A stretch of DNA of 64,000 bases, taken from Brachymonas denitrificans (lineage in GTDB: Bacteria; Pseudomonadota; Gammaproteobacteria; Burkholderiales; Burkholderiaceae_C). The first letter of the stretch is position 1; the number at the start of each line of letters is the position of its first letter. A program made the translations under genes and the position numbers. Shown here piece by piece: positions 1 to 64,000 of this stretch. The notes beneath the pieces are model-generated. The model worked only from the letters and a program-made list of their open reading frames with translations. It did not search any database and was not told where the DNA came from. The stretch covers positions 325,001 to 389,000 of the forward strand of contig NZ_CAJQUA010000001.1 in assembly GCF_907163135.1 (NCBI RefSeq), written 5' to 3'.

Positions 1-174
1 GCCCTGGTCGTTCTTGAACTCTTCGATCGGCACGTAGGCTTCGGACTTGAGGCCGGCGTTGACCACGACGTGGTTGTGCTCGACGCGCACGACTTCGGCG
101 GTGATCACTTCACCGGTACGCATTTCGGCGCGCTTCAACGATTCTTCAAAGAGTTCAGCAAAAGATTCAGACAT
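1..174 (-). CDS. rpsA: 30S ribosomal protein S1, N-terminal fragment (runs off the window)
   Basis: Ribosomal protein S1 binds mRNA on the 30S subunit and helps initiation on structured leaders. Only the first 58 codons are present; the gene continues past base 1. The N-terminus starts MSESFAELFEESLKRAEMR and leads into the first S1/OB fold (GEVITAEVVRVEHNHVVVNA), which is typical of S1. The start ATG at 174-172 has an AGGA Shine-Dalgarno about six bases upstream. It lies 222 bp downstream of aroA-cmk on the same strand, the usual order in Burkholderiales (aroA/cmk then rpsA). The hairpin in that gap suggests rpsA may also have its own promoter. Confidence 0.95.
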   Translation of the reverse strand, partial: MSESFAELFEESLKRAEMRTGEVITAEVVRVEHNHVVVNAGLKSEAYVPIEEFKNDQG

Positions 175-350
175 GTAGGTTCCTGATCTGCGGGCGGGAA
201 TGCGGGCTGCACCATTGCAGGCCGACTGTCGCTCGCAGGGGTTGCGTTGCGATGCGGAAAACATCGCGGGGGTTGGGTACTGACACAATCCGCCGGCTGG
301 CGCTGCAGCCGCACCGGCGGTACGAAAAAGACAGCCTTTGAATGGCAACA

Positions 351-374
351 GGGCTGCCGGGTAAGCGGCAGCCC
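351..374 (-). terminator. Hairpin downstream of aroA-cmk, possible terminator or attenuator
   Basis: A perfect 9-bp inverted repeat (GGGCTGCCG / CGGCAGCCC) with a 6-base loop starts 22 bases after the aroA-cmk stop codon. On the minus strand the only nearby T-rich stretch (326-331) is about 20 bases further on, so this is not a canonical Rho-independent terminator. It may attenuate read-through into rpsA or stabilise the mRNA end. Confidence 0.45.
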
Positions 375-396
375 TGCGGCCCGGGAGCAGCGCGGT

Positions 397-2499
397 TTAG
401 CCGTGCGCCTCGGGAGCCGGAAAAGGCTGTCTGTCCTGCCACCAGTCCAGCACCAGTTGGACGGAGGTTTTCACGTCCATGTCGGAGTTGTCGAGGGGCA
501 GGGCATCCTGCGCGGGCTGCAAGGGAGCGACTGCGCGCGAACTGTCACGCGCATCGCGCGCCTGCAGGTCCGCGCGAAGGTCATCCATTCTAGCGGCGAA
601 TCCTTTGGAAATCAATTGGTTATAGCGGCGCTGGGCACGTTTTTCGGCGCTGGCCGTCAAAAACACCTTGAGTGTTGCTTCCGGGAAAATCACCGTGCCC
701 ATGTCGCGGCCGTCGGCGACCAGGCCGGGCGCCTTGCGGAAGCTGTGCTGCAGCTGCACCAGCGCGCTGCGCACCGGCGGCATGGCCGAGACGGTAGAAG
801 CGTCCATGCCGCCCTGTTCGGTGCGGATGGCGTCACTGATGTCTTCGCCATCGAGCCAGACGCAGCCGTCGCCAAAGCGGATCGGCAGGCTGGCGGCCAG
901 GCGCGCGATGGCCTCGGCATCCGGCTCTGCCTCGTCCTGCAGCAAGCCGGTGCGGCGCGCCGCCAGGCCGACGATGCGGTACAGGGCCCCCGAATCGAGC
1001 AGGTGATAGCCCAGCTGCTTGGCCAGGTGCGTGGACAGGGTGCCCTTGCCGCTGGCGCTGGGGCCGTCGACGCACAGCACGGGGATGTGCGTGGCATCGG
1101 CCTGGCAGACGCCGAAGTAGGCGTCGAAATAGTGCGGGAAGGTCTTGCCCACGCAGGCCGGATCCTCGATGCGCACCGGCAGCGCAGCAGGGTTGAAGGC
1201 GGCCAGCGAGAGGCACATGGCCATGCGGTGGTCGTCGTAGGTATGGATGCTGGCGTGGCGCCAGTCGGTTGCGCTGGCTGGCGGCGTGACGCGGATGAAG
1301 TCGTTGCCTTCCTCCACGCTGGCGCCGAGCTTGCGCAACTCGCGCGCCATGGCGGCGATGCGGTCGGTTTCCTTCACGCGCCAGCTGGCGATGTTGCGCA
1401 GCGTGGTGGTGCCGTCGGCATACAGCGCCATCACGGCCAGCGTCATGGCGGCATCGGGAATGTGGTTGCAGTCCAGGTCGATGGCGCGCAGCGGCCACTG
1501 GCCGCGCTGGATGGTGATGCTGTCGGGCGTGCTGCTGACCTTGGCGCCCATGGCTTCGGCCGCCTCGATGAAGCGGATATCGCCCTGGATGGAGTCGGCA
1601 CCCACGCCCTGCACCGTGATGCTGTGGCCCTGTGCAGGATCGGCGGCGATGGCGCCGAGCGCGATGAAGTAGCTGGCCGAGGACGCATCGGCCTCGATAT
1701 GCAGTTCGCCGGGCGACTGGTAGGCGGCGCCGGCAGCGATGGTGAACTGCTTCCAGCCGGTGTCGCCGTCGCGCTGCACCGTCACGCCGAAACGCTGCAG
1801 CAGGTTGAGCGTGATGGCGATGTAGGGTTTGGAGATCAGCTCGCCCTCGATCTCGAAGGTGATGGTGTGGCCGGCCAGCGGCGCAGCCATCAGCAGGGCG
1901 GTGAGGAACTGGCTGGAGACATCGCCGCGTACGCGGACCAGGCTGGCCTGCGCGTCTGCTGCGGGGTTGGAGTTGCTGTTGTTGCCGCCATCTTTGCGGC
2001 CGTCCGCGGGCGTGGCGCGCGGGCCGATGCGTAGCGGCGGATAACCTTCCGTGCCGGCATATTCCACATCGCAGCCGAGCTGGCGCAGGCCGTCCACCAG
2101 GTCGCCGATGGGGCGCTCGTACATGCGCGGCACGCCGGTCATCAGGAAGCGGCCCTGCAGCATGGCCAGGGCGGCGGTGAGCGGGCGCATGGCGGTGCCG
2201 GCATTGCCCAGGAACAGCTCGATCGGCTCCTCCTGCTCGGCCTGCGCCGGCAGGGCGCCGCCAATGCCGGTGATGCGGGCCGTGGTGCCCTGGCGCGAGA
2301 CGCTGCAGCCGATGCGCTCCAGCGCCGCCAGCATCACGCGGGTGTCGTCGGAGTCGAGCACGCCGTGCAGCGTGGTGCTGCCGCTGCACAGGCCGGCCAG
2401 CAGCAGCACGCGGTTGCTGATGCTCTTGGAGCCCGGCAGGTGCACCGTGCCATTGGCGGCCACGAGCGGCGGAATGTCGAGGAAGGGAGACTTGCTCAT
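397..2499 (-). CDS. aroA-cmk: Bifunctional EPSP synthase / cytidylate kinase (AroA-Cmk fusion)
   Basis: This 700-residue protein carries two enzymes that are usually separate. Residues 1 to about 460 are 5-enolpyruvylshikimate-3-phosphate synthase (sixth step of the shikimate pathway), with [10 protein letters not shown] at residues 21-30 and the [10 protein letters not shown] motif. From about residue 470 a cytidylate kinase domain follows, with P-loop GPSASGKGT near residue 475 and a DGRDMGT motif; it phosphorylates CMP and dCMP. The reading frame is open across the join, so this is a real fusion and not a frameshift. The start is 10 bp downstream of the tyrA stop. Separate adjacent aroA and cmk genes are common in betaproteobacteria, and fused forms are known in Comamonadaceae. 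Confidence 0.95.
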
Positions 2500-2509
2500 G
2501 GGGATGTTC

Positions 2510-3394
2510 TCAGAGCCGCGCGTTCTCGTCGCGCGTGATCATGCGCCACTGGCTGCGTGCCTCGCTGGCTTCGCTGATCAGGGCATGCAGGGCTGCGCCG
2601 TCGCCGGCGGAGATGGCGTCGGTGAAGGTATGCAGCGAGGCTATCAGCTGCTCGGTCTGGCGCAGCATTTCCTCGCGGTTGCACAGGAAGATGTCGCGCC
2701 ACATGGCCGGATCGCCCGCGGCAATGCGGGTGAAGTCGCGGAAGCCGGAGCCGCCCAGGGCCAGCGTGTCGGCGGAATCGTCCTGGTGCAGGATGCTGTG
2801 CATCAGCGCAAAGGCCGTCATGTGCGGCAGGTGGCTGACGGCGGCGAAGGCGGCGTCATGCTCCTGCGGCGTCATGGTCTGCACCTTGCAGCCGAGCGCT
2901 TCCCACAGCTGGGTAATGTGCTGCAAGGGGCCGATGCGGGTATGGCGCGCCGGCGTGAGGATCACCAGCCGGTCACGGTACAGATCGGGATCGGCGTGGG
3001 TGATGCCGGCCACTTCCTTGCCGGCAATCGGATGCGCCGGCACGAACTGGCCGACACGGCCGCCGAGGGCCTGTTCGGCATCGGCGATCACGTTCTGCTT
3101 GGTCGAGCCCACGTCGGTGACGATGGCATCGGGGCGCAGGTGGCCGGCAATCTGCTGCAGCACGCTGCCGGTGGCGGCCACCGGCACGGCCAGCACCACC
3201 AGGTCGGCATGGGCCACGGCCTGGCCGGCAGTGCCGGCGGTTTCCGTCAGCACGCCGCGGCGCAGCGCTTCCTGCACGGTGGCGGGATTGGGGCTGTAGC
3301 CGATCACATGCTGTACCAGGCCGGCGCGCTGCATGGCCAGCGACAGCGATCCGCCCATGAGTCCGCAACCGATCAGGGCCAGTCGGTGAAACAT
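2510..3394 (-). CDS. tyrA: Prephenate dehydrogenase (arogenate/prephenate, TyrA family)
   Basis: It oxidatively decarboxylates prephenate to 4-hydroxyphenylpyruvate on the tyrosine branch. The 294-residue protein opens with an NAD(P)-binding Rossmann motif ([11 protein letters not shown], residues 7-17) and carries the family's HPIAG motif, with a helical C-terminal half. The start at 3394 ([11 protein letters not shown]) puts the dinucleotide fold right at the N-terminus, and an ACGGAG ribosome site lies about ten bases upstream; earlier in-frame starts would overlap pheA. It sits 23 bp after pheA and 10 bp before aroA-cmk, so the three are almost certainly cotranscribed. Confidence 0.93.
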
Positions 3395-3417
3395 TGCACT
3401 GCTCCGTATCTGTGGCG

Positions 3418-4506
3418 TCAGCCGTTGATGGCGTAGGACCCGAGCACCTTGTAGTAGGCGCAGATCGGGCGCAGGTCGGCCAGCGCGGCGGCCACATGCG
3501 GCTCGCTGATGTGACCGACCAGGTCGATGTAGAAGAAGTATTCCCACTGCTGGCCGCTGCGCGCCGGACGCGATTCGAAGCGCGTCATGGACACGTTGTG
3601 GCGCTTGAGCGGCTCCAGCAGTTCGTACACGGCGCCGGGGCGGTTGACGACCGACAGCACCAGGCTGGTGCAGTCATTGCCGGAGGCTTCGGGCATGGCC
3701 AGCGTTTGCGGCAGGCACATCACGGCAAAGCGGGTGCGGTTATAGGCTTCATCCTGGATTGCAGGGGCCACCACGTGCAGGCCGAATTGCGAGGCGGCGC
3801 GCAGGCTGGCGATAGCGGCCCACTTCGGATTGCTGGCAGCGATCCGGGCGCCCTCAGCGTTGCTGGATGCTGCATGCCGTTCGGCTTGGGGAGCATGCAC
3901 GCTCAGCCAGTTCTGGCACTGCGCCAAGGCCTGAGGATGGGCATAGACGGCTTCGATCTGGTCCAGCGGCGTCTGCTGGCTGCACAGCAGGTTGTGGCGC
4001 ACCAGCAGACTGGTTTCGCCGATCATGTGCAGCGGCGAGGTCAGGAACAGGTCGAGCGAGCGCGTGACGGCGCCTTCAGTGGAGTTTTCCATCGGCACCA
4101 CGCCGAAGTCGGCACGGCCGGAAGTGGTGGCATCGAACACTTCATCGAAGCTGGCGCAGGGCACATGGTCGATGCTGACGCCGAAGAAGGCTTCGGCGGC
4201 CTGCTCGCTGAAGGTGCCGGCCGGGCCCAGGTAGGCCACGCGCTGCGGCGCCTCGAGCGCACGGCAGGCCGACATGATCTCGCGCCAGATGTTGGCGATG
4301 TTGTTGCCCTTGAGCGGCCCGGGATTGCCCTGCTGCAGGGTGTGGATCACCTGCGCCTCGCGCTCGGGGCGAAACACCTGCGAGCCTTCCTTGCGCTTGA
4401 TGTCGCCAACCTCGTTGGCCAGCGCCGCGCGGTCGTTCAGCAGTTGCAGCAGTTGTTGGTCAACAGCGTCGATGGCGACGCGCAGGTCGGCGATGGAGCG
4501 GGTCAT
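3418..4506 (-). CDS. pheA: Chorismate mutase / prephenate dehydratase (P-protein)
   Basis: A bifunctional enzyme of phenylalanine synthesis, 362 residues. Residues 1 to about 90 are an AroQ-type chorismate mutase (IADLRVAIDAVDQQLLQLLN...RAALANEVGDIKR). From about residue 93 comes prephenate dehydratase (RVAYLGPAGTFSEQAA; TRF motif in NRTRFAVM), and from about 270 a C-terminal ACT domain with the ESRP motif that binds phenylalanine for feedback inhibition. It is preceded by serC (33 bp) and followed by tyrA, giving the branch point and both aromatic arms in one operon. Confidence 0.95.
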   Translation of the reverse strand: MTRSIADLRVAIDAVDQQLLQLLNDRAALANEVGDIKRKEGSQVFRPEREAQVIHTLQQGNPGPLKGNNIANIWREIMSACRALEAPQRVAYLGPAGTFSEQAAEAFFGVSIDHVPCASFDEVFDATTSGRADFGVVPMENSTEGAVTRSLDLFLTSPLHMIGETSLLVRHNLLCSQQTPLDQIEAVYAHPQALAQCQNWLSVHAPQAERHAASSNAEGARIAASNPKWAAIASLRAASQFGLHVVAPAIQDEAYNRTRFAVMCLPQTLAMPEASGNDCTSLVLSVVNRPGAVYELLEPLKRHNVSMTRFESRPARSGQQWEYFFYIDLVGHISEPHVAAALADLRPICAYYKVLGSYAING

Positions 4507-4539
4507 GAAAGGTACGGCTAAAGGAGTGGAACAGGGGGA

Positions 4540-5676
4540 TCAGGCGTGGCGGGCTTCGAACTCGCGCAGGTAGTCGACCAGCGCCTGCACGCCGGCCATC
4601 GGCATGGCGTTGTAGATGCTGGCGCGCATGCCACCGACGGATTTGTGGCCCTTGAGCTGCAGCAGGCCGCGCTCCTGCGCGCCGGCGAGGAAATCGGCAT
4701 TGCGGCTTTCGTCCGCCAGGAAGAAGGGCACGTTCATGCGCGAGCGGCAGGACTTGTCGACCGTGTTGCGGAAGAAGCTGGAGTTGTCGAGGAAGTCGTA
4801 CAGCAGCTGCGCCTTGGCGATGTTCTGCGCCTCCAGCGCCGCCACGCCGCCTTGCGCCTTGATCCACTGAAAGGTCAGGCCGGCGATGTAGATGCCGTAG
4901 GTGGGCGGCGTGTTGTACATCGAGTTGTTCCTGGCCACCAGGCTGTAGTCGAAGGCGCTCGGGCAGTGCTGCATGGCATGGCCGAGCAGGTCATCTCGTA
5001 CCACTACCAGCGTCAGGCCGGCCGGGCCGAGGTTCTTCTGCGCGCCGCCGAAGGCCAGGCCGACCTTGCTCCAGTCCATGGCGCGGGAGGCCACGTTGGA
5101 TGAGAAATCGACCACCAGCGGGGCATCACAGCCGAGCGCCGCCAGATCGGGCAACTGCTGGAACTCCACGCCGTGGATGGTTTCATTGCTGCAGATATGC
5201 ACATAGCGGCTGCCACTGTCGAGTTGCCAGCTTGCGGGCGCGGGAATGTGCGTGTAAGAAAGACCGCCCGAGGGGTGCTGCACTGCGGCATTGGCGGCGA
5301 GGAGCGCCTCGCAGAACTTGGCCGCTTCGGCATGACTTTTCTGGCTCCAGCCGCCAGTCACCACAAAGCTGGCCGCTTCGCCGCGGCTCAGGTTGAGCGG
5401 CACGATGGCGTTTTCGGCCAGACCGCCACCCTGCATGAACAGGATGCGGAAATGGTCCGGAATCGCCAGCAATTCGCGCAGCGTGTCCTGCGCCTGCTGC
5501 AGGATGATGCCGAAGGCTTCGCCGCGGTGGCTCATCTCCATCACGCCCATGCCGCTGTGGCGGCCATCGGGGAAGGGCCAGTCCAGCATTTCGGCAGCGG
5601 CGCGCTGCAGCACCGGCTCGGGGATGGCGGCCGGGCCGGCGGAGAAGTTGTAGGGACGAAGCGCGGAATCAGTCAT
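4540..5676 (-). CDS. serC: Phosphoserine aminotransferase
   Basis: A PLP enzyme converting 3-phosphohydroxypyruvate to phosphoserine; it also serves pyridoxal phosphate synthesis. The 378-residue protein starts [19 protein letters not shown], with the NFSAGPA signature, and the PLP lysine lies in [11 protein letters not shown]. The C-terminal [15 protein letters not shown] motif is typical. It lies 21 bp after the DUF2059 gene and leads into pheA. The serC-pheA-tyrA-aroA order is the conserved supraoperon found in many proteobacteria. Confidence 0.96.
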
Positions 5677-5697
5677 GGAGCGGGAGCAGGGCGGGAA

Positions 5698-6267
5698 TTA
5701 CTTCTTGGAGGCGTTGCCGATGATCTGCGCGGCACGCGTGTCAAAGGCCTTGATGCGGGCTTCCACATCGGCGCGCGTGGCGTCCACCAGCTTCTGCGCC
5801 AGCATGTTGGCCAGCTGCGGGTTGGCCGCGTAGTATTTCTTGATCACGGGCGACTCCATGAAGGCGACCAGCTGGCGCAACTCGTCGGCGGTGAAGCGCT
5901 CGGCGTAGGCCGGCACCAGCACGTCGAGACTGACGCGCTCGTTCCTGGCCTTGATGGTGCGTACGTTGTCGTCGTTGAACTTCTTCAGCTCGGCGTCGAG
6001 CAGGTCGGCTGCGGCCTTCTGGCGTGCCTGCGGCACCTGGTCGAGCTTGGGCAGCCAGGTGGAGACCACGGTCTGCGTGGCCGAGCTGGCCAGTTGCGCG
6101 ATCAGCGCATCCATGTCGTGCGCCTTTTGCAGGTTGACGATGCGCGTGGCCAGTTCCTTGCGCGTGGCGTCCTGCGCCTGGACGGGCGCGCTGACGGCCA
6201 GCGCAGCCAGGGCCAGGGCACAGCCGGCGGCAGTGGAACGGAGGGACAGGAAACGGGCTTGTTTCAT
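5698..6267 (-). CDS. DUF2059 family exported protein
   Basis: A 189-residue protein with a clear Sec signal peptide (hydrophobic stretch ending APVQAQ, about residues 1-31), so it is probably periplasmic. The C-terminal half matches the DUF2059 pattern (ADELRQLVAFMESPVIKKYYA). The biochemical function is unknown. In Burkholderiales this family is often found between gyrA and serC, as here, 77 bp after gyrA and 21 bp before serC, so it is probably cotranscribed. The start at 6267 is the only one giving a complete signal peptide. Confidence 0.85.
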   Translation of the reverse strand: MKQARFLSLRSTAAGCALALAALAVSAPVQAQDATRKELATRIVNLQKAHDMDALIAQLASSATQTVVSTWLPKLDQVPQARQKAAADLLDAELKKFNDDNVRTIKARNERVSLDVLVPAYAERFTADELRQLVAFMESPVIKKYYAANPQLANMLAQKLVDATRADVEARIKAFDTRAAQIIGNASKK

Positions 6268-6344
6268 GAAATCGGGCTTTCGTTCAAAAGTACTCTGGCA
6301 GGGCTGCCGGCTGACAACCCTCTTTGGCTCTCAGCATAGCATTG

Positions 6345-9020
6345 TCATGCGTCCGGCGTAGTGCTGTCGTCCGCTGTGGTATCGGGGCTGTCGCTGGCGG
6401 TGGAATCCTCCGCGTCGGAGCCGTTCTGCTCCTCGCCGGCGTCGTTCTCGACGATGCGCTGCAGGCCGATCAGTTCGGCACCGTCATCCAGCGCGATCAG
6501 CGTCACGCCCTGCGTGGCACGGCCCATCTCGCGGATCTCGGCCACGCGCGTGCGCACCAGCACGCCCCGGTCGGTGATCAGCATGATCTCGTCGTCGGCG
6601 TGCACCAGCGTGGCGGCCACGACCTTGCCGTTGCGCTCGCTCTGCTGGATGGCGATCATGCCCTTGGTGCCGCGACCGTGGCGGGTGTATTCGACGATGC
6701 TGGTGCGCTTGCCGTAGCCGTTCTCGGTGGCGGTGAGCACGCTTTGCGACTCATCCTCGGCCACCAGCATGGCGATCACGTTCTGGCCTTCTTCCAGCAT
6801 CATGCCGCGCACGCCGCGTGCCTGGCGGCCCATGGGGCGCACGTCGTTCTCGTCGAAGCGCACGGCCTTGCCGCCGTCGCTGAACAGCATCACGTCGTGC
6901 TCGCCGTCGGTGAGGGCGGCGCCGATCAGGTAGTCGCCGTCATCCAGGCCCACCGCGATGATGCCGGCCTTGCGCGGGTTGCTGAACTCGTCCAGCGCGG
7001 TCTTCTTGACCGTGCCCTGGGCGGTGGCCATGAACACATAGCGGTCGGCCGGGAAGGTGCGCATCTCGCCGGTAAGCGGAAGCACCACGGTGATCTTCTC
7101 GCCGTCTTCCAGCGGGAACATGTTGACGATGGGGCGACCGCGCGAGCCGCGGCTGCCGGTAGGCACTTCCCACACCTTGAGCCAGTACAGGCGGCCACGG
7201 TTGCTGAAGCACAGGATGTAGTCGTGCGTGTTGGCGATGAACAGCTGGTCGATCCAGTCGTTGTCCTTGGTGGTGGTGGCCTGCTTGCCGCGGCCGCCAC
7301 GCTTCTGGGAGCGGTACTCGGACAGCGGCTGGCTCTTGATATAGCCGGTGTGCGAAAGCGTCACCACCATGTCGGTCGGGGTGATCAGGTCTTCGGTGCC
7401 CAGTTCCTGCGCGTTGTGCTCGATCTGGCTGCGGCGCGCGCCGACCTTGGTCTGGCCGAACTCGTTCTTCAGCGCGGTCAGTTCGTCGCTGATGATCGTG
7501 CTGACGCGCTCGGGCTTGGCCAGGATGTCGAGCAGGTCCTCGATCTCGGCCATCACGTCCTTGTATTCGGCCACGATCTTGTCCTGCTCCAGGCCGGTCA
7601 GGCGCTGCAGGCGCATCTGCAGAATCTCTTGCGCCTGCACTTCGCTCAGGCGGTACAGGCCATCGCCCTGCAGACCGTACTGGCGGCCCAGGCCTTCGGG
7701 GCGGTAGTCATCGGCGCTGACAACGGTGCCATCTTCGCGGGCGCGGGTGAGCATCTCGCGTACCAGCGAGCTGTCCCAGCTGCGCGCCATCAGTTCGGCC
7801 TTGGCCACCGGCGGGGTGGGGGATTCGCGAATGATGCGGATGAACTCGTCGATATTGGCCAGCGCAACGGCCAGGCCTTCCAGCACGTGGCCGCGGTCGC
7901 GCGCCTTGCGCAGGTTGAAGATCGTCCTGCGCGTGACCACCTCGCGGCGGTGCTGCAGGAAGATGCTGACCAGGTCGCGGATGTTGCACAGCTTGGGCTG
8001 GCCGTCGACCAGCGCCACCATGTTGATGCCGAAGGTGTCCTGCAGCTGCGTCTGCTTGTACAGGTTGTTCAGCACCACTTCGGGCAGCTCGCCGCGTTTG
8101 AGCTCGATCACCAGGCGCATGCCCGACTTGTCGGATTCGTCCTGGATGTGGCTGATGCCTTCGATCTTCTTCTCGTGCACCAGCTCGGCAATGCGTTCCT
8201 GCAGTGTCTTCTTGTTGACCTGGTAGGGCAGCTCGTCGACGATGATGGCCTGGCGCTGACCCTTGTCGATATCCTCGAAATGGCACTTGGCGCGCATCAC
8301 CACGCGGCCGCGGCCGGTACGGTAGCCTTCGCGTACGCCCTGGATGCCGTAGATGATGCCGGCGGTGGGGAAGTCAGGGGCCGGGATGATTTCGATCAGG
8401 TCGTCGATGCTGGCATCCGGGTGCGCCAGCATGTGCAGGCAGGCATCCACCACCTCGTTGAGGTTGTGCGGCGGAATGTTGGTGGCCATGCCCACCGCGA
8501 TACCGGCCGAGCCGTTGATCAGCAGGTTGGGCAGCTTGCTCGGCAGAACCAGCGGTTCCTGCTCGCTGCCGTCGTAGTTGGGGCCGAAATCGACCGTTTC
8601 CTTCTCGATGTCGGCCAGCATTTCGTGCGCGATCTTGGCCAGGCGGATCTCGGTGTAGCGCATGGCCGCGGCGCTGTCGCCGTCGACCGAACCGAAGTTG
8701 CCCTGGCCGTCGACCAGCATGTGGCGCAGCGAGAAGTCCTGCGCCATGCGCACGATGGTGTCGTACACCGCGCTGTCGCCGTGCGGGTGGTATTTACCGA
8801 TGACGTCACCGACGATACGGGCCGACTTCTTGTAGGGCCGGTTCCAGTCGTTGTTGAGTTCGTGCATCGCGAACAGGACGCGGCGGTGCACCGGTTTGAG
8901 ACCATCGCGTGCGTCGGGTAGGGCACGCCCCACGATCACGCTCATGGCGTAATCCAGGTAGCTGCGGCGCATCTCCTCTTCGAGGCTGATGGGCAGCGTT
9001 TCTTTGGCGAATTCAGTCAT
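6345..9020 (-). CDS. gyrA: DNA gyrase subunit A
   Basis: The breakage-reunion subunit of DNA gyrase, 891 residues. The catalytic tyrosine is Tyr122 (AAMRYTE). The quinolone-resistance region reads [13 protein letters not shown] with Ser83 and Asp87, the usual sensitive residues in E. coli numbering. The GyrA box QKRGGRG, needed for DNA wrapping, is present ahead of the C-terminal beta-pinwheel. The last 40 or so residues form an acidic Ser/Asp/Thr tail. It is the first gene of the minus-strand block and diverges from the OmpA-like gene across 262 bp that should hold both promoters. Confidence 0.98.
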
Positions 9021-9282
9021 GCGTAGAAGGGCCGATTATTCGTGGGAATATGACATTTTAGCTTCACCGCAGATGCTGTATATTTGGGGGCATTGCTGCG
9101 GCCCATGTGGCAATGATGCAACAAAGAACGTGATTTCCGGAAGGGCCCCGTGCCGAGCGCGTGGAGTGCGGTTACAGTGAATGCGTGCTGTGGCACAATC
9201 GGCTCGACGGGTTACGCTCAAACGCATCCGAAACTCGCATAATCGTGCAGCTCCTGCTGTGGTATTTATCAAGAGGATAAAC

Positions 9283-9870
9283 ATGAAGAAACTGAATAAA
9301 GTAGCTGTGTTGTTCGCAACTGTCGCCATGGCAGGTGCTGCTGTGGCTTCCCCCTCCACCGTGACCGGTGACAACTGGCGCAACAACCACGGCAACCTGA
9401 TCTGGATGAACGGCACGAACGAACTGTGCTGGCAAGACAACTACTGGACTCCCGCTACCGCTGCCTCCCCGGCTTGCGGCGCTCCGGTTGCCCAGGCTCC
9501 CAAGGCTCCCGAGGCAGTTGCTGCCAAGGTGACCTACGCTGCTGACGCTTTCTTCGACTTCGACAAGTCCGTGCTGAAGCCGGCTGGCAAGGCCACGCTG
9601 GATGACCTGGTTTCCAAGATCCAGGGCCTGAACATCGAAGCCATCATCTCTACCGGCCACACCGACTCCATCGGTTCCGACGCCTACAACCAGGCTCTGT
9701 CCATCCGTCGTGCCAACGCCGTGAAGAACTACCTGGTGTCCAAGGGCATCGCCGCCGAGCGCGTGTACGTGGAAGGCAAGGGCGAGAAGCAGCCTGTTGC
9801 CACCAACAAGACTGCCGAAGGCCGCGCCAAGAACCGTCGCGTGGAAATCGAAGTGGTTGGCACCCGCTAA
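9283..9870 (+). CDS. OmpA family outer-membrane/peptidoglycan-associated protein
   Basis: A 195-residue exported protein. The signal peptide (MKKLNKVAVLFATVAMAGAAVASP) is followed by a short region and a C-terminal OmpA-like peptidoglycan-binding domain from about residue 85: a beta-strand ADAFFDFDKSVLKPAG, then TGHTDSIGS, and NRRVEIEV near the end. There is no N-terminal beta-barrel, so it probably tethers the envelope to peptidoglycan. The start is fixed by AAGAGGAT eight bases upstream. Codon use is strongly biased (AAC, GGC, CTG) as in highly expressed genes, and an excellent terminator follows. Two possible sigma-70 -10 elements lie near 9194-9199 and 9238-9243 but neither is well spaced. 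Confidence 0.92.
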   Translation: MKKLNKVAVLFATVAMAGAAVASPSTVTGDNWRNNHGNLIWMNGTNELCWQDNYWTPATAASPACGAPVAQAPKAPEAVAAKVTYAADAFFDFDKSVLKPAGKATLDDLVSKIQGLNIEAIISTGHTDSIGSDAYNQALSIRRANAVKNYLVSKGIAAERVYVEGKGEKQPVATNKTAEGRAKNRRVEIEVVGTR

Positions 9871-9891
9871 TCCTTCTGCTTCCGCAGACGC

Positions 9892-9918
9892 AAAAAGCCC
9901 CGCTTGCGGGGCTTTTTT
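9892..9918 (+). terminator. Rho-independent terminator after the OmpA-like gene
   Basis: A strong GC stem (GCCCCGC / GCGGGGC) with a TT loop, flanked by A5 on the left and T6 on the right, 21 bases after the stop codon. The flanking A and T runs mean it can also work in the opposite direction. Confidence 0.93.
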
Positions 9919-9969
9919 ATTGCCTGTACCGGACACGGGCGCGCCAGCTTTTGAGGCACAATCGGCCTC

Positions 9970-10707
9970 ATGGAAAACACGGACATCACTTCTTCTGCCG
10001 CGCCTGCCGCCAACGTGGACCAGGCCGAGATCTCCAAATTCGGCGAGCTCGCCCATCAATGGTGGGATCGTGACGGGGTGCTGCGTACCCTGCACGCCAT
10101 CAACCCGCTGCGGCTGGGCTGGGTGCAGGAATTCCAGCGTCTGAAGGATCTGCGCGTGCTCGACGTGGGTTGTGGTGGCGGCATCCTGTCCGAATCCATG
10201 GCGCAGGTCGGGGCGCAGGTGACGGGCATCGACCTGGCGGAAGAATCCTTGCGCGTGGCGCAACTGCATGCGCTGGAAGCCGGCGTGAACAACGTGAACT
10301 ACCGCCAGATCAGCGCCGAGGATCTGGCGCGCGAGCAGCCGGGACAGTTCGATGTGGTGACCTGCATGGAACTGCTGGAGCATGTGCCCGATCCAGGCTC
10401 TGTCGTGCGCGCCTGTGCCGAGGCCGTGAAACCGGGTGGCTGGGTGTTCTTTTCCACCATCCACCGTAATCCGAAAGCATTCCTGCTGGCGATCGTGGCG
10501 GCGGAGTACCTGCTCAACCTGGTGCCGCGTGGCACGCACGAGTATGCGCGCATGATCCAGCCGAGCGAGTTGATGCGCGAGTGCCGTCTGGCCGGGCTGG
10601 TGCCCGAGGCCACGCGTGGCCTTCACTACAACCCGCTCACGCAGCGCTACTGGCTGAGCGACAACATCGATGTGAACTACATGCTGGCCTGCCGCAAGCC
10701 GGCCTGA
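9970..10707 (+). CDS. ubiG: Ubiquinone biosynthesis O-methyltransferase
   Basis: A SAM-dependent methyltransferase performing both O-methylations of ubiquinone synthesis, 245 residues. Motif I is VLDVGCGGGILSE at about residues 61-73; the N-terminal segment EISKFGELAHQWWDRDG and the post-motif NPLRLGWV are typical of UbiG. It is followed at 102 bp by gph, a pairing common in betaproteobacteria. It starts 51 bp after the OmpA terminator and so needs its own promoter. Confidence 0.95.
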   Translation: MENTDITSSAAPAANVDQAEISKFGELAHQWWDRDGVLRTLHAINPLRLGWVQEFQRLKDLRVLDVGCGGGILSESMAQVGAQVTGIDLAEESLRVAQLHALEAGVNNVNYRQISAEDLAREQPGQFDVVTCMELLEHVPDPGSVVRACAEAVKPGGWVFFSTIHRNPKAFLLAIVAAEYLLNLVPRGTHEYARMIQPSELMRECRLAGLVPEATRGLHYNPLTQRYWLSDNIDVNYMLACRKPA

Positions 10708-10809
10708 ATCAGCGGCCCCCGTCATGATTTTCATGAGGGTGTGGCAAATTACCGTTTTGGGCAGGGAATATCCTGATTCACTCTGGTTTTGATATTCGAT
10801 AGTTAATCC

Positions 10810-11502
10810 ATGGATAAATCCGGCACTGCGTTTTTTCCCGGTATTCGGGCCGTTCTTTTCGACCTGGATGGCACGCTCGTCGACAGTGCCCCTGACCTCG
10901 GCGGAGCCGTGGATCGCATGCGCACGGCGCGTGGATTGCCCTCGCTGCCGCTGGATGACTACCGGCCCATGGCGGGCGCCGGCGCACGTGGAATGCTGGG
11001 TGTGGCCTTTGGCATGACGCCCGAGGACCCGCTGTTTCCCGAGATGCGCGAGGAGTTTTTTCGCAACTACGAGACGCATTTGCTGGACAGGACGTACGCC
11101 TTTCATGGGATCGAAGCGCTGCTGGGGCAATTGCAGCAACAGGGGCTGGCGTGGGGCGTGGTGACCAACAAGACCGAACGCTTCGGCCTGCCGCTATGCC
11201 GGCAGATGCCGGTGTTGCAATCGGCAGCGGTGGTGATCTGTGGCGATACCACGCCACATGCCAAGCCGCATCCGGAGCCGCTGCTGGAAGCTGCGCGGCG
11301 TCTGGCGCTGGAGCCGGCGCAGTGCCTGTATGTGGGGGATGACCTGCGGGACATGGTGGCGGCACATGCGGCCGGCATGCCCTGCGTGGCTGCGGCCTGG
11401 GGCTATCTGGGCGAGCATGATATTTCCAGCTGGGGCGCCAGTGCCGAAGCAGCGCAGCCGCTGGATGTGCTGGGCATGGTATGCGCCGGGCAGGCGGCAT
11501 GA
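10810..11502 (+). CDS. gph: Phosphoglycolate phosphatase (HAD superfamily)
   Basis: A HAD phosphatase, 230 residues, that dephosphorylates 2-phosphoglycolate from DNA repair or oxygenase activity. Motif I FDLDGTLVDS lies near residue 17, motif II is VVTNK, and motif III plus the acidic pair is KPHPEP...YVGDDLRDM. Related HAD enzymes cannot be excluded, but position next to ubiG supports gph. The stop codon overlaps an in-frame ATG of the next gene as ATGA at 11499-11502. Confidence 0.9.
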   Translation: MDKSGTAFFPGIRAVLFDLDGTLVDSAPDLGGAVDRMRTARGLPSLPLDDYRPMAGAGARGMLGVAFGMTPEDPLFPEMREEFFRNYETHLLDRTYAFHGIEALLGQLQQQGLAWGVVTNKTERFGLPLCRQMPVLQSAAVVICGDTTPHAKPHPEPLLEAARRLALEPAQCLYVGDDLRDMVAAHAAGMPCVAAAWGYLGEHDISSWGASAEAAQPLDVLGMVCAGQAA

Positions 11503-11654
11503 ATGGCATGGACCGCATCCATGGCATGGGTGACCGGCGCAGTGCGGCTGACACAAAGGGCGCCGGGAGTGCACGAGACGCCTGGGGCGCAGGTGGTGCA
11601 CCTGGTGCAAAGAGGGCATTGGGGACAGGGAGGCCAACGGGGGCAAAGCGGGCA

Positions 11655-12167
11655 ATGGGCCGGGCGCTTCGCCTGTGGCGCATGCTTGCCGCAAGTGCTC
11701 TGCTGGTATTGAGTGCGCCTGCCGCGTGGGCTGCAGCCTGCCTTGACGAGGCGCAATGGCAGACGTTGCAGCAGCAATCCGAAGTGCAGCCCGCCTTGCT
11801 GTATGTGTGGTCGCCGCGCATGGTGCTGTCGGCCGTGCATGCGGACCAGGTGCAGACCGTGGCGCGTCAGGAAGGGCTGCGCATGGTGCCGGTGCATGAC
11901 CATCGCGTGCCGGCGGAAGAGGTTTCGCAGGCGTTGCAGCGTTTGCGGCAGCAGAATGCGGCGGCAGCCGATGCGCTGGCCGGCAGCGTGCCGCTGTGCA
12001 ACGAAGACCTGGTGCAGCAGGATGCCTATCGCCACTTTCCCACGGCGTGGGTGGTGCGCAAGGGCAGTGCCCATCCCCGGCCGCTGGTGGCGGCCATGCC
12101 GATGCCGTACTGGCGACAGGGCATCCGCCTGCGCATGGTACAGGCCGGAAAACCGAAAGCGGATTGA
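11655..12167 (+). CDS. Unrecognised exported protein
   Basis: I do not recognise this family. From the ATG at 11655 it is about 170 residues with a good signal peptide (MGRALRLWRMLAASALLVLSAPAAWAAA; cleavage after AWA). The mature part is soluble with two cysteines (CLDEAQW; PLCNEDLV), and its pattern LLYVWSPRMVLS...FPTAWVV hints at a thioredoxin-like fold, which is only an impression. The frame is open back to an ATG at 11499 that overlaps the gph stop; that start would add 52 Gly/Ala/Arg-rich residues in front of the signal peptide, so 11655 is preferred. It is 3 bp before the next gene. Confidence 0.6.
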   Translation: MGRALRLWRMLAASALLVLSAPAAWAAACLDEAQWQTLQQQSEVQPALLYVWSPRMVLSAVHADQVQTVARQEGLRMVPVHDHRVPAEEVSQALQRLRQQNAAAADALAGSVPLCNEDLVQQDAYRHFPTAWVVRKGSAHPRPLVAAMPMPYWRQGIRLRMVQAGKPKAD

Positions 12168-12170
12168 TCC

Positions 12171-13457
12171 ATGCGCATGCATCTTGTTGCCGGACTGTTT
12201 CAAGGGACTTTGCGTGACGCTGCGGGCAGCAGCATGGAGCGCTGCCTTGCGCGCTGTGCCGGCGCCATAGGGCTGGTACTGGGGGCTGGCTCGCCCGGAC
12301 TGGCGCTGGCTGTGGCGGCGGACTCGCCCCAGGCCTGCATTGCGCCCAGTACCTTTGTCGAACTGACGGGCCAGGTGGCCGGTACGTCGCGCGATGCGGC
12401 TGGCAGGACGGTGGCGGCGCTGGGCAGCTACGAGCGCATCAGTCCGGACGGGCGCTTTGTGCTGCGCTCCTATTCCGGCGCGCAGCTGGGCAATGTGAGC
12501 TTGATGGAATTGCCGGCGTTTGCCGGCACCGTGGTGCGGGGCTATCGCACGCCGTTGTCCAACGAGGCGTTTCCGGTGCAGGGCAGTTGGCGCTATCTGG
12601 TGGACATGACGGGCGAGCATTACCGGCTGGCCGATATCCTGCAGCTGCAAGGCAAGGCACGCCCGCTGTTCCGGGGTGGCATGACGGGCTTTTATGCGGC
12701 GGCGGCCGAGCTGCCGGGCAACCGTCCGGACGAGATCCGCATCCGCTCCTTCAGCTGGCCCAATGCGGGCGGCGATGACGAGACGCAGGGTCAGGGGGCG
12801 CTGTCGGTGCGTACGCTGACAGTGGACACGCAGCAGCAGCGGGTGAGTGGCGATACGGGCATCGAATATTTGTGTCGTGACCGGGTGCGCGTGGATGGCA
12901 ACATGTACGCGTTGCCCATGATTTCGGTGGACGGCACCGAATACGCGGCCATGCCGCAGATGCCGGTGCAGGGCAAGCCGACCATGCGCGTGTTCGGCTT
13001 TGGCGAAAGCGGCAAGGGGTGCGAGCTGCGCGATGCGTTTGCGCATGCGAGCGGCAAGACGGTGTTCGGTTTTCCGAATCCGGGCGGGCAGGGTGCGGAT
13101 CTGGCCTACGAATATCGCGGGCAGATCTGGTGGTACAGCCGGGCACTGAAGCAGGCCTTCAATCTGGCGCCACCGCCGGCGCGCGCGGGCGAGCGGCTGA
13201 TGGCCAGCGCCTTTCCGGGCATCACGCGCGACGGGCGGGTGATCTATGCCAGCACGCTGCGCCAGTGCGATGCGGCGGGGGGCAACTGCACGGACCGGGT
13301 GGGCTACACGATTGCCGACCCCTACCAGAGTGCCGGGGTGCGGGCCTGGCGCCAGCAGCATCCGGGGCAGGCGGCTGCCTTGCCGCGTTGTGTGCAGCGG
13401 CAGGATGTGCTGCGCGAGCGTGCGGGCTTTGGCGGGCTGCATGGACTCACGCCTTGA
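12171..13457 (+). CDS. Unrecognised exported protein, possible beta-propeller
   Basis: A 428-residue protein of unknown family. A hydrophobic signal-like segment (CAGAIGLVLGAGSPGLALAVAA) begins about residue 28; ATG 12234 is an alternative start that would place it at the N-terminus. The mature part contains SPDGRFVLRSY and repeated strand-turn patterns resembling PD40/TolB-type propeller blades, plus scattered cysteines that could form disulfides. It follows the preceding exported protein by 3 bp, so the two probably work together. A standalone role cannot be deduced. Confidence 0.65.
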   Translation: MRMHLVAGLFQGTLRDAAGSSMERCLARCAGAIGLVLGAGSPGLALAVAADSPQACIAPSTFVELTGQVAGTSRDAAGRTVAALGSYERISPDGRFVLRSYSGAQLGNVSLMELPAFAGTVVRGYRTPLSNEAFPVQGSWRYLVDMTGEHYRLADILQLQGKARPLFRGGMTGFYAAAAELPGNRPDEIRIRSFSWPNAGGDDETQGQGALSVRTLTVDTQQQRVSGDTGIEYLCRDRVRVDGNMYALPMISVDGTEYAAMPQMPVQGKPTMRVFGFGESGKGCELRDAFAHASGKTVFGFPNPGGQGADLAYEYRGQIWWYSRALKQAFNLAPPPARAGERLMASAFPGITRDGRVIYASTLRQCDAAGGNCTDRVGYTIADPYQSAGVRAWRQQHPGQAAALPRCVQRQDVLRERAGFGGLHGLTP

Positions 13458-13519
13458 GCGCAGGTGTTGCGCCGATTGATGACAGGAGGCAAGCCTTGCA
13501 AGCAACTGTCAGGGCGGGG

Positions 13520-13548
13520 GTGACAGCTGCGACAGTGTCACGTACAAT
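13520..13548 (+). promoter_or_regulatory. Predicted sigma-70 promoter of ssrA
   Basis: GTGACA (13520-13525) and TACAAT (13543-13548) are separated by 17 bp, with the -10 element ending 10 bases before the mature 5' end of the tmRNA at 13559. This is good agreement with the consensus for a strongly expressed stable RNA. Confidence 0.65.
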
Positions 13549-13558
13549 TGACGCTCTT

Positions 13559-13945
13559 GGGGCTGCATTGGTTTCGACATGGGTTCGGAAGCGTTGCGGA
13601 GCATGTCGAGCTTGGGTCACGCTCGTTAATCTCGATTCAAAAAAGTAACTGCAAACGACGAACGTTTCGCACTCGCTGCTTAATCCAGCGGGCCTTGCAA
13701 CAGTCGGTCAATGGGCTGGGCAAGGGTTGGTTGGCGCAAGCTGACCGATCCCGGCTGCAAGGTTAATTCACATTGACTGGCCATGCGTCGTGTTCCTTGA
13801 CGTGTGGCGAGACCTAAGGGGACTGGCCTGTTGTGCAGCGTGCCTCTGCGCGGCATGACGGGCGAGATCAAATCAGCTGGCTACGCATGTAGAACCGGAC
13901 GAAGAAGGCTTGTGGACGCGGGTTCAAATCCCGCCAGCTCCACCA
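13559..13945 (+). ncRNA. ssrA: Transfer-messenger RNA (tmRNA)
   Basis: tmRNA rescues stalled ribosomes and tags the unfinished protein. The 5' end GGGGCTG pairs with CAGCTCC at the 3' end, followed by the discriminator A and an encoded CCA (13943-13945). GCATTGGTTTCGAC near the 5' end and GGTTCAAATCC (T arm) near the 3' end are diagnostic. The tag frame at 13651-13683 encodes ANDERFALAA followed by TAA; this tag is typical of several Burkholderiales. Length is 387 nt. The 3' end is a frequent integration site, and a mobile-element remnant lies immediately beyond. Confidence 0.98.
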
Positions 13946-13950
13946 TCTAC

Positions 13951-13982
13951 AAGGGCTCGGATAGTCTCCGGGCCCTTTTTCT
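13951..13982 (+). terminator. Rho-independent terminator of ssrA
   Basis: A 10-bp stem AAGGGCTCGG / CCGGGCCCTT (one G-T pair), a 7-base loop and a T-rich tail at 13976-13982, starting five bases after the tmRNA CCA end. Confidence 0.9.
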
Positions 13983-14188
13983 TGCCTGAAATCCCCGCGC
14001 CACGTGGGGTTCCGGCCGAAGGGCTTGCGGAAGCCATCCTGCCGCTCGGCTCCAAAATCGGCGTTTTTCGGGCACTTTTCCCGCCCAGAGTCGTCTCTGT
14101 CTCTGTTTGGCTTGCGGGTAATCGCAGCCTGAAGCCCAAAAAATCAACCACTTACGCGCCCTGGTTCGCTGTCAACCGCGCCCGCCGG

Positions 14189-14250
14189 TTAAACATCGAA
14201 CCGCGCCACGACCTCCCACTGGGTGGCCCATTCGGTCGGCTGCGAGCAAG
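14189..14250 (-). pseudogene. Decayed second copy of the 3' end of the recombinase-associated HTH gene
   Basis: On the minus strand this stretch translates as PTEWATQWEVVARFDV followed by a stop. It matches the C-terminus of the gene at 14663-15118 (PTDWVAQREVVAGFDS plus stop), with about 40 of 51 bases identical. The rest of the gene is missing or unrecognisable upstream. It marks an earlier or duplicated insertion next to ssrA. The surrounding 13983-14269 contains no other gene that I can recognise. Confidence 0.65.
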
Positions 14251-14269
14251 CAGGATCCTGGCGGCGAAA

Positions 14270-14644
14270 ATGTCGACGATGACAAGCAAAAAGAAAATCG
14301 CTGCTGATCTGCAGTCAGCCCTATCTGGGCAGAGCCCACTGAGCATCGATCTGTACGTGGAAGTTTTGGCCGACTACGAGGACGAACTCAAGGCCTCGCT
14401 CGACAAGGACGCTGATGACGCCCTGCTGTGCATGCTGGCGGACGACGGTGACGTGGCGATGATGGTCATCGACTGGGACGGCAGCATCTACCGGAACGAA
14501 AACGCATTGAAGAAGCTGCAAGCCATGTGGCGGCAGAGCTTTGATACCAACGTGCAGACCCTCGTGCCCATCCTCAGTGATCACATCAGCCAGAAAAACC
14601 TGGGTGTGGCAGGCATCAAGTGGCTGCCCGCATCCAGCGATTGA
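14270..14644 (+). CDS. Hypothetical protein between two copies of an element end
   Basis: I do not recognise this 124-residue protein (MSTMTSKKKIAADLQ...). It is acidic and mostly helical, with DVAMMVIDWDGSIYRNENAL in the middle, no signal peptide and no membrane segment. ATG 14270 or 14279 could be the start; an AGGAT lies 14 bases before the first. It sits between the decayed and the intact copies of the HTH gene end, in the opposite orientation, so it is probably cargo of the ssrA-linked element. Codon use is less GC3-biased than the flanking core genes. Confidence 0.5.
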   Translation: MSTMTSKKKIAADLQSALSGQSPLSIDLYVEVLADYEDELKASLDKDADDALLCMLADDGDVAMMVIDWDGSIYRNENALKKLQAMWRQSFDTNVQTLVPILSDHISQKNLGVAGIKWLPASSD

Positions 14645-14662
14645 AGCGAACGACGATCCTGG

Positions 14663-15118
14663 TTACGAATCGAACCCCGCCACCACCTCCCGCTGCGCCA
14701 CCCAGTCGGTCGGCAACGGGTTGCGTTGGAACCACAGCAGGCTCATGCACCGGGGCTGCTGCCCGGCATAGATCGCCTTCACGATGTCCGGCTCCAGTAG
14801 CGTCAGCCGCAGCAGTTCGTTGACCGTGGAATGGTGCAAGCCTTCGCGCTTGGCGATCTCACTGCCGGTTTCGACCACGCCGTCGTCGAGCAATTGCTGC
14901 CAGTAGAACGCCCGTGACAGCGCCGTCAGCAAGGGCTGGTCGTGGACGGCGGCCGTCTTGGCCTGCACCTGCGCCACCGCAGGCCGCACCACCACGGCCC
15001 GGCCGCCACGCTTCCTGATCTTGATCGGGATGAAGGTCGTCAGCCGGATTTCATCGCCGTCGCGCCGCTCGCGTCTTACCGCCAACCCGGTGGCCTCGAT
15101 CTCGGGTTTGTTCTTCAC
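14663..15118 (-). CDS. HTH protein associated with a serine recombinase
   Basis: A 151-residue protein starting with GTG (VKNKPEIEATG); the start is supported by GGAGG five bases upstream and by a GTGA overlap with the recombinase stop. The N-terminal part is basic (IPIKIRKRGGRAVVV). The C-terminal part has a helix-turn-helix (SEIAKREGLHHSTVNELLRL) followed by EPDIVKAIYAGQQP and PTDWVAQREVV. A similar module often accompanies large serine recombinases. The likely role is to assist or regulate recombination, which is inference from context. Confidence 0.75.
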   Translation of the reverse strand: MKNKPEIEATGLAVRRERRDGDEIRLTTFIPIKIRKRGGRAVVVRPAVAQVQAKTAAVHDQPLLTALSRAFYWQQLLDDGVVETGSEIAKREGLHHSTVNELLRLTLLEPDIVKAIYAGQQPRCMSLLWFQRNPLPTDWVAQREVVAGFDS

Positions 15119-15938
15119 TCCGCCTCCGCTTCCAGTTCCTGCAACTCCGCGCCGACGGTGCCGGGCAGCAGATCCATCGCCAGATCCTGCCAACCAAGGT
15201 CACGCCAGACGATTTCCAGCCCGGCATCACCCAGCACCACCCGCTCGATCAGCAACTGCGCCAGCCTCCGCTGCTCGGCTGGATAGAGCGTGTGCCACAT
15301 CGCCGCGAGGTTGCGCATCGGCAGCACCACCTGGGGCTCGTCCAGGTCAGGTCGAATGACGTGCATCTGATCCACAACCCGCTGCACGATGTGCGGGGCC
15401 TGCAGCGCCATCACGATCTGCTCGATAACTAGTGCTTCGATGGGTTCGGCGGGCAACGGCCCGTGCCGACTGGCCCAAGCACCCATGCGCCGGTGCAGCA
15501 CCGGCGTGTAGTAGCAATACCGCTTGCCCTTCTTGTTGGTGTAGGTCGGCATCAGTTTCTCGCCGTCGTCGGTGAACAGCAGCCCCGACAGCAAGGGTTC
15601 GGCCTCGCCGCGCGCCACGCGCTTGCGTTGCCGCGCATCCGTTTCGATCAGCGCGTGGACGGCATCCCACTGTTCCTGCGTGATCAGGGCCTGATGCTCG
15701 CCAGGGTAGCTCTGGCCCCGGTGATTGATCTCGCCCAGGTACATCCGGTTGTGCAGCAGCTTGTACATCGTCTGCTTGGTAAGCGGCTTGCCCACCTTGC
15801 TCAACAGCCCCTCGGCGGCGTAGGTTTTGGCCATCGTCGTGGTGGAGCCGACGTTCACGAAGTCGTCGAAGATGCGCCGCACCAGCGCCGCTTCCTTCTC
15901 GTTGACGACGAGCTTGCGCTCGACCGGCTGCAGGCTAT
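15115..15938 (-). pseudogene. Serine recombinase, N-terminal catalytic domain lost
   Basis: Only the downstream part of a large serine recombinase remains: the Recombinase domain (RKLVVNEKEAALVRRIFDDF; NRMYLGEINHRGQSYPGEHQALI) and the zinc-ribbon-like and coiled-coil C-terminus. The resolvase domain with its catalytic serine, normally about 150-200 residues, is missing. Homology stops at about 15938, some 40 bp before the DMT transporter start, and the open frame beyond that is not recombinase-like. The gene cannot encode an active recombinase. It still overlaps its HTH partner by four bases (GTGA). Confidence 0.85.
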
Positions 15939-15980
15939 GATGCGTGTTCGATTTTTCACGCATCGCTCTGACAGCCCCCC

Positions 15981-16898
15981 ATGGATCCACGCAAACCGAT
16001 TGATACCCAGGCCGCCGGCCTGATGCTGCTGCTCTGCTCGATCTGGGCCTTGCAGCAGGTGCTGCTCAAGGCGGCAGCGGTGGATATCACGCCGATGATG
16101 CAGGTGGCGCTGCGCTCGGGCATGTCGGCAGTGCTGGTCTGGCTGCTGATGCGCTGGCGCGGCGAACGGCTGGATCTTGGCGGACGTGACCTGAAGCCCG
16201 GCCTGCTGGTCGGGCTGCTGTTTGCGGTCGAGTTTCTGTTCGTAGCCGAGGGGATCCGGCACACCACGGCTTCCCATGCGGCGGTGTTTCTCTACACCGC
16301 GCCCATTTTCGTGGCCCTGGCCCTGCATTGGCGTTTGCCGTCGGAGCGGCTCAATCGGGTGCAGTGGGTGGGCATCCTGCTGGCGTTCGCCGGAGTGGCG
16401 CTGGCGTTTCTCTGGCGCGGTGCCAACGCGGCGGGAAATGGCGCGAGCCTGCTGGGCGACTTTCTGGTGGTGCTGGGCGCCATGGGCTGGGCGGGCACGA
16501 CCGTGGCGGTGCGCCTGACCAGCCTGGCCAATGCGCCGGCCACGCGCACGCTGCAGTATCAGCTGGTGGGCGCCTTCGTCGTGCTGTTGCCGGCCAGCCT
16601 GCTGATGGGGCTGGGCACCATTCACCATACGCCGCTGGCCTGGGGCAGTGTACTGTTCCAGGGAATTCTGGTGTCGTTTGCCAGCTACCTGGTGTGGTTC
16701 TGGCTGCTGCGCAAGTACCTGGCTTCGCGCCTCGGGGTGTTCTCGTTCATGACGCCGCTGTTTGGCGTCGCGCTGGGCGTATGGCTGCTGAATGACCCGC
16801 TCGAGCCGGGCTTTGTGCTCGGCGCTGTGCTGGTGCTGCTGGGCATCCTGCTGGTCAACGGGCAGGCCTGGCTGCCGCGCGCCTTCACCAGGGGCTGA
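15981..16898 (+). CDS. EamA/DMT family transporter
   Basis: A 305-residue inner-membrane protein of the drug/metabolite transporter superfamily, with ten predicted hydrophobic segments forming two EamA repeats (first repeat LMLLLCSIWALQQVLLKAA; second from about residue 150). Substrate unknown; exporters of amino acids, sugars or metabolites belong here. The start lies about 40 bp from the truncated recombinase, and a TATGAT at 15935-15940 may provide its -10 element, so the element end may have reshaped its promoter. It converges on the alcohol dehydrogenase gene. Confidence 0.88.
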   Translation: MDPRKPIDTQAAGLMLLLCSIWALQQVLLKAAAVDITPMMQVALRSGMSAVLVWLLMRWRGERLDLGGRDLKPGLLVGLLFAVEFLFVAEGIRHTTASHAAVFLYTAPIFVALALHWRLPSERLNRVQWVGILLAFAGVALAFLWRGANAAGNGASLLGDFLVVLGAMGWAGTTVAVRLTSLANAPATRTLQYQLVGAFVVLLPASLLMGLGTIHHTPLAWGSVLFQGILVSFASYLVWFWLLRKYLASRLGVFSFMTPLFGVALGVWLLNDPLEPGFVLGAVLVLLGILLVNGQAWLPRAFTRG

Positions 16899-16922
16899 GC
16901 CACGCACTGGCTGCAAGCGCAC

Positions 16923-18065
16923 TCACAACTGTATCGATTCCTGCAGCATCTGTCGGTAATCCTGCGCGCTGGCTTCGCGCGGATTGGTCTTGTGGCAATG
17001 GTCGGCCAGAGCGTGGGTGATGATGGCATCGAACTGGCTTGGCGCCACGCCCAGTGCCGTCAGTCCGGCCGGCAGCTGGAGTGTATGCACCATGGCGGCA
17101 AGCGCCGGCGCGACGGCATCGCCGTCGGCCAGGCCCATCGCCTGAGCCAGCCGATCCAGACGATTTTCTTTGCGCACGGACTCCGCCGTGCTGTTGAATC
17201 GCACCACTGCGGGCAGGAAGATCGCATTGAGCGTGCCATGATGCAGCCCCGGATTGATACCGCCTAGACTGTGACTGAGCGAATGCACGCAGCCCAGCCC
17301 CTTCTGGAATGCCAGCGCGCCGTGGATCGAGGCCGTCATCATGTTCAGGCGCGCATCCTGATCCAGCCCGTCGCTGGTGGCGCGCACGATGTGTGACCAG
17401 CCCCGACGCAAGCCTTCCAGCGCAATGCCGTCGGCCGCCGGATTGAAGGCGGGAGCAAGAAAAGTCTCGATGCAGTGGGCGATCGCATCCATGCCGGTCG
17501 CCGCCGTCAGTGCTGGCGGCAGGCCGAGCGTGAGGGCGGGATCGCAAATGGCCGAACGCGGCACCAGATGCCAGGAATGAAAGCCCAGCTTGCGCCCGTC
17601 CTGGACGATGAGGATGGCGCCGCGCGCCACTTCGCTGCCAGTACCGCTGGTGGTGGGGATGGCAATGAGCGGCAGCACCGCGTCGGTAATGCGGGGCGAG
17701 CCGCCTTCGATGGTGGCGTAATGCGTAAGCGGGCCGGTGTGCGTGGCCGCAATGGCAATGCCCTTGGCACAGTCGATGGCCGAGCCGCCGCCGACGGCGA
17801 TCAGGCTGTCGCAGCCCTGGATGCGTGCCATCTCGGTGCCGGCAAGCACCGAAGCCTCGGTCGGGTTGGAACTGACTTGGTCGAACACGGCAAATGGCTG
17901 CCCCTGCAGAACGGCTTCTACCCTGTCGAGCAGGCCTGCGGCCCGCACGCCGGGATCGGTCACGATCAGCGGCTTGCGCATGCCGATGCGGGTGATTTCG
18001 GCGGGGAGTTCGGACAGGGCGCCATGCGCCAAATGGATGTGAGTGATGTACTGGATCAGGGCCAT
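16923..18065 (-). CDS. Iron-containing (group III) alcohol dehydrogenase
   Basis: A 380-residue oxidoreductase of the Fe-ADH family. The NAD-binding motif GGGSAIDCAKG lies near residue 90, TTSGTGSEV near 130, and the metal-binding residues lie in DAIAHCIE and GCVHSLSHSLGG...HG. The substrate, possibly a short-chain alcohol, hydroxy acid or maleylacetate-like compound, cannot be deduced. The start MALIQYITHIHLAHG is chosen because the family fold begins there; an upstream in-frame ATG exists. It diverges from the phospholipase-D-like gene across 175 bp. Confidence 0.9.
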   Translation of the reverse strand: MALIQYITHIHLAHGALSELPAEITRIGMRKPLIVTDPGVRAAGLLDRVEAVLQGQPFAVFDQVSSNPTEASVLAGTEMARIQGCDSLIAVGGGSAIDCAKGIAIAATHTGPLTHYATIEGGSPRITDAVLPLIAIPTTSGTGSEVARGAILIVQDGRKLGFHSWHLVPRSAICDPALTLGLPPALTAATGMDAIAHCIETFLAPAFNPAADGIALEGLRRGWSHIVRATSDGLDQDARLNMMTASIHGALAFQKGLGCVHSLSHSLGGINPGLHHGTLNAIFLPAVVRFNSTAESVRKENRLDRLAQAMGLADGDAVAPALAAMVHTLQLPAGLTALGVAPSQFDAIITHALADHCHKTNPREASAQDYRQMLQESIQL

Positions 18066-18240
18066 GGGGGAGCAGCAATAAACGGATGGGCGTTCGTAAA
18101 GGCCACTGTAAGCCGCGCCCGCCATGATCCCCCTCCGCAACTTCCCTATGTGGCAATCTACGTTACATCGGGAGATTCTCCGACAAACGCGCTTGCCGCG
18201 CCGGGATACACTGCGTTGCAAATCCCTTCAGCCCCTCGCC

Positions 18241-19524
18241 ATGTGGAAAAAACGCAAAGTGTTCTGGGTCGTCATCGTCACCATTGTCCTGACCCTGCTT
18301 GCCGGGGTACTGGCGCTGAACTTTGCCACGCCCGAAAAGAAGCTGGAACGCAAGCTGGCACATCGCTACGTCATCGCCGATCCACAGTTCCGCCGCGAGA
18401 TGGGAGTATTGCTGGGCCCCGCCATCGTGCCCGGCAACCAGGTGCGTGATCTGCAGAACGGTGCCGAAATCTTCCCCGCCATGCTGGCGGCGATCGGCGC
18501 TGCCCGGCACACCATCAATTTCGAAACCTATATCTACTGGTCCGGCGATATCGGCCGCAAGATGGCGGAACTGCTGGCCGAACGCGCCAGGGCCGGCGTG
18601 CGCGTGAACGTGCTGCTGGACTGGGTCGGCAGCCTGAAAATGGAACAGGATCTGCTCGACCTGATGCAGCAGGCGGGCGTCAAGGTGCACCGCTACCGCC
18701 CGCTGCACTGGTACAACCTTGCACGCATGAACAACCGCACGCACCGCAAGCTGCTGATTGTGGACGGGCAGGTAGCCTTCACGGGTGGCGTCGGCATTGC
18801 CGACCAGTGGGAAGGGCAGGCGCAGGATCCGGAGCACTGGCGCGACATGCACTTCGAGTTGCGCGGGCCGGCAGTGACGCAATTCCAGGCGGCCTTCAAT
18901 GACAACTGGATCAAGGCCACTGGCGAGGTGCTGAACGGCGAGGCCTATTTTCCGGCGACGGCGGTGGCGGGCGAGATGGATGCCCACATGTTCATCAGCT
19001 CGCCCTCCGGCGGCAGCGAGAGCATGCACCTGATGTATCTGATGGCGATTGCAGCAGCCGATCGCAGTATCGACCTGGAGGCTGCGTACTTTGTTCCCGA
19101 TGAGCTCATCATCAAATCATTGCAGGAGGCGCGCAAGCGCGGGGTACGCGTGCGCGTGCTGGTGCCGGGCGAGCATATCGATTCGGACACGGTGCGGCTG
19201 GCGTCCAAGGCGTCGTGGGGGCCACTGCTGGAGCAGGGCGTGGAAATCCACGAATACCTGCCGACGATGATGCACAACAAGCTGCTGATCGTGGACCGGG
19301 AACTGGTGTCGGTGGGATCGACCAACTTCGACTCGCGCTCTTTCCGCCTGAACGATGAAGCTAGCCTGAATGTGTACGACAAAGGATTTGCGGCGAAGAT
19401 GACGGGCGTGTTCGAGGAGGACCTGAAGCACTCGCGCCCCTACACCCACCAGGACTGGTTGAACCGGCCGCTGAAGGAAAAGCTGATTGAACGCTTCGTG
19501 TTGCCGATCAAGTCGCAGCTGTAA
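18241..19524 (+). CDS. Cardiolipin synthase-like phospholipase D family protein
   Basis: A 427-residue membrane-anchored enzyme. One N-terminal transmembrane helix (VFWVVIVTIVLTLLAGVLAL) is followed by two phospholipase D domains, each with an HKD motif: THRKLLIVDG near residue 175 and MHNKLLIVDREL near residue 345. The family condenses two phosphatidyl groups into cardiolipin. Closest in layout to ClsB/ClsC-type proteins, because it has one membrane helix and not two. The start is the ATG at 18241, which makes the N-terminus short and basic (MWKKRKV) before the helix. Confidence 0.88.
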   Translation: MWKKRKVFWVVIVTIVLTLLAGVLALNFATPEKKLERKLAHRYVIADPQFRREMGVLLGPAIVPGNQVRDLQNGAEIFPAMLAAIGAARHTINFETYIYWSGDIGRKMAELLAERARAGVRVNVLLDWVGSLKMEQDLLDLMQQAGVKVHRYRPLHWYNLARMNNRTHRKLLIVDGQVAFTGGVGIADQWEGQAQDPEHWRDMHFELRGPAVTQFQAAFNDNWIKATGEVLNGEAYFPATAVAGEMDAHMFISSPSGGSESMHLMYLMAIAAADRSIDLEAAYFVPDELIIKSLQEARKRGVRVRVLVPGEHIDSDTVRLASKASWGPLLEQGVEIHEYLPTMMHNKLLIVDRELVSVGSTNFDSRSFRLNDEASLNVYDKGFAAKMTGVFEEDLKHSRPYTHQDWLNRPLKEKLIERFVLPIKSQL

Positions 19525-19772
19525 GGCCTGGTAGAGGGCTGTTGCTCATGCGCGCAGCCACACTGCACGTACCGCACGCAGGGGTGGCGCCGGTGCACGG
19601 TGCCGATGACGGAGAGCAGCGTGGTCTTGCGGGCTACCGAAGGACCGATAAACGCGATACCAAGACCGCGTTGCGCATTATAGAAGCTGGCTCGGGTTCG
19701 TGCACCTGTTACGGCGGCCGGCCGACGCCGTCCGGATGCTTGCGCATGCCCGCGCAAGCGACAAGGATCGCG

Positions 19773-20804
19773 TCAGATTCCGGCGCCCGCCTCGACAAAC
19801 TCCGTGATGCGTGTCGGCCGCAGCCACACCGGCGTGCCGGCGTCGAAGGCCATGCGGCGCGCCAGCTGTTCATGCTCGCTGCGCGTGAGTTGCACGTCGA
19901 TCAGCTGGGCGCTGTCGCTGCGTTCGAACTCCATATAGGTGTAGGGACCGACCACCTGCGTCTGTTTCCAGACCGCGGCAATGCCATCCTGTGGGGCGAG
20001 GGAACCGGGCTGAGCCGGCAGCACCTCGATCTGGTGCGGGCGCACGTAGGTGGGCGTGGCGCTGCCCTGCGGGTGCAGCGGGTTCACATCACCGAGGAAC
20101 TCCATCACGAACGGCGTGGCCGGGTGCTCGTACACCTCGTTCGGCGTGCCGACTTGCTCGATGCGGCCGGCGTTCATTACCACCACGCGGTCGGCCACTT
20201 CTAGCGCCTCTTCCTGGTCGTGCGTGACGAAGATGCTGGTCACCCCCATGTCGTGGTGGATCTGGCGCAGCCAGCGGCGCAGTTCCTTGCGCACCTTGGC
20301 ATCGAGTGCGCCGAAGGGTTCGTCCAGCAGCAGCACCTTGGGCTGGGTGGCGAGGGCCCGCGCCAGGGCCACGCGCTGGCGCTGGCCACCGGAGAGCTGG
20401 TGCGGATAGCGCTTGGCCAGCGGGGCCAACTGCACTTTCTCCAGCAGATGGGCCACGCGCTCGGCGATCTCCTTTTTCGAAGGGCGCTGCGAAGCAGGCA
20501 GCACCGTCAGGCCGAAGGCAACGTTGTCCGCCACCGTCATGTGGGCGAACAGCGCATAGTGCTGGAACACGAAGCCGATGTTGCGGCTGCGCACGTCGGC
20601 CCAGGTCACGTCGCGCTCATCGAAATGCACGCTGCCGCTGTCGGGCAGTTCCAGCCCGGCCAGCACGCGCAGCAGCGAGGTCTTGCCGGAGCCGGAGGGG
20701 CCGAGCAGGGCAAGCAGTTCGCCGCTGGCAATCTGCAGGTTGACCTTGTCGCACACCACGGTGCGGCCGAAGGACTTGTTCAGGTTCTGGATGCGGATCT
20801 GCAT
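19773..20804 (-). CDS. cysA: Sulfate/thiosulfate ABC transporter ATP-binding protein
   Basis: The ATPase of the sulfate importer, 343 residues. Walker A is GPSGSGKT (residues 36-43), the Q-loop [12 protein letters not shown], the ABC signature LSGGQRQR and Walker [13 protein letters not shown]. The C-terminal 100 residues form the regulatory TOBE-like domain (YVRPHQIEV). It is the last gene of the cluster, 18 bp after cysW. No clear terminator follows in the 248 bp to the next gene. Confidence 0.95.
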
Positions 20805-20822
20805 GGAGAGCTTTCGTCAGGA

Positions 20823-21650
20823 TCAGGCGTGGCTGCGGCGTTCGACCAGGTATTTCAGTACCAGCGTGACCAGGGCCAGCAGGGCCAGTAGCGAGGACAC
20901 GGCAAAGGCGGCGGCGAACTGGTATTCGTTGTAGACCACCTCGATGTGCAGCGGCATGGTGTTGGTCTGGCCGCGGATATGGCCGGACACGATGGACACG
21001 GCGCCGAATTCGCCCATGGCGCGGGCGTTGCTCAGGATCAGGCCGTAGAGCAGTGCCCACTTGATGTTGGGCAGCGTCACGCGGCGGAAAATCTGCCAGC
21101 CGCTGGCGCCGAGGATGCGCGCCGCTTCTTCCTGCGCGCTGCCCTGGGCCTGCATCAGCGGAATCAGCTCGCGCGCCACGAAGGGAAAGGTGACGAAGAC
21201 GGTGGCCAGCACGATGCCCGGCACAGCGAAGATCACCTGCAGGCCATGCGCCTCCAGCCAGCCACCCAGCGCCGCATTGACGCCGAATACCAACACCAGC
21301 GCCAGACCGGCAATCACCGGCGACACGGAAAACGGCAGGTCGATCAGCGTGAGCAGCAGGCTCTTGCCACGGAAATCGAATTTGGTCACGGCCCAGGCCA
21401 CGGCGATGCCGAAGATGGCATTGAGCGGCAGGGCGATGGCGGCGGCCAGCAGCGTGAGCTTGATGGCAGAGAGCGCATCCGGCTCGGTGATGGCAGCCCA
21501 GTACACCTGCAGACCCTGGCGGAAGGCCTCGATGAAGATGCTGAGCAGCGGCACCAGTAGGAACAGCGTCATGAACAGCAGCGCGGTGCCGATCAGCGTG
21601 CGGCGCAGCCAGGGAGACTCGGTGGTGGGAGAGGGCGCGTAGGAGGGCAT
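20823..21650 (-). CDS. cysW: Sulfate ABC transporter permease CysW
   Basis: One of the two membrane subunits of the sulfate importer, 275 residues with six predicted helices. The EAA loop that docks on CysA reads [20 protein letters not shown]. The C-terminal segment [19 protein letters not shown] is characteristic of CysW. The start [12 protein letters not shown] follows cysT by 15 bp, and the stop is 18 bp before cysA. Confidence 0.94.
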
Positions 21651-21665
21651 GGTGTTTCCCGTGGC

Positions 21666-22568
21666 TCAGGCCGGCAGGCGGCGGCGTTGCCAGGCCTGCA
21701 GCAGGTTGAGGATCAGCAGCAGCACGAAGGCAGTGACCAGCATGACCACGGCAATTGCGGCGGCGCCAGCGGTGTCCTGCTGCTCGACCTTGCCGATAAT
21801 CAGCAGGGAGGTGATCTCGGTCTGGAACGGGATGTTGCCGGCGATGAAAATGACCGAGCCGTACTCGCCCAGTGCACGGGCAAAGGCCAGGGCAAAGCCG
21901 GTGAGCAGGGCAGGCAGCAGCGTGGGCAGCAGCACGTGGCGGAAGGTCTGCCAGCGGCTGGCGCCGAGCAGGGCGGCGGCTTCTTCCTGTTCGCGCGGCA
22001 GGTCCTGCAGCACCGGCTGCACCGTGCGCACCACGAAGGGCAGACCGATGAAAGTGAGTGCCACCCACACGCCCAGCGGGGTGTAGCTCACCTTGAAGGG
22101 CAGCAGGCTGCCGATCCAGCCGTTGGGGGCGTACAGCGTGGTCAGCGCAATGCCGGCCACGGCGGTGGGCAGGGCGAACGGCAGGTCGACCATGGCATCG
22201 AGCAGGCGGCGGCCGGGAAACTCATAGCGCACCAGCACCCAGGCCACCAGCAGGCCGGCGGCGGCATTGGCCAGCGCCGCCAGGAACGACGCGCCGAAGG
22301 TCAGCTTGTAAGAGGCCACCACCTGCGCGTCGGTGGCAACACTCCAGAACGCTTCCCAGCCCAGCTGCGCACTGCTGAAGAACACCGCCGCCAGCGGAAT
22401 CAGCACGATCAGGCCCAGGTACAACACGGCAATGCCCAGCGACAGGTTGAAGCCGGGCAGCACGCTGTGGCTGCGCAGCAGCGGGTTGCGCCAGGGGCGC
22501 GATGTCCGTCGTCCGGTTGGGGTTGTATTGGCCACGGCAGGGGAGGAAAGCGTCAGGCTGGAATTCAT
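21666..22568 (-). CDS. cysT: Sulfate ABC transporter permease CysT
   Basis: The second membrane subunit (also called CysU), 300 residues with six predicted helices and an EAA loop EEAAALLGASRWQTFRHVLL. The C-terminal stretch GEYGSVIFIAGNIPFQTEI marks CysT. The start MNSSLTLSSPAV is chosen because earlier GTG/ATG options lack a ribosome site and family members start close to here; a GTG at 22622 is an alternative. It follows the lipoprotein binding-protein gene by 112 bp. Confidence 0.93.
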   Translation of the reverse strand: MNSSLTLSSPAVANTTPTGRRTSRPWRNPLLRSHSVLPGFNLSLGIAVLYLGLIVLIPLAAVFFSSAQLGWEAFWSVATDAQVVASYKLTFGASFLAALANAAAGLLVAWVLVRYEFPGRRLLDAMVDLPFALPTAVAGIALTTLYAPNGWIGSLLPFKVSYTPLGVWVALTFIGLPFVVRTVQPVLQDLPREQEEAAALLGASRWQTFRHVLLPTLLPALLTGFALAFARALGEYGSVIFIAGNIPFQTEITSLLIIGKVEQQDTAGAAAIAVVMLVTAFVLLLILNLLQAWQRRRLPA

Positions 22569-22680
22569 GGAAGGTGGAGGGCGCGGTGTTGCAAAGAAGA
22601 AGGGCGTGTCAGGTGGGGTCACCGTGTGGATTGGCTGTCCCGAAGGTCACGCCGTGCGGCACGCGGTGCCGCTGTCGGGT

Positions 22681-23769
22681 TTACTTCTTGCGCTGCGCCA
22701 TCGCCTTGTCATAAGTGCCGCCATCGCTGAAGTGCACCTGCAGCGCCTTGCTCCAGCCGCCGAACAACTCGTCCACGGTGAAGGTTTGCTGTTGCGGGAA
22801 GTCCTTGGCATGTCTGGCCAGCACTTCGGCGTTGCGCGGACGCAGGTGGTGCTTCGCAGCAATCTCCTGCGCTTCGGGCGACCACAGCCAGTTCAGGTAG
22901 GCGGTGGCCGCCTCGCGGGTGCCTTTCTTGTCGACGACGCTGTTGACGATGGCGACTGGGTTCTCTGCCAGCACCGTCCATTTGGGGTAGACCACCTGGA
23001 AGTTGTCACCGAACTCGCGCTGGATTAGAGGCACTTCGCTCTCGAAGGTGACCAGCGCATCGCCGATATTGCGTTGCGCAAAGGTGGTGGTGGCGGCGCG
23101 GCCCCCGCCGTCCAGCACCGGCACCTGCGCGAACACCTTGCCGGTCAACTCGGCGGCCTGCGCTTCGTTCTGGCCGGACTTGAGCGCTGCGCCCCAGATC
23201 GCCACCCAGGTATAGCGGCCATTGCCGGTTACCTTGGGGTTGGGGATGATGGGCTGCACGCCCGGCTTGCCCAGGTCGGCCCAGTCGGCGATCTGCTTGG
23301 GGTTGCCCTTGCGTACCAGAATCACGGACAGCGAGGTATTGGGTACGGCGTTGTCGGGGAATTTTTTCGCCCAGTCCTTGTCCACCAGGCCTTTGCCGGC
23401 CAGGAAGTCGATATCGCTGGCCTGGTTCATGGTGACCACATCGGCCTGCAGGCCCTCGGCCACGCTACGCACCTGCTTGCTGCTGCCGCCGTGCGATTGC
23501 TGAATCTCCAGCTTGCCGCCGTTCTTGTTGGCAATGGGCAGGTAAGCGGCGTTGATGTCCTTGTAGAACTCGCGCGACACGTCGTAGCTGACGTTGAGCA
23601 GCTTGTTCGGGTTGCTGGTGTCGGCACTGCCGGAAGCGGCGGCCGCAGCAGCGCTGGCGCCGGGGGCTGGAGTGCCCTTGCCGCAGCCGGCCAGCGTGCC
23701 TGCGGTCAGCAGGACGAAGGAGCTTGCCAGGAAGGTGATCACCGGACGGCGTTGAAAAGTGGTGTGCAT
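22681..23769 (-). CDS. sbp: Sulfate-binding lipoprotein
   Basis: A periplasmic sulfate/thiosulfate-binding protein, 362 residues. The signal sequence ends in a lipobox (GTLAGC), then an Ala/Gly/Ser-rich linker of about 25 residues (GTPAPGASAAAAAASG), then the binding domain LLNVSYDVSREFYKDIN with the QSHGGSSKQ loop typical of sulfate-binding proteins. Lipid anchoring of a binding protein is unusual in Gram-negative ABC importers and absent from the neighbouring paralog. The start at 23769 (MHTTFQRRPV) gives a normal signal peptide; AAGGA lies about 12 bases upstream. Confidence 0.92.
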   Translation of the reverse strand: MHTTFQRRPVITFLASSFVLLTAGTLAGCGKGTPAPGASAAAAAASGSADTSNPNKLLNVSYDVSREFYKDINAAYLPIANKNGGKLEIQQSHGGSSKQVRSVAEGLQADVVTMNQASDIDFLAGKGLVDKDWAKKFPDNAVPNTSLSVILVRKGNPKQIADWADLGKPGVQPIIPNPKVTGNGRYTWVAIWGAALKSGQNEAQAAELTGKVFAQVPVLDGGGRAATTTFAQRNIGDALVTFESEVPLIQREFGDNFQVVYPKWTVLAENPVAIVNSVVDKKGTREAATAYLNWLWSPEAQEIAAKHHLRPRNAEVLARHAKDFPQQQTFTVDELFGGWSKALQVHFSDGGTYDKAMAQRKK

Positions 23770-23911
23770 GGTAAGGGAGTCCTTGAAAGCAGCAGGCTGG
23801 TAGCAAAGTCGGCCTCGGTGCATGCCGAGGGAATGTCAGCATGGTAGGGACTTGCTACATACTTGGAAACGAATATGTTGTTGTTTGTTTATTTCCGAAA
23901 TGGAATAAAGA

Positions 23912-24949
23912 TCATTTCCGTGCCTTGCCGAAAATCTGGTCGTACACGCCACCGTCGGCAAAGTGTGTCTTTTGTGCCTGGCCCCAGCCACCGAACAGCT
24001 CATTGATGGTGAACAGCTGCACCTTGGAGAATTGGTGGGCATAGCTGCGGGCGACGCTGCTATCGGCTGGGCGGTAGTAGTGCTTGCCGATCAGATGCTG
24101 CGCTGCCGGGGTGTAGAGAAACTGCAGATAGGCTTGGGCTACCTGGCGTGTGCCACGGGCGTCCACGTTGCGATCGACCACGGCAACCGGCGGCTCGGCC
24201 AGGATGCTGACGGAGGGCGTCACGATGTCGTACTGACCCTTGCCAAGTTCCTTCTGGGCCAGATAAGCCTCGTTTTCCCAGGACAGCAGCACGTCGCCGA
24301 TGCCGCGCTGGGTAAACGTGATGAGCGAACCCCGCGCCCCTGTATCGAGCACCGGCACCTGTTTGTACAGCTGGCTGACGAAGGCACGCGCCTGTTCCTG
24401 CGAGCCGGTTTTCTTGAGGGCATAGCCCCACGCGGCCAGATAGTTCCAGCGGGCGCCGCCGGAGGTCTTGGGATTGGGCGTAATGACCGAAATGCCGGGC
24501 TTGACCAGGTCACCCCAGTCGCGGATGCCTTTCGGATTGCCCTTGCGCACCAGGAACACGATGGTGCTGCGGTAGGGCGTGCTGTTCTGCGGCAGCCGCT
24601 TTTGCCAGTTGGCTGGCAACAGGCCGGCCTGGGCAACTTGGTCGATGTCGCCTGCCAGCGCCAGTGTGACGACGTCGGCCTTCAGGCCATGGATGACCGA
24701 TAAAGCCTGTTTGCCCGAGCCGCCATGGGACTGGCGAATCTGGACGTTGGCTCCGGTGGCTTTTCGGTAACTGTCGGCAAAGGCGCGGTTGATATCCTGA
24801 TACAGCTCGCGCGTGGGGTCATAGCTGACATTGAGCAGCTGCACGGTGGCGGGCTGTGCCTGTGCAGGTAATGCTGCAACGCCAAGGGCGATTGTTGCCA
24901 GGGAGGCGAGCCAGTGGCGGCGTGCGGTGCGGGAAGCGGAGAAATCCAT
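23912..24949 (-). CDS. sbp: Sulfate-binding protein, secreted paralog
   Basis: A second sulfate-binding protein, 345 residues, with a cleavable signal peptide ([15 protein letters not shown]) and no lipobox. It shares [17 protein letters not shown] and QSHGGSGKQ with its neighbour, but the two have clearly diverged. The second ATG (24949-24947) is chosen because AAAGGA lies seven bases before it; the first ATG is too close to that site. The 142-bp AT-rich gap to the lipoprotein gene suggests a separate promoter for the latter. Two binding proteins for one permease may distinguish sulfate from thiosulfate. Confidence 0.92.
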
Positions 24950-24961
24950 GACCATGTCCTT

Positions 24962-25036
24962 TCGGTTTCAATAAAACTGAAAGTCATGATATTTGGATTT
25001 TAAATAAGTAAAACAAATAAATTGTAGGTAGGATAT
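24962..25036 (-). promoter_or_regulatory. AT-rich control region upstream of the sulfate-uptake genes
   Basis: This stretch is about three-quarters A+T in a GC-rich neighbourhood and contains a short inverted repeat TTTCA-N7-TGAAA (24966-24982). A similar AT-rich stretch with the palindrome ATTTCCGAAAT (23891-23901) precedes the lipoprotein gene. Both are placed where a CysB-type activator would bind; the exact sites cannot be defined by eye. Confidence 0.4.
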
Positions 25037-25084
25037 CGCTTCGGGTCCTTAGGTGCTCAGGCTATTTGCTAAGCACTGCCGTAT

Positions 25085-25882
25085 TTATGCAGCGGCACGT
25101 TCCAGCGTCAGCACCACTGGCGTATGGTCGCTCGGGCGCTCGTTCTTGCGCGGCAGCCGGTCTATCGCGCAGGCCGTCACCATCGGCTTGACGGCATCGC
25201 TGACCAGGATGTGGTCGATGCGCAGGCCGTTGTTGCGGCGGAAGGCGAAGTTGCGGTAGTCCCACCAGCTGTAGCTTTTCTCGGGTTGCGGGAACAGGCG
25301 GTGGCTGTCGGTCAGGCCCAGGCCGATCAGCTCCTGCAGGTGGCTGCGTTCTTCCGTGGTGCAGTGGATGGTTTCGTGCAGCGCCACCGGGTCGTACACG
25401 TCCAGATCATCGAAGGTGATGTTGAAATCACCCAGCAGCACCAGTTGCGGCGTCTTGACCAGCTCTGTGCGCAGCCACTCGCGCAGCGCGGTGAGCCAGC
25501 GCATCTTGTAGGCAAACTTGTCGGTGCCGGGTGCCTGTCCATTGGGAAAATAGCCGTTCACCACGCGCAGCGGCTGGCCATTGGGCGCCGTGTAGGTCGC
25601 GCTCAGCACGCGCGCCATGTCGCAATCCATGCCGGGAATGTTGCGCACCACGTCGGTGCCAGCCTGCGTGCGTGAGAGCAGGGCCACGCCGTTATAGGTT
25701 TTCTGGCCGAAGAAGTGCACCTGAAAGCCCGCCTCGTTCAGCGCCTGCAACGGGAACTTGTCATCGGTGAGCTTGGTTTCCTGCAGTGCCAGCACCTCCA
25801 CATCGGGGTTGGCGGCGAGCCAGTCCAGCACCTGCGGCAGGCGGACGGAGAGGGAGTTGACGTTCCAGGTGGCGATTTGCAT
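25085..25882 (-). CDS. xth: Exodeoxyribonuclease III
   Basis: An apurinic/apyrimidinic endonuclease and 3'-exonuclease of base excision repair, 265 residues. The protein opens MQIATWNVNSL; catalytic positions are seen in LALQETKL (Glu34 region), GDFNIT (Asp/Asn) and SDHTPV (Asp-His) at the C-terminus. It stands alone, with a 187-bp gap to folA in which I see nothing recognisable. Confidence 0.95.
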   Translation of the reverse strand: MQIATWNVNSLSVRLPQVLDWLAANPDVEVLALQETKLTDDKFPLQALNEAGFQVHFFGQKTYNGVALLSRTQAGTDVVRNIPGMDCDMARVLSATYTAPNGQPLRVVNGYFPNGQAPGTDKFAYKMRWLTALREWLRTELVKTPQLVLLGDFNITFDDLDVYDPVALHETIHCTTEERSHLQELIGLGLTDSHRLFPQPEKSYSWWDYRNFAFRRNNGLRIDHILVSDAVKPMVTACAIDRLPRKNERPSDHTPVVLTLERAAA

Positions 25883-26069
25883 GGTGAGGGGATCCTGTGC
25901 CCTTGGGGTGGCGAACACGGCGCATTGACGCTGAAGCAGGGGATTCTAGGAGCAATACGGTTTCACCGTGTGGTGGAGGTGTGTGGGGTCGACGATTGGG
26001 GTGGAGTGCAGGTCAGCTTCTCCCATCCCTGTAGTGATCCGAGTGCACAACCATGGTGAAGAAGAAACG

Positions 26070-26564
26070 TCAGCCCACCCGCACGTAGGTCACAAACGCA
26101 AATGGCAGCCCCTGGCTGCTCACATGCGCCTCGCGCTCCACCGGCTGGAACTGTTCGCCCAGAATCGGCGCATAGGCATCGCCCTCGAAATCCGCATCGA
26201 TTTCGGTCACCACCACCTGGTCGGCAAGCGGCAGGGCCTGCGCATACACATTGGCGCCGCCCATCACCCAGATCGTGTCCACCGCGCCGCATTGCACGAT
26301 GGCATCACCCAGGCTGTGCGCCACGATGGCGCCGGGGGCCGTCCAGTCGCGCTGGCGCGTGATCACCACATTGGTGCGACCGGGCAGGGGGCGAAACTTC
26401 TGCGGCAGGCTGTCCCAGGTCTTGCGGCCCATGATGACGGGCGCGCCCAGCGTGGTGCGCTTGAAGTGCGCCAGATCTTCCGGCAGATGCCAGGGCATCT
26501 GGCCCTGATGGCCGATCACGCCATTGCGGGCGCGTGCGTAGATGAGGTGCAGGGCGGGTTTCAT
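26070..26564 (-). CDS. folA: Dihydrofolate reductase
   Basis: Reduces dihydrofolate to tetrahydrofolate with NADPH, 164 residues. The N-terminus HLIYARARNGVIGHQGQMPW and the catalytic acid in LPEDLAHFK are standard, with VIMGRKTWDSLP and WVMGGANVYAQ binding the cofactor. thyA, its metabolic partner, lies about 2 kb away on the same strand with two unrelated genes between. The divergent region on its 5' side carries two palindromes. Confidence 0.96.
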   Translation of the reverse strand: MKPALHLIYARARNGVIGHQGQMPWHLPEDLAHFKRTTLGAPVIMGRKTWDSLPQKFRPLPGRTNVVITRQRDWTAPGAIVAHSLGDAIVQCGAVDTIWVMGGANVYAQALPLADQVVVTEIDADFEGDAYAPILGEQFQPVEREAHVSSQGLPFAFVTYVRVG

Positions 26565-26578
26565 GCGGGCATTGTAGG

Positions 26579-26630
26579 CAGGTTACGTGCGTAACCTGAC
26601 TATTGGAGCGTGACACATTATGTGTATAGT
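26579..26630 (+). promoter_or_regulatory. Promoter with two palindromic operators upstream of the cytochrome c' gene
   Basis: CAGGTTACG-TG-CGTAACCTG (26579-26598) is a perfect 9-bp inverted repeat just upstream of a sigma-70-like promoter TTGGAG (26603-26608) - 16 bp - TATAGT (26625-26630). The spacer holds a second perfect palindrome, ACACAT-T-ATGTGT (26613-26625). This layout suggests control by one or two dimeric regulators. It also lies 15 bp from the folA start on the other strand, so either gene could be affected. Confidence 0.6.
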
Positions 26631-26708
26631 AGGCCGGTTTGCAAGGCAGGGGCTGAGGGGCGCAACAGGTGGCGCCGGCCAACCTGCCGGCCATGCAGGA
26701 TCTGAACA

Positions 26709-27185
26709 ATGAAGACGTTTGCTCGATGGGGCCGCGCCGCACTGGTGGCGGGCCTGGGTTTTGCCAGTCTGGGTGCTTCGGCCCAGTGGATGACCTTTCC
26801 CAAGGCCGAGGACGCCGTTGCCTACCGCAAGGGCGCTTTCGAGGTGATGGAACACCATTTCAGCCGCCTGAGTGCCATGGCGCTCAAGCGTATCCCTTAC
26901 GATCAGGCCCAGGCCGTGGAAGACGCCAATGTGGTGATGGTGATGTCGCGCCTGCCGTTCCATGCCTTCGTGCCGGGCAGCGGTGCGCCGCTGGTCAACA
27001 CGCGCGCCAACGAGTTTGTCTGGACGGCCACGCCGCGCTTCCAGGCCAGCGCCCAGCAGCTGCGCGAAAAGGTGGACAAGCTGCCCGCCGCGGCACGCGC
27101 CGGTGATCTGGACGTGCTGAAGAAACTGGTGGTGGATGCAGGCAGCACCTGCCGCAAGTGCCACGACCAGTTCCGCAATCGCTGA
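26709..27185 (+). CDS. Cytochrome c' (class II cytochrome c)
   Basis: A periplasmic haem protein of 158 residues. The signal peptide ends LGASAQ; the mature part is a four-helix bundle with the haem motif CRKCH at residues 148-152 near the C-terminus, as in all cytochromes c'. The family binds NO and CO and is linked to protection from nitrosative stress. Its stop codon abuts the stop of the convergent transporter gene with no intervening base. A promoter with two palindromes lies 80 bp upstream. Confidence 0.92.
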   Translation: MKTFARWGRAALVAGLGFASLGASAQWMTFPKAEDAVAYRKGAFEVMEHHFSRLSAMALKRIPYDQAQAVEDANVVMVMSRLPFHAFVPGSGAPLVNTRANEFVWTATPRFQASAQQLREKVDKLPAAARAGDLDVLKKLVVDAGSTCRKCHDQFRNR

Positions 27186-28070
27186 TCAGGCGCCCCGTCG
27201 CGGCAGCAACACTGCCGCAATCGCCAGCATCACGCAGCCCACGGCGGCAAAGTCCTGCCAGTGCGGCCATTCGCCCACGATGACAGTGGCGCTCATGATG
27301 CCGATCAGCGGAATCGCCATCACGCTCATCGCGCTGGTGCTGGGCGGCAGCGCGCGCGCCAGGCTGAACCACAGCACCTGCGCCGCGCCGTAGTTGATCA
27401 GCACGCCATAAGCCAGGCTGAGCCAGACCGGGGTGCTGAAAGCGTAGCTCTGCGGCGGCTCCAGCAGGGCTGCGAGCACGCCCATGCTGGCCGCGCCGAA
27501 GGCCATCATCCACACGATCAGCGCCTCGGTCGGCAAGGTGGTGGGCAGGCGGCGTGTCCAGATGGTGCCGAGTGCCCAGCAGATGGCCGCGCCCTGCATC
27601 CACAGGATGCCCACGGGCCGGCCCGCCAGATTGCTCAGCTCGTTGGCCAGCAGCAGCCCGATGGCAGCCAGTACCGCGACCACCGCAACGATCAGCCGCC
27701 GGTTGAGTTGCTCGCGGTAGAACAGCACGCCCAGCAGCACCGTCCACACCGGCATGGTGAAGCCGAGAATGGCGGCGCGGCCGGATGACAGCTGCTGCAG
27801 CCCGTAGATCGACAGGCCATGCCAGCCCAGCATGTTGGGCAGCGCAAGGATCAGAATGGCACGCCATTCGCTCCAGCCCTGCGGCATCAACCGCACCCCG
27901 CGCGTACGGAAGTACAGCATCAATCCGAGCATGCCCAGGCTCATGGTGAGGGCTCGGAAATGCAGCGGCTGCAGCTCGCGCAAGGAGAGCTTCATCATCG
28001 GCCAGTTGATGCCCCACATCAGGGTGAGCACCAGCAGCGCAAGGAGTTGCTTGCGGGTCAGGGTTTGCAT
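27186..28070 (-). CDS. EamA/DMT family transporter
   Basis: A ten-helix inner-membrane protein of 294 residues with two EamA repeats (LALLVLTLMWGINWPMMKLS; second copy GAAICWALGTIWTRRLP). Substrate unknown. It is only distantly similar to the other DMT protein at 15981-16898. Its stop TGA at 27188-27186 directly adjoins the cytochrome c' stop. The 158 bp upstream are AT-rich near 28080-28140 and probably hold its promoter. Confidence 0.88.
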   Translation of the reverse strand: MQTLTRKQLLALLVLTLMWGINWPMMKLSLRELQPLHFRALTMSLGMLGLMLYFRTRGVRLMPQGWSEWRAILILALPNMLGWHGLSIYGLQQLSSGRAAILGFTMPVWTVLLGVLFYREQLNRRLIVAVVAVLAAIGLLLANELSNLAGRPVGILWMQGAAICWALGTIWTRRLPTTLPTEALIVWMMAFGAASMGVLAALLEPPQSYAFSTPVWLSLAYGVLINYGAAQVLWFSLARALPPSTSAMSVMAIPLIGIMSATVIVGEWPHWQDFAAVGCVMLAIAAVLLPRRGA

Positions 28071-28168
28071 TGAAAATACGCTTTACACCATGATTGGCGC
28101 TTGATCGGGAATTTTTTCAACTACTGTAGGCTTTATAAAGTTAAATGAGCCATGATTCTCCCGAGGCC

Positions 28169-28189
28169 AACGCCCTCCGGCAGGGCGTT
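28169..28189 (-). terminator. Hairpin between thyA and the DMT transporter gene
   Basis: A perfect 8-bp stem AACGCCCT / AGGGCGTT with a 5-base loop, 40 bases downstream of the thyA stop. It lacks a long T run, so it is a weak terminator candidate. Confidence 0.4.
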
Positions 28190-28228
28190 TCGCCTGAGCC
28201 GGCTGCAATCAGCTGGCTACGCTTCCAA

Positions 28229-29044
28229 TCACACCGCCACCGGCGCCTTGATCGGCGCATGGTGCTGGTAGTCCACCACTTCAAAGTCCTCGAATGCGTA
28301 GCTGAAGATATCCGCCGGCTTGCGCTTGATTACCAGTTGCGGGTAGGGGAAGGGCTCGCGCGAGAGCTGCAGGTCCACCTGTTCGCTGTGGTTGCTGTAG
28401 ATATGGCAGTCCCCACCCGTCCAGATGAACTCGCCCACCTCCAGCCCGCACTGCTGCGCCACCATGTGCGTGAGCAGCGCGTAGCTGGCGATGTTGAACG
28501 GAACGCCGAGGAAGATGTCCGCGCTGCGCTGGTAGAGCTGGCAGCTCAGCTTGCCGTTGGCCACATAGAACTGGAAGAAGGCATGACAGGGCATCAGCGC
28601 CATCTTGTCCAGCTCGGCCACGTTCCAGGCGCTCACGATCATGCGGCGCGAGTCGGGATTGCTTCTGAGCGTCTCCATCACCTGCGCGATCTGGTCGATA
28701 TGACTGCCATCAGGCTTCGGCCAGCTGCGCCACTGCACGCCGTACACCGGCCCGAGGTCACCGGTTTCCGGGTCGGCCCATTCGTCCCAGATGGTCACGC
28801 CGTGCTGCTGCAGCCAGCGCGCATTGCCGTCGCCGCGCAGGAACCAGAGCAGTTCGTAGATGATGCTCTTGAGGTGCACCTTCTTGGTCGTCACCAGCGG
28901 AAAGCCCTGCTGCAGATCGAAGCGCATCTGGTAGCCGAACACGCTGGTGGTGCCGGTGCCCGTGCGGTCGGCCTTGGCCACGCCGGTGTCGCGCACGTGG
29001 CGCAGAAAGGTTTCGTACTGGTTGGAGGGGGTGGGATTCTGCAT
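28229..29044 (-). CDS. thyA: Thymidylate synthase
   Basis: Methylates dUMP to dTMP using methylene-tetrahydrofolate, 271 residues. The catalytic cysteine lies in [11 protein letters not shown], with [11 protein letters not shown] and [13 protein letters not shown] typical of the family, and the C-terminus ends KAPVAV as usual. The start [14 protein letters not shown] is 11 residues before the conserved FLRHV block. There is no folA immediately next to it, but folA is nearby on the same strand. Confidence 0.96.
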
Positions 29045-29234
29045 GGGGTGATTGTACGGAGCGACGCTGAAGCGAGGACCAGTAAGGATATCGAAGAATC
29101 TTCTCCTGGAACGATCCTTGCATCTGCTGGCAAGACAGAGGAGTCGTGCCGCGGTGCGTGGCGGGTGAGCGTGCCTGCCAGGCAAATCTGACAGTGGGAC
29201 TTGGGCCGCGGAATCGCTGCGGCGGTGCTTTTGC

Positions 29235-30644
29235 TTAGAGCACCCGTCCCGGATTCATGATCCCCTGTGGGTCCAGCGCTTGTTTGATGGCCCGCATCAG
29301 CTGGAGTGCCACGGCGGACTTGTATCTGGGCAGCGTATCGCGCTTGAGCTGGCCGATGCCATGTTCGGCGCTGATGCTGCCGCCAAAGCGGTGCACGGCA
29401 TCGAATACGATACGGTTGATATCCGGCTCCTGTTCGGCCAGAAAGCGCGAAGGATCGACGCCTTCGGGCGCCTGCACGTTGTAGTGCAGATTGCCGTCGC
29501 CCAGATGGCCGAAGTTCACGATGCGCACCGCGGGCACATGGGCGGCCAGCGCGGCATCGGTTTCCTGCACGAACTGCGGGATGGCCGAAATCGGCACGGA
29601 GATGTCCTGCTTGATGTTCAGCCCTTCCTCGGCCTGCGCCAGCGAAATGCTCTCGCGGATGTGCCACAGGGTGTGCGCTTGCGTCAGGTTCTCGGCGACG
29701 ATGGCGTCGGTTACGCAGCCCTGTTCCATGGCCGCCTCCAGCAGCGTTTCGAAGCGCTCGCGGGCATGCGCTTCGCCCTCGAAATCGGCATTCTCCAGCA
29801 GCACGCACCACGGCGTGTCACGGAACAGCGGCACGCGCAGCTGCGGATAGTGCTTGTCCACCAGTGACAGCGCAAACTGGCCCATTATCTCGAAGCCGGT
29901 CAGTCCCGCATGCAGGTGCTGGCGTGCCAGCCCGAGCAGGTCGACCGCAGCCTGCACCGAAGGCACGGCAGCCCAGGCGGTGAGCTGCACGCGCGGCTGC
30001 GGGTAGAGCTTCATGGTCGCGGCGGTGATGACGCCCAGCGTGCCCTCGCTGCCGATGAACAGGTCGCGCAGGTCGTAGCCGGTATTGTCTTTGCGCAGGC
30101 CCTGCAGGCTGCTCCAGATCTCGCCCTGCGGCGTGACCACTTCCAACCCCAGACACAGCTCGCGGCTGTTGCCGTAGCGCAGCACCTGCGTGCCACCGGC
30201 GTTGGCGCCCAGGTTGCCGCCCAGCGTGCAGCTGCCCTCGCTGGCCATGCTCAGCGGAAACAGCCAGCCCGCGTCGGCCGCGGCCTGCTGCACGTTCTGC
30301 AGAATGCAGCCTGCTTCGGCGTTGATGGTCTGGTTGGCCACGTCGATGGCACGGATGGTCTGCATGCGCTGCAGGCTGAGCACGATATTGCGCCCATGAT
30401 CGCGTGGCACGGAGCCGACGACCAGGCCGGTATTGCCGCCCTGCGGCACGATGGCGATCTGCTCCGCTGCACACAGCTTGACCACCTCGGCCACTTCCTG
30501 CGTGCTGCCGGGCTTGACCACGCACAGCGCCAGCCCCTCGTGGCGCTTGCGCCAGTCGCGGCAGTAGGGGGCGGCATCGCTGCCGGTCAGGACGTGGGAG
30601 GCACCGACGATGCGGGCAAAGGAATCCGGAAGTGCGTCTTGCAT
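29235..30644 (-). CDS. FAD-binding oxidase, D-lactate / 2-hydroxyacid dehydrogenase type
   Basis: A 469-residue flavoprotein with an N-terminal FAD-binding (PCMH) domain ([16 protein letters not shown] near residue 67; [17 protein letters not shown]) and a C-terminal oxidase domain ending [10 protein letters not shown]...[12 protein letters not shown]. This is the family of D-lactate dehydrogenase (cytochrome), glycolate oxidase GlcD and D-2-hydroxyglutarate dehydrogenase; the layout fits D-2-hydroxyacid oxidation with electrons passed to the respiratory chain. The exact substrate is not determinable. It diverges from the SulP gene across 80 bp. Confidence 0.88.
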
Positions 30645-30724
30645 GGCGCAATGATACGGCTCTCGAACGCGCCAGGCGGGCAGATAATGCATGCAGGCCA
30701 TGGTGGCGACGTCAAGGATCTGGA

Positions 30725-32434
30725 ATGAACGGAAGCGGGCAGCGATCGGCAATGCCCTTGCAGGGTGAGGGAGGCGCAGCGCGCCGCCTGTTGCTGCGCC
30801 CCCTGCTCGACGACCTGTTCGCCGGGCTGACCGTGGCCGGCGTACTGTTACCCGAGGCGGTGGCCTATGCGGCAATCGCCAACGTGCCTCCGGCCCATGC
30901 CCTGCTCGGGGCGCTGGTGGGGCTGTGCCTCTATCCCTGGTTCGGCAGCAGCCGCTTTGCCATCGTGTCGCCTACCTCGTCGGCTGCTGCGGTATTTGCC
31001 TCTGCCGTGGCGCTGGGTGGGGTGCCGATGGGGCTGGCGCTGGTGATGCTGACCGGCGTGCTGTTTCTGCTGGCCTGGGCGCTGCGGGCTGAATTCCTTG
31101 GCGCGTTCGTTTCGCGGCCGGTGCTGCGCGGCTTTGCCTGGGCGCTGGCACTCACCATCATCCTGCGGCAGGTGCCGCATCTGGCAGGCATGCCTGTATC
31201 CGCACCGGGCTTTTTCTCGTTGCTGGAGCAGCTGTGGCACTACCGCGCGCTGGTGCATGGGCCCAGCCTGGTGTGGGGCTTGGTGGCGCTGCTGTGCTGG
31301 GGGCTCTTCAAGCGCCTGCACCGCTGGCTGCTGGTGCCGCCTTCGCTGCTGATTCTGGTGGCCGGCATCGTGGCGTCGCAGTTGCTGGCACCGGCGCAGG
31401 ACGGTGTTGCACTGGTCGGCGCCATCGAATGGAACTGGGCCGGCTGGCACTGGCCCTGGCCCTGGCCCAGGCTGGCTGATGCCTACTGGCTGCGCGCTGC
31501 AGAAATCGCGCCGGCGCTGCTGGTGATCCTGTTTGCCGAGTCCTGGGGTTCGGTGCGCACGCTGGCGCTGCAGCATGGCGACCGGGTGGCGCCGCGGCGG
31601 GAGCTGCTGGGGCTGGGTCTGGCGAACCTGGCCAGCGGAGCGCTGCAGGGGTTGCCCGTGGGGGCAGGGTTTTCAGCTTCGTCGGCGAACGAGGCTGCAG
31701 GCGGTCGCAGCAAGCTGACGGGACTGGCTGCTGCGCTTGCGCTGGCGCTGCTGCTCTGGCAGGGCCGCGACTGGCTGGCGCTGCTGCCCGTGCCGGTGCT
31801 GGCGGCCGTGGTGATCGGCATTCTGGCGCACAGCCTGTGGCCGCGCACGGTGTTGCATAGCCTGCGCTTGCGCAGCGACACCTGGCTGGCCTGGGTGGCG
31901 GCCGCGGCGGTGCTGGTGTTCGGCGTGCTGTTCGGGCTGCTGCTGGCGGTGGCGCTCTCCGTGCTGCTGGTGCTGCGACGCTTTGCGCGCCCGCTGTGGA
32001 GCGAGCTGGGACAGCTGCCGGGAACGCGGGACTATCTCGACCGCAAGGCGCACCCCGAAACCTTGCGCATGCCGGGCATCACCGTGCTGCGGCCCGAAGA
32101 GCCCGTGTTCTTCGCCAATGCCGAGCGTATCTTCGCCGGCATGCGCGAGCACGCCTTGGCCAGCGGGACGCAGGTTCTGGTGCTGAGCATGGAGTTGTGC
32201 GACACGCTGGATTCCAGCAGCGTGGAGGCGCTGGCCGAACTGGCCCAGGATCTGGGGCACCACGGTTGCACGCTGATGCTGGCGCGCGTCAAGGACCGGT
32301 CGCGCGAGTCGCTGCAGCGGGCCGGGCTGCTTGACGGCAGTGCGGGGCAACTGGTGCCGGTTTTCTGGAGCGTGGATGATGCGGTGCAGGCGGCGCAGCA
32401 GCGGCTGAACTGCCTTGCCGGCGATCTGGTCTAG
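30725..32434 (+). CDS. SulP family anion permease with STAS domain
   Basis: A 569-residue transporter with about 11-12 hydrophobic helices (the LLLRPLLDDLFAGLTVAGVLL start is typical of SulP) and a cytoplasmic STAS domain from about residue 455 (DTLDSSSVEALAELAQDLGH). SulP proteins import sulfate, bicarbonate or other anions. A sulfate ABC importer 6 kb away makes sulfate plausible, but bicarbonate is as likely. The ATG at 30725 has AAGGAT eight bases upstream; the frame is open further 5' without such support. Confidence 0.87.
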   Translation: MNGSGQRSAMPLQGEGGAARRLLLRPLLDDLFAGLTVAGVLLPEAVAYAAIANVPPAHALLGALVGLCLYPWFGSSRFAIVSPTSSAAAVFASAVALGGVPMGLALVMLTGVLFLLAWALRAEFLGAFVSRPVLRGFAWALALTIILRQVPHLAGMPVSAPGFFSLLEQLWHYRALVHGPSLVWGLVALLCWGLFKRLHRWLLVPPSLLILVAGIVASQLLAPAQDGVALVGAIEWNWAGWHWPWPWPRLADAYWLRAAEIAPALLVILFAESWGSVRTLALQHGDRVAPRRELLGLGLANLASGALQGLPVGAGFSASSANEAAGGRSKLTGLAAALALALLLWQGRDWLALLPVPVLAAVVIGILAHSLWPRTVLHSLRLRSDTWLAWVAAAAVLVFGVLFGLLLAVALSVLLVLRRFARPLWSELGQLPGTRDYLDRKAHPETLRMPGITVLRPEEPVFFANAERIFAGMREHALASGTQVLVLSMELCDTLDSSSVEALAELAQDLGHHGCTLMLARVKDRSRESLQRAGLLDGSAGQLVPVFWSVDDAVQAAQQRLNCLAGDLV

Positions 32435-32454
32435 TGCAACGACGGGCGCCTGTC

Positions 32455-32961
32455 TCAGGCCTGCGCCGAGCCTGCGGGTGCGTCAGGCGTTGCAGCGGAG
32501 GGTGCGGTCGCCGCTGCCATCTGGTGGTCGACGTTTGCGTCCGCCTGTGCCAGAGTCTTTGCAAAGAATTGCCGCGCCGCCTGAAAGCGCAGCTTGATGT
32601 GCATCACGCAGGCCACGAACAGCGCCACGCACAGCACGGCTTCCAGCAGGGCGTAGTAGCTGCTCGGCGCACGGTCGCTCCAGGCGCGCACGGCACCTTC
32701 GCAGAAATACAGCCACACCATCAGGCTGAGCCAGCGGTAGGTGTACATGCGGTTCTTGAGCAGGCCGGCCAGCGGCAGGCACAGCGGCAATGCCTTCAGC
32801 GCCAGCCAGGAGCCGCCCGGACGCACCGGCGCCAGCCACAGTTCCCACGCCACCAGCAGCAGCACCAGCGCCAGCAGCAGCCCCACGGCCGCAACACGCG
32901 TACGGCGGATGGCAGGAGTGGGCGGGATCGGCTGCAGGCTGAGGTCGTTGAATTCGTTCAT
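32455..32961 (-). CDS. DUF2069 family membrane protein
   Basis: A 168-residue inner-membrane protein of the DUF2069 family, with four hydrophobic helices (VGLLLALVLLLVAWELWLAP; ALPLCLPLAGLL; SLMVWLYFCEGAVRAWSD; AVLCVALFVACVMHIKL). The C-terminal 30 residues are an Ala/Pro-rich tail. Function unknown. The start is MNEFNDLSLQP at 32961, since upstream in-frame sequence has no ribosome site. Its 5' end faces the YihY gene. Confidence 0.8.
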   Translation of the reverse strand: MNEFNDLSLQPIPPTPAIRRTRVAAVGLLLALVLLLVAWELWLAPVRPGGSWLALKALPLCLPLAGLLKNRMYTYRWLSLMVWLYFCEGAVRAWSDRAPSSYYALLEAVLCVALFVACVMHIKLRFQAARQFFAKTLAQADANVDHQMAAATAPSAATPDAPAGSAQA

Positions 32962-33049
32962 GGAAAAGGATCTGGCAGAAAGCCGCCAGCGGCAGGAGAC
33001 GGCTGCCAAGGCTACCACGAATGCGCTGCCATTGCCGCACAAAGATGGC

Positions 33050-34321
33050 ATGATGGCGGCCATGCAGAAACTGCTTAGACGCTTGCTCGACTTTCATGCG
33101 CGGCTGCCCATGCTGTTGCTGGACTTTCCGTGGCGCGAAACCCTGGCCATGCTGCGCCAGCGTTTCCGCGAGGACCATCTCTCGCTCACCGCCAGCAGCC
33201 TGACCTTCACCACGCTCACGGCCATCGTGCCCTTTTTCGCGGTGGTGCTGTCCATCTTCACGGCCTTTCCGATGTTCGGCAAGCTGCAGCGCGCGCTGGA
33301 ACAGTGGATGGTGCAGAACCTGATCCCCTCGGCCATCGCCAATCCGGTGGTGGAAAGCGTGACCGTGTTCGCCACCCACGCCAAGCAGCTCGGTACGGCG
33401 GGCACCGTATTCTTCGTGCTGACGGCGCTGATGCTGATGTCCAGCATCAACGAGCATCTCAATGCCATCTGGCGCGTGCGCAAGCAGCGTCCGATCGGGC
33501 AGCGCCTGCTCATTTACTGGGCTGCCGTCACCATCGGACCGGTGGTGCTGGGGGCCAGCGTGGCCACTACCTCCTATGTGCTGTCGCTGTCCAAGGGCTG
33601 GATCACGGGCACGCCGGTCGGCACGCCGGGCGGCGTCCAGTTCCTGATCAACACCGTCGAGTTTGCCTTGATGGCGGGGGGCATGGCGGCGCTTTACCAC
33701 TTCGTTCCCAATACGCGCGTGCGCTGGACGCATGCGCTGGCCGGTGGCGTGTTTGCGGCGGCGGGCATTGCGCTGGCGCAGCGCCTGCTGGCGGCCTATC
33801 TGGCACGTGTGCCTTCCTACTCGGTGGTGTATGGCACTTTTGCCACCTTGCCGATCCTGCTGCTGTGGGTTTATCTGGCATGGATCATCATCCTGCTGGG
33901 GGCCGTCATCGCCGCCTATCTGCCCGCCTTGCTGCACGGACTGCGCCGCCGCGGGCAGGGCATGGGCTGGCAGATGCAACTGGCGATCGAGTTGTTGCGC
34001 AAGCTGCACCATGCCCAGCAGATGCCGGCTCGCGGCGTGCCGCTGGAACTGCTGTCGCAGCAATTGCGCGTGGAGGCCCCCCAGCTGGAGCCGGTGCTGG
34101 AAGAACTGGCGGAGTTGCGCTGGGTCGGGCGTCTGGACGAGGCCGATTCGCCCTGGGTGCTGCTGGTGCCCGCGGAAAAAACCCGCCTGGAACCGCTGAT
34201 CGCCCGCTGGCTGCTGCCGCAGACGCCGCAGTTGCAGCCGCTGTGGCACCACACGCTGGCGGACATGACGCTGCTGGACGCGCTCAAGCGCGAGAATGTG
34301 GCGTCCAAGACGGCAGTTTAG
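33050..34321 (+). CDS. YihY/BrkB family inner-membrane protein with C-terminal winged-helix extension
   Basis: About 423 residues. The first 280 form the six-helix YihY/UPF0761 membrane domain (DHLSLTASSLTFTTLTAIVP; SSINEHLNAIWRVRK; YGTFATLPILLLWVYLAW). The family was once called ribonuclease BN in error; its true function is unknown. A C-terminal cytoplasmic part of about 140 residues (IELLRKLHHAQQ...LLSQQLRVEAPQLEPVLEEL) looks like a winged helix. Start is uncertain: ATG at 33050, 33053 or 33062 (MMAAMQKLL) are all in frame with weak ribosome sites. Confidence 0.88.
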   Translation: MMAAMQKLLRRLLDFHARLPMLLLDFPWRETLAMLRQRFREDHLSLTASSLTFTTLTAIVPFFAVVLSIFTAFPMFGKLQRALEQWMVQNLIPSAIANPVVESVTVFATHAKQLGTAGTVFFVLTALMLMSSINEHLNAIWRVRKQRPIGQRLLIYWAAVTIGPVVLGASVATTSYVLSLSKGWITGTPVGTPGGVQFLINTVEFALMAGGMAALYHFVPNTRVRWTHALAGGVFAAAGIALAQRLLAAYLARVPSYSVVYGTFATLPILLLWVYLAWIIILLGAVIAAYLPALLHGLRRRGQGMGWQMQLAIELLRKLHHAQQMPARGVPLELLSQQLRVEAPQLEPVLEELAELRWVGRLDEADSPWVLLVPAEKTRLEPLIARWLLPQTPQLQPLWHHTLADMTLLDALKRENVASKTAV

Positions 34322-34408
34322 GCGGCGCAACATTCAACGCTGGCTGTCTGACGGCTTGGATGCCGCATACTCCGTCACGCTTGGACTGACGCGCATGGCA
34401 AGCTGGCA

Positions 34409-37138
34409 TCAATCCTGCGGGATTGGCTGCATGTTTTCGTCTGCCAGGCCGACCAGCAAGGCTCGCCCATCGGCACGCAGGCGGAATTCTCCGTAGGCGG
34501 CTTGGGCCCAGCGCTCGCCGGTGCCTTCCTTGAAATACCACGCATCCGTGACCAGAACGGTGCGGCCACTCTTGCGGCTGAGCGGCATGCGTCGCTCGTC
34601 GGACGCCAGAGGCGGGCGACGATCGTCCAGTTCCAGCCGTCGTGCGGTGGCCAGGCCGTTCGCGGCACGCTGGAACACCACATGGCGGGCCTGCTCCAGG
34701 CTTTCGTCCATGCCGCCGGTGGGGGTGGCCGGGCCCAGGTCAAACGCCAGTGCCATATAGTCACCCTGCAGCAGGGAGCGTGGATCGACGGGTGCCAGTT
34801 TCACCAGCAAGCGCTCCCCATCGCGGATCAATGCCTCATTGTTCAGCACTCCGGGCAGCAGAATGGCGGCCATTGCGGCAGGAACCAGCAGCACCAGATG
34901 GCGACGCAGCCGATCAGGAGCCGCTGCCGGTGCATGGCTTTCGGGGATGGACAGCATGGAGGCTGACAGCAGCGGTGCCTGGCGGGCCTGGGTGTGTCGC
35001 AGCCAGACTGCGAGCGCGCCTGTGACCAAGGCCAGCCCGATCAGCGAAATTGCCTTGTGCACCAGCAGATAGTCGGTCTGGTAGTAGATGGCCCCGATGA
35101 CCCACGCGACGGCCGCTGCCGCCGCCAGCGCCAGCCGCCAGCGCTGCGTGACGGCAGCCGTGGCCAGGAAACACAGCGGAATGCCCAGCGACGGCAGAAA
35201 CCACGATGCCACCACCAGCAGCACGGCCAGCAGGCCCAGCGCAGGCTGGTGCAGCAGCGGCCAGCGCTGGGCCCCAATGGCATAGGCTGCCGCCGCGAAC
35301 AGGCCGGAACTGAGAGGCAGCCACCATTGCCAGAACTGCAGGCCGGCCGCTTCGGTCCACACATTGTTGCCCCATGCAGTGGGGGTCATGCCCCCGCCGC
35401 CCAGCATGCCGGTCATCATGAAGGTCATGCCGGCGCTGGCAGCCTGTTGCACCAGCACCGTCAGCATCCACCCGGCCCAGAAGGCCTCACGCCGGGCAGC
35501 GAAACGCACCAGCGGCAAGCCCAGCCAGCGTGCGGGGGAGCGCAGCATGGCAAGCGGCCAGATCAGGGCGATCAGGGCGGGCAGCCAGGCCAGCGTCCAG
35601 GTCTGGTCCAGCATCCATAAATCGGTTTGCGCGTAAAGCAGACTCGCGATGACGGCGGGCATCATCCAGCACAAGGCGGCGCCAAGCAGCAACTGCAGCC
35701 ACGGCTCGCGCAGAAAAACCACCAGTCCCATCAGCACGGCGAACAACAGCCACAGGGCTTCCCGCTCACCCCAGAGCGAGCCCGCTCCGATGACCAGGAA
35801 GGCCAGCCCCGTAATCAGCATTGCATACGCCATTTGTTCCAGGAACAGCGGGAGCGTCGGCTGACGCAGCAGCAGCACCGTTCCCGTCGTGAACAACGCT
35901 CCCAGCGTCAGCGCGGCGGAGCTGGTATTCCATGCAAACAGACCGAGCGCGATCACAAAAGGCACCACGGCAAGCCAAGCGCCGAGTGCCGTGAGCAGGA
36001 CCACCGACCAGGGACGCTCGCCGGAATCCGGAACCAGGGCTGCAAGGGCATGTGCCCGCGAGCTCCACCAGCCATGCGCCACGCCCGTATCCAGCGCCGC
36101 AGTCAACGCGATGTCGTTCTCTTGCGGGGCATGCTTCTCGCGTTCGTCGTCAACCGGACGTGTACCTGTCACTGCACGGTAGCGTCGCATGATCCAGGCC
36201 ACGGCACCCGCCAATCCCAGCATCGCGAAGATGCCGAGCAGCATGATGAGAAAAGGGTCGGCATAGCCGGCCAGGCGCAGCAGGCGTTCCGTGAGGAATA
36301 CGAAAAGCAGTACCAGGACCCCGAGGCTGGCGGCACTCAGGATCAGTACGTCGAAATGGCGGCGCGTGCCATACCAGGCAACCATGGCACCGAACAGCAG
36401 CAATCCCGGCAACAGTGCGACGGCATGGCCCATGAGTGTCAGGAACTGCGCCACCGACAGCGAGCCGATCAGCAGGACCGTCCACAGCATGGCCACACGA
36501 TGCGACAGTGCACTGCTGCCCGTGATGCGGCGCCAAGCAGGATACAGCGCGACGCTGACCAGCAGGCTTGCCGCAAACGCCGCGAGCATGGACAGCAATT
36601 GCGGCGCCTCGTAGTTGCTGGCCCACCGGTCCATCTGGGCCCAGGCCCACAGGCTGATGGCCGTGTTGGCAATCAGGCTCCAGGGCATCCACAGGGCGCG
36701 GTGACGCAGGCCCAGGCACAAGGGCAGCGTCAGGCCGGCCCACAGGGCGAACAGCTGCCAGGGATCGGCGCCGGTTTGATAGGTTTGCCCGAAATACGCC
36801 AGCAGCCCGCCTACCGATGCTCCTGCCAGGACGCCCAGGGCAAGGCTGGCGGCCCGGAAACGCGCCAGCGCCCAGCTGCCAACGCTGCTGGCCAGCAACA
36901 GTGCACCCAGCAGGGCAAAATGCACCGGCCGCTCCCACAGTCCCCAGTTGGCTGCAATCCACAGGATCACGCCGAAGCCGGCCATGACAGCGGCGAGCAG
37001 CGTCAACGCCGGCACCGCCAACCGGTTGGCCGCGGCGGGCTGCGCGTCCATGCCCGCGGCGTTGTGAAGGGCTTGTCCTTGCGCGGGATTCAGCCCGAAA
37101 TGCCGGGCCAGGTCGAACAGGTCTTGTCTGAGCGTCAT
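34409..37138 (-). CDS. DUF2157 / DUF4401 / GDYXXLXY membrane protein fusion
   Basis: A 909-residue multi-pass membrane protein. The N-terminal 330 residues fit DUF2157 (MTLRQDLFDLARHFGLNPAQ; GFGVILWIAANW), the central part from about 390 resembles DUF4401 (many helices, FVIALGLFAWN), and the C-terminal 150 residues are a GDYXXLXY domain, visible as GDYMALAFDLG. In many genomes these are two or three adjacent genes; here they are one frame. I count more than 20 hydrophobic helices. The role is unknown. Start MTLRQD is the first codon of the family homology. Confidence 0.85.
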   Translation of the reverse strand: MTLRQDLFDLARHFGLNPAQGQALHNAAGMDAQPAAANRLAVPALTLLAAVMAGFGVILWIAANWGLWERPVHFALLGALLLASSVGSWALARFRAASLALGVLAGASVGGLLAYFGQTYQTGADPWQLFALWAGLTLPLCLGLRHRALWMPWSLIANTAISLWAWAQMDRWASNYEAPQLLSMLAAFAASLLVSVALYPAWRRITGSSALSHRVAMLWTVLLIGSLSVAQFLTLMGHAVALLPGLLLFGAMVAWYGTRRHFDVLILSAASLGVLVLLFVFLTERLLRLAGYADPFLIMLLGIFAMLGLAGAVAWIMRRYRAVTGTRPVDDEREKHAPQENDIALTAALDTGVAHGWWSSRAHALAALVPDSGERPWSVVLLTALGAWLAVVPFVIALGLFAWNTSSAALTLGALFTTGTVLLLRQPTLPLFLEQMAYAMLITGLAFLVIGAGSLWGEREALWLLFAVLMGLVVFLREPWLQLLLGAALCWMMPAVIASLLYAQTDLWMLDQTWTLAWLPALIALIWPLAMLRSPARWLGLPLVRFAARREAFWAGWMLTVLVQQAASAGMTFMMTGMLGGGGMTPTAWGNNVWTEAAGLQFWQWWLPLSSGLFAAAAYAIGAQRWPLLHQPALGLLAVLLVVASWFLPSLGIPLCFLATAAVTQRWRLALAAAAAVAWVIGAIYYQTDYLLVHKAISLIGLALVTGALAVWLRHTQARQAPLLSASMLSIPESHAPAAAPDRLRRHLVLLVPAAMAAILLPGVLNNEALIRDGERLLVKLAPVDPRSLLQGDYMALAFDLGPATPTGGMDESLEQARHVVFQRAANGLATARRLELDDRRPPLASDERRMPLSRKSGRTVLVTDAWYFKEGTGERWAQAAYGEFRLRADGRALLVGLADENMQPIPQD

Positions 37139-37196
37139 GGAACTGTGCTTGCCCAACACGGGAGATGCGGCCCTGGCAGGCCGCACCGGCACCGTG

Positions 37197-38033
37197 TCAC
37201 GCGGTTGCGCGCACCTGCGACATGCCTTTCACCGCTGCCTGGATGGCGCGCAGCACGCCATCCGGAGCCTCGGTCATCAGGCTGTGGCCGGCCGGCAGCG
37301 TGAACACCTGTGACTTGCCAGCGGCGCCGATCAGGCTTCTGGCGGCCTTGGGCGGCGTCATCTGGTCGGCGCTGCCCAGCACGAAGGTGACGGGGCAGTT
37401 CACGCGCGCCATGTCTTCCAGCCCGGTGGCATAGCTGTTGCAGGCATTGAAACCGATGTTGAATACATTGTGCGAGCGGTTGCTGGCCAGCACGTACTGC
37501 ATCAGCGCGCGGGCGCCGCCGTAGGTCCAGCTGCCCACATTGGCGCCCTGGCCCGGCACGGCCGCGCACAGCGTGGAATGCGAGAAGGTGTTGACCATGT
37601 CGATGGCCTTGCCCGGCGCCGAGACCGACATCTCCAGCAGCGCCGGCGATACCGGCATCGGAAACGCTGTGCCCACCAGCACCACCTGCACGACGCGTTG
37701 CGGATCCAGGCTGGCCGCATGCAGCGCAATCAGCGAACCCCAGCTGTGGCCCACCAGCACCGCCTCGGTCACCTGCAGGTCGTCCAGCAGCCCGAGCACG
37801 CTGGCCGCCGCTTCGGCCACGCTGGCCGGCGGCGCGCCGCTGCTGCGGCCATGGCCGGGCAGGTCGATCGCCAGCACGTTGAAACCATGGTTTGCAAAGT
37901 AGCGGCTCTGCAGTGCCCAGACGCTATGGTCGTTCAGCACACCGTGGATGAACACCATGGTCGGCAGATCGGGGTTGTAGTCCTTGCCACCGGTGTACGC
38001 GTACAGCACTTCGTTGTTGACGGTGCGTTTCAT
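37197..38033 (-). CDS. Alpha/beta hydrolase
   Basis: A 278-residue hydrolase with the nucleophile elbow GHSWGS (Ser near residue 96), an oxyanion-hole motif FIHGVLNDHSVW, and the C-terminal catalytic histidine in PAGHSLM. The substrate is unknown; esterase, lactonase or haloperoxidase-like enzymes have this layout. Its ATG overlaps the metY stop (ATGA at 38033-38030), so translation is coupled to metY and a role in sulfur-compound metabolism is possible. Confidence 0.88.
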   Translation of the reverse strand: MKRTVNNEVLYAYTGGKDYNPDLPTMVFIHGVLNDHSVWALQSRYFANHGFNVLAIDLPGHGRSSGAPPASVAEAAASVLGLLDDLQVTEAVLVGHSWGSLIALHAASLDPQRVVQVVLVGTAFPMPVSPALLEMSVSAPGKAIDMVNTFSHSTLCAAVPGQGANVGSWTYGGARALMQYVLASNRSHNVFNIGFNACNSYATGLEDMARVNCPVTFVLGSADQMTPPKAARSLIGAAGKSQVFTLPAGHSLMTEAPDGVLRAIQAAVKGMSQVRATA

Positions 38034-39346
38034 GCCTGGCCTCCTGCTTTTTCTGCCGCTTTCAGGGCGCGTTTCAGATCGTCGATCAGGTCGTCCGGAT
38101 CCTCCAGGCCGATGGACAGGCGGATGGTGCCCTGCGTGATGCCGGCCTGCGCCAGCGCCTCGTTGTCCATGCGGAAGTGCGTGGTGCTGGCCGGGTGGAT
38201 CACCAGGCTGCGACAGTCGCCCACGTTGGCCAGGTGGCTGAACAGCTTGAGCGCCTCGATGAACACCTTGCCCTGCGCGCGGTTGCCGGCGATGTCGAAG
38301 CTGAATACGCTGCCCGCACCGCGCGTGCCATGGCGCAGCAGCTTGCCGGCCAATGCGTGGCTGGGGTGGCTCTCCAGCAGCGGATGGCCCACGCGCGTGA
38401 CGAACGGATGGCTGGCCAGAAACTGCACCACTTTTTCCGTGTTGGCCATATGGCGCTCCATGCGCAGCGGCAGTGTTTCCAGCCCTTGCAGGATCAGCCA
38501 GGCACTGTGCGGGCTGAGCGCCGCGCCAAAGTCGCGCAGGCCTTCGCGGCGCGCGCGCAGCAGGAAGGCCCCGGTGCTGCTTTCCTCGCTGAACACCATG
38601 CCATGAAAACCGTCATAGGGCTCGGTCAGCTCCGGAAACTTGCCGGAGGCCTCCCAGTCGAAGCGTCCGCCGTCGATCACCACGCCGCCCATGACCGTGC
38701 CATGCCCGCTCAGGAACTTGGTGGCCGAATGGTAGACGATGTCTGCGCCCAGCTCCAGCGGCTTCAGCAGATAGGGCGTGGTCAGCGTGGAATCGACCGC
38801 CAGCGGCACGCCGGCCGCATGCGCGATATCGGCCACGGCCGGAATGTCCAGCACATCCAGACCCGGATTGCCCACGGTCTCGCCAAAGAACAGCTTGGTA
38901 TTGGGCTGCACCGCATTGCGCCAGGCTTCCAGATCGCCCGGCGGCACGAAGGTGGTCTCGATGCCGAAGCGCGGCAGCGTGTAGGCCAGCAGGTTGTGGC
39001 TGCCGCCATAGAGCGCGGCGCTGGCAACGATATGGCTGCCCGTGCCCATCAGCGTGCTGATGATCAGGTGCAGCGCGGCCTGGCCGGTGGCCACGGCGAT
39101 GGCGCCCACGCCGCCTTCGAGTGCGGCCATGCGCTGCTCGAGCACGGCGTTGGTCGGGTTGCTGATGCGGGAGTAGACGTGCCCCGCACGCTCCATGTTG
39201 AACAGCGCGGCCGCATGGTCGCTGTCCTGGAACACGAACGAGGTCGTCAGGTGGATCGGAACGGCGCGCGCGCCGGTGGCCGGATCGGGCGTGGCGCCGG
39301 CGTGCAGGGCCAGCGTATCGAAGCCGGGGTTGGCGTAGCCAGGCAT
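38030..39346 (-). CDS. metY: O-acetylhomoserine sulfhydrylase / aminocarboxypropyltransferase
   Basis: A 438-residue PLP enzyme that makes homocysteine from O-acetylhomoserine and sulfide. The internal aldimine lysine lies in HSATKFLSGHG (about residue 208), with YSRISNPTNAVLEQRMAALEGG and ATGQAALHL near the N-terminus, and the length fits MetY better than the shorter MetZ/MetB types. It diverges from the CBS protein across 147 bp; I found no SAM or SAH riboswitch there. It is followed without gap by the hydrolase. Confidence 0.92.
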   Translation of the reverse strand: MPGYANPGFDTLALHAGATPDPATGARAVPIHLTTSFVFQDSDHAAALFNMERAGHVYSRISNPTNAVLEQRMAALEGGVGAIAVATGQAALHLIISTLMGTGSHIVASAALYGGSHNLLAYTLPRFGIETTFVPPGDLEAWRNAVQPNTKLFFGETVGNPGLDVLDIPAVADIAHAAGVPLAVDSTLTTPYLLKPLELGADIVYHSATKFLSGHGTVMGGVVIDGGRFDWEASGKFPELTEPYDGFHGMVFSEESSTGAFLLRARREGLRDFGAALSPHSAWLILQGLETLPLRMERHMANTEKVVQFLASHPFVTRVGHPLLESHPSHALAGKLLRHGTRGAGSVFSFDIAGNRAQGKVFIEALKLFSHLANVGDCRSLVIHPASTTHFRMDNEALAQAGITQGTIRLSIGLEDPDDLIDDLKRALKAAEKAGGQA

Positions 39347-39493
39347 GGGGTCTCCTTCAATGTTTTGTGCCGATTGTGCAAGTGTATATGCTGGGTGCAG
39401 CGGGCTAACACGGAGGAAAATGTCTCCAAATGTGGGCTATATTGATCCTGTTGTTTTGTTTTTCACCGGCCATTCCAGAGACAAGGTGCCAAC

Positions 39494-39955
39494 ATGAAAG
39501 TAAGTGACATTCTTCGCGTCAAGGGCAATACGCTGTACACGGTGCACCCTGACGATTCGCTGCTCAACGCGCTGAACGTGGTGGTGGAGAAGGACATCGG
39601 GGCACTGGTGGTGATGGAGCATGGCGAACTGGCAGGCATGCTGTCCTTCCGCGAAATCAACATCCAGCTGGCCAAGAACGGCGGCAGCCTGGGCAACTCC
39701 ACGGTGCGCGCCGCCATGGATGACCACCCCATCACCTGCACGCCCGAAACCGCGCTGGACGAAGTGCGCCGCATGATGCTGGATCACCATGCCCGCTACA
39801 TCCCGGTGATGGAAGGCAAGGTGCTGCAGGGCGTGATCAGCTTCTACGACGTGGCCAAGACCGTGGTGGAAAGCCAGAACTTCGAGAACAAGATGCTCAA
39901 GGCCTACATCCGCGACTGGCCGGCCAAGGACGAGGAAGACGCCGGCGTCGAATAA
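39494..39955 (+). CDS. CBS-domain protein
   Basis: A 153-residue cytosolic protein made of a tandem pair of CBS domains (MKVSDILRVKG...DIGALVVMEHGELAGMLSFREI; then AMDDHPITCTPETALDEVRRMM...YIPVMEGKVLQGVISFYDV). Such Bateman modules bind adenine nucleotides or SAM and are thought to sense energy or metabolite state. No effector domain is attached, so its partner is unknown. It is transcribed away from metY and ends 55 bp before ggt. Confidence 0.9.
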   Translation: MKVSDILRVKGNTLYTVHPDDSLLNALNVVVEKDIGALVVMEHGELAGMLSFREINIQLAKNGGSLGNSTVRAAMDDHPITCTPETALDEVRRMMLDHHARYIPVMEGKVLQGVISFYDVAKTVVESQNFENKMLKAYIRDWPAKDEEDAGVE

Positions 39956-40010
39956 GCCTTCGGCACTGGGGCACAGTTGCACAGGGCCCGTGGATTCGAA
40001 AGGGTTTCGC

Positions 40011-41864
40011 ATGACACAGGCCATGTTTCGACTGGCAGGGGTTGCAGCAGCAGCGGCTGTGCTGGCTGCCTGCGCCCCATTGCAGGCGCCGTCCGCGGCA
40101 CCGGCAGCCTCCACGGTTCCACCCAACCCTGAAGCCTCCAGCGGCTGGACCAGCAAGCCCGGCTGGCAATGGCAGCGTCAGGCCGTGGCGGCCGCCAATC
40201 CGCTGGCAACGCAGGCAGGGCTGGAGATTCTGCGTGCCGGCGGCAATGCGCTGGATGCGGCGATTGCCGTGCAAATGGTGCTTGGGCTGGTCGAGCCGCA
40301 ATCCAGCGGCATCGGCGGCGGCGCCTTCCTGCTGTATGACGATGGCAGGACGCTGCAGGCTTGGGACGGGCGCGAAACTGCGCCGGCAGGTGCAAGCGAG
40401 ACGCTGTTCCTGGGCGCCGATGGCAAGGCCCTGCCGTTCCATGAAGCGGTAGTGGGCGGGCGCTCGGTCGGCGTGCCTGGCGTGGTCGCCATGCTGGAGC
40501 AGGTGCATCGAAAGCAGGGCAGCCTGCCGTGGAAGCGCCTGTTCGAGCCGGCGATCCGACTGGCAGAGGCGGGCTTTCCCGTCAGTGCGCGCCTGCACCG
40601 GCTGCTGAGCGCCGAAAAATACCTGCGCGCCAACGACAGGACCGCCGCCAGCTATTTCCATGGCCCGGACGGCCAGCCCTGGCCAGTCGGCCATGTGCTG
40701 CGCAATCCCGAATATGCGGCCGTGCTGCGCGGCATTGCCGGTCAGGGCGCACGCTACCTGATGCAGGGCGAAGTGGCGCAGGCCATGGTGCGTACCGTGC
40801 AGGGTCATGCCGGCAATCCGGGCAAGCTGGCGCTGAGCGATCTGGCACGCTACCAGCCGCGCCAGCATCCGGCGCTCTGTTTCGATTACGAGGCCGTAGC
40901 ACGCCGCTACGCCATCTGCGGCATGCCCCCGCCCAGTTCGGGCACGCTGGCGATCGGGCAGATCCTGGGCATTCTCAATCACACCCAAGCCGCGAAGCTG
41001 CCTCTGCAACAGGGCCAGCCGAGTGCCGACTGGCTGCACCTCTACACGGAGGCAGCGCGCCTGGCGTTTGCCGACCGCGCGCAGTATGTGGCCGATCCCG
41101 ATTTCGTGCCGGCCCCGGGCGGCAGCTGGCAGGCCCTGCTGCAGCCGGCCTACCTGCAGCAGCGCGCCAGCCTGATCCAGCAGGGGCCGCAAGGGCGTTC
41201 CATGCAGACTGCGCAGCCGGGCGAAGCCGGTGGCGTGCGTGCCGCCTGGGCGCCCATGCCGGCCCAGCCCGAATACGGCACCAGCCACATCAGCGTGATC
41301 GATGCGCAGGGCCGCGCCGTCTCCATGACCACCACCATCGAGGACCAGTTCGGGGCACGCCTGATGGTCAACCGCGGCAAGGGGCTGGCGGGCGGCTTCC
41401 TGCTGAACAATGAGCTGACGGATTTCAGTTTCACGCCCACGGATGCCGCTGGACGCCCGGTCGCCAACCGCGTGCAGCCCGGCAAGCGGCCACGTTCCAG
41501 CATGGCGCCCATCCTGGTATATGCGAAGCGGCCGGATGGCAGTCGCGGCGAACTGCTGATGAGCGCGGGCAGCCCGGGCGGCGCGCTGATCATCCATTAC
41601 GTGGCCAAGACGCTGTACGGCACGCTCAACTGGGGCCTGAATCCCCAGCGCGCCATCGACCTGCCCAATTTCGGATCGATCAACGGTCCCACGCTGCTGG
41701 AGCAGAAACGCTTCGCCCCGGCCACCATCGAGGCCCTGCGCAAGCGCGGCGCCGAGGTGCGCGAGATGGACATGACCAGCGGCCTGCAGGCGATCCAGAA
41801 AACGCCGCAGGGCTATTTCGGCGGGGCCGATCCGCGGCGCGAAGGGGTGGTGCTGGGAGACTGA
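40011..41864 (+). CDS. ggt: Gamma-glutamyltransferase, lipoprotein
   Basis: Cleaves the gamma-glutamyl bond of glutathione in the periplasm, 617 residues. The precursor self-cleaves before the catalytic threonine, here Thr424 in EYGTSHISV. Substrate-site motifs include SGIGGGAFLLYDDG and the SMTTTIEDQFG and RPRSSMAP blocks. The N-terminus has a lipobox (LAAC), so it should be lipid-anchored. ATG 40011 has AAAGGG seven bases upstream. It converges on the methyltransferase gene. Confidence 0.95.
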   Translation: MTQAMFRLAGVAAAAAVLAACAPLQAPSAAPAASTVPPNPEASSGWTSKPGWQWQRQAVAAANPLATQAGLEILRAGGNALDAAIAVQMVLGLVEPQSSGIGGGAFLLYDDGRTLQAWDGRETAPAGASETLFLGADGKALPFHEAVVGGRSVGVPGVVAMLEQVHRKQGSLPWKRLFEPAIRLAEAGFPVSARLHRLLSAEKYLRANDRTAASYFHGPDGQPWPVGHVLRNPEYAAVLRGIAGQGARYLMQGEVAQAMVRTVQGHAGNPGKLALSDLARYQPRQHPALCFDYEAVARRYAICGMPPPSSGTLAIGQILGILNHTQAAKLPLQQGQPSADWLHLYTEAARLAFADRAQYVADPDFVPAPGGSWQALLQPAYLQQRASLIQQGPQGRSMQTAQPGEAGGVRAAWAPMPAQPEYGTSHISVIDAQGRAVSMTTTIEDQFGARLMVNRGKGLAGGFLLNNELTDFSFTPTDAAGRPVANRVQPGKRPRSSMAPILVYAKRPDGSRGELLMSAGSPGGALIIHYVAKTLYGTLNWGLNPQRAIDLPNFGSINGPTLLEQKRFAPATIEALRKRGAEVREMDMTSGLQAIQKTPQGYFGGADPRREGVVLGD

Positions 41865-41875
41865 CAGGCAAGGTG

Positions 41876-41902
41876 GAGCCTGATCCCGCAGGTTTCAGGC
41901 TC
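41876..41902. terminator. Hairpin between convergent ggt and methyltransferase genes
   Basis: An 8-bp stem GAGCCTGA / TCAGGCTC with an 11-base loop lies 12 bases after the ggt stop. It lacks a T run in either direction, so it may act as a Rho-assisted or mRNA-stabilising end. Confidence 0.4.
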
Positions 41903-41941
41903 GTTCCGTGCCTGCAAAGCGGGACAGGACGCCGCGTCGAC

Positions 41942-42538
41942 TCAACAGGCGGAAACTTGCTTGAGCTTCTCCAGCGCCAGCACGTAAGGCGGATCGTTCG
42001 GCACATTCGCCAGCGCATAGCGCACCACGCGCACGGTAGCCGGATCGAGGCTGCACACGTAATCTTCCAGCGCGGAACGCTCCTGCTTGCCGCCGGCGTG
42101 CCCGTGGTACACCACCAGCACGATCAGCCCATGCGGCTGCAGCAGCTGCCAGATGCCCTCCAGCGCCGCGATGGTGCTGTCGGCCTGCGTCGTTACCTGC
42201 TTGTCACTGCGCGGCAGATAGCCCAGATTGAACACGGCGGCCTGCACCGGCTGCTGCACATGCTGCTGCACGGTTTCATGTCCGGCATGAATCACGCTGA
42301 CGCGGTAAGCGACGCCGTGTGCCTCCAGCCGTTCGCGCGTGGCCGAGATGGCCTGCTCCTGCACATCGAAGGCATACACATGCCCGCCATCGCCCACCCG
42401 TTGCGCCAGCAACAGCGTGTCGTGCCCGTTGCCGGCCGTGGCGTCGATGGCGATATCGCCCGGCTGCAAGGCGCGTTGCAGCAGCCCGTGGGCAAAGGGA
42501 ACAATCTCGGGCAGGTGGCGGGTGAGGGCAGGGCGCAT
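41942..42538 (-). CDS. Class I SAM-dependent methyltransferase, rRNA-methylase-like (YtqB type)
   Basis: A 198-residue methyltransferase. Motif I reads AIDATAGNGHDTLLLAQ (residues 30-46), followed by VYAFDVQEQAI (motif II) and VFNLGYLPRSDK (motif IV, NLGYLP), the pattern of the YtqB family that was annotated as putative rRNA methylase and includes tRNA-modifying enzymes. Target unknown. It ends 27 bp... downstream of radC and may be cotranscribed with it. Confidence 0.85.
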   Translation of the reverse strand: MRPALTRHLPEIVPFAHGLLQRALQPGDIAIDATAGNGHDTLLLAQRVGDGGHVYAFDVQEQAISATRERLEAHGVAYRVSVIHAGHETVQQHVQQPVQAAVFNLGYLPRSDKQVTTQADSTIAALEGIWQLLQPHGLIVLVVYHGHAGGKQERSALEDYVCSLDPATVRVVRYALANVPNDPPYVLALEKLKQVSAC

Positions 42539-42565
42539 GGCGTATCGGCAGACAGACAGGAAAAC

Positions 42566-43252
42566 TCAGGCGGCAGGCATCAGGCCCTGTTCGGCCATCG
42601 ACAGGCTCTGCCCCCGCGCCACGATGATATGGTCCAGCACGCGAATGTCGAGCAGGGCGAGCGCCTGTTGCAACTGGCGCGTCAGGGCAATGTCGGCACT
42701 GGATGGCTGCACCTGCCCGCTCGGGTGATTGTGCGCCAGCACCACGCTGGCGGCATGGTGGTGCAGCGCGCGCAAGGCCACTTCGCGCGGGTAGACGCTG
42801 GTCTGGTTAAGCGTACCGCGAAACAGCGTCTCGAGCTGGATCAGCTGGTGCTGGCTGTCGAGAAACAGCACGGCAAAGCACTCATGCGGCAGATTGCCGA
42901 GGTGCGCCTGCAGGTAGTGGCTGACCAGCGCCGGGTGGTTGAGCAGGGTACGCTGCTGCAGCTGTTGCGCCATGGCCCGGCGCGCCAGTTCCATCACGGC
43001 CAGCAGTTCGGCACGTTTGGCGGTGCCGCCCAGGCCCTTGATCTGCCCTAGCGTGCGCGCATCGGCATGCAGCAGCCCGGCCAGACCCTGGCAGGCATCA
43101 AGCACATCCTGCGCCATGACCAGCACGTTGCGCCCGGCCGTGCCGGTGCGCAGCAGCAGTGCCAGCAGTTCGACATCTCCCAGCGCTGCGGCACCATGCT
43201 GCAGCAGGCGTTCGCGCGGACGGGAGGCATGCGGAAGGTCGTGGAGCGCCAT
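42566..43252 (-). CDS. radC: RadC family JAB/MPN domain protein
   Basis: A 228-residue protein with an N-terminal helix-hairpin-helix-like part ([21 protein letters not shown]) and a C-terminal MPN metalloprotease-like domain with the JAMM motif (AHNHPSG...SSAD), the zinc ligands being the two histidines and the aspartate. Despite its name, a role in DNA repair is not established. The start [16 protein letters not shown] at 43252 matches the family's usual N-terminus. The 135 bp upstream are AT-rich. Confidence 0.93.
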
Positions 43253-43387
43253 GAAAACCCATTGATAAATAAAAAGTATTATAAATGAGTGATGCCGGAT
43301 TTGATCCCGGGCAGGCGACAATGCCCTCGCTCCGCCTGCCATGCAGCCAGCCTCTTACAATAGCGCATCCAACCTCCGGACCGGATC

Positions 43388-43857
43388 ATGACTGAAGCTA
43401 CCCCCTCCGCAGCCCCCGGCACGCCCGTGGTGCAAGCCGATTCCTTTCTCACCCTGCATTACCGTCTGTCCGGTCCGCAGGGCGATGTGATTGACACCTT
43501 CCTCGAGCAGCCCGCCACGCTGTCGCTGGGCACTGGCGAACTCTCGCCGGCGATCGAGGAGAAGCTGATCGGCATGCCCGAGGGCACGCACACCACCTTC
43601 GAACTGCCGGCCGGCGCCGCCTTTGGCGAGCGCAATCCGCAGATGCTGCAGTGGCTCAAGCGCAGCGTGCTCAAGGAAATGGGCGATCCGAACGAGGAAT
43701 ACGCGGTCGGCGAAGTGGTGCAGTTTCCCACGCCCGACGCGCAAGGCCAGTTTGCCGGCACCGTTGCCGAGCTGGGCGAGGACGCCATCCTGTTCGACTT
43801 CAACCACCCGCTGGCGGGGCAGCCCGTCACCTTCGAGGTGCAGATCATCGGTGTGCT

Positions 43858-43861
<4 letters not shown>
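43388..43861 (+). CDS. slpA: FKBP-type peptidyl-prolyl isomerase SlpA
   Basis: A 157-residue SlyD/SlpA-type FKBP ([37 protein letters not shown]), with the insert-in-flap domain ([14 protein letters not shown]...VVQF) and a C-terminal [18 protein letters not shown]. It is cytosolic and acts as a proline isomerase and chaperone. Its stop overlaps the ispH start (ATGA at 43858-43861), the same slpA-ispH pair seen in many proteobacteria. Confidence 0.94.
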
Positions 43862-46172
<2,311 letters not shown>

Positions 46173-46273
46173 GTCAGGCGAAAAAATGCGGACGGCCTCT
46201 TGGCGGAGGCTGTCACTTGCATGTAAAATTGCCTGTTTCCTGCAGCGCTCTCGCTGCGGAATGAACAGACCAC

Positions 46274-46365
46274 GGAGAGATGGCAGAGTGGTCGAATGCA
46301 CCGGATTCGAAATCCGGCATACAGGTTCTCCTGTATCGAGGGTTCGAATCCCTCTCTCTCCGCCA
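46274..46365 (+). tRNA. tRNA-Ser (anticodon CGA)
   Basis: The acceptor stem GGAGAGA / TCTCTCC, discriminator G and encoded CCA are clear. The anticodon stem CCGGA / TCCGG encloses TTCGAAA, giving anticodon CGA, which reads UCG. A long variable arm (ATACAGGTTCTCCTGTATC region) and GGTTCGAATCC T-loop identify serine. Length 92 nt. Confidence 0.98.
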
Positions 46366-46381
46366 GATGGTCCACGAAATC

Positions 46382-46416
46382 AAGCACCTACAGCATGCGC
46401 TGCAGGTGCTTTTTTC
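46382..46416 (+). terminator. Rho-independent terminator after tRNA-Ser
   Basis: A long stem AAGCACCT / AGGTGCTT continuing through one A-C mismatch into CAGC / GCTG, with a 4-base loop and a T run at 46410-46415, 16 bases after the tRNA. Confidence 0.88.
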
Positions 46417-46427
46417 TTGGCTGGGCC

Positions 46428-47063
46428 TCAGGGCGCCGGCGGGATGATGATCGTGGGTTCGTCCTTGTCAGCAGGAGCTTCTTCCGACACCGCCATCGCT
46501 TGCGAGGCAGGCGCAGCCGGTGGCTCGCTCGCTTCTTGCGGAGCTGCAGGCGCGCAGGCATCGCGGATCGTGGTTGCTAGTTCGACGCCGCTGCCAAATG
46601 CAATCCATAGCGGAAAACCGACCGTCATGCCTGCCGCCGTAAAGGCGATGGCGCCAGGGCCGGTCAGCAGGGCGGCAGCCAGCACGGTAATCAGCACGGC
46701 ACGGCCGCCGGTTCCCTGCTTGTCCCAAGCGCGGTCCTTGGCCTCGGCTGCCAGCACCTTCAGGGTGGGCAGGGCGGCCCGGCTGGAGAGGGTGACGGAC
46801 ACTGCCTGGCTGGCCCTGGTCCACGCCGGCACACGGGAATGGCGCAGGTCGACCATGCGCGTGGCCCAGTCATGCAGAGCTTCCTTTTCCACCGCCGACA
46901 GGCCGTCGACCAGTTGCTGCACCACGGCGCGCTGGTCACGCTGCATCGATGCAGAGCTTGCCGGCTCGTCCGCCGCAGAATCGGCACTGGCCAGCTGGGC
47001 TTCCAGATCGCGCACCTTGTTGCGCAGGGCTTGCAGTTCCTTCTCGAGTTCGCTGTGTTCCAT
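46428..47063 (-). CDS. Hypothetical coiled-coil membrane protein
   Basis: A 211-residue protein of no family I recognise. Residues 1-25 (MEHSELEKELQALRNKVRDL) are a strong coiled coil, the middle region is helical, residues about 120-165 form two adjoining hydrophobic helices (AVLITVLAAALLTGPGAIAF; GMTVGFPLWIAFGSGVEL), and the C-terminal 45 residues are Ala/Pro/Glu-rich and end in PTIIIPPAP. It is probably an inner-membrane hairpin protein with both tails in the cytosol. It is convergent with the tRNA terminator. Confidence 0.65.
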   Translation of the reverse strand: MEHSELEKELQALRNKVRDLEAQLASADSAADEPASSASMQRDQRAVVQQLVDGLSAVEKEALHDWATRMVDLRHSRVPAWTRASQAVSVTLSSRAALPTLKVLAAEAKDRAWDKQGTGGRAVLITVLAAALLTGPGAIAFTAAGMTVGFPLWIAFGSGVELATTIRDACAPAAPQEASEPPAAPASQAMAVSEEAPADKDEPTIIIPPAP

Positions 47064-47181
47064 GGGGTCCTCCGTGAGTCATGGCAAACCCTATCTGCCG
47101 CTGATTGCGGGCGATTCAATGCGCAATGTGTAAGGATCTGTCCCGGCCAGGCTTGCAGCGCCAGCCTAGCTGGGTTTCATG

Positions 47182-47913
47182 TCAATACAGCGTCTCGACA
47201 TCGCACGCGAGCAGATAGCCGGCACCGCGCTCAGTCAGAATCAACCGAGGCTGCGCCGGGTCGGCCTCGAGCTTGAGCCGCAGCCGCCGGATCTGCACGT
47301 CGATGGTGCGGTCATACACCTCGGCCTCGTGCAGGCGCGACATGGACAGCAGCTGGTCGCGCGACATCACGCGCCGCGGCGCTTGGCACAGGGCGCTGAG
47401 CAGGCTGATCTCGCCATTGGACAGCTCCACATACGAACCATCGGGCGACTTGAGACGCCGCGTGCGCAGGTTCAGTTCCCAGCCGGCAAAGCGGAAGGCG
47501 CGGCGCGCGCTGTCGCGCTGCGGCAGCGTGGCCTGCACCTGATAGCGCCGCAGCACTGCGCGCACGCGCGCCAGCAGCTCGCGCGGGCTGAAAGGCTTGG
47601 TCACGTAATCGTCGGCACCCAGTTCCAGCCCCATCACACGGTCGGCCTCTTCGGTGCGACCGGTTAGCAGAATGATGGGCACGGTGGCGCGCGCACGCAA
47701 CTGGCGCGCCAGATCCAGCCCGTCCTCGCCCGGCAGGCGCAGGTCCAGCAACACCAGGTCGATCGCCTGACTGTCGAAGCAGGCTATCATTTCCCGACCG
47801 GAACTGCAGGGCGTGGCGCGCAATTCATGCTCCTGCAGGTAGTCGCAGACCATGTCACGCACATCGGGATCGTCGTCGACGACCAATACATGGGGCTGGT
47901 TCAGGAAGGACAT
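47182..47913 (-). CDS. OmpR-family response regulator
   Basis: A 243-residue two-component regulator. The receiver domain has the acidic pocket VLVVDDDPD (residues 9-17), the phospho-accepting aspartate in LVLLDLRLPGEDG (about residue 54) and the conserved lysine in VTKPFSPREL. A winged-helix DNA-binding domain follows (RVMSRDQLLSMSR; VQIRRLRLKLE; GAGYLL). Its ATG must be at or very near 47913 because the receiver fold starts there. The start codon overlaps, on the opposite strand, the likely start of the kinase gene. Confidence 0.92.
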   Translation of the reverse strand: MSFLNQPHVLVVDDDPDVRDMVCDYLQEHELRATPCSSGREMIACFDSQAIDLVLLDLRLPGEDGLDLARQLRARATVPIILLTGRTEEADRVMGLELGADDYVTKPFSPRELLARVRAVLRRYQVQATLPQRDSARRAFRFAGWELNLRTRRLKSPDGSYVELSNGEISLLSALCQAPRRVMSRDQLLSMSRLHEAEVYDRTIDVQIRRLRLKLEADPAQPRLILTERGAGYLLACDVETLY

Positions 47914-49975
47914 GGTCAGGATGGTAACGGAGAATCGGGGCCCCGCACGCAGACACTCGCTGTCGCGTTTCCTCTCCAGCGGCCGTATGCCCTGGATGGC
48001 TCTGCTGCTGGCCTGGCTGCTGCTGGTGCTCCTGACGGCGGCTGCCCTGTGGGTCATGCGCAGCTCCACCCTGAGCGAGCAGCAGCGGGCCCTGCATACG
48101 CTGGCCGTGGTGGCTTCCGACGAGCTGGAGCGTGGCCTGGACGGGGTGAATGAAGGCCTGACGGCCATCGGCAATGCCATCGAGGAAGATGGCATGCCCG
48201 GCAGCGAGGAAGAGGTGTCTGCAAGGCTGCGCCGCCGGGTGGAGTTGATGCCCATGGCGCAGACCCTCTGGCTGCTCGACCGGCATGGGGCTGGCGTGGC
48301 GGGTTCCGATTCTATCGGCTTTCCGGAAGCGGAGAGCTTCAGGCCGGCCCTCAAGCCTGCCGGCATCGACGGGCTGGCCTTCAGCCCGCCGTTCCAGGAT
48401 TCCCATGCCGCCCACCCGCTGGTGGCCATCGCCAGTTCCGTGGACACGGCGCGGTTCGGCTGGGTGGTTGCCGGGGTGCCGGCCGATGCCCTGCTGGGGG
48501 CATTTCAGGCGGCCTTGCCCGAGGACGAGGCGCAAATGCTGGTGTACCGGCGTGACGGCACACTGCTGGCCTCCACGCCGGGCGCTTCGCATCCCGTGAG
48601 CCGACAGTCCCGGCTGGTGGAGCAGATTCCCATCGAACCCTACGGCCTGAAGGTGGAACTGCTGCGCAGCCGCGATGTGGTGCTGCATGACTGGACCAAT
48701 TCTGCGCAGATCGCCGGTGCGCTGCTTGCGTTGTTGGCGGTGGTGATGGCGGTGGCCCTGTGGATTCTGCAGCGCGCCCAGCGGCGTCATGTGCAGGCGC
48801 AGGAGGCGCTGCGCCGGCAGCAGGCCCGGGGCGAGCGACTGGAGGTGCTGGGGCGCATGGCAGGCGAGGTGGCGCATGATTTCAACAACGTGCTCGGCGC
48901 GATTGCCGGCTATGGAGAGATGGCGCTGGACAAGGCCGAACCCGGCAGCGCCCAGGCACGGCAACTGGGTCGCCTGATGGGGGCAACGGAACGGGGCAGG
49001 GCGCTGACGGAGCGCATCCTGGCTTTCAGCCGCGGTGGCGCCCGGCGCTCGGTGGTGTTCCGGCTGCAGCCGGTGATCGAGGAGGTGCTGGAGCATGTGC
49101 GCAGCCTGCAGCAGCCGGGCATTGTGCTGGATGTGCAACTGCAGGCGCCGCAGGCAACGGTCAAGGGGGATCCGCTGCAGGCCTATCAGGCGGTGCTGAA
49201 CCTTTGCGTCAATGCCGTGCAGGCGATGCCGCAGGGCGGTGTGCTGCGCGTGGCGCTGGGCGAGGAGCGCGTGGCGCAGGAGCAGGTGCTTTCCCACAGC
49301 CAGCTCGGCGCCGGAGACTGGCTCAGGCTGTCGGTGGCGGATCAGGGGCGGGGCATCGATCCGGTCTCGATGGAGCATCTGCTCGAGCCCTTCTACACGA
49401 CGCGGGGCGGCGAGGGCGGCACGGGTCTGGGCCTGTCTGTGGTGCATGGCGCCATGGTCGAACTGCACGGAGCCATCGATGTTCAAAGCCGGCCTGGAGA
49501 GGGGGCGTGCTTCACGCTGTGGTTTCCGGTGGGTAGTCCCGCGCTGGAGCCGCTGTCAGTTCCTGCAGAAGCCAGAGCGGGCGGGACGATCCCGCGCATC
49601 CTGGTGGTGGATGACGAGCCGGAGCTGGCAGAGCTGGTTGCCAGCACGCTGGAACTGCTGGGGTATGAGGCAACGGTGGAGACGCAGTCCTCCCGGGCCC
49701 TGGCTCTGCTGCAGGAGCAGCCGGCGCGTTTTGCGGCCCTGCTCACGGACGAACGCATGCCGGACCTCTCCGGCACCGAACTCGTCCGTGCCTTGCGCAC
49801 GGCTGGAGGAGCTTTGGCTCAGTTGCCGGTGCTTCTGGTCACCGGGCAGGGCGGCCCCATGCTGGCCGCGCGCGCACAGGAGCTGGGCATCGGCTCCATC
49901 CTGCGCAAGCCGCTGGACCGGCAGGAACTGCTGCAGGCGCTCGAGGCCATGCTGCATGGCACCCCAGCGCCGTGA
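47912..49975 (+). CDS. Hybrid sensor histidine kinase
   Basis: A membrane hybrid kinase of about 687 residues. A first transmembrane helix (MALLLAWLLLVLLTAAALWV), a periplasmic sensor of about 210 residues, a second helix (IAGALLALLAVVMAVALWIL), then a phospho-acceptor region with GEVAHDFNNVLG (His near residue 321), an ATPase domain ending GGTGLGLSVVHG, and a C-terminal receiver (RILVVDDEPEL; TDERMPDLSG). The ATG at 47912 has AGGA five bases upstream; ATG 47987 is an alternative that removes 25 basic residues. It should work with the adjacent divergent regulator, its own receiver acting as a relay. Confidence 0.88.
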   Translation: MVRMVTENRGPARRHSLSRFLSSGRMPWMALLLAWLLLVLLTAAALWVMRSSTLSEQQRALHTLAVVASDELERGLDGVNEGLTAIGNAIEEDGMPGSEEEVSARLRRRVELMPMAQTLWLLDRHGAGVAGSDSIGFPEAESFRPALKPAGIDGLAFSPPFQDSHAAHPLVAIASSVDTARFGWVVAGVPADALLGAFQAALPEDEAQMLVYRRDGTLLASTPGASHPVSRQSRLVEQIPIEPYGLKVELLRSRDVVLHDWTNSAQIAGALLALLAVVMAVALWILQRAQRRHVQAQEALRRQQARGERLEVLGRMAGEVAHDFNNVLGAIAGYGEMALDKAEPGSAQARQLGRLMGATERGRALTERILAFSRGGARRSVVFRLQPVIEEVLEHVRSLQQPGIVLDVQLQAPQATVKGDPLQAYQAVLNLCVNAVQAMPQGGVLRVALGEERVAQEQVLSHSQLGAGDWLRLSVADQGRGIDPVSMEHLLEPFYTTRGGEGGTGLGLSVVHGAMVELHGAIDVQSRPGEGACFTLWFPVGSPALEPLSVPAEARAGGTIPRILVVDDEPELAELVASTLELLGYEATVETQSSRALALLQEQPARFAALLTDERMPDLSGTELVRALRTAGGALAQLPVLLVTGQGGPMLAARAQELGIGSILRKPLDRQELLQALEAMLHGTPAP

Positions 49976-50101
49976 GGGCGGCCTGCAGTCGCATCGATTG
50001 CAGTTGCAACAGGGGGAGGCGGGTTTTGTCACGCGCCCTGTCATCAGGGCAGTGATGATCGGGATCAGCAAGTTTTTTCCAGCCCGTTTTCCAGGAGATT
50101 C

Positions 50102-50665
50102 ATGATGACCTTGCGCCAGTCTTCCTTTTCCGCGCTGTTCGCTGCCTGCCTGCTGGCCGGTGGTGCCGCCATGGCAGCCCCTGCCACTCCCGCCGCTACG
50201 GCCAGTGCTCCTGTGAAAACAGCGTCTGGTGCGATCAAGTCGACTTCCTTCTTCGGCAAGCTATTGCCTGCTGCCAAGCCTGCTTCTGCGGCTGTGGCCA
50301 CCAAGCCGGCTTCCAAGCCCATGACTTCTGTCGCCAAGCCGGCAGTTCCGGCCGCTCCCGCCAGACCCGCTGTAGCAGCCACGCCTGCTAAGCCGGCAAC
50401 TCCAGCTGTCGCGGCAACTCCTGCCAAGCCGGCTACCCCTGCCGTTCCTGCCACTCCCGCCGCCAAGACCAGCGTCCCGGTAAAGGCAGCATCCGGCAGT
50501 GGTCTGGGCAGCACTCAGGTGTGGGTCAACGCTGATTCCAGGGTTTATCACTGCCCCGGCACCAAATACTACGGCAAGACCAGGAAGGGCCAGTACATGA
50601 GCGAGGCGGCTGCCCGCGGCGCTGGCAATCGCGCCGACCGTGGCGTTGCCTGCTCCACCAAATAA
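50102..50665 (+). CDS. Exported Ala/Pro/Lys-rich repeat protein with conserved C-terminal Cys domain
   Basis: A 187-residue protein with a signal peptide (residues 1-26, cleavage after AAMA). Residues 27-130 are low-complexity Ala/Pro/Thr/Val with regularly spaced Lys, including a 12-residue repeat. The C-terminal 45 residues form a compact domain with VWVNADSRVYHCPG...YYGKT and a second Cys at residue 184, a pattern I have seen in small proteins from many proteobacteria but cannot name. AGGAG lies 4-7 bases before the two possible ATGs (50102, 50105). It precedes the NRPS-like gene by 121 bp. Confidence 0.75.
   Translation: MMTLRQSSFSALFAACLLAGGAAMAAPATPAATASAPVKTASGAIKSTSFFGKLLPAAKPASAAVATKPASKPMTSVAKPAVPAAPARPAVAATPAKPATPAVAATPAKPATPAVPATPAAKTSVPVKAASGSGLGSTQVWVNADSRVYHCPGTKYYGKTRKGQYMSEAAARGAGNRADRGVACSTK
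50366..50461 (+). repeat. In-frame 36-bp tandem repeat
   Basis: Residues 89-120 of the exported protein consist of two exact copies of PAVAATPAKPAT plus a partial third (PAVPATPA). The DNA copies have diverged at several third positions, so the repeat is conserved at protein level and is not a fresh duplication. Confidence 0.75.
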
Positions 50666-50786
50666 GCGCTCCTCTCGCACAACACTGCCGGGCATGCGGA
50701 CGACGGCGGCCTTCCGGTCGCAGGCGTCTGTTGCCCGGTTTTTCGCGTACGGGTGATTTCGGAATCCGGCACGCAGGAAGTATCCC

Positions 50787-53700
50787 ATGGCAGACTCAGA
50801 AAGCGACTATGTCTTGCGCGGCCCCGACTTGCCCGACTTGCTGGGCGAGGACATCCTGGCAGACCTGTTCGAGGCCACGGCACATCGCATTCCCCACAAA
50901 ACCGCGCTGACGCACGGAGAGCGCCAGCTCAGCTATGCCGAGCTGGATGCCTCGGCCGATGCGGTGATGCACCGGCTGATCGAGGCCGGCATCCGGGCGG
51001 GCGACATGGTCGGCCTGTGGCTGCCGCGCGGCATCGAACTGCTCGTGTTGCAGCTTGCCATTGCCAAGACCGGTGCCGCCTGGCTGCCCTTCGACGCCGA
51101 GGTGCCGGTCGAGCGCATTGCCATCTGCCTGGAAGATGCGCAGGCGCGTGCCTTGCTGATCGACGCGCACCATGGCCAGCCGGTGCTGCAGCAGCCCGAC
51201 ATCCAGGCGCGCATTCTCACGGCGCAGGAACTGCTGCAGCCGCTGCCCGAGGGCATCGTGCTGCAGCGCCGCCAGAATGCCTCGCCGGATTACACGGCTT
51301 ACGTCATCTACACCAGCGGCTCCACCGGCAAGCCCAAGGGCATTGCCATCACGCAGCGCAGCATCTGCCATTTCCTGCGCAGCGAGAACGCCCGCCTGGG
51401 TGTGCGCGAGGACGATCGTGTCTACCAGGGCTTCTCGGTCGCCTTCGACATGTCCTTCGAGGAGATCTGGATCAGCTACCTGGTCGGCGCCACGCTCTGG
51501 ATCGCCCCCAAGGAAATCGCCGGCGATCCCGAAGCCCTGCCGCGCGCCCTGATCGAGAACGACATCACCGTGCTGCACGCCGTGCCCACGCTGCTGGCGC
51601 TGTTCGCCCAGGATGTGCCCAATCTGCGCATCATCAACCTGGGTGGCGAGATGTGTCCGCAGACGCTGGTCGAGCGCTGGGCGCATGGCCGGCAGATGTT
51701 CAACACCTATGGCCCGACGGAAGCGACGGTTTCAGCCTCGCTGGCCGAGCTCAAGCCGGGCCAGCCGGTCACCATCGGCGAGGCGTTGCCCAACTACGGC
51801 CTGCTGGTGATCGAGGTGATCGATCCCGACAGCATCGTGGATGGCAAGGTGCCCCCGCTCAAGATCCTGCCGTTTGGCGAAACCGGCGAGCTGTGCATCA
51901 CCGGCCCCGGCGTGGCCGCCGGCTTCCTGGGCCGCCCCGACCTGACGGCCGAGAAATTCCTGCCCAATCCCTGGGCCCGCAACGAACAGGAAGCGCGCCT
52001 GTACCGCACGGGCGACCTGGCCCGCGTCGAAACGCAGACCGGTGGCGTGCAGCAGATGCAGTGCCTGGGTCGTGCCGATGACCAGGTGAAGATTCGCGGC
52101 TTCCGCGTCGAACTCGGCGAAATCGAAGCCGTGCTGGCACGCCAGCCGGGCGTGGGGACTACCGCCGTGGTGCTGCGCAATGACGATGGCATCGAGCAGC
52201 TGGTCGCATTCTATGTCCCCTCCCGCAGCGACACGCCGGCCACGAGTGCATTGCGCAACGGTTTGGCCGGGGTGCTGCCGCCCTACATGGTGCCCGCGCG
52301 CTTCGAGCCGTTGCCGGCCATGCCGCGCCTGTCCAGCGGCAAGATCGACCGCAAGGTGCTCAAGGCACAGCCGCTGGCGGCTGCAGCGGCTGCAGAAGGC
52401 AGCGACCGGCCCGAAACTCCCGCCGAGGAGGCGCTGTTCGGCGAACTGGAAAAACTGTTCCCCGGCCAGCCGGTGCGGCGCGAACTGGACTTCTTCAATG
52501 ACCTGGGTGGCCATTCACTGTTCGCCGCGCGCCTGGTGTCGCTGCTGCGGCAGGACGCCCGCTTTGCCCAGACCACGGTCGGCGACATCTACCAGCACCG
52601 CCGCATCGGCCTGATCGCCGAGGCGCTGCAGCAGCGCATGGACGAATCCGGCAGCGCCCCCGCGGCCGAGCGCCCCTTTGTGCTGCACAGCGCCTGGCGC
52701 CGTTGGCGCTGCGGGCTGGCGCAAGGCCTGGTCACGCCGTTCCTGGTGCTGCTCAAGATGGCGCAATGGCTGGCGCCGTTCTTTACCTACCATTTCTATA
52801 CCGGCGATCCGGACGACTCGCTCGTGTATGCCGTTGCCATGTCGATCGTGGCCTTCCTTGTCACCACGCTGGCCGAATTTGTCGTTGCCTGGGCCGGCAA
52901 ATGGCTGATTGCCGGCCGGCTGAAGCCAGGCAGCTATCCGCTCTGGGGCTGGACCTATTTCCGCTGGTGGCTGGTTGACCGGCTGACCGAAGCCGTTCCC
53001 ACCTACATGATCAACGGCTCGCCGCTCTATTCCTGGTGGCTGCGCGCGCTGGGTGCGAAGGTGGGGGCCGAAGTCAACCTGGGTTCGGTGACCTTGCGTG
53101 TGCCCGAGCTCATCTCCATCGGCGACGGTGCCGCCATCGGCAACGCGGTCAACCTGGAAAACGCCCGCGTCGAAGGCGGCATGCTGCATCTGGGCCGCAT
53201 CGACATTGGCCGGGAAGCCTGTATCGGCTCCTACGTCGTGCTGGAGGGCGACACGGCCATTGGCGAATACGGCCATCTGGAAGGGCAGTCGGCGCTGGGC
53301 AGCGGCCAGCGCGTGCCGGCACGCAAGGTCTGGCATGGCTCACCCGCGCGCGAACGGGGGGATTTCGACCCCGCCAGCCTGCCGGCACGTCCGCCGGTCA
53401 GTACCGCACGGCTGTGGTTCGAAAGCGCCTTCTTCATCGTGGGGGCCCTGGCCGTCGCGGTCCTGTTCTTCATGCCGGTATTCCCGACCTTCATGCTGAT
53501 CGACCTGATGGACGTGGATGCCATCGCGGTGCGCCCGCTGCTGGATTCGGGCTCGATCAGCGACTGGGAAGCGTTCGGGCTGCGCCTCGTCAAGTTCTTC
53601 ATCCTGGCGCTGCCGGCCAGCCTGGTGTTCATCCTGGCCACGGCGTTGATAGCGGCCCTGATCCGCTGGGCCTTCCTGCCGAAGATGCGCGCCGGCTCCT

Positions 53701-54863
53701 GGCCCCTGCACAGCAAGCGCTATCTGGCCAAGTGGCTTGTCAACCAGATTCAGGAATCCAGTCTGGCGGTGCTGCACGGGGTGTACGCCACGGTGTATTC
53801 CGCCACCTGGTACCGGCTGCTGGGCGCCAGGGTCGGCAAGGAAACCGAGCTGTCCACCGCGCTCGGCGTGGTGCCCGACATGCTCACGCTGGGCGACGAA
53901 TGCTTCATCGCCGATGCGGTGATGCTGGGAGACGAGCACATCGACGGTGGCTGGATGACGGTCAGGCCGACCGTGGTGTCGCGCCGCAGCTTTGTCGGCA
54001 ACGGTGCCTACGTGCCGGATGGCACCACCATTCCCGAAAACGTGCTGATTGGCGTGATGAGCGCCGTGCCGCGCAACGCCTCGATGCAGGACGGCGACAC
54101 CTGGGTTGGTTCGCCGCCCATGCACCTGCCGGCGCGCGAAGTGGTGAGCGGTTTCCCCGAACACCTTACATTTGCCCCCTCGCGCCTGCGCAAGCTGGGG
54201 CGCGGCAGCGTCGAGGCGTTCCGTATTGCAGCGCCCCATGCGCTGGTCATCGCCGTGGGCTATGCCCTGGTGCTCGATGCCATGCCGCTGGCGGCCCGTG
54301 GCCGCTGGGATGAAGTCGCGCTGGATCTGGCGGTGGGCGGCGTGCTGTTCGGGCTGGCCACCTTCGTCTTCGTGGCCCTGTTCAAGTGGCTGCTGCTGGG
54401 CCGCTACAAACAGCGCTCGGTGCCGATGTGGACGCCGTTCGTCTGGCTGTCCGAGGCAGCGACCAACCTCTACGAGGGCATTACCGTGCCCTGGTTCCTG
54501 CGCTACCTGCGCGGCACGCCGTGGCTGTCCGATGCCTTCAACCTGCTGGGAGCGCGTATCGGCCGTGGCGTCTACATGGACACCACCGACATCACCGAAT
54601 TCGATTGCGTGCACATCGGCGACCACAGCGAACTCAACGCCCTGTGCTGCCCGCAGACGCACCTGTTCGAGGACCGCGTGATGAAGGTGGACCATGTGCG
54701 CATCGGCAGCCGCGTGACGCTGGGCGCGCGCTGCACCGTGCTGTACGGAGCCCAGGTGGCGGATGGCGCGCAGCTCGGGCCGTTGACGCTGGTGATGAAG
54801 GGCGAAGCGATTCCGGCCGGCACGCGCTGGCACGGCCTGCCGGCCACACCCTGGAGGGCGTGA
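50787..54863 (+). CDS. Pls/PosA-type NRPS-like membrane synthetase
   Basis: A 1,358-residue protein with the architecture of epsilon-poly-L-lysine synthetase. An adenylation domain occupies residues 15-520 (YTSGSTGKPKG; FDMSFEEIW; NTYGPTEATV; YRTGDLARV; GRADDQVKIRGFRVELGE; LSSGKIDRK). A carrier domain follows with the phosphopantetheine serine Ser577 (LGGHSLFA). The rest holds six hydrophobic helices in three pairs (about 650-710, 880-970, 1150-1210), alternating with three related soluble domains that contain hexapeptide-like left-handed helix repeats (LISIGDGAAIGNAVNLENA). There is no condensation or thioesterase domain, as in Pls, which elongates a homopolymer at the membrane. The amino acid used is unknown. 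Ribosome site AGGAAG precedes the ATG. Confidence 0.9.
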   Translation: MADSESDYVLRGPDLPDLLGEDILADLFEATAHRIPHKTALTHGERQLSYAELDASADAVMHRLIEAGIRAGDMVGLWLPRGIELLVLQLAIAKTGAAWLPFDAEVPVERIAICLEDAQARALLIDAHHGQPVLQQPDIQARILTAQELLQPLPEGIVLQRRQNASPDYTAYVIYTSGSTGKPKGIAITQRSICHFLRSENARLGVREDDRVYQGFSVAFDMSFEEIWISYLVGATLWIAPKEIAGDPEALPRALIENDITVLHAVPTLLALFAQDVPNLRIINLGGEMCPQTLVERWAHGRQMFNTYGPTEATVSASLAELKPGQPVTIGEALPNYGLLVIEVIDPDSIVDGKVPPLKILPFGETGELCITGPGVAAGFLGRPDLTAEKFLPNPWARNEQEARLYRTGDLARVETQTGGVQQMQCLGRADDQVKIRGFRVELGEIEAVLARQPGVGTTAVVLRNDDGIEQLVAFYVPSRSDTPATSALRNGLAGVLPPYMVPARFEPLPAMPRLSSGKIDRKVLKAQPLAAAAAAEGSDRPETPAEEALFGELEKLFPGQPVRRELDFFNDLGGHSLFAARLVSLLRQDARFAQTTVGDIYQHRRIGLIAEALQQRMDESGSAPAAERPFVLHSAWRRWRCGLAQGLVTPFLVLLKMAQWLAPFFTYHFYTGDPDDSLVYAVAMSIVAFLVTTLAEFVVAWAGKWLIAGRLKPGSYPLWGWTYFRWWLVDRLTEAVPTYMINGSPLYSWWLRALGAKVGAEVNLGSVTLRVPELISIGDGAAIGNAVNLENARVEGGMLHLGRIDIGREACIGSYVVLEGDTAIGEYGHLEGQSALGSGQRVPARKVWHGSPARERGDFDPASLPARPPVSTARLWFESAFFIVGALAVAVLFFMPVFPTFMLIDLMDVDAIAVRPLLDSGSISDWEAFGLRLVKFFILALPASLVFILATALIAALIRWAFLPKMRAGSWPLHSKRYLAKWLVNQIQESSLAVLHGVYATVYSATWYRLLGARVGKETELSTALGVVPDMLTLGDECFIADAVMLGDEHIDGGWMTVRPTVVSRRSFVGNGAYVPDGTTIPENVLIGVMSAVPRNASMQDGDTWVGSPPMHLPAREVVSGFPEHLTFAPSRLRKLGRGSVEAFRIAAPHALVIAVGYALVLDAMPLAARGRWDEVALDLAVGGVLFGLATFVFVALFKWLLLGRYKQRSVPMWTPFVWLSEAATNLYEGITVPWFLRYLRGTPWLSDAFNLLGARIGRGVYMDTTDITEFDCVHIGDHSELNALCCPQTHLFEDRVMKVDHVRIGSRVTLGARCTVLYGAQVADGAQLGPLTLVMKGEAIPAGTRWHGLPATPWRA

Positions 54864-54882
54864 TACGCGGGTTGCCATCCAT

Positions 54883-54900
54883 CTGTCATATTTTCGTCAT
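54883..54900 (+). promoter_or_regulatory. PhoB box upstream of ppk2
   Basis: CTGTCAT-ATTT-TCGTCAT: two 7-bp direct repeats with an 11-bp period. The first is a perfect match to the PhoB half-site CTGTCAT and the second matches 5 of 7, with an all A/T 4-bp spacer as in the E. coli consensus. It lies 72 bp before the ppk2 start and implies induction under phosphate limitation. Confidence 0.7.
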
Positions 54901-54971
54901 ATGGCTTTGCCATCATCACGGCGATGTAAAGATGGGGCGACCCACGACACTGGAAAAGAAAGGGAAGACTT

Positions 54972-55898
54972 ATGTTCGGGGGTGACAACCATTCCGGCGA
55001 TCCGGCCAGCCTGTATCAGCGCATGAGCCAGGAGGTCATGGACAGCTATGACGAATTCCTGGAACTCGAGCTGGAAGATGCCGACAGCCTGATCGGCCAC
55101 GAGGCCGGCGAGGGCCACCACAGCACACTGGACCGCCGCCTGTATTTCCGTGAACTGCTGCGCCTGCAGGCCGAACTGGTCAAGCTGCAGGACTGGGTGC
55201 AGTTCACCAAGGAAAAGGTGGTGATCGTGTTCGAGGGGCGTGATTCGGCCGGCAAGGGCGGCGTCATCAAGCGCATCACCCAGCGCCTGAACCCGCGCGT
55301 GGTGCGCGTGGCCGCGCTGCCCGCACCCAACGACCGCGAACGCACGCAGTGGTATTTCCAGCGCTACGTCTCGCACCTGCCCGCGGGCGGCGAAATCGTG
55401 CTGTTCGACCGCAGCTGGTACAACCGTGCCGGCGTCGAGCACGTGATGGGTTTCTGTACCGATGACGAATACGAGGAGTTCTTCCGCAGCGCGCCCGAAT
55501 TCGAGCGCATGCTGGTGCGTTCGGGCATCCGCCTGCTCAAGTACTGGTTCTCCATCAGCGACGAGGAGCAGCACAGCCGCTTCCTGAGCCGCATCCACGA
55601 TCCGCTCAAGCAGTGGAAGTTCAGCCCCATGGACCTGCAGAGCCGCGTGCGCTGGGAGGCCTACACCAAGGCCAAGGAGGTGATGCTGGAGCGCACCCAT
55701 ATCGAGGAAGCCCCCTGGTGGGTGGTGCAGGCGGTGGACAAGAAGCGTGCCCGCCTCAACTGCATCAGCCATATCCTTGAGAGCCTGCCCTATACCGAGG
55801 TGGATCGCCCCGAAGTGATCCTGCCCGAGCGCACCCGCCACCCCGATTACGTGCGTCATCCGATTCCCGAGGCCATGTACGTGCCCGAGCGCTACTGA
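54972..55898 (+). CDS. ppk2: Polyphosphate kinase 2
   Basis: A 308-residue PPK2, which transfers phosphate between polyphosphate and nucleotides. The Walker A motif is FEGRDSAGKGGVI (near residue 90), the Walker B region LFDRSWYNRAGVEHV, and the lid region SRIHDPLKQWKFSPMD is standard. Length and motifs fit the single-domain class I form, which mainly makes ATP or GTP from ADP or GDP. AAAGGGAAG precedes the ATG. It lies 108 bp after the NRPS-like gene, with its own PhoB-type promoter in the gap. Confidence 0.93.
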   Translation: MFGGDNHSGDPASLYQRMSQEVMDSYDEFLELELEDADSLIGHEAGEGHHSTLDRRLYFRELLRLQAELVKLQDWVQFTKEKVVIVFEGRDSAGKGGVIKRITQRLNPRVVRVAALPAPNDRERTQWYFQRYVSHLPAGGEIVLFDRSWYNRAGVEHVMGFCTDDEYEEFFRSAPEFERMLVRSGIRLLKYWFSISDEEQHSRFLSRIHDPLKQWKFSPMDLQSRVRWEAYTKAKEVMLERTHIEEAPWWVVQAVDKKRARLNCISHILESLPYTEVDRPEVILPERTRHPDYVRHPIPEAMYVPERY

Positions 55899-56060
55899 AA
55901 AAAGTGGCCGGGGTAGGTGAATGCGCCAACCCGGAGCGAGGCCGTTGCTGCGCTATCATGTATCAGCGTGTCACCGGTTGATACGTTTGGCTGCGTGTCA
56001 GTCCGGTGCGCCAATTCCCATTCCCGTTAGCTAAAACCACCTGAGTGTTAGGAGAGAACC

Positions 56061-57245
56061 ATGTCGCGTGAAGTCGTAGTCGTCAGCGCTGTCCGTACCG
56101 CCATCGGTACCTATGGCGGCAGCCTCAAGGATGTGCCCCCCACCGAACTCGCCGCCCTGGTCGTGCGCGAATCGCTGGCCCGCGGCTCCGTCGAAGGCAA
56201 GGATGTCGGCCATGTGGTGTTCGGCCACGTCGTCAACACCGAGCCCAAGGACATGTACCTGTCCCGCGTGGCCACCGTCAACGGCGGCTGCCCGATCGAA
56301 ACCCCGGCCTTCAACGTCAACCGCCTGTGCGGCTCCGGCCTGCAGGCCATCGTCTCCGCCAGCCAGTCCATCCTGCTGGGCGACTGCGACGTGGCCATCG
56401 GCGGCGGTGCCGAGAACATGAGCCGCGCGCCCTACGCCAGCCTCAACACCCGCTGGGGTGCCCGCATGGGTGACACCAAGATGGTCGACATGATGGTCGG
56501 TGCCCTGAACGACCCGTTCCAGACCATCCACATGGGCGTTACGGCCGAGAACGTGGCCAAGGATTTCAACATCACGCGCGAAGACCAGGATGCGCTGGCC
56601 CTCGAAAGCCACCAGCGCGCCGAAAAGGCCTGGGCCGAGGAGCGGTTCAAGGACCAGATCGTGCCGGTCACCATCAAGGGCCGCAAGGGCGATGTGGTGT
56701 TCGAGAAGGACGAGCACTTCCGTCCTGGCGCCAAGATCGAGGACTTCCAGAAGATGAAGCCCGTCTTCGTCAAGGAAAACGGCACCGTGACGGCTGCCAA
56801 CGCTTCCGGCATCAACGACGCGGCTGCTGCCGTGGTGCTGATGGACGGCGAAGCTGCCAAGGCCCGTGGCGCCAAGCCGCTGGCACGCCTGGTGGCCTAT
56901 GCCCACGCCGGTGTCGAGCCGCGCATCATGGGCATCGGCCCGGTGCCGGCATCCAACATGGTGCTGAAGAAGGCCGGCCTGACCATCAACGACATGGACG
57001 TGATCGAGGCCAACGAAGCCTTCGCCGCCCAGGCCTGTGCCGTCACGCGCGGCCTGAACGCCGATCCGGCCAAGGTCAACCCGAACGGTTCCGGCATCTC
57101 GCTGGGTCACCCCATCGGTGCCACCGGTGCGGTCATCACCGTCAAGGCCATCCACGAGCTGCACCGCACTGGCGGCCGCTACGCGCTGGTCACCATGTGC
57201 ATCGGCGGTGGCCAGGGTATCGCTGCCATCTTCGAACGCATGTAA
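56061..57245 (+). CDS. Acetyl-CoA C-acyltransferase (thiolase)
   Basis: A 394-residue thiolase joining two acetyl-CoA (or cleaving 3-ketoacyl-CoA). The acyl-accepting cysteine lies in NRLCGSGLQ (residue 89 or so), the catalytic histidine in GHPIGATG and the second cysteine in CIGGGQG. It may be PhaA/AtoB-like for polyhydroxybutyrate or acetoacetyl-CoA, but no other pha gene is in the window. GGAGAG precedes the start. Strong codon bias and an excellent terminator suggest high expression. Confidence 0.94.
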   Translation: MSREVVVVSAVRTAIGTYGGSLKDVPPTELAALVVRESLARGSVEGKDVGHVVFGHVVNTEPKDMYLSRVATVNGGCPIETPAFNVNRLCGSGLQAIVSASQSILLGDCDVAIGGGAENMSRAPYASLNTRWGARMGDTKMVDMMVGALNDPFQTIHMGVTAENVAKDFNITREDQDALALESHQRAEKAWAEERFKDQIVPVTIKGRKGDVVFEKDEHFRPGAKIEDFQKMKPVFVKENGTVTAANASGINDAAAAVVLMDGEAAKARGAKPLARLVAYAHAGVEPRIMGIGPVPASNMVLKKAGLTINDMDVIEANEAFAAQACAVTRGLNADPAKVNPNGSGISLGHPIGATGAVITVKAIHELHRTGGRYALVTMCIGGGQGIAAIFERM

Positions 57246-57287
57246 GCACGAGGCCTGCGGCCCCCGTGCCGCAGGGCTGGATGCAGG

Positions 57288-57314
57288 AGCCACGACATTG
57301 CCGTGGCTTTTTTT
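57288..57314 (+). terminator. Rho-independent terminator after the thiolase gene
   Basis: A 7-bp stem AGCCACG / CGTGGCT with a 7-base loop followed by seven T, 42 bases after the stop codon. Confidence 0.9.
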
Positions 57315-57491
57315 ATTTCACGATGACTCCAGCCCGACATTACGACGGACTACGCCCAAGCAAGATACAGCAGGTTTATCAATGACTTAGGCGAGTTCAA
57401 CATATGCCGGTGCTTTCTGAAACCTGACCCGGCTTGTGCTCGCATGGCTCCCATGTGGCTCTTGGAAACCGGGTCGTTCCGAGGAGTCATC

Positions 57492-58697
57492 ATGGCAAAA
57501 CTCAAGCTCACCAAGTCCGCAGTCGATGCGGCGCAACCCCAGGCGCAGGCCGTCGAACTCCGGGACACTATGGTGCCCGGCTTCCTCTGCAAGATCACCC
57601 CGGCGGGCCGCAAGGTGTTCATGCTTCAGTACCGCACGAACGCCGGAGAGCGGCGCAAGCCTGCCTTGGGCCTGTATGGGGAACTGACCGTCGAGCAGGC
57701 CCGCGCCTTGGCCCAGGAGTGGCTGGCCGAGGTGCGCAAGGGCGGTGATCCTGGCGCGGCCAAGGCCGCCGCCCGTGCCGTGCCCACGGTCGCGGAACTG
57801 TGCGGCAAGTTCATGGAGGACTACTCCAAGCTGCGCAACAAGCCCAGCACCCAACGCGGCTATCAGGCCGTCATCGACCGCTGCATCGTTCCGATGCTGG
57901 GCCGGATGAAGGTGCAGGACGTGAAGCGGCCCGATGTGGCCACGGTGATGAAGAAGATGGCCCACAAGCCAGCCGAGGCCAACAACGCCTTCAGCGTGAT
58001 GCGCAGGATGTTCAACCTGGCCGAGGTGTGGGGCTACCGGACGGACGGCACCAACCCGTGCCGCCACGTTCCGATGTACCCGAATGGGAAGGCCACGCAC
58101 CTCATCAGCGATGAGGACATGGCGCGAATCTTCTGCCATCTGGGCAAGCTGGAGGACGAAGGGCTGGAGCCTTACGTCATTCCCCTGGCGATCCGCTTGC
58201 AATTCGAGTTCGCCGCCCGCCGTGGCGAAATCGTCACGCTTCAATGGGATTGGGTGGACTTCGAGAACCGGCGCGTGGTCTGGCCCGACAGCAAGACAGG
58301 CGGCATGTCCAAGCCCATGAGTGAGGAAGCCTACCGACTGCTTTCGACCGCGCCGAGGCAGGACGGAATTCCCCATGTGCTGCCGTCCCCAAGCCATGCG
58401 GGCCAGCACCTGACCACGGGCGAGTATTACGGCGGCTGGTGCCGGGCTCTCAAGGCTGCCGGCGCGGCCCACGTCGGCACGCACGGCATCCGCCACCGCT
58501 CGGCCACGGACATTGCCAACTCGGGCATCCCGGTCAAGGTCGGCATGGCGTTGACGGCGCACAAGACCGTGGCGATGTTCATGCGCTACGTCCACACCGA
58601 GGATGACCCGGTGCGCAAGGCGGCCGATCTGGTGGCGAACCGGCGCAAGATCATCACCGGGGCGCGGCAGCAACAGCCGCAGGAGGCGACGGCATGA
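57492..58697 (+). CDS. Tyrosine recombinase / P4-type integrase
   Basis: A 401-residue integrase. The N-terminal arm-binding domain (DUF4102-like: AKLKLTKSAVDAAQP...RDTMVPGFLCKITPAG) is typical of P4/island integrases. A core-binding domain follows, then the catalytic domain with Arg in AARRGEIVTL, His-x-x-Arg in THGIRHRSA, His in LTAHKTV and the nucleophile Tyr in MRYVH. The ATG at 57492 is preceded by GAGGAG. The intact gene overlaps the truncated DUF1016 gene by four bases. No tRNA gene is adjacent, so the attachment site is not evident. Confidence 0.93.
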   Translation: MAKLKLTKSAVDAAQPQAQAVELRDTMVPGFLCKITPAGRKVFMLQYRTNAGERRKPALGLYGELTVEQARALAQEWLAEVRKGGDPGAAKAAARAVPTVAELCGKFMEDYSKLRNKPSTQRGYQAVIDRCIVPMLGRMKVQDVKRPDVATVMKKMAHKPAEANNAFSVMRRMFNLAEVWGYRTDGTNPCRHVPMYPNGKATHLISDEDMARIFCHLGKLEDEGLEPYVIPLAIRLQFEFAARRGEIVTLQWDWVDFENRRVVWPDSKTGGMSKPMSEEAYRLLSTAPRQDGIPHVLPSPSHAGQHLTTGEYYGGWCRALKAAGAAHVGTHGIRHRSATDIANSGIPVKVGMALTAHKTVAMFMRYVHTEDDPVRKAADLVANRRKIITGARQQQPQEATA

Positions 58698-59004
58698 GCA
58701 CCCGGACACCCAAAGCTATCGCCATGCCTGCCGGCTACGCCGGCATCCACGGCGGCATCGTGGAACTGCTCGATGCCGCTCGCCAGGCGGCGGCGCGCAG
58801 CGTCAATGCGCTGATGACGGCCAGCTATTGGGAGGTTGGCCGCCGCATTGTGGAGGCCGAGCAGCAGGGCAAGCGGCGCGCGGGCTACGGCGAGCAGTTG
58901 ATCGAGCGGCTGTCCGCTGATCTGACCGTGCAGTTCGGGCGCGGGTTCGGCGTCAACAACCTGGAGAACATGCGGCGGTTCTTCCTCGCGTATCCCCGCT
59001 CCGA

Positions 59005-59029
59005 GATTTCCCAGACACTGTCTGGGAAA
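59005..59029 (+). repeat. 25-bp palindrome, copy 1, in-frame within the DUF1016 gene
   Basis: ATTTCCCAGACA-C-TGTCTGGGAAAT is a perfect 12-bp inverted repeat about one base. It encodes part of SEISQTLSGKL. Confidence 0.9.
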
Positions 59030-59053
59030 TTGGGCGGCGGCCCGGCCTCAGAG

Positions 59054-59078
59054 AATTCCCAGACGGTGTCTGGGAATT
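59054..59078 (+). repeat. 25-bp palindrome, copy 2, in-frame within the DUF1016 gene
   Basis: AATTCCCAGAC-GGT-GTCTGGGAATT is an 11-bp perfect inverted repeat with a 3-base centre. It begins 49 bp after copy 1, matches it in 22 of 25 positions or so, and encodes part of SENSQTVSGNL. Confidence 0.9.
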
Positions 59079-59228
59079 TGAGCCTCGTCGAACTGGCGCA
59101 GGTGTTCACGCTGCCGTGGTCGGCCTACGTGCGACTGCTGTCGGTCAAGGACGACCATGCCCGCCGGTTCTACGAAGCCGAATCCCTGCGCGGCGGCTGG
59201 AGCGTGCGCCAGCTTGACCGGCAGATCG

Positions 59229-59635
59229 GCAGACATCATTGCATTCATGGATGGCTCCTCAATGAAAAAGGGCGGATCAACACAAAGCCGCCAGGGCCTG
59301 CGCCACCCAGCTCCGGCACTGCCTTGGCATCGCGTTGCGAGTGCTGGCGCAGCAGCAGGCCGCGCCGTCAGGGGAATGTCGGCGCAAGCACCGCCCACAA
59401 CCAACGCTGTCAAAGCATTTCCCGCTTCATATGGAAGATCGTCAACACATTCAACGTCAGTTGCTCAGGTGGGGTGCACTGCGGTCGCGTCGTTCGCTTT
59501 TTATGCCCACACCAATGTATCGCCGGCCATCCAAGCGATGCGCGCAGCCTGAACGCCCGGGTCGCCCGCATGTCCCAACGAGGCAAGCGCGTTTGCATGA
59601 CAATGAAGCGGTCATAGTTCCCATGGGTACTGCAT
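59229..59635. other. About 400 bp with no recognisable gene between two broken genes
   Basis: No frame on either strand gives a protein I recognise. On the minus strand a GAGGAG ribosome site at about 59250-59255 precedes an ATG (59243 region, MNAMMSADLP), which runs straight into the DUF1016 gene; this looks like the surviving 5' end of a host gene cut by the element insertion. The rest is compositionally like the flanking DNA. Confidence 0.4.
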
Positions 59636-60059
59636 ATGTCTGCTCGTGCATTGGCTCTCTTGCTGGCTCTGGTGCCACCAATGGTGTTGGCCGCATCCCC
59701 CACCCCTGCGCCTGCGCAGGTGGCCGCTGTGGCACGTGAACCGCCGCGGCCTGGTGGTGCTGGGCTTTCCGTCCAACGACTTTTTGCAGGAAAAAAGCGA
59801 CAACAAAGAGATTGCCGAGTTTTGCTACAACACCTATGGCGTGATCTTTCCGATGTTTGCGCGCTCTGCCGTGCGTGGCTCGGATGCCAACCCGTTCTAC
59901 AAGCAACTGGCGCAAATTACGGGCAAGGTTCCGTCCTGGAACTTCAACAAATACCTGATTGACCGCTCTGGGCGTTCGGTGACCCACTACGCCAGCACGG
60001 TCGAGCCTGACAACAAGGCATTTGTGGAGCAGCTGGAAAAGCTGCTTGCCACGCCCTGA
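59636..60059 (+). pseudogene. Glutathione peroxidase pseudogene
   Basis: The ATG at 59636 starts an intact signal peptide (MSARALALLLALVPPMVLAA). Around 59700-59735 the frame changes, and in another frame the C-terminal two thirds of a glutathione peroxidase follow (RGLVVLGFPSNDF; EIAEFCYNTYGVIFPMFA; WNFNKYLIDRSGR). The roughly 50 residues that should lie between, including the catalytic Cys/Sec motif (NTAS-C-GFT type) are absent. Deletion plus frameshift means no functional enzyme can be made. Confidence 0.85.
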
Positions 60060-60117
60060 CGAAGGGCAAGCTGCGGCGCTGGGCGTGCGGTGCCGCTTGA
60101 AGTGTGACGTTCTTTCG

Positions 60118-61020
60118 CTATTTTTTTTGCAGCAGCTGCGCCAGCGCCCCCGATAGCTCGGGGTAGCGCCAGACAAAGCCCGCTGCCTGGGCGCGCTGTG
60201 GCACCAGGCGCTGGCCGCCCAGCAGCAGCACCGACATCTCGCCCAGCGCCAGGCGCAGCGCCCAGGCGGGCGCGGGCAGCAGCGCGGGGCGATGCAGGGT
60301 GCGCGCCAGGGTGCGGGTGAAGTCGGCATTGCGCACCGCTTCGGGTGCGCAGGCGTTGAAGGGGCCGCTGGCGTCCTGGTGCTGCAGCAGGTAGTCGATC
60401 AGCGCCACCTGGTCGTCCAGGTGAATCCAGGGCATCCATTGCTGGCCGCTGCCCAGCCGGCCGCCCAGGCCCAGGCGAAACGGTGGCAGCAACCGCGCCA
60501 GCATGCCGCCCTGCGCGGCCAGCACCGGCGCGGTGCGCAGCAGCGCGACGCGCACACCCCATTGGCGCGCCCGCTCGGCCTCTTGTTCCCAGGCCACGCA
60601 CAGACGGCTGCCAAAGTCGGTGTTGCCGGGGGCGCTGTCTTCGGACAGCCATTGCTCGCCGCCGTCGCCATACCAGCCCACGGCCGAGCCCGAAAGCAGC
60701 ACGCGCGGCGGCACGGTCTGCCGGCCTATCCAGTCCACCAGGCTGCGCGTCAAGTCCACGCGGCTGCGCCACAGCAGGGCCTGGCGCGCCTGGGTCCAGG
60801 GGCGATCGGCTATGGGGGCGCCGGCCAGGTTGACCACAGCGTCCATTGGTGGGCCGGCGTCCAGTTCTTGCAACTGCGCAATGCCGCGCGCGCCGCTGCA
60901 CAGCGCGCGCACCTGCTGGGGGCTGCGGCTCCAGACGCAGAGGGCGTGCCCCTGCCGGCTCCAGTGCTGGCACAGCGCGCGGCCAATCAGGCCCGTGCCG
61001 CCGGTAAGTAGGATGCGCAT
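60118..61020 (-). CDS. TIGR01777 family epimerase (SDR a11)
   Basis: A 300-residue extended short-chain dehydrogenase-like protein of the TIGR01777/YfcH family. The N-terminus MRILLTGGTGLIGRALC carries the NAD(P) motif, then NLAGAPIADRPW, SGSAVGWYGDGG and the C-terminal DUF1731-like part (GEMSVLLLGGQRLVPQRAQAAGFVWRYP). Reaction unknown. AAGGAG lies eight bases before ATG 61020. It is the last gene of the five-gene light-linked operon, 37 bp after the SDR. In other bacteria it also accompanies photolyase genes. Confidence 0.9.
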   Translation of the reverse strand: MRILLTGGTGLIGRALCQHWSRQGHALCVWSRSPQQVRALCSGARGIAQLQELDAGPPMDAVVNLAGAPIADRPWTQARQALLWRSRVDLTRSLVDWIGRQTVPPRVLLSGSAVGWYGDGGEQWLSEDSAPGNTDFGSRLCVAWEQEAERARQWGVRVALLRTAPVLAAQGGMLARLLPPFRLGLGGRLGSGQQWMPWIHLDDQVALIDYLLQHQDASGPFNACAPEAVRNADFTRTLARTLHRPALLPAPAWALRLALGEMSVLLLGGQRLVPQRAQAAGFVWRYPELSGALAQLLQKK

Positions 61021-61057
61021 GGTGGCATCTCCTTTCGTCAATGTGTTGATGGCCCCG

Positions 61058-61756
61058 TCACCAAGGCAGGCGCTGGCCGTCGTAGGCCCAGAAGCCGCCG
61101 CTGTCCTCTGGGGTCAGGTGGTCGAGCACCGCCAGTAAGTCGCACGCCGCATCCTGCGCGGGCCGCCCGATCTGCGCGCCGCGAAACGGGGCCGACAGGG
61201 CCGAATCCACCGTGCCTGGGTGCAGCGCCGCCAGCACGCACTGCGGGTGGGTGCGGTCCAACTCGATGGCGGCGGTCTTCACCACCATGTTCAGCGCGGA
61301 CTTGGACGCGCGGTAGCTGACCCAGCCGCCCAGGCGGTTGTCGCCAATGCTGCCCACCTTGGCCGATAGCACGGCGAAAAGGCTGCGCTCGTCGCGCGCC
61401 AGTTGCGGGGCGAAGTGCGCCAGCGCTAGCGCCGGGCCGATGGTGTTGATGGCGAAGCTGGCGGCCATGTGGTCGGCCTGGAGTTCGGCAAGTCGTTTCT
61501 CAGGGTTGCCGGTGGGGCCCTGCAGCATGCCGGTGGCCACCAGCACCAGATGCCAGGGCCCTTCGGCGTGCAGGGCCTGGGCTGCGGCAGCGATGCTGCC
61601 GGGCGCACCAAAGTCCAGCGCAGGTGTGCTGCCGCGCGCCAGCGTGCGCACCGCGGCGCAGCGCGGGTCGGTGCGCAATTGCGCGGCCATTGCGCCGCCA
61701 ATGGCGCCGGTGGCGCCCAGCACCAGGGCGCGGTAACCGTCGGGCAGGGATTGCAT
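61058..61756 (-). CDS. Short-chain dehydrogenase/reductase (C-factor type)
   Basis: A 232-residue SDR. The coenzyme motif LVLGATGAIGGAM is at residues 11-23, and the catalytic Ser-Tyr-Lys are in VLSAKVGS, SYRASK. The C-terminus (ALHPGTVDSALSAPF) resembles C-signal (CsgA)-like SDRs often found next to photolyase genes in proteobacteria. Substrate unknown. It is 17 bp after the photolyase-like gene. Confidence 0.9.
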   Translation of the reverse strand: MQSLPDGYRALVLGATGAIGGAMAAQLRTDPRCAAVRTLARGSTPALDFGAPGSIAAAAQALHAEGPWHLVLVATGMLQGPTGNPEKRLAELQADHMAASFAINTIGPALALAHFAPQLARDERSLFAVLSAKVGSIGDNRLGGWVSYRASKSALNMVVKTAAIELDRTHPQCVLAALHPGTVDSALSAPFRGAQIGRPAQDAACDLLAVLDHLTPEDSGGFWAYDGQRLPW

Positions 61757-61773
61757 GGCGGTAGGGCCTTTCG

Positions 61774-62856
61774 TCAAAGGGTTTCCAGCCGCTGGCGCAG
61801 CTGCGTGGCCTGCGCGCGCAGGGCGGTTTGCTGGGGCTCGTCCATCTTCTGCCACTGGCGGTACACCAGGGCCAGGCGCGGGTTGCCTTGCAGCGCCGGG
61901 GCGTGGCGCGCAAAAAAGTCCCAGTATAGGGCGTTGAAGGGGCAGGCGCGCGCGCCGGTCTTTTGCTTGGGGTCGTAGGCGCAGCCCCGGCAATAGTCGC
62001 CCATGCGCTGCAGGTAGGCGGCGCTGCTCACGTAGGGCTTGGTGGCGATCACGCCGCCATCGGCGCGCTGGCTCATGCCCAGGGTGTTGGGCAGTTCCAC
62101 CCACTCAAAGGCGTCGATGTAAATGCCCAGGTACCAGCGGTGCAGCGCCTGCGGCTCCAGCCCGGCGAGCAGCGCGAAATTGCCAATCACCATCAGCCGC
62201 TGGATATGGTGCGCGTGCGCTGTCTGCAGCGACTGGGTGATGGCCAGGTGCAGGCAGCGCATGCGTGTGTCGCCGCTCCAGAACCAGTGCGGCAGCGGCT
62301 GGTGGTGGCCCAGCGCGTTGTGCGCGTCGTAACCCGGCATGTGCGCCCAGTAGATGCCGCGCACGTATTCGCGCCAGCCCAGAATCTGGCGCACGAACCC
62401 CTCCACCGCGGCCAGCGGGGCCTGGCCGCTGCGCCACGCACCCTCGGCGCGCTGCAGCACCTCCAGCGGGTGCAGCATCTTCACTTGCCAGCCCACGCAG
62501 TGCTGGCGGCACCAGCGCGCCACGGCCAGGTCGCGGGCGTAGGTGTGGGCGTTGCCGGTTTCTTCGTGCGAGGCCAGGCGCGCAAAGGGCTGCAGCGCAT
62601 GCAGGTGCGCCAGCACCTCGGGCACCTCGCCCACGGCCAGCTGCAGCGTGGCGCCACAGGTGCGCAATTGCAGGGCCAGGTCGCGCAGGCTTTCGCGCAG
62701 AAAACCGTAGTGCTGCAGCGCGCAGTCGGGCTGCGCCCACAGGCTGGGCTCCAGCACGTACAGGCACAGCACCGGGCCCTGGCGCGCGGCGTGGATCAGC
62801 GGCGCGTGGTCATGCACGCGCAGGTCGCGTTTGAACCAGACGACGGTGTAGGCCAT
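61774..62856 (-). CDS. Chimeric photolyase-like protein: class I N-terminus joined to FeS-BCP C-terminus
   Basis: A 360-residue protein, much shorter than the 450-520 residues of normal photolyases. Residues 1-125 match the antenna-chromophore domain of class I CPD photolyases (VVWFKRDLRVHDHAPL; SHEETGNAHTYARD). From about 130 to the end it matches the C-terminal FAD domain of iron-sulfur bacterial photolyases (FeS-BCP): WREYVRGIYWAHMPGY, MVIGNFALLAGL, WVELPNTLGMSQ. The four likely 4Fe-4S cysteines are present (RMRCLHL; YCRGC; RACPFN). The rest of the class I enzyme and the first half of the FeS-BCP enzyme are missing. The frame is open through the join, so a protein can be made, but its activity is uncertain. 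Confidence 0.82.
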   Translation of the reverse strand: MAYTVVWFKRDLRVHDHAPLIHAARQGPVLCLYVLEPSLWAQPDCALQHYGFLRESLRDLALQLRTCGATLQLAVGEVPEVLAHLHALQPFARLASHEETGNAHTYARDLAVARWCRQHCVGWQVKMLHPLEVLQRAEGAWRSGQAPLAAVEGFVRQILGWREYVRGIYWAHMPGYDAHNALGHHQPLPHWFWSGDTRMRCLHLAITQSLQTAHAHHIQRLMVIGNFALLAGLEPQALHRWYLGIYIDAFEWVELPNTLGMSQRADGGVIATKPYVSSAAYLQRMGDYCRGCAYDPKQKTGARACPFNALYWDFFARHAPALQGNPRLALVYRQWQKMDEPQQTALRAQATQLRQRLETL

Positions 62857-62895
62857 GGTGCGCTTGCCTGGGGTGGGGGCCGATGCGTGGGGCGG

Positions 62896-63498
62896 TCAGT
62901 GCGCCGGGTCCTGGCGCTCGTGCGTGACCCAGATGAGCGCGGCGGTATCGACCCCCAGCGCGCGCGCCTGGGCGACGATGGCGTTTTGCTGTGCCGGGGC
63001 GATGTGCTTGTCGCGCGCCAGAATCCAGGCGTAACCCGTATCAGGCCCCACGACCAGGGCCCAGCGGTAGTCCGGGTCCAGCGCGGCGACGTGGTAGCCG
63101 CCGTAGAACGGCCCGAAGAACGACACCTTGAGCGACGCCGTGGTGGGCGCGCCGGTGAACAGGGCTTTGCCCACGGCTTCGCGCCACTGGCCGCTGGCCG
63201 GGGCATAGCCGCGGTTGACCACGCGCACGCTGCCGTCGGCCTGCGCGGTATAGGTGGCGGACACATCGGTCATGCCGCGCTCAAAGGCGTGATCCAGGCG
63301 CGCCAGCTCATACCAGCGGCCCTGGTAGCGCTGCATGTCAAACGGCGTCACGGCGGTCACGCCCTGCGGCGGGCGGGTGCTGGCGCAGCCCGCCAGCAGC
63401 AGGACAGTGCCGGCCAGCAGCAGGGCCAGCAGTGCCAGGCGATGGCGATGCTGGCGCGATGGGCGGGCGCTACGCAGGGTGCGGGCGGCGGTGTGCAT
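62896..63498 (-). CDS. Lipocalin lipoprotein (Blc type)
   Basis: A 200-residue outer-membrane lipoprotein. A long signal sequence (LALLALLLAGTVLLLAGC) ends in a lipobox, followed by the lipocalin signature DMQRYQGRWYELARLD (G-x-W) and the later YAWILARDK. Blc-type lipocalins bind lipids or lysophospholipids. In Comamonadaceae and others it frequently lies in light-regulated photolyase clusters. It is 18 bp after the MerR/B12 gene and 39 bp before the photolyase-like gene. Confidence 0.92.
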   Translation of the reverse strand: MHTAARTLRSARPSRQHRHRLALLALLLAGTVLLLAGCASTRPPQGVTAVTPFDMQRYQGRWYELARLDHAFERGMTDVSATYTAQADGSVRVVNRGYAPASGQWREAVGKALFTGAPTTASLKVSFFGPFYGGYHVAALDPDYRWALVVGPDTGYAWILARDKHIAPAQQNAIVAQARALGVDTAALIWVTHERQDPAH

Positions 63499-63516
63499 AC
63501 AAAGTCCTCCAGTGGT

Positions 63517-64000
63517 TCATTGGCCGCGGCGCCACTGCGCCACCAGCGGTTGCAGGGCAGGCAGCTGCGCCACGGCGCTAACGCCTGCCAGCGGCCGCTG
63601 GTACAGCGCGGTGCAGGCGCCACCCACCCACAGCGCGGTGGCGGGGGGCAGTTGCGCGCGCAGCTCGCGCAGGCTGGCCTGCACCAGGGCGGGTTTGTGC
63701 ACGTTGCTGAAGCTCAGGGCCACCACGTCGGCGCGGTGGGCCCGCGCGGCCTGCGCAATGTCGGTCAGCGGCGTTTGCGTGCCCAGCGACACGCAGGTGC
63801 AGCCCTCCAGCGCCAACAGGGCTTCCACCATCAGCAGGCCCAGGCTGTGCTGCTCTTGCGGCAGCGTGGTCAGCAGCACCTTGGGGCCCAGCGGCACGGG
63901 CTGCGGCGCCAGCGTGGAAATGGCATGGCGCAGCACGCCGGTGATGACCTCGGTGTACAGGTGCTCCTCGTAAATCTCGAAGCGGCCCTGCGCCCAGGCG
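63517..64000 (-). CDS. MerR-family B12-dependent light sensor (LitR/CarH type), C-terminal part
   Basis: The gene enters from beyond the window; about 160 C-terminal residues are seen. They contain the four-helix cap and the cobalamin-binding domain (PQEQHSLGLLMVEALLAL with the E-x-x-H-x-x-G-type cobalamin histidine; CVSLGTQTP). The cap carries W-x9-EH (W in AWAQGRFEIYEEH), the signature of adenosylcobalamin photoreceptors such as CarH and LitR. The MerR-type DNA-binding domain should lie upstream, outside the window. In the dark such proteins repress; light breaks the Co-C bond and releases DNA. It heads the operon. Confidence 0.85.
   Translation of the reverse strand, partial: AWAQGRFEIYEEHLYTEVITGVLRHAISTLAPQPVPLGPKVLLTTLPQEQHSLGLLMVEALLALEGCTCVSLGTQTPLTDIAQAARAHRADVVALSFSNVHKPALVQASLRELRAQLPPATALWVGGACTALYQRPLAGVSAVAQLPALQPLVAQWRRGQ

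Follow-up and report, generated by a model that had tools for sequence, protein, structure and literature searches.

In the 64,000-nucleotide stretch of the Brachymonas denitrificans genome analyzed here (the window), a preliminary description had singled out one open reading frame that appeared to combine parts of two distantly related photolyase families. Is this frame an assembly artefact, the remnant of two repair genes, or a working protein of a new kind?

Composition and surroundings of the fused frame

The frame starts with ATG and stays unbroken throughout, and its extent and two-part build are as first described (Table 1). Pfam assigns a sole domain to the 360-residue chimera, PF00875 at residues 4–124 (73.3 bits; cut-off 26.6), which covers profile positions 1–121 of 164. 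In sequence searches against solved structures, class-I/cryptochrome entries align only inside residues 3–148, and FeS-BCP entries align inside residues 122–359 (best E 9.3e-90, 3zxs_A); chimera residues 127–358 correspond to PhrB 276–507 in a gap-free alignment. These structure matches confirm the C-terminal block as FeS-BCP. The proposed class I CPD origin of the N-terminal block agrees with PF00875 and with the class-I/cryptochrome structures, but the intact N-terminal parent lies below every NCBIfam cut-off, and we therefore call it class-I-like, its standing as a class I CPD photolyase being unproven.

Both blocks have close counterparts in the same genus. Compared with B. denitrificans DSM 15123, residues 1–126 are 94% and residues 124–360 are 97% identical. 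The N half (124 residues) differs at 5/124 positions from DSM 15123 and at 4/124 from the metagenome-assembled genome (MAG) 68-10, and the C half (236 residues) at 3/236 from MAG 68-10. A Comamonas granuli protein (P0125) shares 85% identity over the searched stretch 1–125. Among the papers listed in literature searches, none describes the fusion, judged by titles and abstract beginnings; Brachymonas and photolyase are mentioned together in one of them, which concerns Janthinobacterium.

Table 1 Features of the fused photolyase gene and its neighbors (positions in the window)
Feature	Position	Strand	Basis
Epimerase / DUF1731 gene, next downstream after SDR	60118..61041	-	PF01370 + PF08338
Short-chain dehydrogenase (SDR), directly downstream	61058..61759	-	PF00106
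Fused photolyase ORF, 360 aa	61774..62856	-	Open frame; parents identified by sequence comparison
Codons 125–360 + stop, from FeS-BCP (6-4) photolyase C-terminal half	61774..62484	-	PhrB alignment + identity to DSM 15123
Codon of Cys305 (PhrB Cys454), Fe-S ligand position	61942..61944	-	Alignment mapping
Codon of Cys292 (PhrB Cys441), Fe-S ligand position	61981..61983	-	Alignment mapping
Codon of Cys289 (PhrB Cys438), Fe-S ligand position	61990..61992	-	Alignment mapping
Codon of Cys201 (PhrB Cys350), Fe-S ligand position	62254..62256	-	Alignment mapping
Deletion join, single base fitting either side	62484..62484	-	blastn vs DSM 15123
Codons 1–124, from class-I-like photolyase/cryptochrome (PF00875, partial)	62485..62856	-	Pfam + identity to DSM 15123
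Lipocalin-like gene, directly upstream, 39 nt before fused ATG	62896..63498	-	PF08212
LitR-type MerR/B12-binding regulator, runs past window end	63517..64000	-	98% identical to 326-aa DSM 15123 protein with MerR_1 + B12-binding domains

The neighboring genes suggest a light-response operon. The LitR-type regulator continues on its own contig beyond the window, with 326 stop-free codons in all, and the epimerase is presumably TIGR01777-like. Light induces a LitR-linked region of Pseudomonas mendocina that contains a photolyase, an SDR and an FAD-dependent oxidoreductase, with phrB rising about 27- to 33-fold (PMC9758184). By similarity to that region, transcription of the operon holding the fused gene would follow light via the LitR-type regulator. 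Farther downstream (57444–60059), a phage-type integrase gene (PF00589), a seemingly shortened DUF1016_N gene and a partial glutathione peroxidase lie in a row; the last retains its C-terminal part only (PF00255 from profile position 50), and the group is possibly what is left of an integrated element beside a truncated gene.

Intact parents in relatives and the origin of the join

The earlier proposal had been that a deletion between neighboring photolyase genes fused their ends, and a relative carrying both genes in full would speak for it. We searched 60 genomes, the own genome included, of which 36 gave a match at E ≤ 0.001. In DSM 15123 the two halves matched at two places on one contig, and they are likewise split in B. 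chironomi DSM 19884 (81% and 87% identity). The DSM 15123 order is LitR-type MerR/B12 regulator, lipocalin, class-I-like photolyase, a small gene (which we take to be DUF2256), a further photolyase gene that we assume to be DASH-like, FeS-BCP, SDR and TIGR01777-like epimerase. Both parents are free of internal stops and full length there, at 515 aa (class-I-like, with PF03441 at residues 273–471) and 513 aa (FeS-BCP, matching PF04244 at 265.3 bits); the latter is counted from the methionine at the start of the family match, the mechanical frame reaching 1161 aa because it is open further upstream. MAG 68-10 has the same gene order, with both parents full length, stop-free and 96.5% and 95.5% identical to those of DSM 15123. 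The small gene and the DASH-like gene separate the parents in these two genomes, and in B. chironomi the parents are directly adjacent. The DASH-like gene itself (L035:3823-5200, minus strand) is split over two frames in DSM 15123 and forms a single open frame in MAG 68-10.

Aligned by blastn with DSM 15123, a 20-kb stretch around the fused gene resolves into two collinear segments abutting at a single base, which sharpens the initial estimate of a join near 62480 to position 62484; 3,472 bp of DSM 15123 have no counterpart in the window. The join base (L004:7484 in the own locus) matches both L035:2995 and L035:6468 in the DSM 15123 locus, and this comparison reveals no microhomology beyond the one shared base, although the true ancestral sequence may differ. 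The intact parents and gene order in DSM 15123 and MAG 68-10, together with the loss here of the stretch between the breakpoints, support the proposed origin by deletion between photolyase genes lying close together in a light cluster. We infer that the arrangement of the sister genomes is ancestral and that the change was one deletion. About 3.5 kb would thus have been lost, likely in a single event, inside the predicted light-response operon, joining the 124 first codons of the class-I-like gene in frame to the 236 last codons of the FeS-BCP gene. In-frame deletion fusions in general link a gene's 5' end to the 3' end of another gene further along the same strand; in this instance the partners are distant paralogues within a single superfamily, and in the second of them the break comes immediately after the HSxLS loop.

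A misjoining of two photolyase genes during assembly could produce a similar frame, and the genome does contain further photolyase genes. We consider this exceedingly improbable, as the in-frame join lies within a 2.71-Mb contig, PF04244 is unmatched elsewhere in the genome and the identical join recurs in a separate public protein cluster (P0001; ENA, 20 members, 95% identical; contig 1,940 bp). P0001 keeps the reading frame and the four Fe-S cysteines. Of its 360 residues, 17 differ from the window, and positions 269 to 358 account for 15 of these differences. His84 and Cys120 are common to both fused proteins, with other residues in MAG 68-10, DSM 15123 and B. chironomi, which fits a single common origin of the two fusions. 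Residues 125–268 of P0001 are identical to the window, and residues 269–360 show 15/92 differences from the window, 4/92 from B. chironomi and 2/92 from P0003; judged by this pattern, its 3' part looks either recombined between strains or chimeric by assembly.

A fusion family spread across many genera, the case that the preliminary description had set against its own reading, was sought and not seen among the matches listed. Only P0001 among 239 listed proteins (the best 120 of 8000 and the best 120 of 4258 matches) holds both halves. In a scan of 399 genomes, 208 matched the family at 1e-20 or better, and among the matches listed only the own genome gave a single match across residues 1–360. 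Stand-alone C halves were also considered: P0003, P0012, P0017, P0021, P0025 and P0074 (254–377 aa) still contain the HSLLS loop, and P0091 (206 aa) is without it but looks like a fragment, so that these proteins provide no evidence for a natural minimal family. At 80 loci (kept of 460, some clipped by contig ends) the FeS-BCP match begins no later than parent residue 65, and 30 of the 80 carry a class-I-like parent (>55% identity, >250 aa) in the same locus. Two of these 80 loci look damaged: a stop interrupts the FeS-BCP match in Comamonas granuli (L055:5173-6645), and in a MAG (L089:4704-6243) the match is broken into two parts that lie in different frames.

Retained residues, predicted fold and substitutions

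Everything before residue 278 of the FeS-BCP parent is absent from the chimera, including the loop LFHSLLSF, and neither PF04244 (the N-terminal DPRP domain) nor PF03441 (the FAD-binding domain) finds a match in it. The HSxLS pattern is present in all 80 FeS-BCP loci kept of the 460 and missing from the chimera, and the counterpart loop of the class-I-like parent, SRLSPYL (from residue 228), has been lost as well. We take the HSxLS loop to contact the flavin phosphates, as in the superfamily at large; for FeS-BCP proteins, this assumption draws on the conservation of the loop. The four cysteine ligand positions of the PhrB Fe-S cluster (PMC3204975) are all kept. So are the positions of PhrB His366 (His217), of the electron-transfer residues Trp342 and Trp390 (Trp193 and Trp241) and of Tyr424 and Tyr430, the position of Tyr399 being occupied by Phe (residue roles from PMC4619345). 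The flavin-ring contacts Arg368, Asp396 and Asn405 of the Caulobacter enzyme, assigned from PMC12082625, are likewise retained.

A predicted structure, which had been proposed as a check of the FAD pocket and the Fe-S site, gave a mixed answer. AlphaFold models the chimera with pLDDT 65.1 and pTM 0.41, compared with 82.6 and 0.87 for the intact FeS-BCP parent; part of this gap may stem from the underlying alignments, which held 75 rows for the chimera, nearly all half-length, and 38 full-length rows for the parent. The flavin core is poorly predicted, as are residues 154–267 with the first cysteine, Cys201, while the C-terminal 80 residues (281–360) reach 86 in the chimera and 84 in the parent.

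Substitutions were counted as own-lineage changes wherever a base of the own sequence differed and MAG 68-10, DSM 15123 and B. chironomi agreed. In the C half, 10 such changes are synonymous and 0 nonsynonymous; the N half has one of each. The intact genes show 5 synonymous and 2 nonsynonymous changes in the C half (3 and 0 in the N half) for MAG 68-10, and 1 and 3 (4 and 3) for DSM 15123. Under neutrality, 0 nonsynonymous changes in 10 would have a probability of about 1e-6 to 2e-5 over the whole branch. By these counts, the C half is constrained over most of the own branch, the number pooling time before and after the deletion, and constraint on this half seems weaker in the sister lineages that carry the intact genes. 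Among the neighboring genes, synonymous and nonsynonymous own-lineage changes number 3 and 3 in the epimerase, 2 and 2 in the lipocalin and 2 and 0 in LitR. The SDR gene (61058–61759), unlike the C half of the fused gene, has 13 and 10. Either the deletion is recent, or the C half is used for something other than repair. The substitution counts do not favor a dead product, and they weigh more than any other result against taking the gene for a simple relic.

What the fused product may be

Of the two outcomes offered at the outset, a dead product or a new minimal Fe-S flavoprotein, the former is favored by the poorly predicted flavin core and by the absence of both the HSxLS loop and the N-terminal FeS-BCP domain; the retained Fe-S ligands and flavin-ring-side residues stand on the other side, as do the substitution counts. 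Most likely, in our assessment, the fused gene is a relic left by a recent in-frame deletion and no longer works as a photolyase. The flavin site of the 360-residue product would not form; the protein would then likely be unable to hold FAD and hence likely be dead as a repair enzyme. Its frame may stay open since the event is recent, or since an in-frame relic spares the downstream genes polar effects. A working minimal Fe-S flavoprotein, in which the class-I domain would stand in for the FeS-BCP antenna domain while the C half still bound FAD and performed light chemistry, would be compatible with the retained flavin-ring-side and catalytic positions named above and with a C half devoid of nonsynonymous own-lineage changes; we regard it as very improbable.

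An unlikely alternative is a flavin-free Fe-S protein whose C half folds round a [4Fe-4S] cluster into a small DNA-contacting domain, like the Fe-S domain of archaeal and eukaryotic primases, with a non-photochemical role in the light operon. The photolyase active-site region is reported to resemble PriL-CTD structurally, with four cluster cysteines (PMC3204975); the four cysteines persist in both the window and P0001, the prediction for residues 281–360 is no worse than in the parent, and the synonymous-only changes of the C half would suit such a role. However, the region around Cys201 is poorly predicted, and a very recent deletion accounts for the substitution counts equally well. In addition, PhrB variants without a cluster cysteine were insoluble or not expressed (PMC4619345), which points to the Fe-S cluster as part of the fold that is now cut. 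The bolder version, a new light-inducible Fe-S protein whose primase-like [4Fe-4S] DNA-contacting domain carries a Rossmann-type cap and is under purifying selection, strikes us as quite improbable.

With the FeS-BCP or prokaryotic (6-4) photolyases (PhrB, CryB, Cc(6-4)PL) the chimera shares a C half that aligns to PhrB without gaps, together with all four cluster cysteines and the catalytic residues examined, but it is without the PF04244 domain and the HSxLS loop, at 360 aa instead of the 513 of its parent. With class-I-like proteobacterial photolyases/cryptochromes such as P0125 it shares residues 1–124, but not the other 391 residues of that parent, PF03441 included. Short photolyase-like proteins (SPL) are, like the chimera, shorter than usual photolyases. 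Their architecture, a flavin domain without the antenna domain, would be the reverse of the chimera's.

At E ≤ 0.001 the own genome yields no PF04244 match, and PF03441 occurs in two further open frames (497 and 565 aa), whose best NCBIfam scores are to photolyase models, below the cut-offs. From these domain matches, the lineage has likely lost (6-4) photorepair and keeps two full-length class-I-type photolyases, on which the cell would rely together with presumed excision repair. Erosion of the photolyase cluster in the genus is plausible, not proven. Neither half has a match in 6 of the 8 other same-genus genomes (62–94% completeness). The DASH-like gene is unmatched in B. chironomi and also in several of the 80 loci, and its absence from B. 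chironomi may be ancestral rather than erosion.

If the fused gene is a relic, its intact sisters, one-base breakpoint and fused allele in another public sequence offer a clear picture of one way in which light-driven repair may disappear from a lineage, and an organism without a recognizable FeS-BCP is predicted to show a specific defect in (6-4) photoreactivation. Were the protein functional, nature would have set up a test of what the conserved photolyase Fe-S cluster can do without the flavin site. In conclusion, the fused gene is probably a remnant of a light-repair toolkit that is shrinking, and not a new enzyme.
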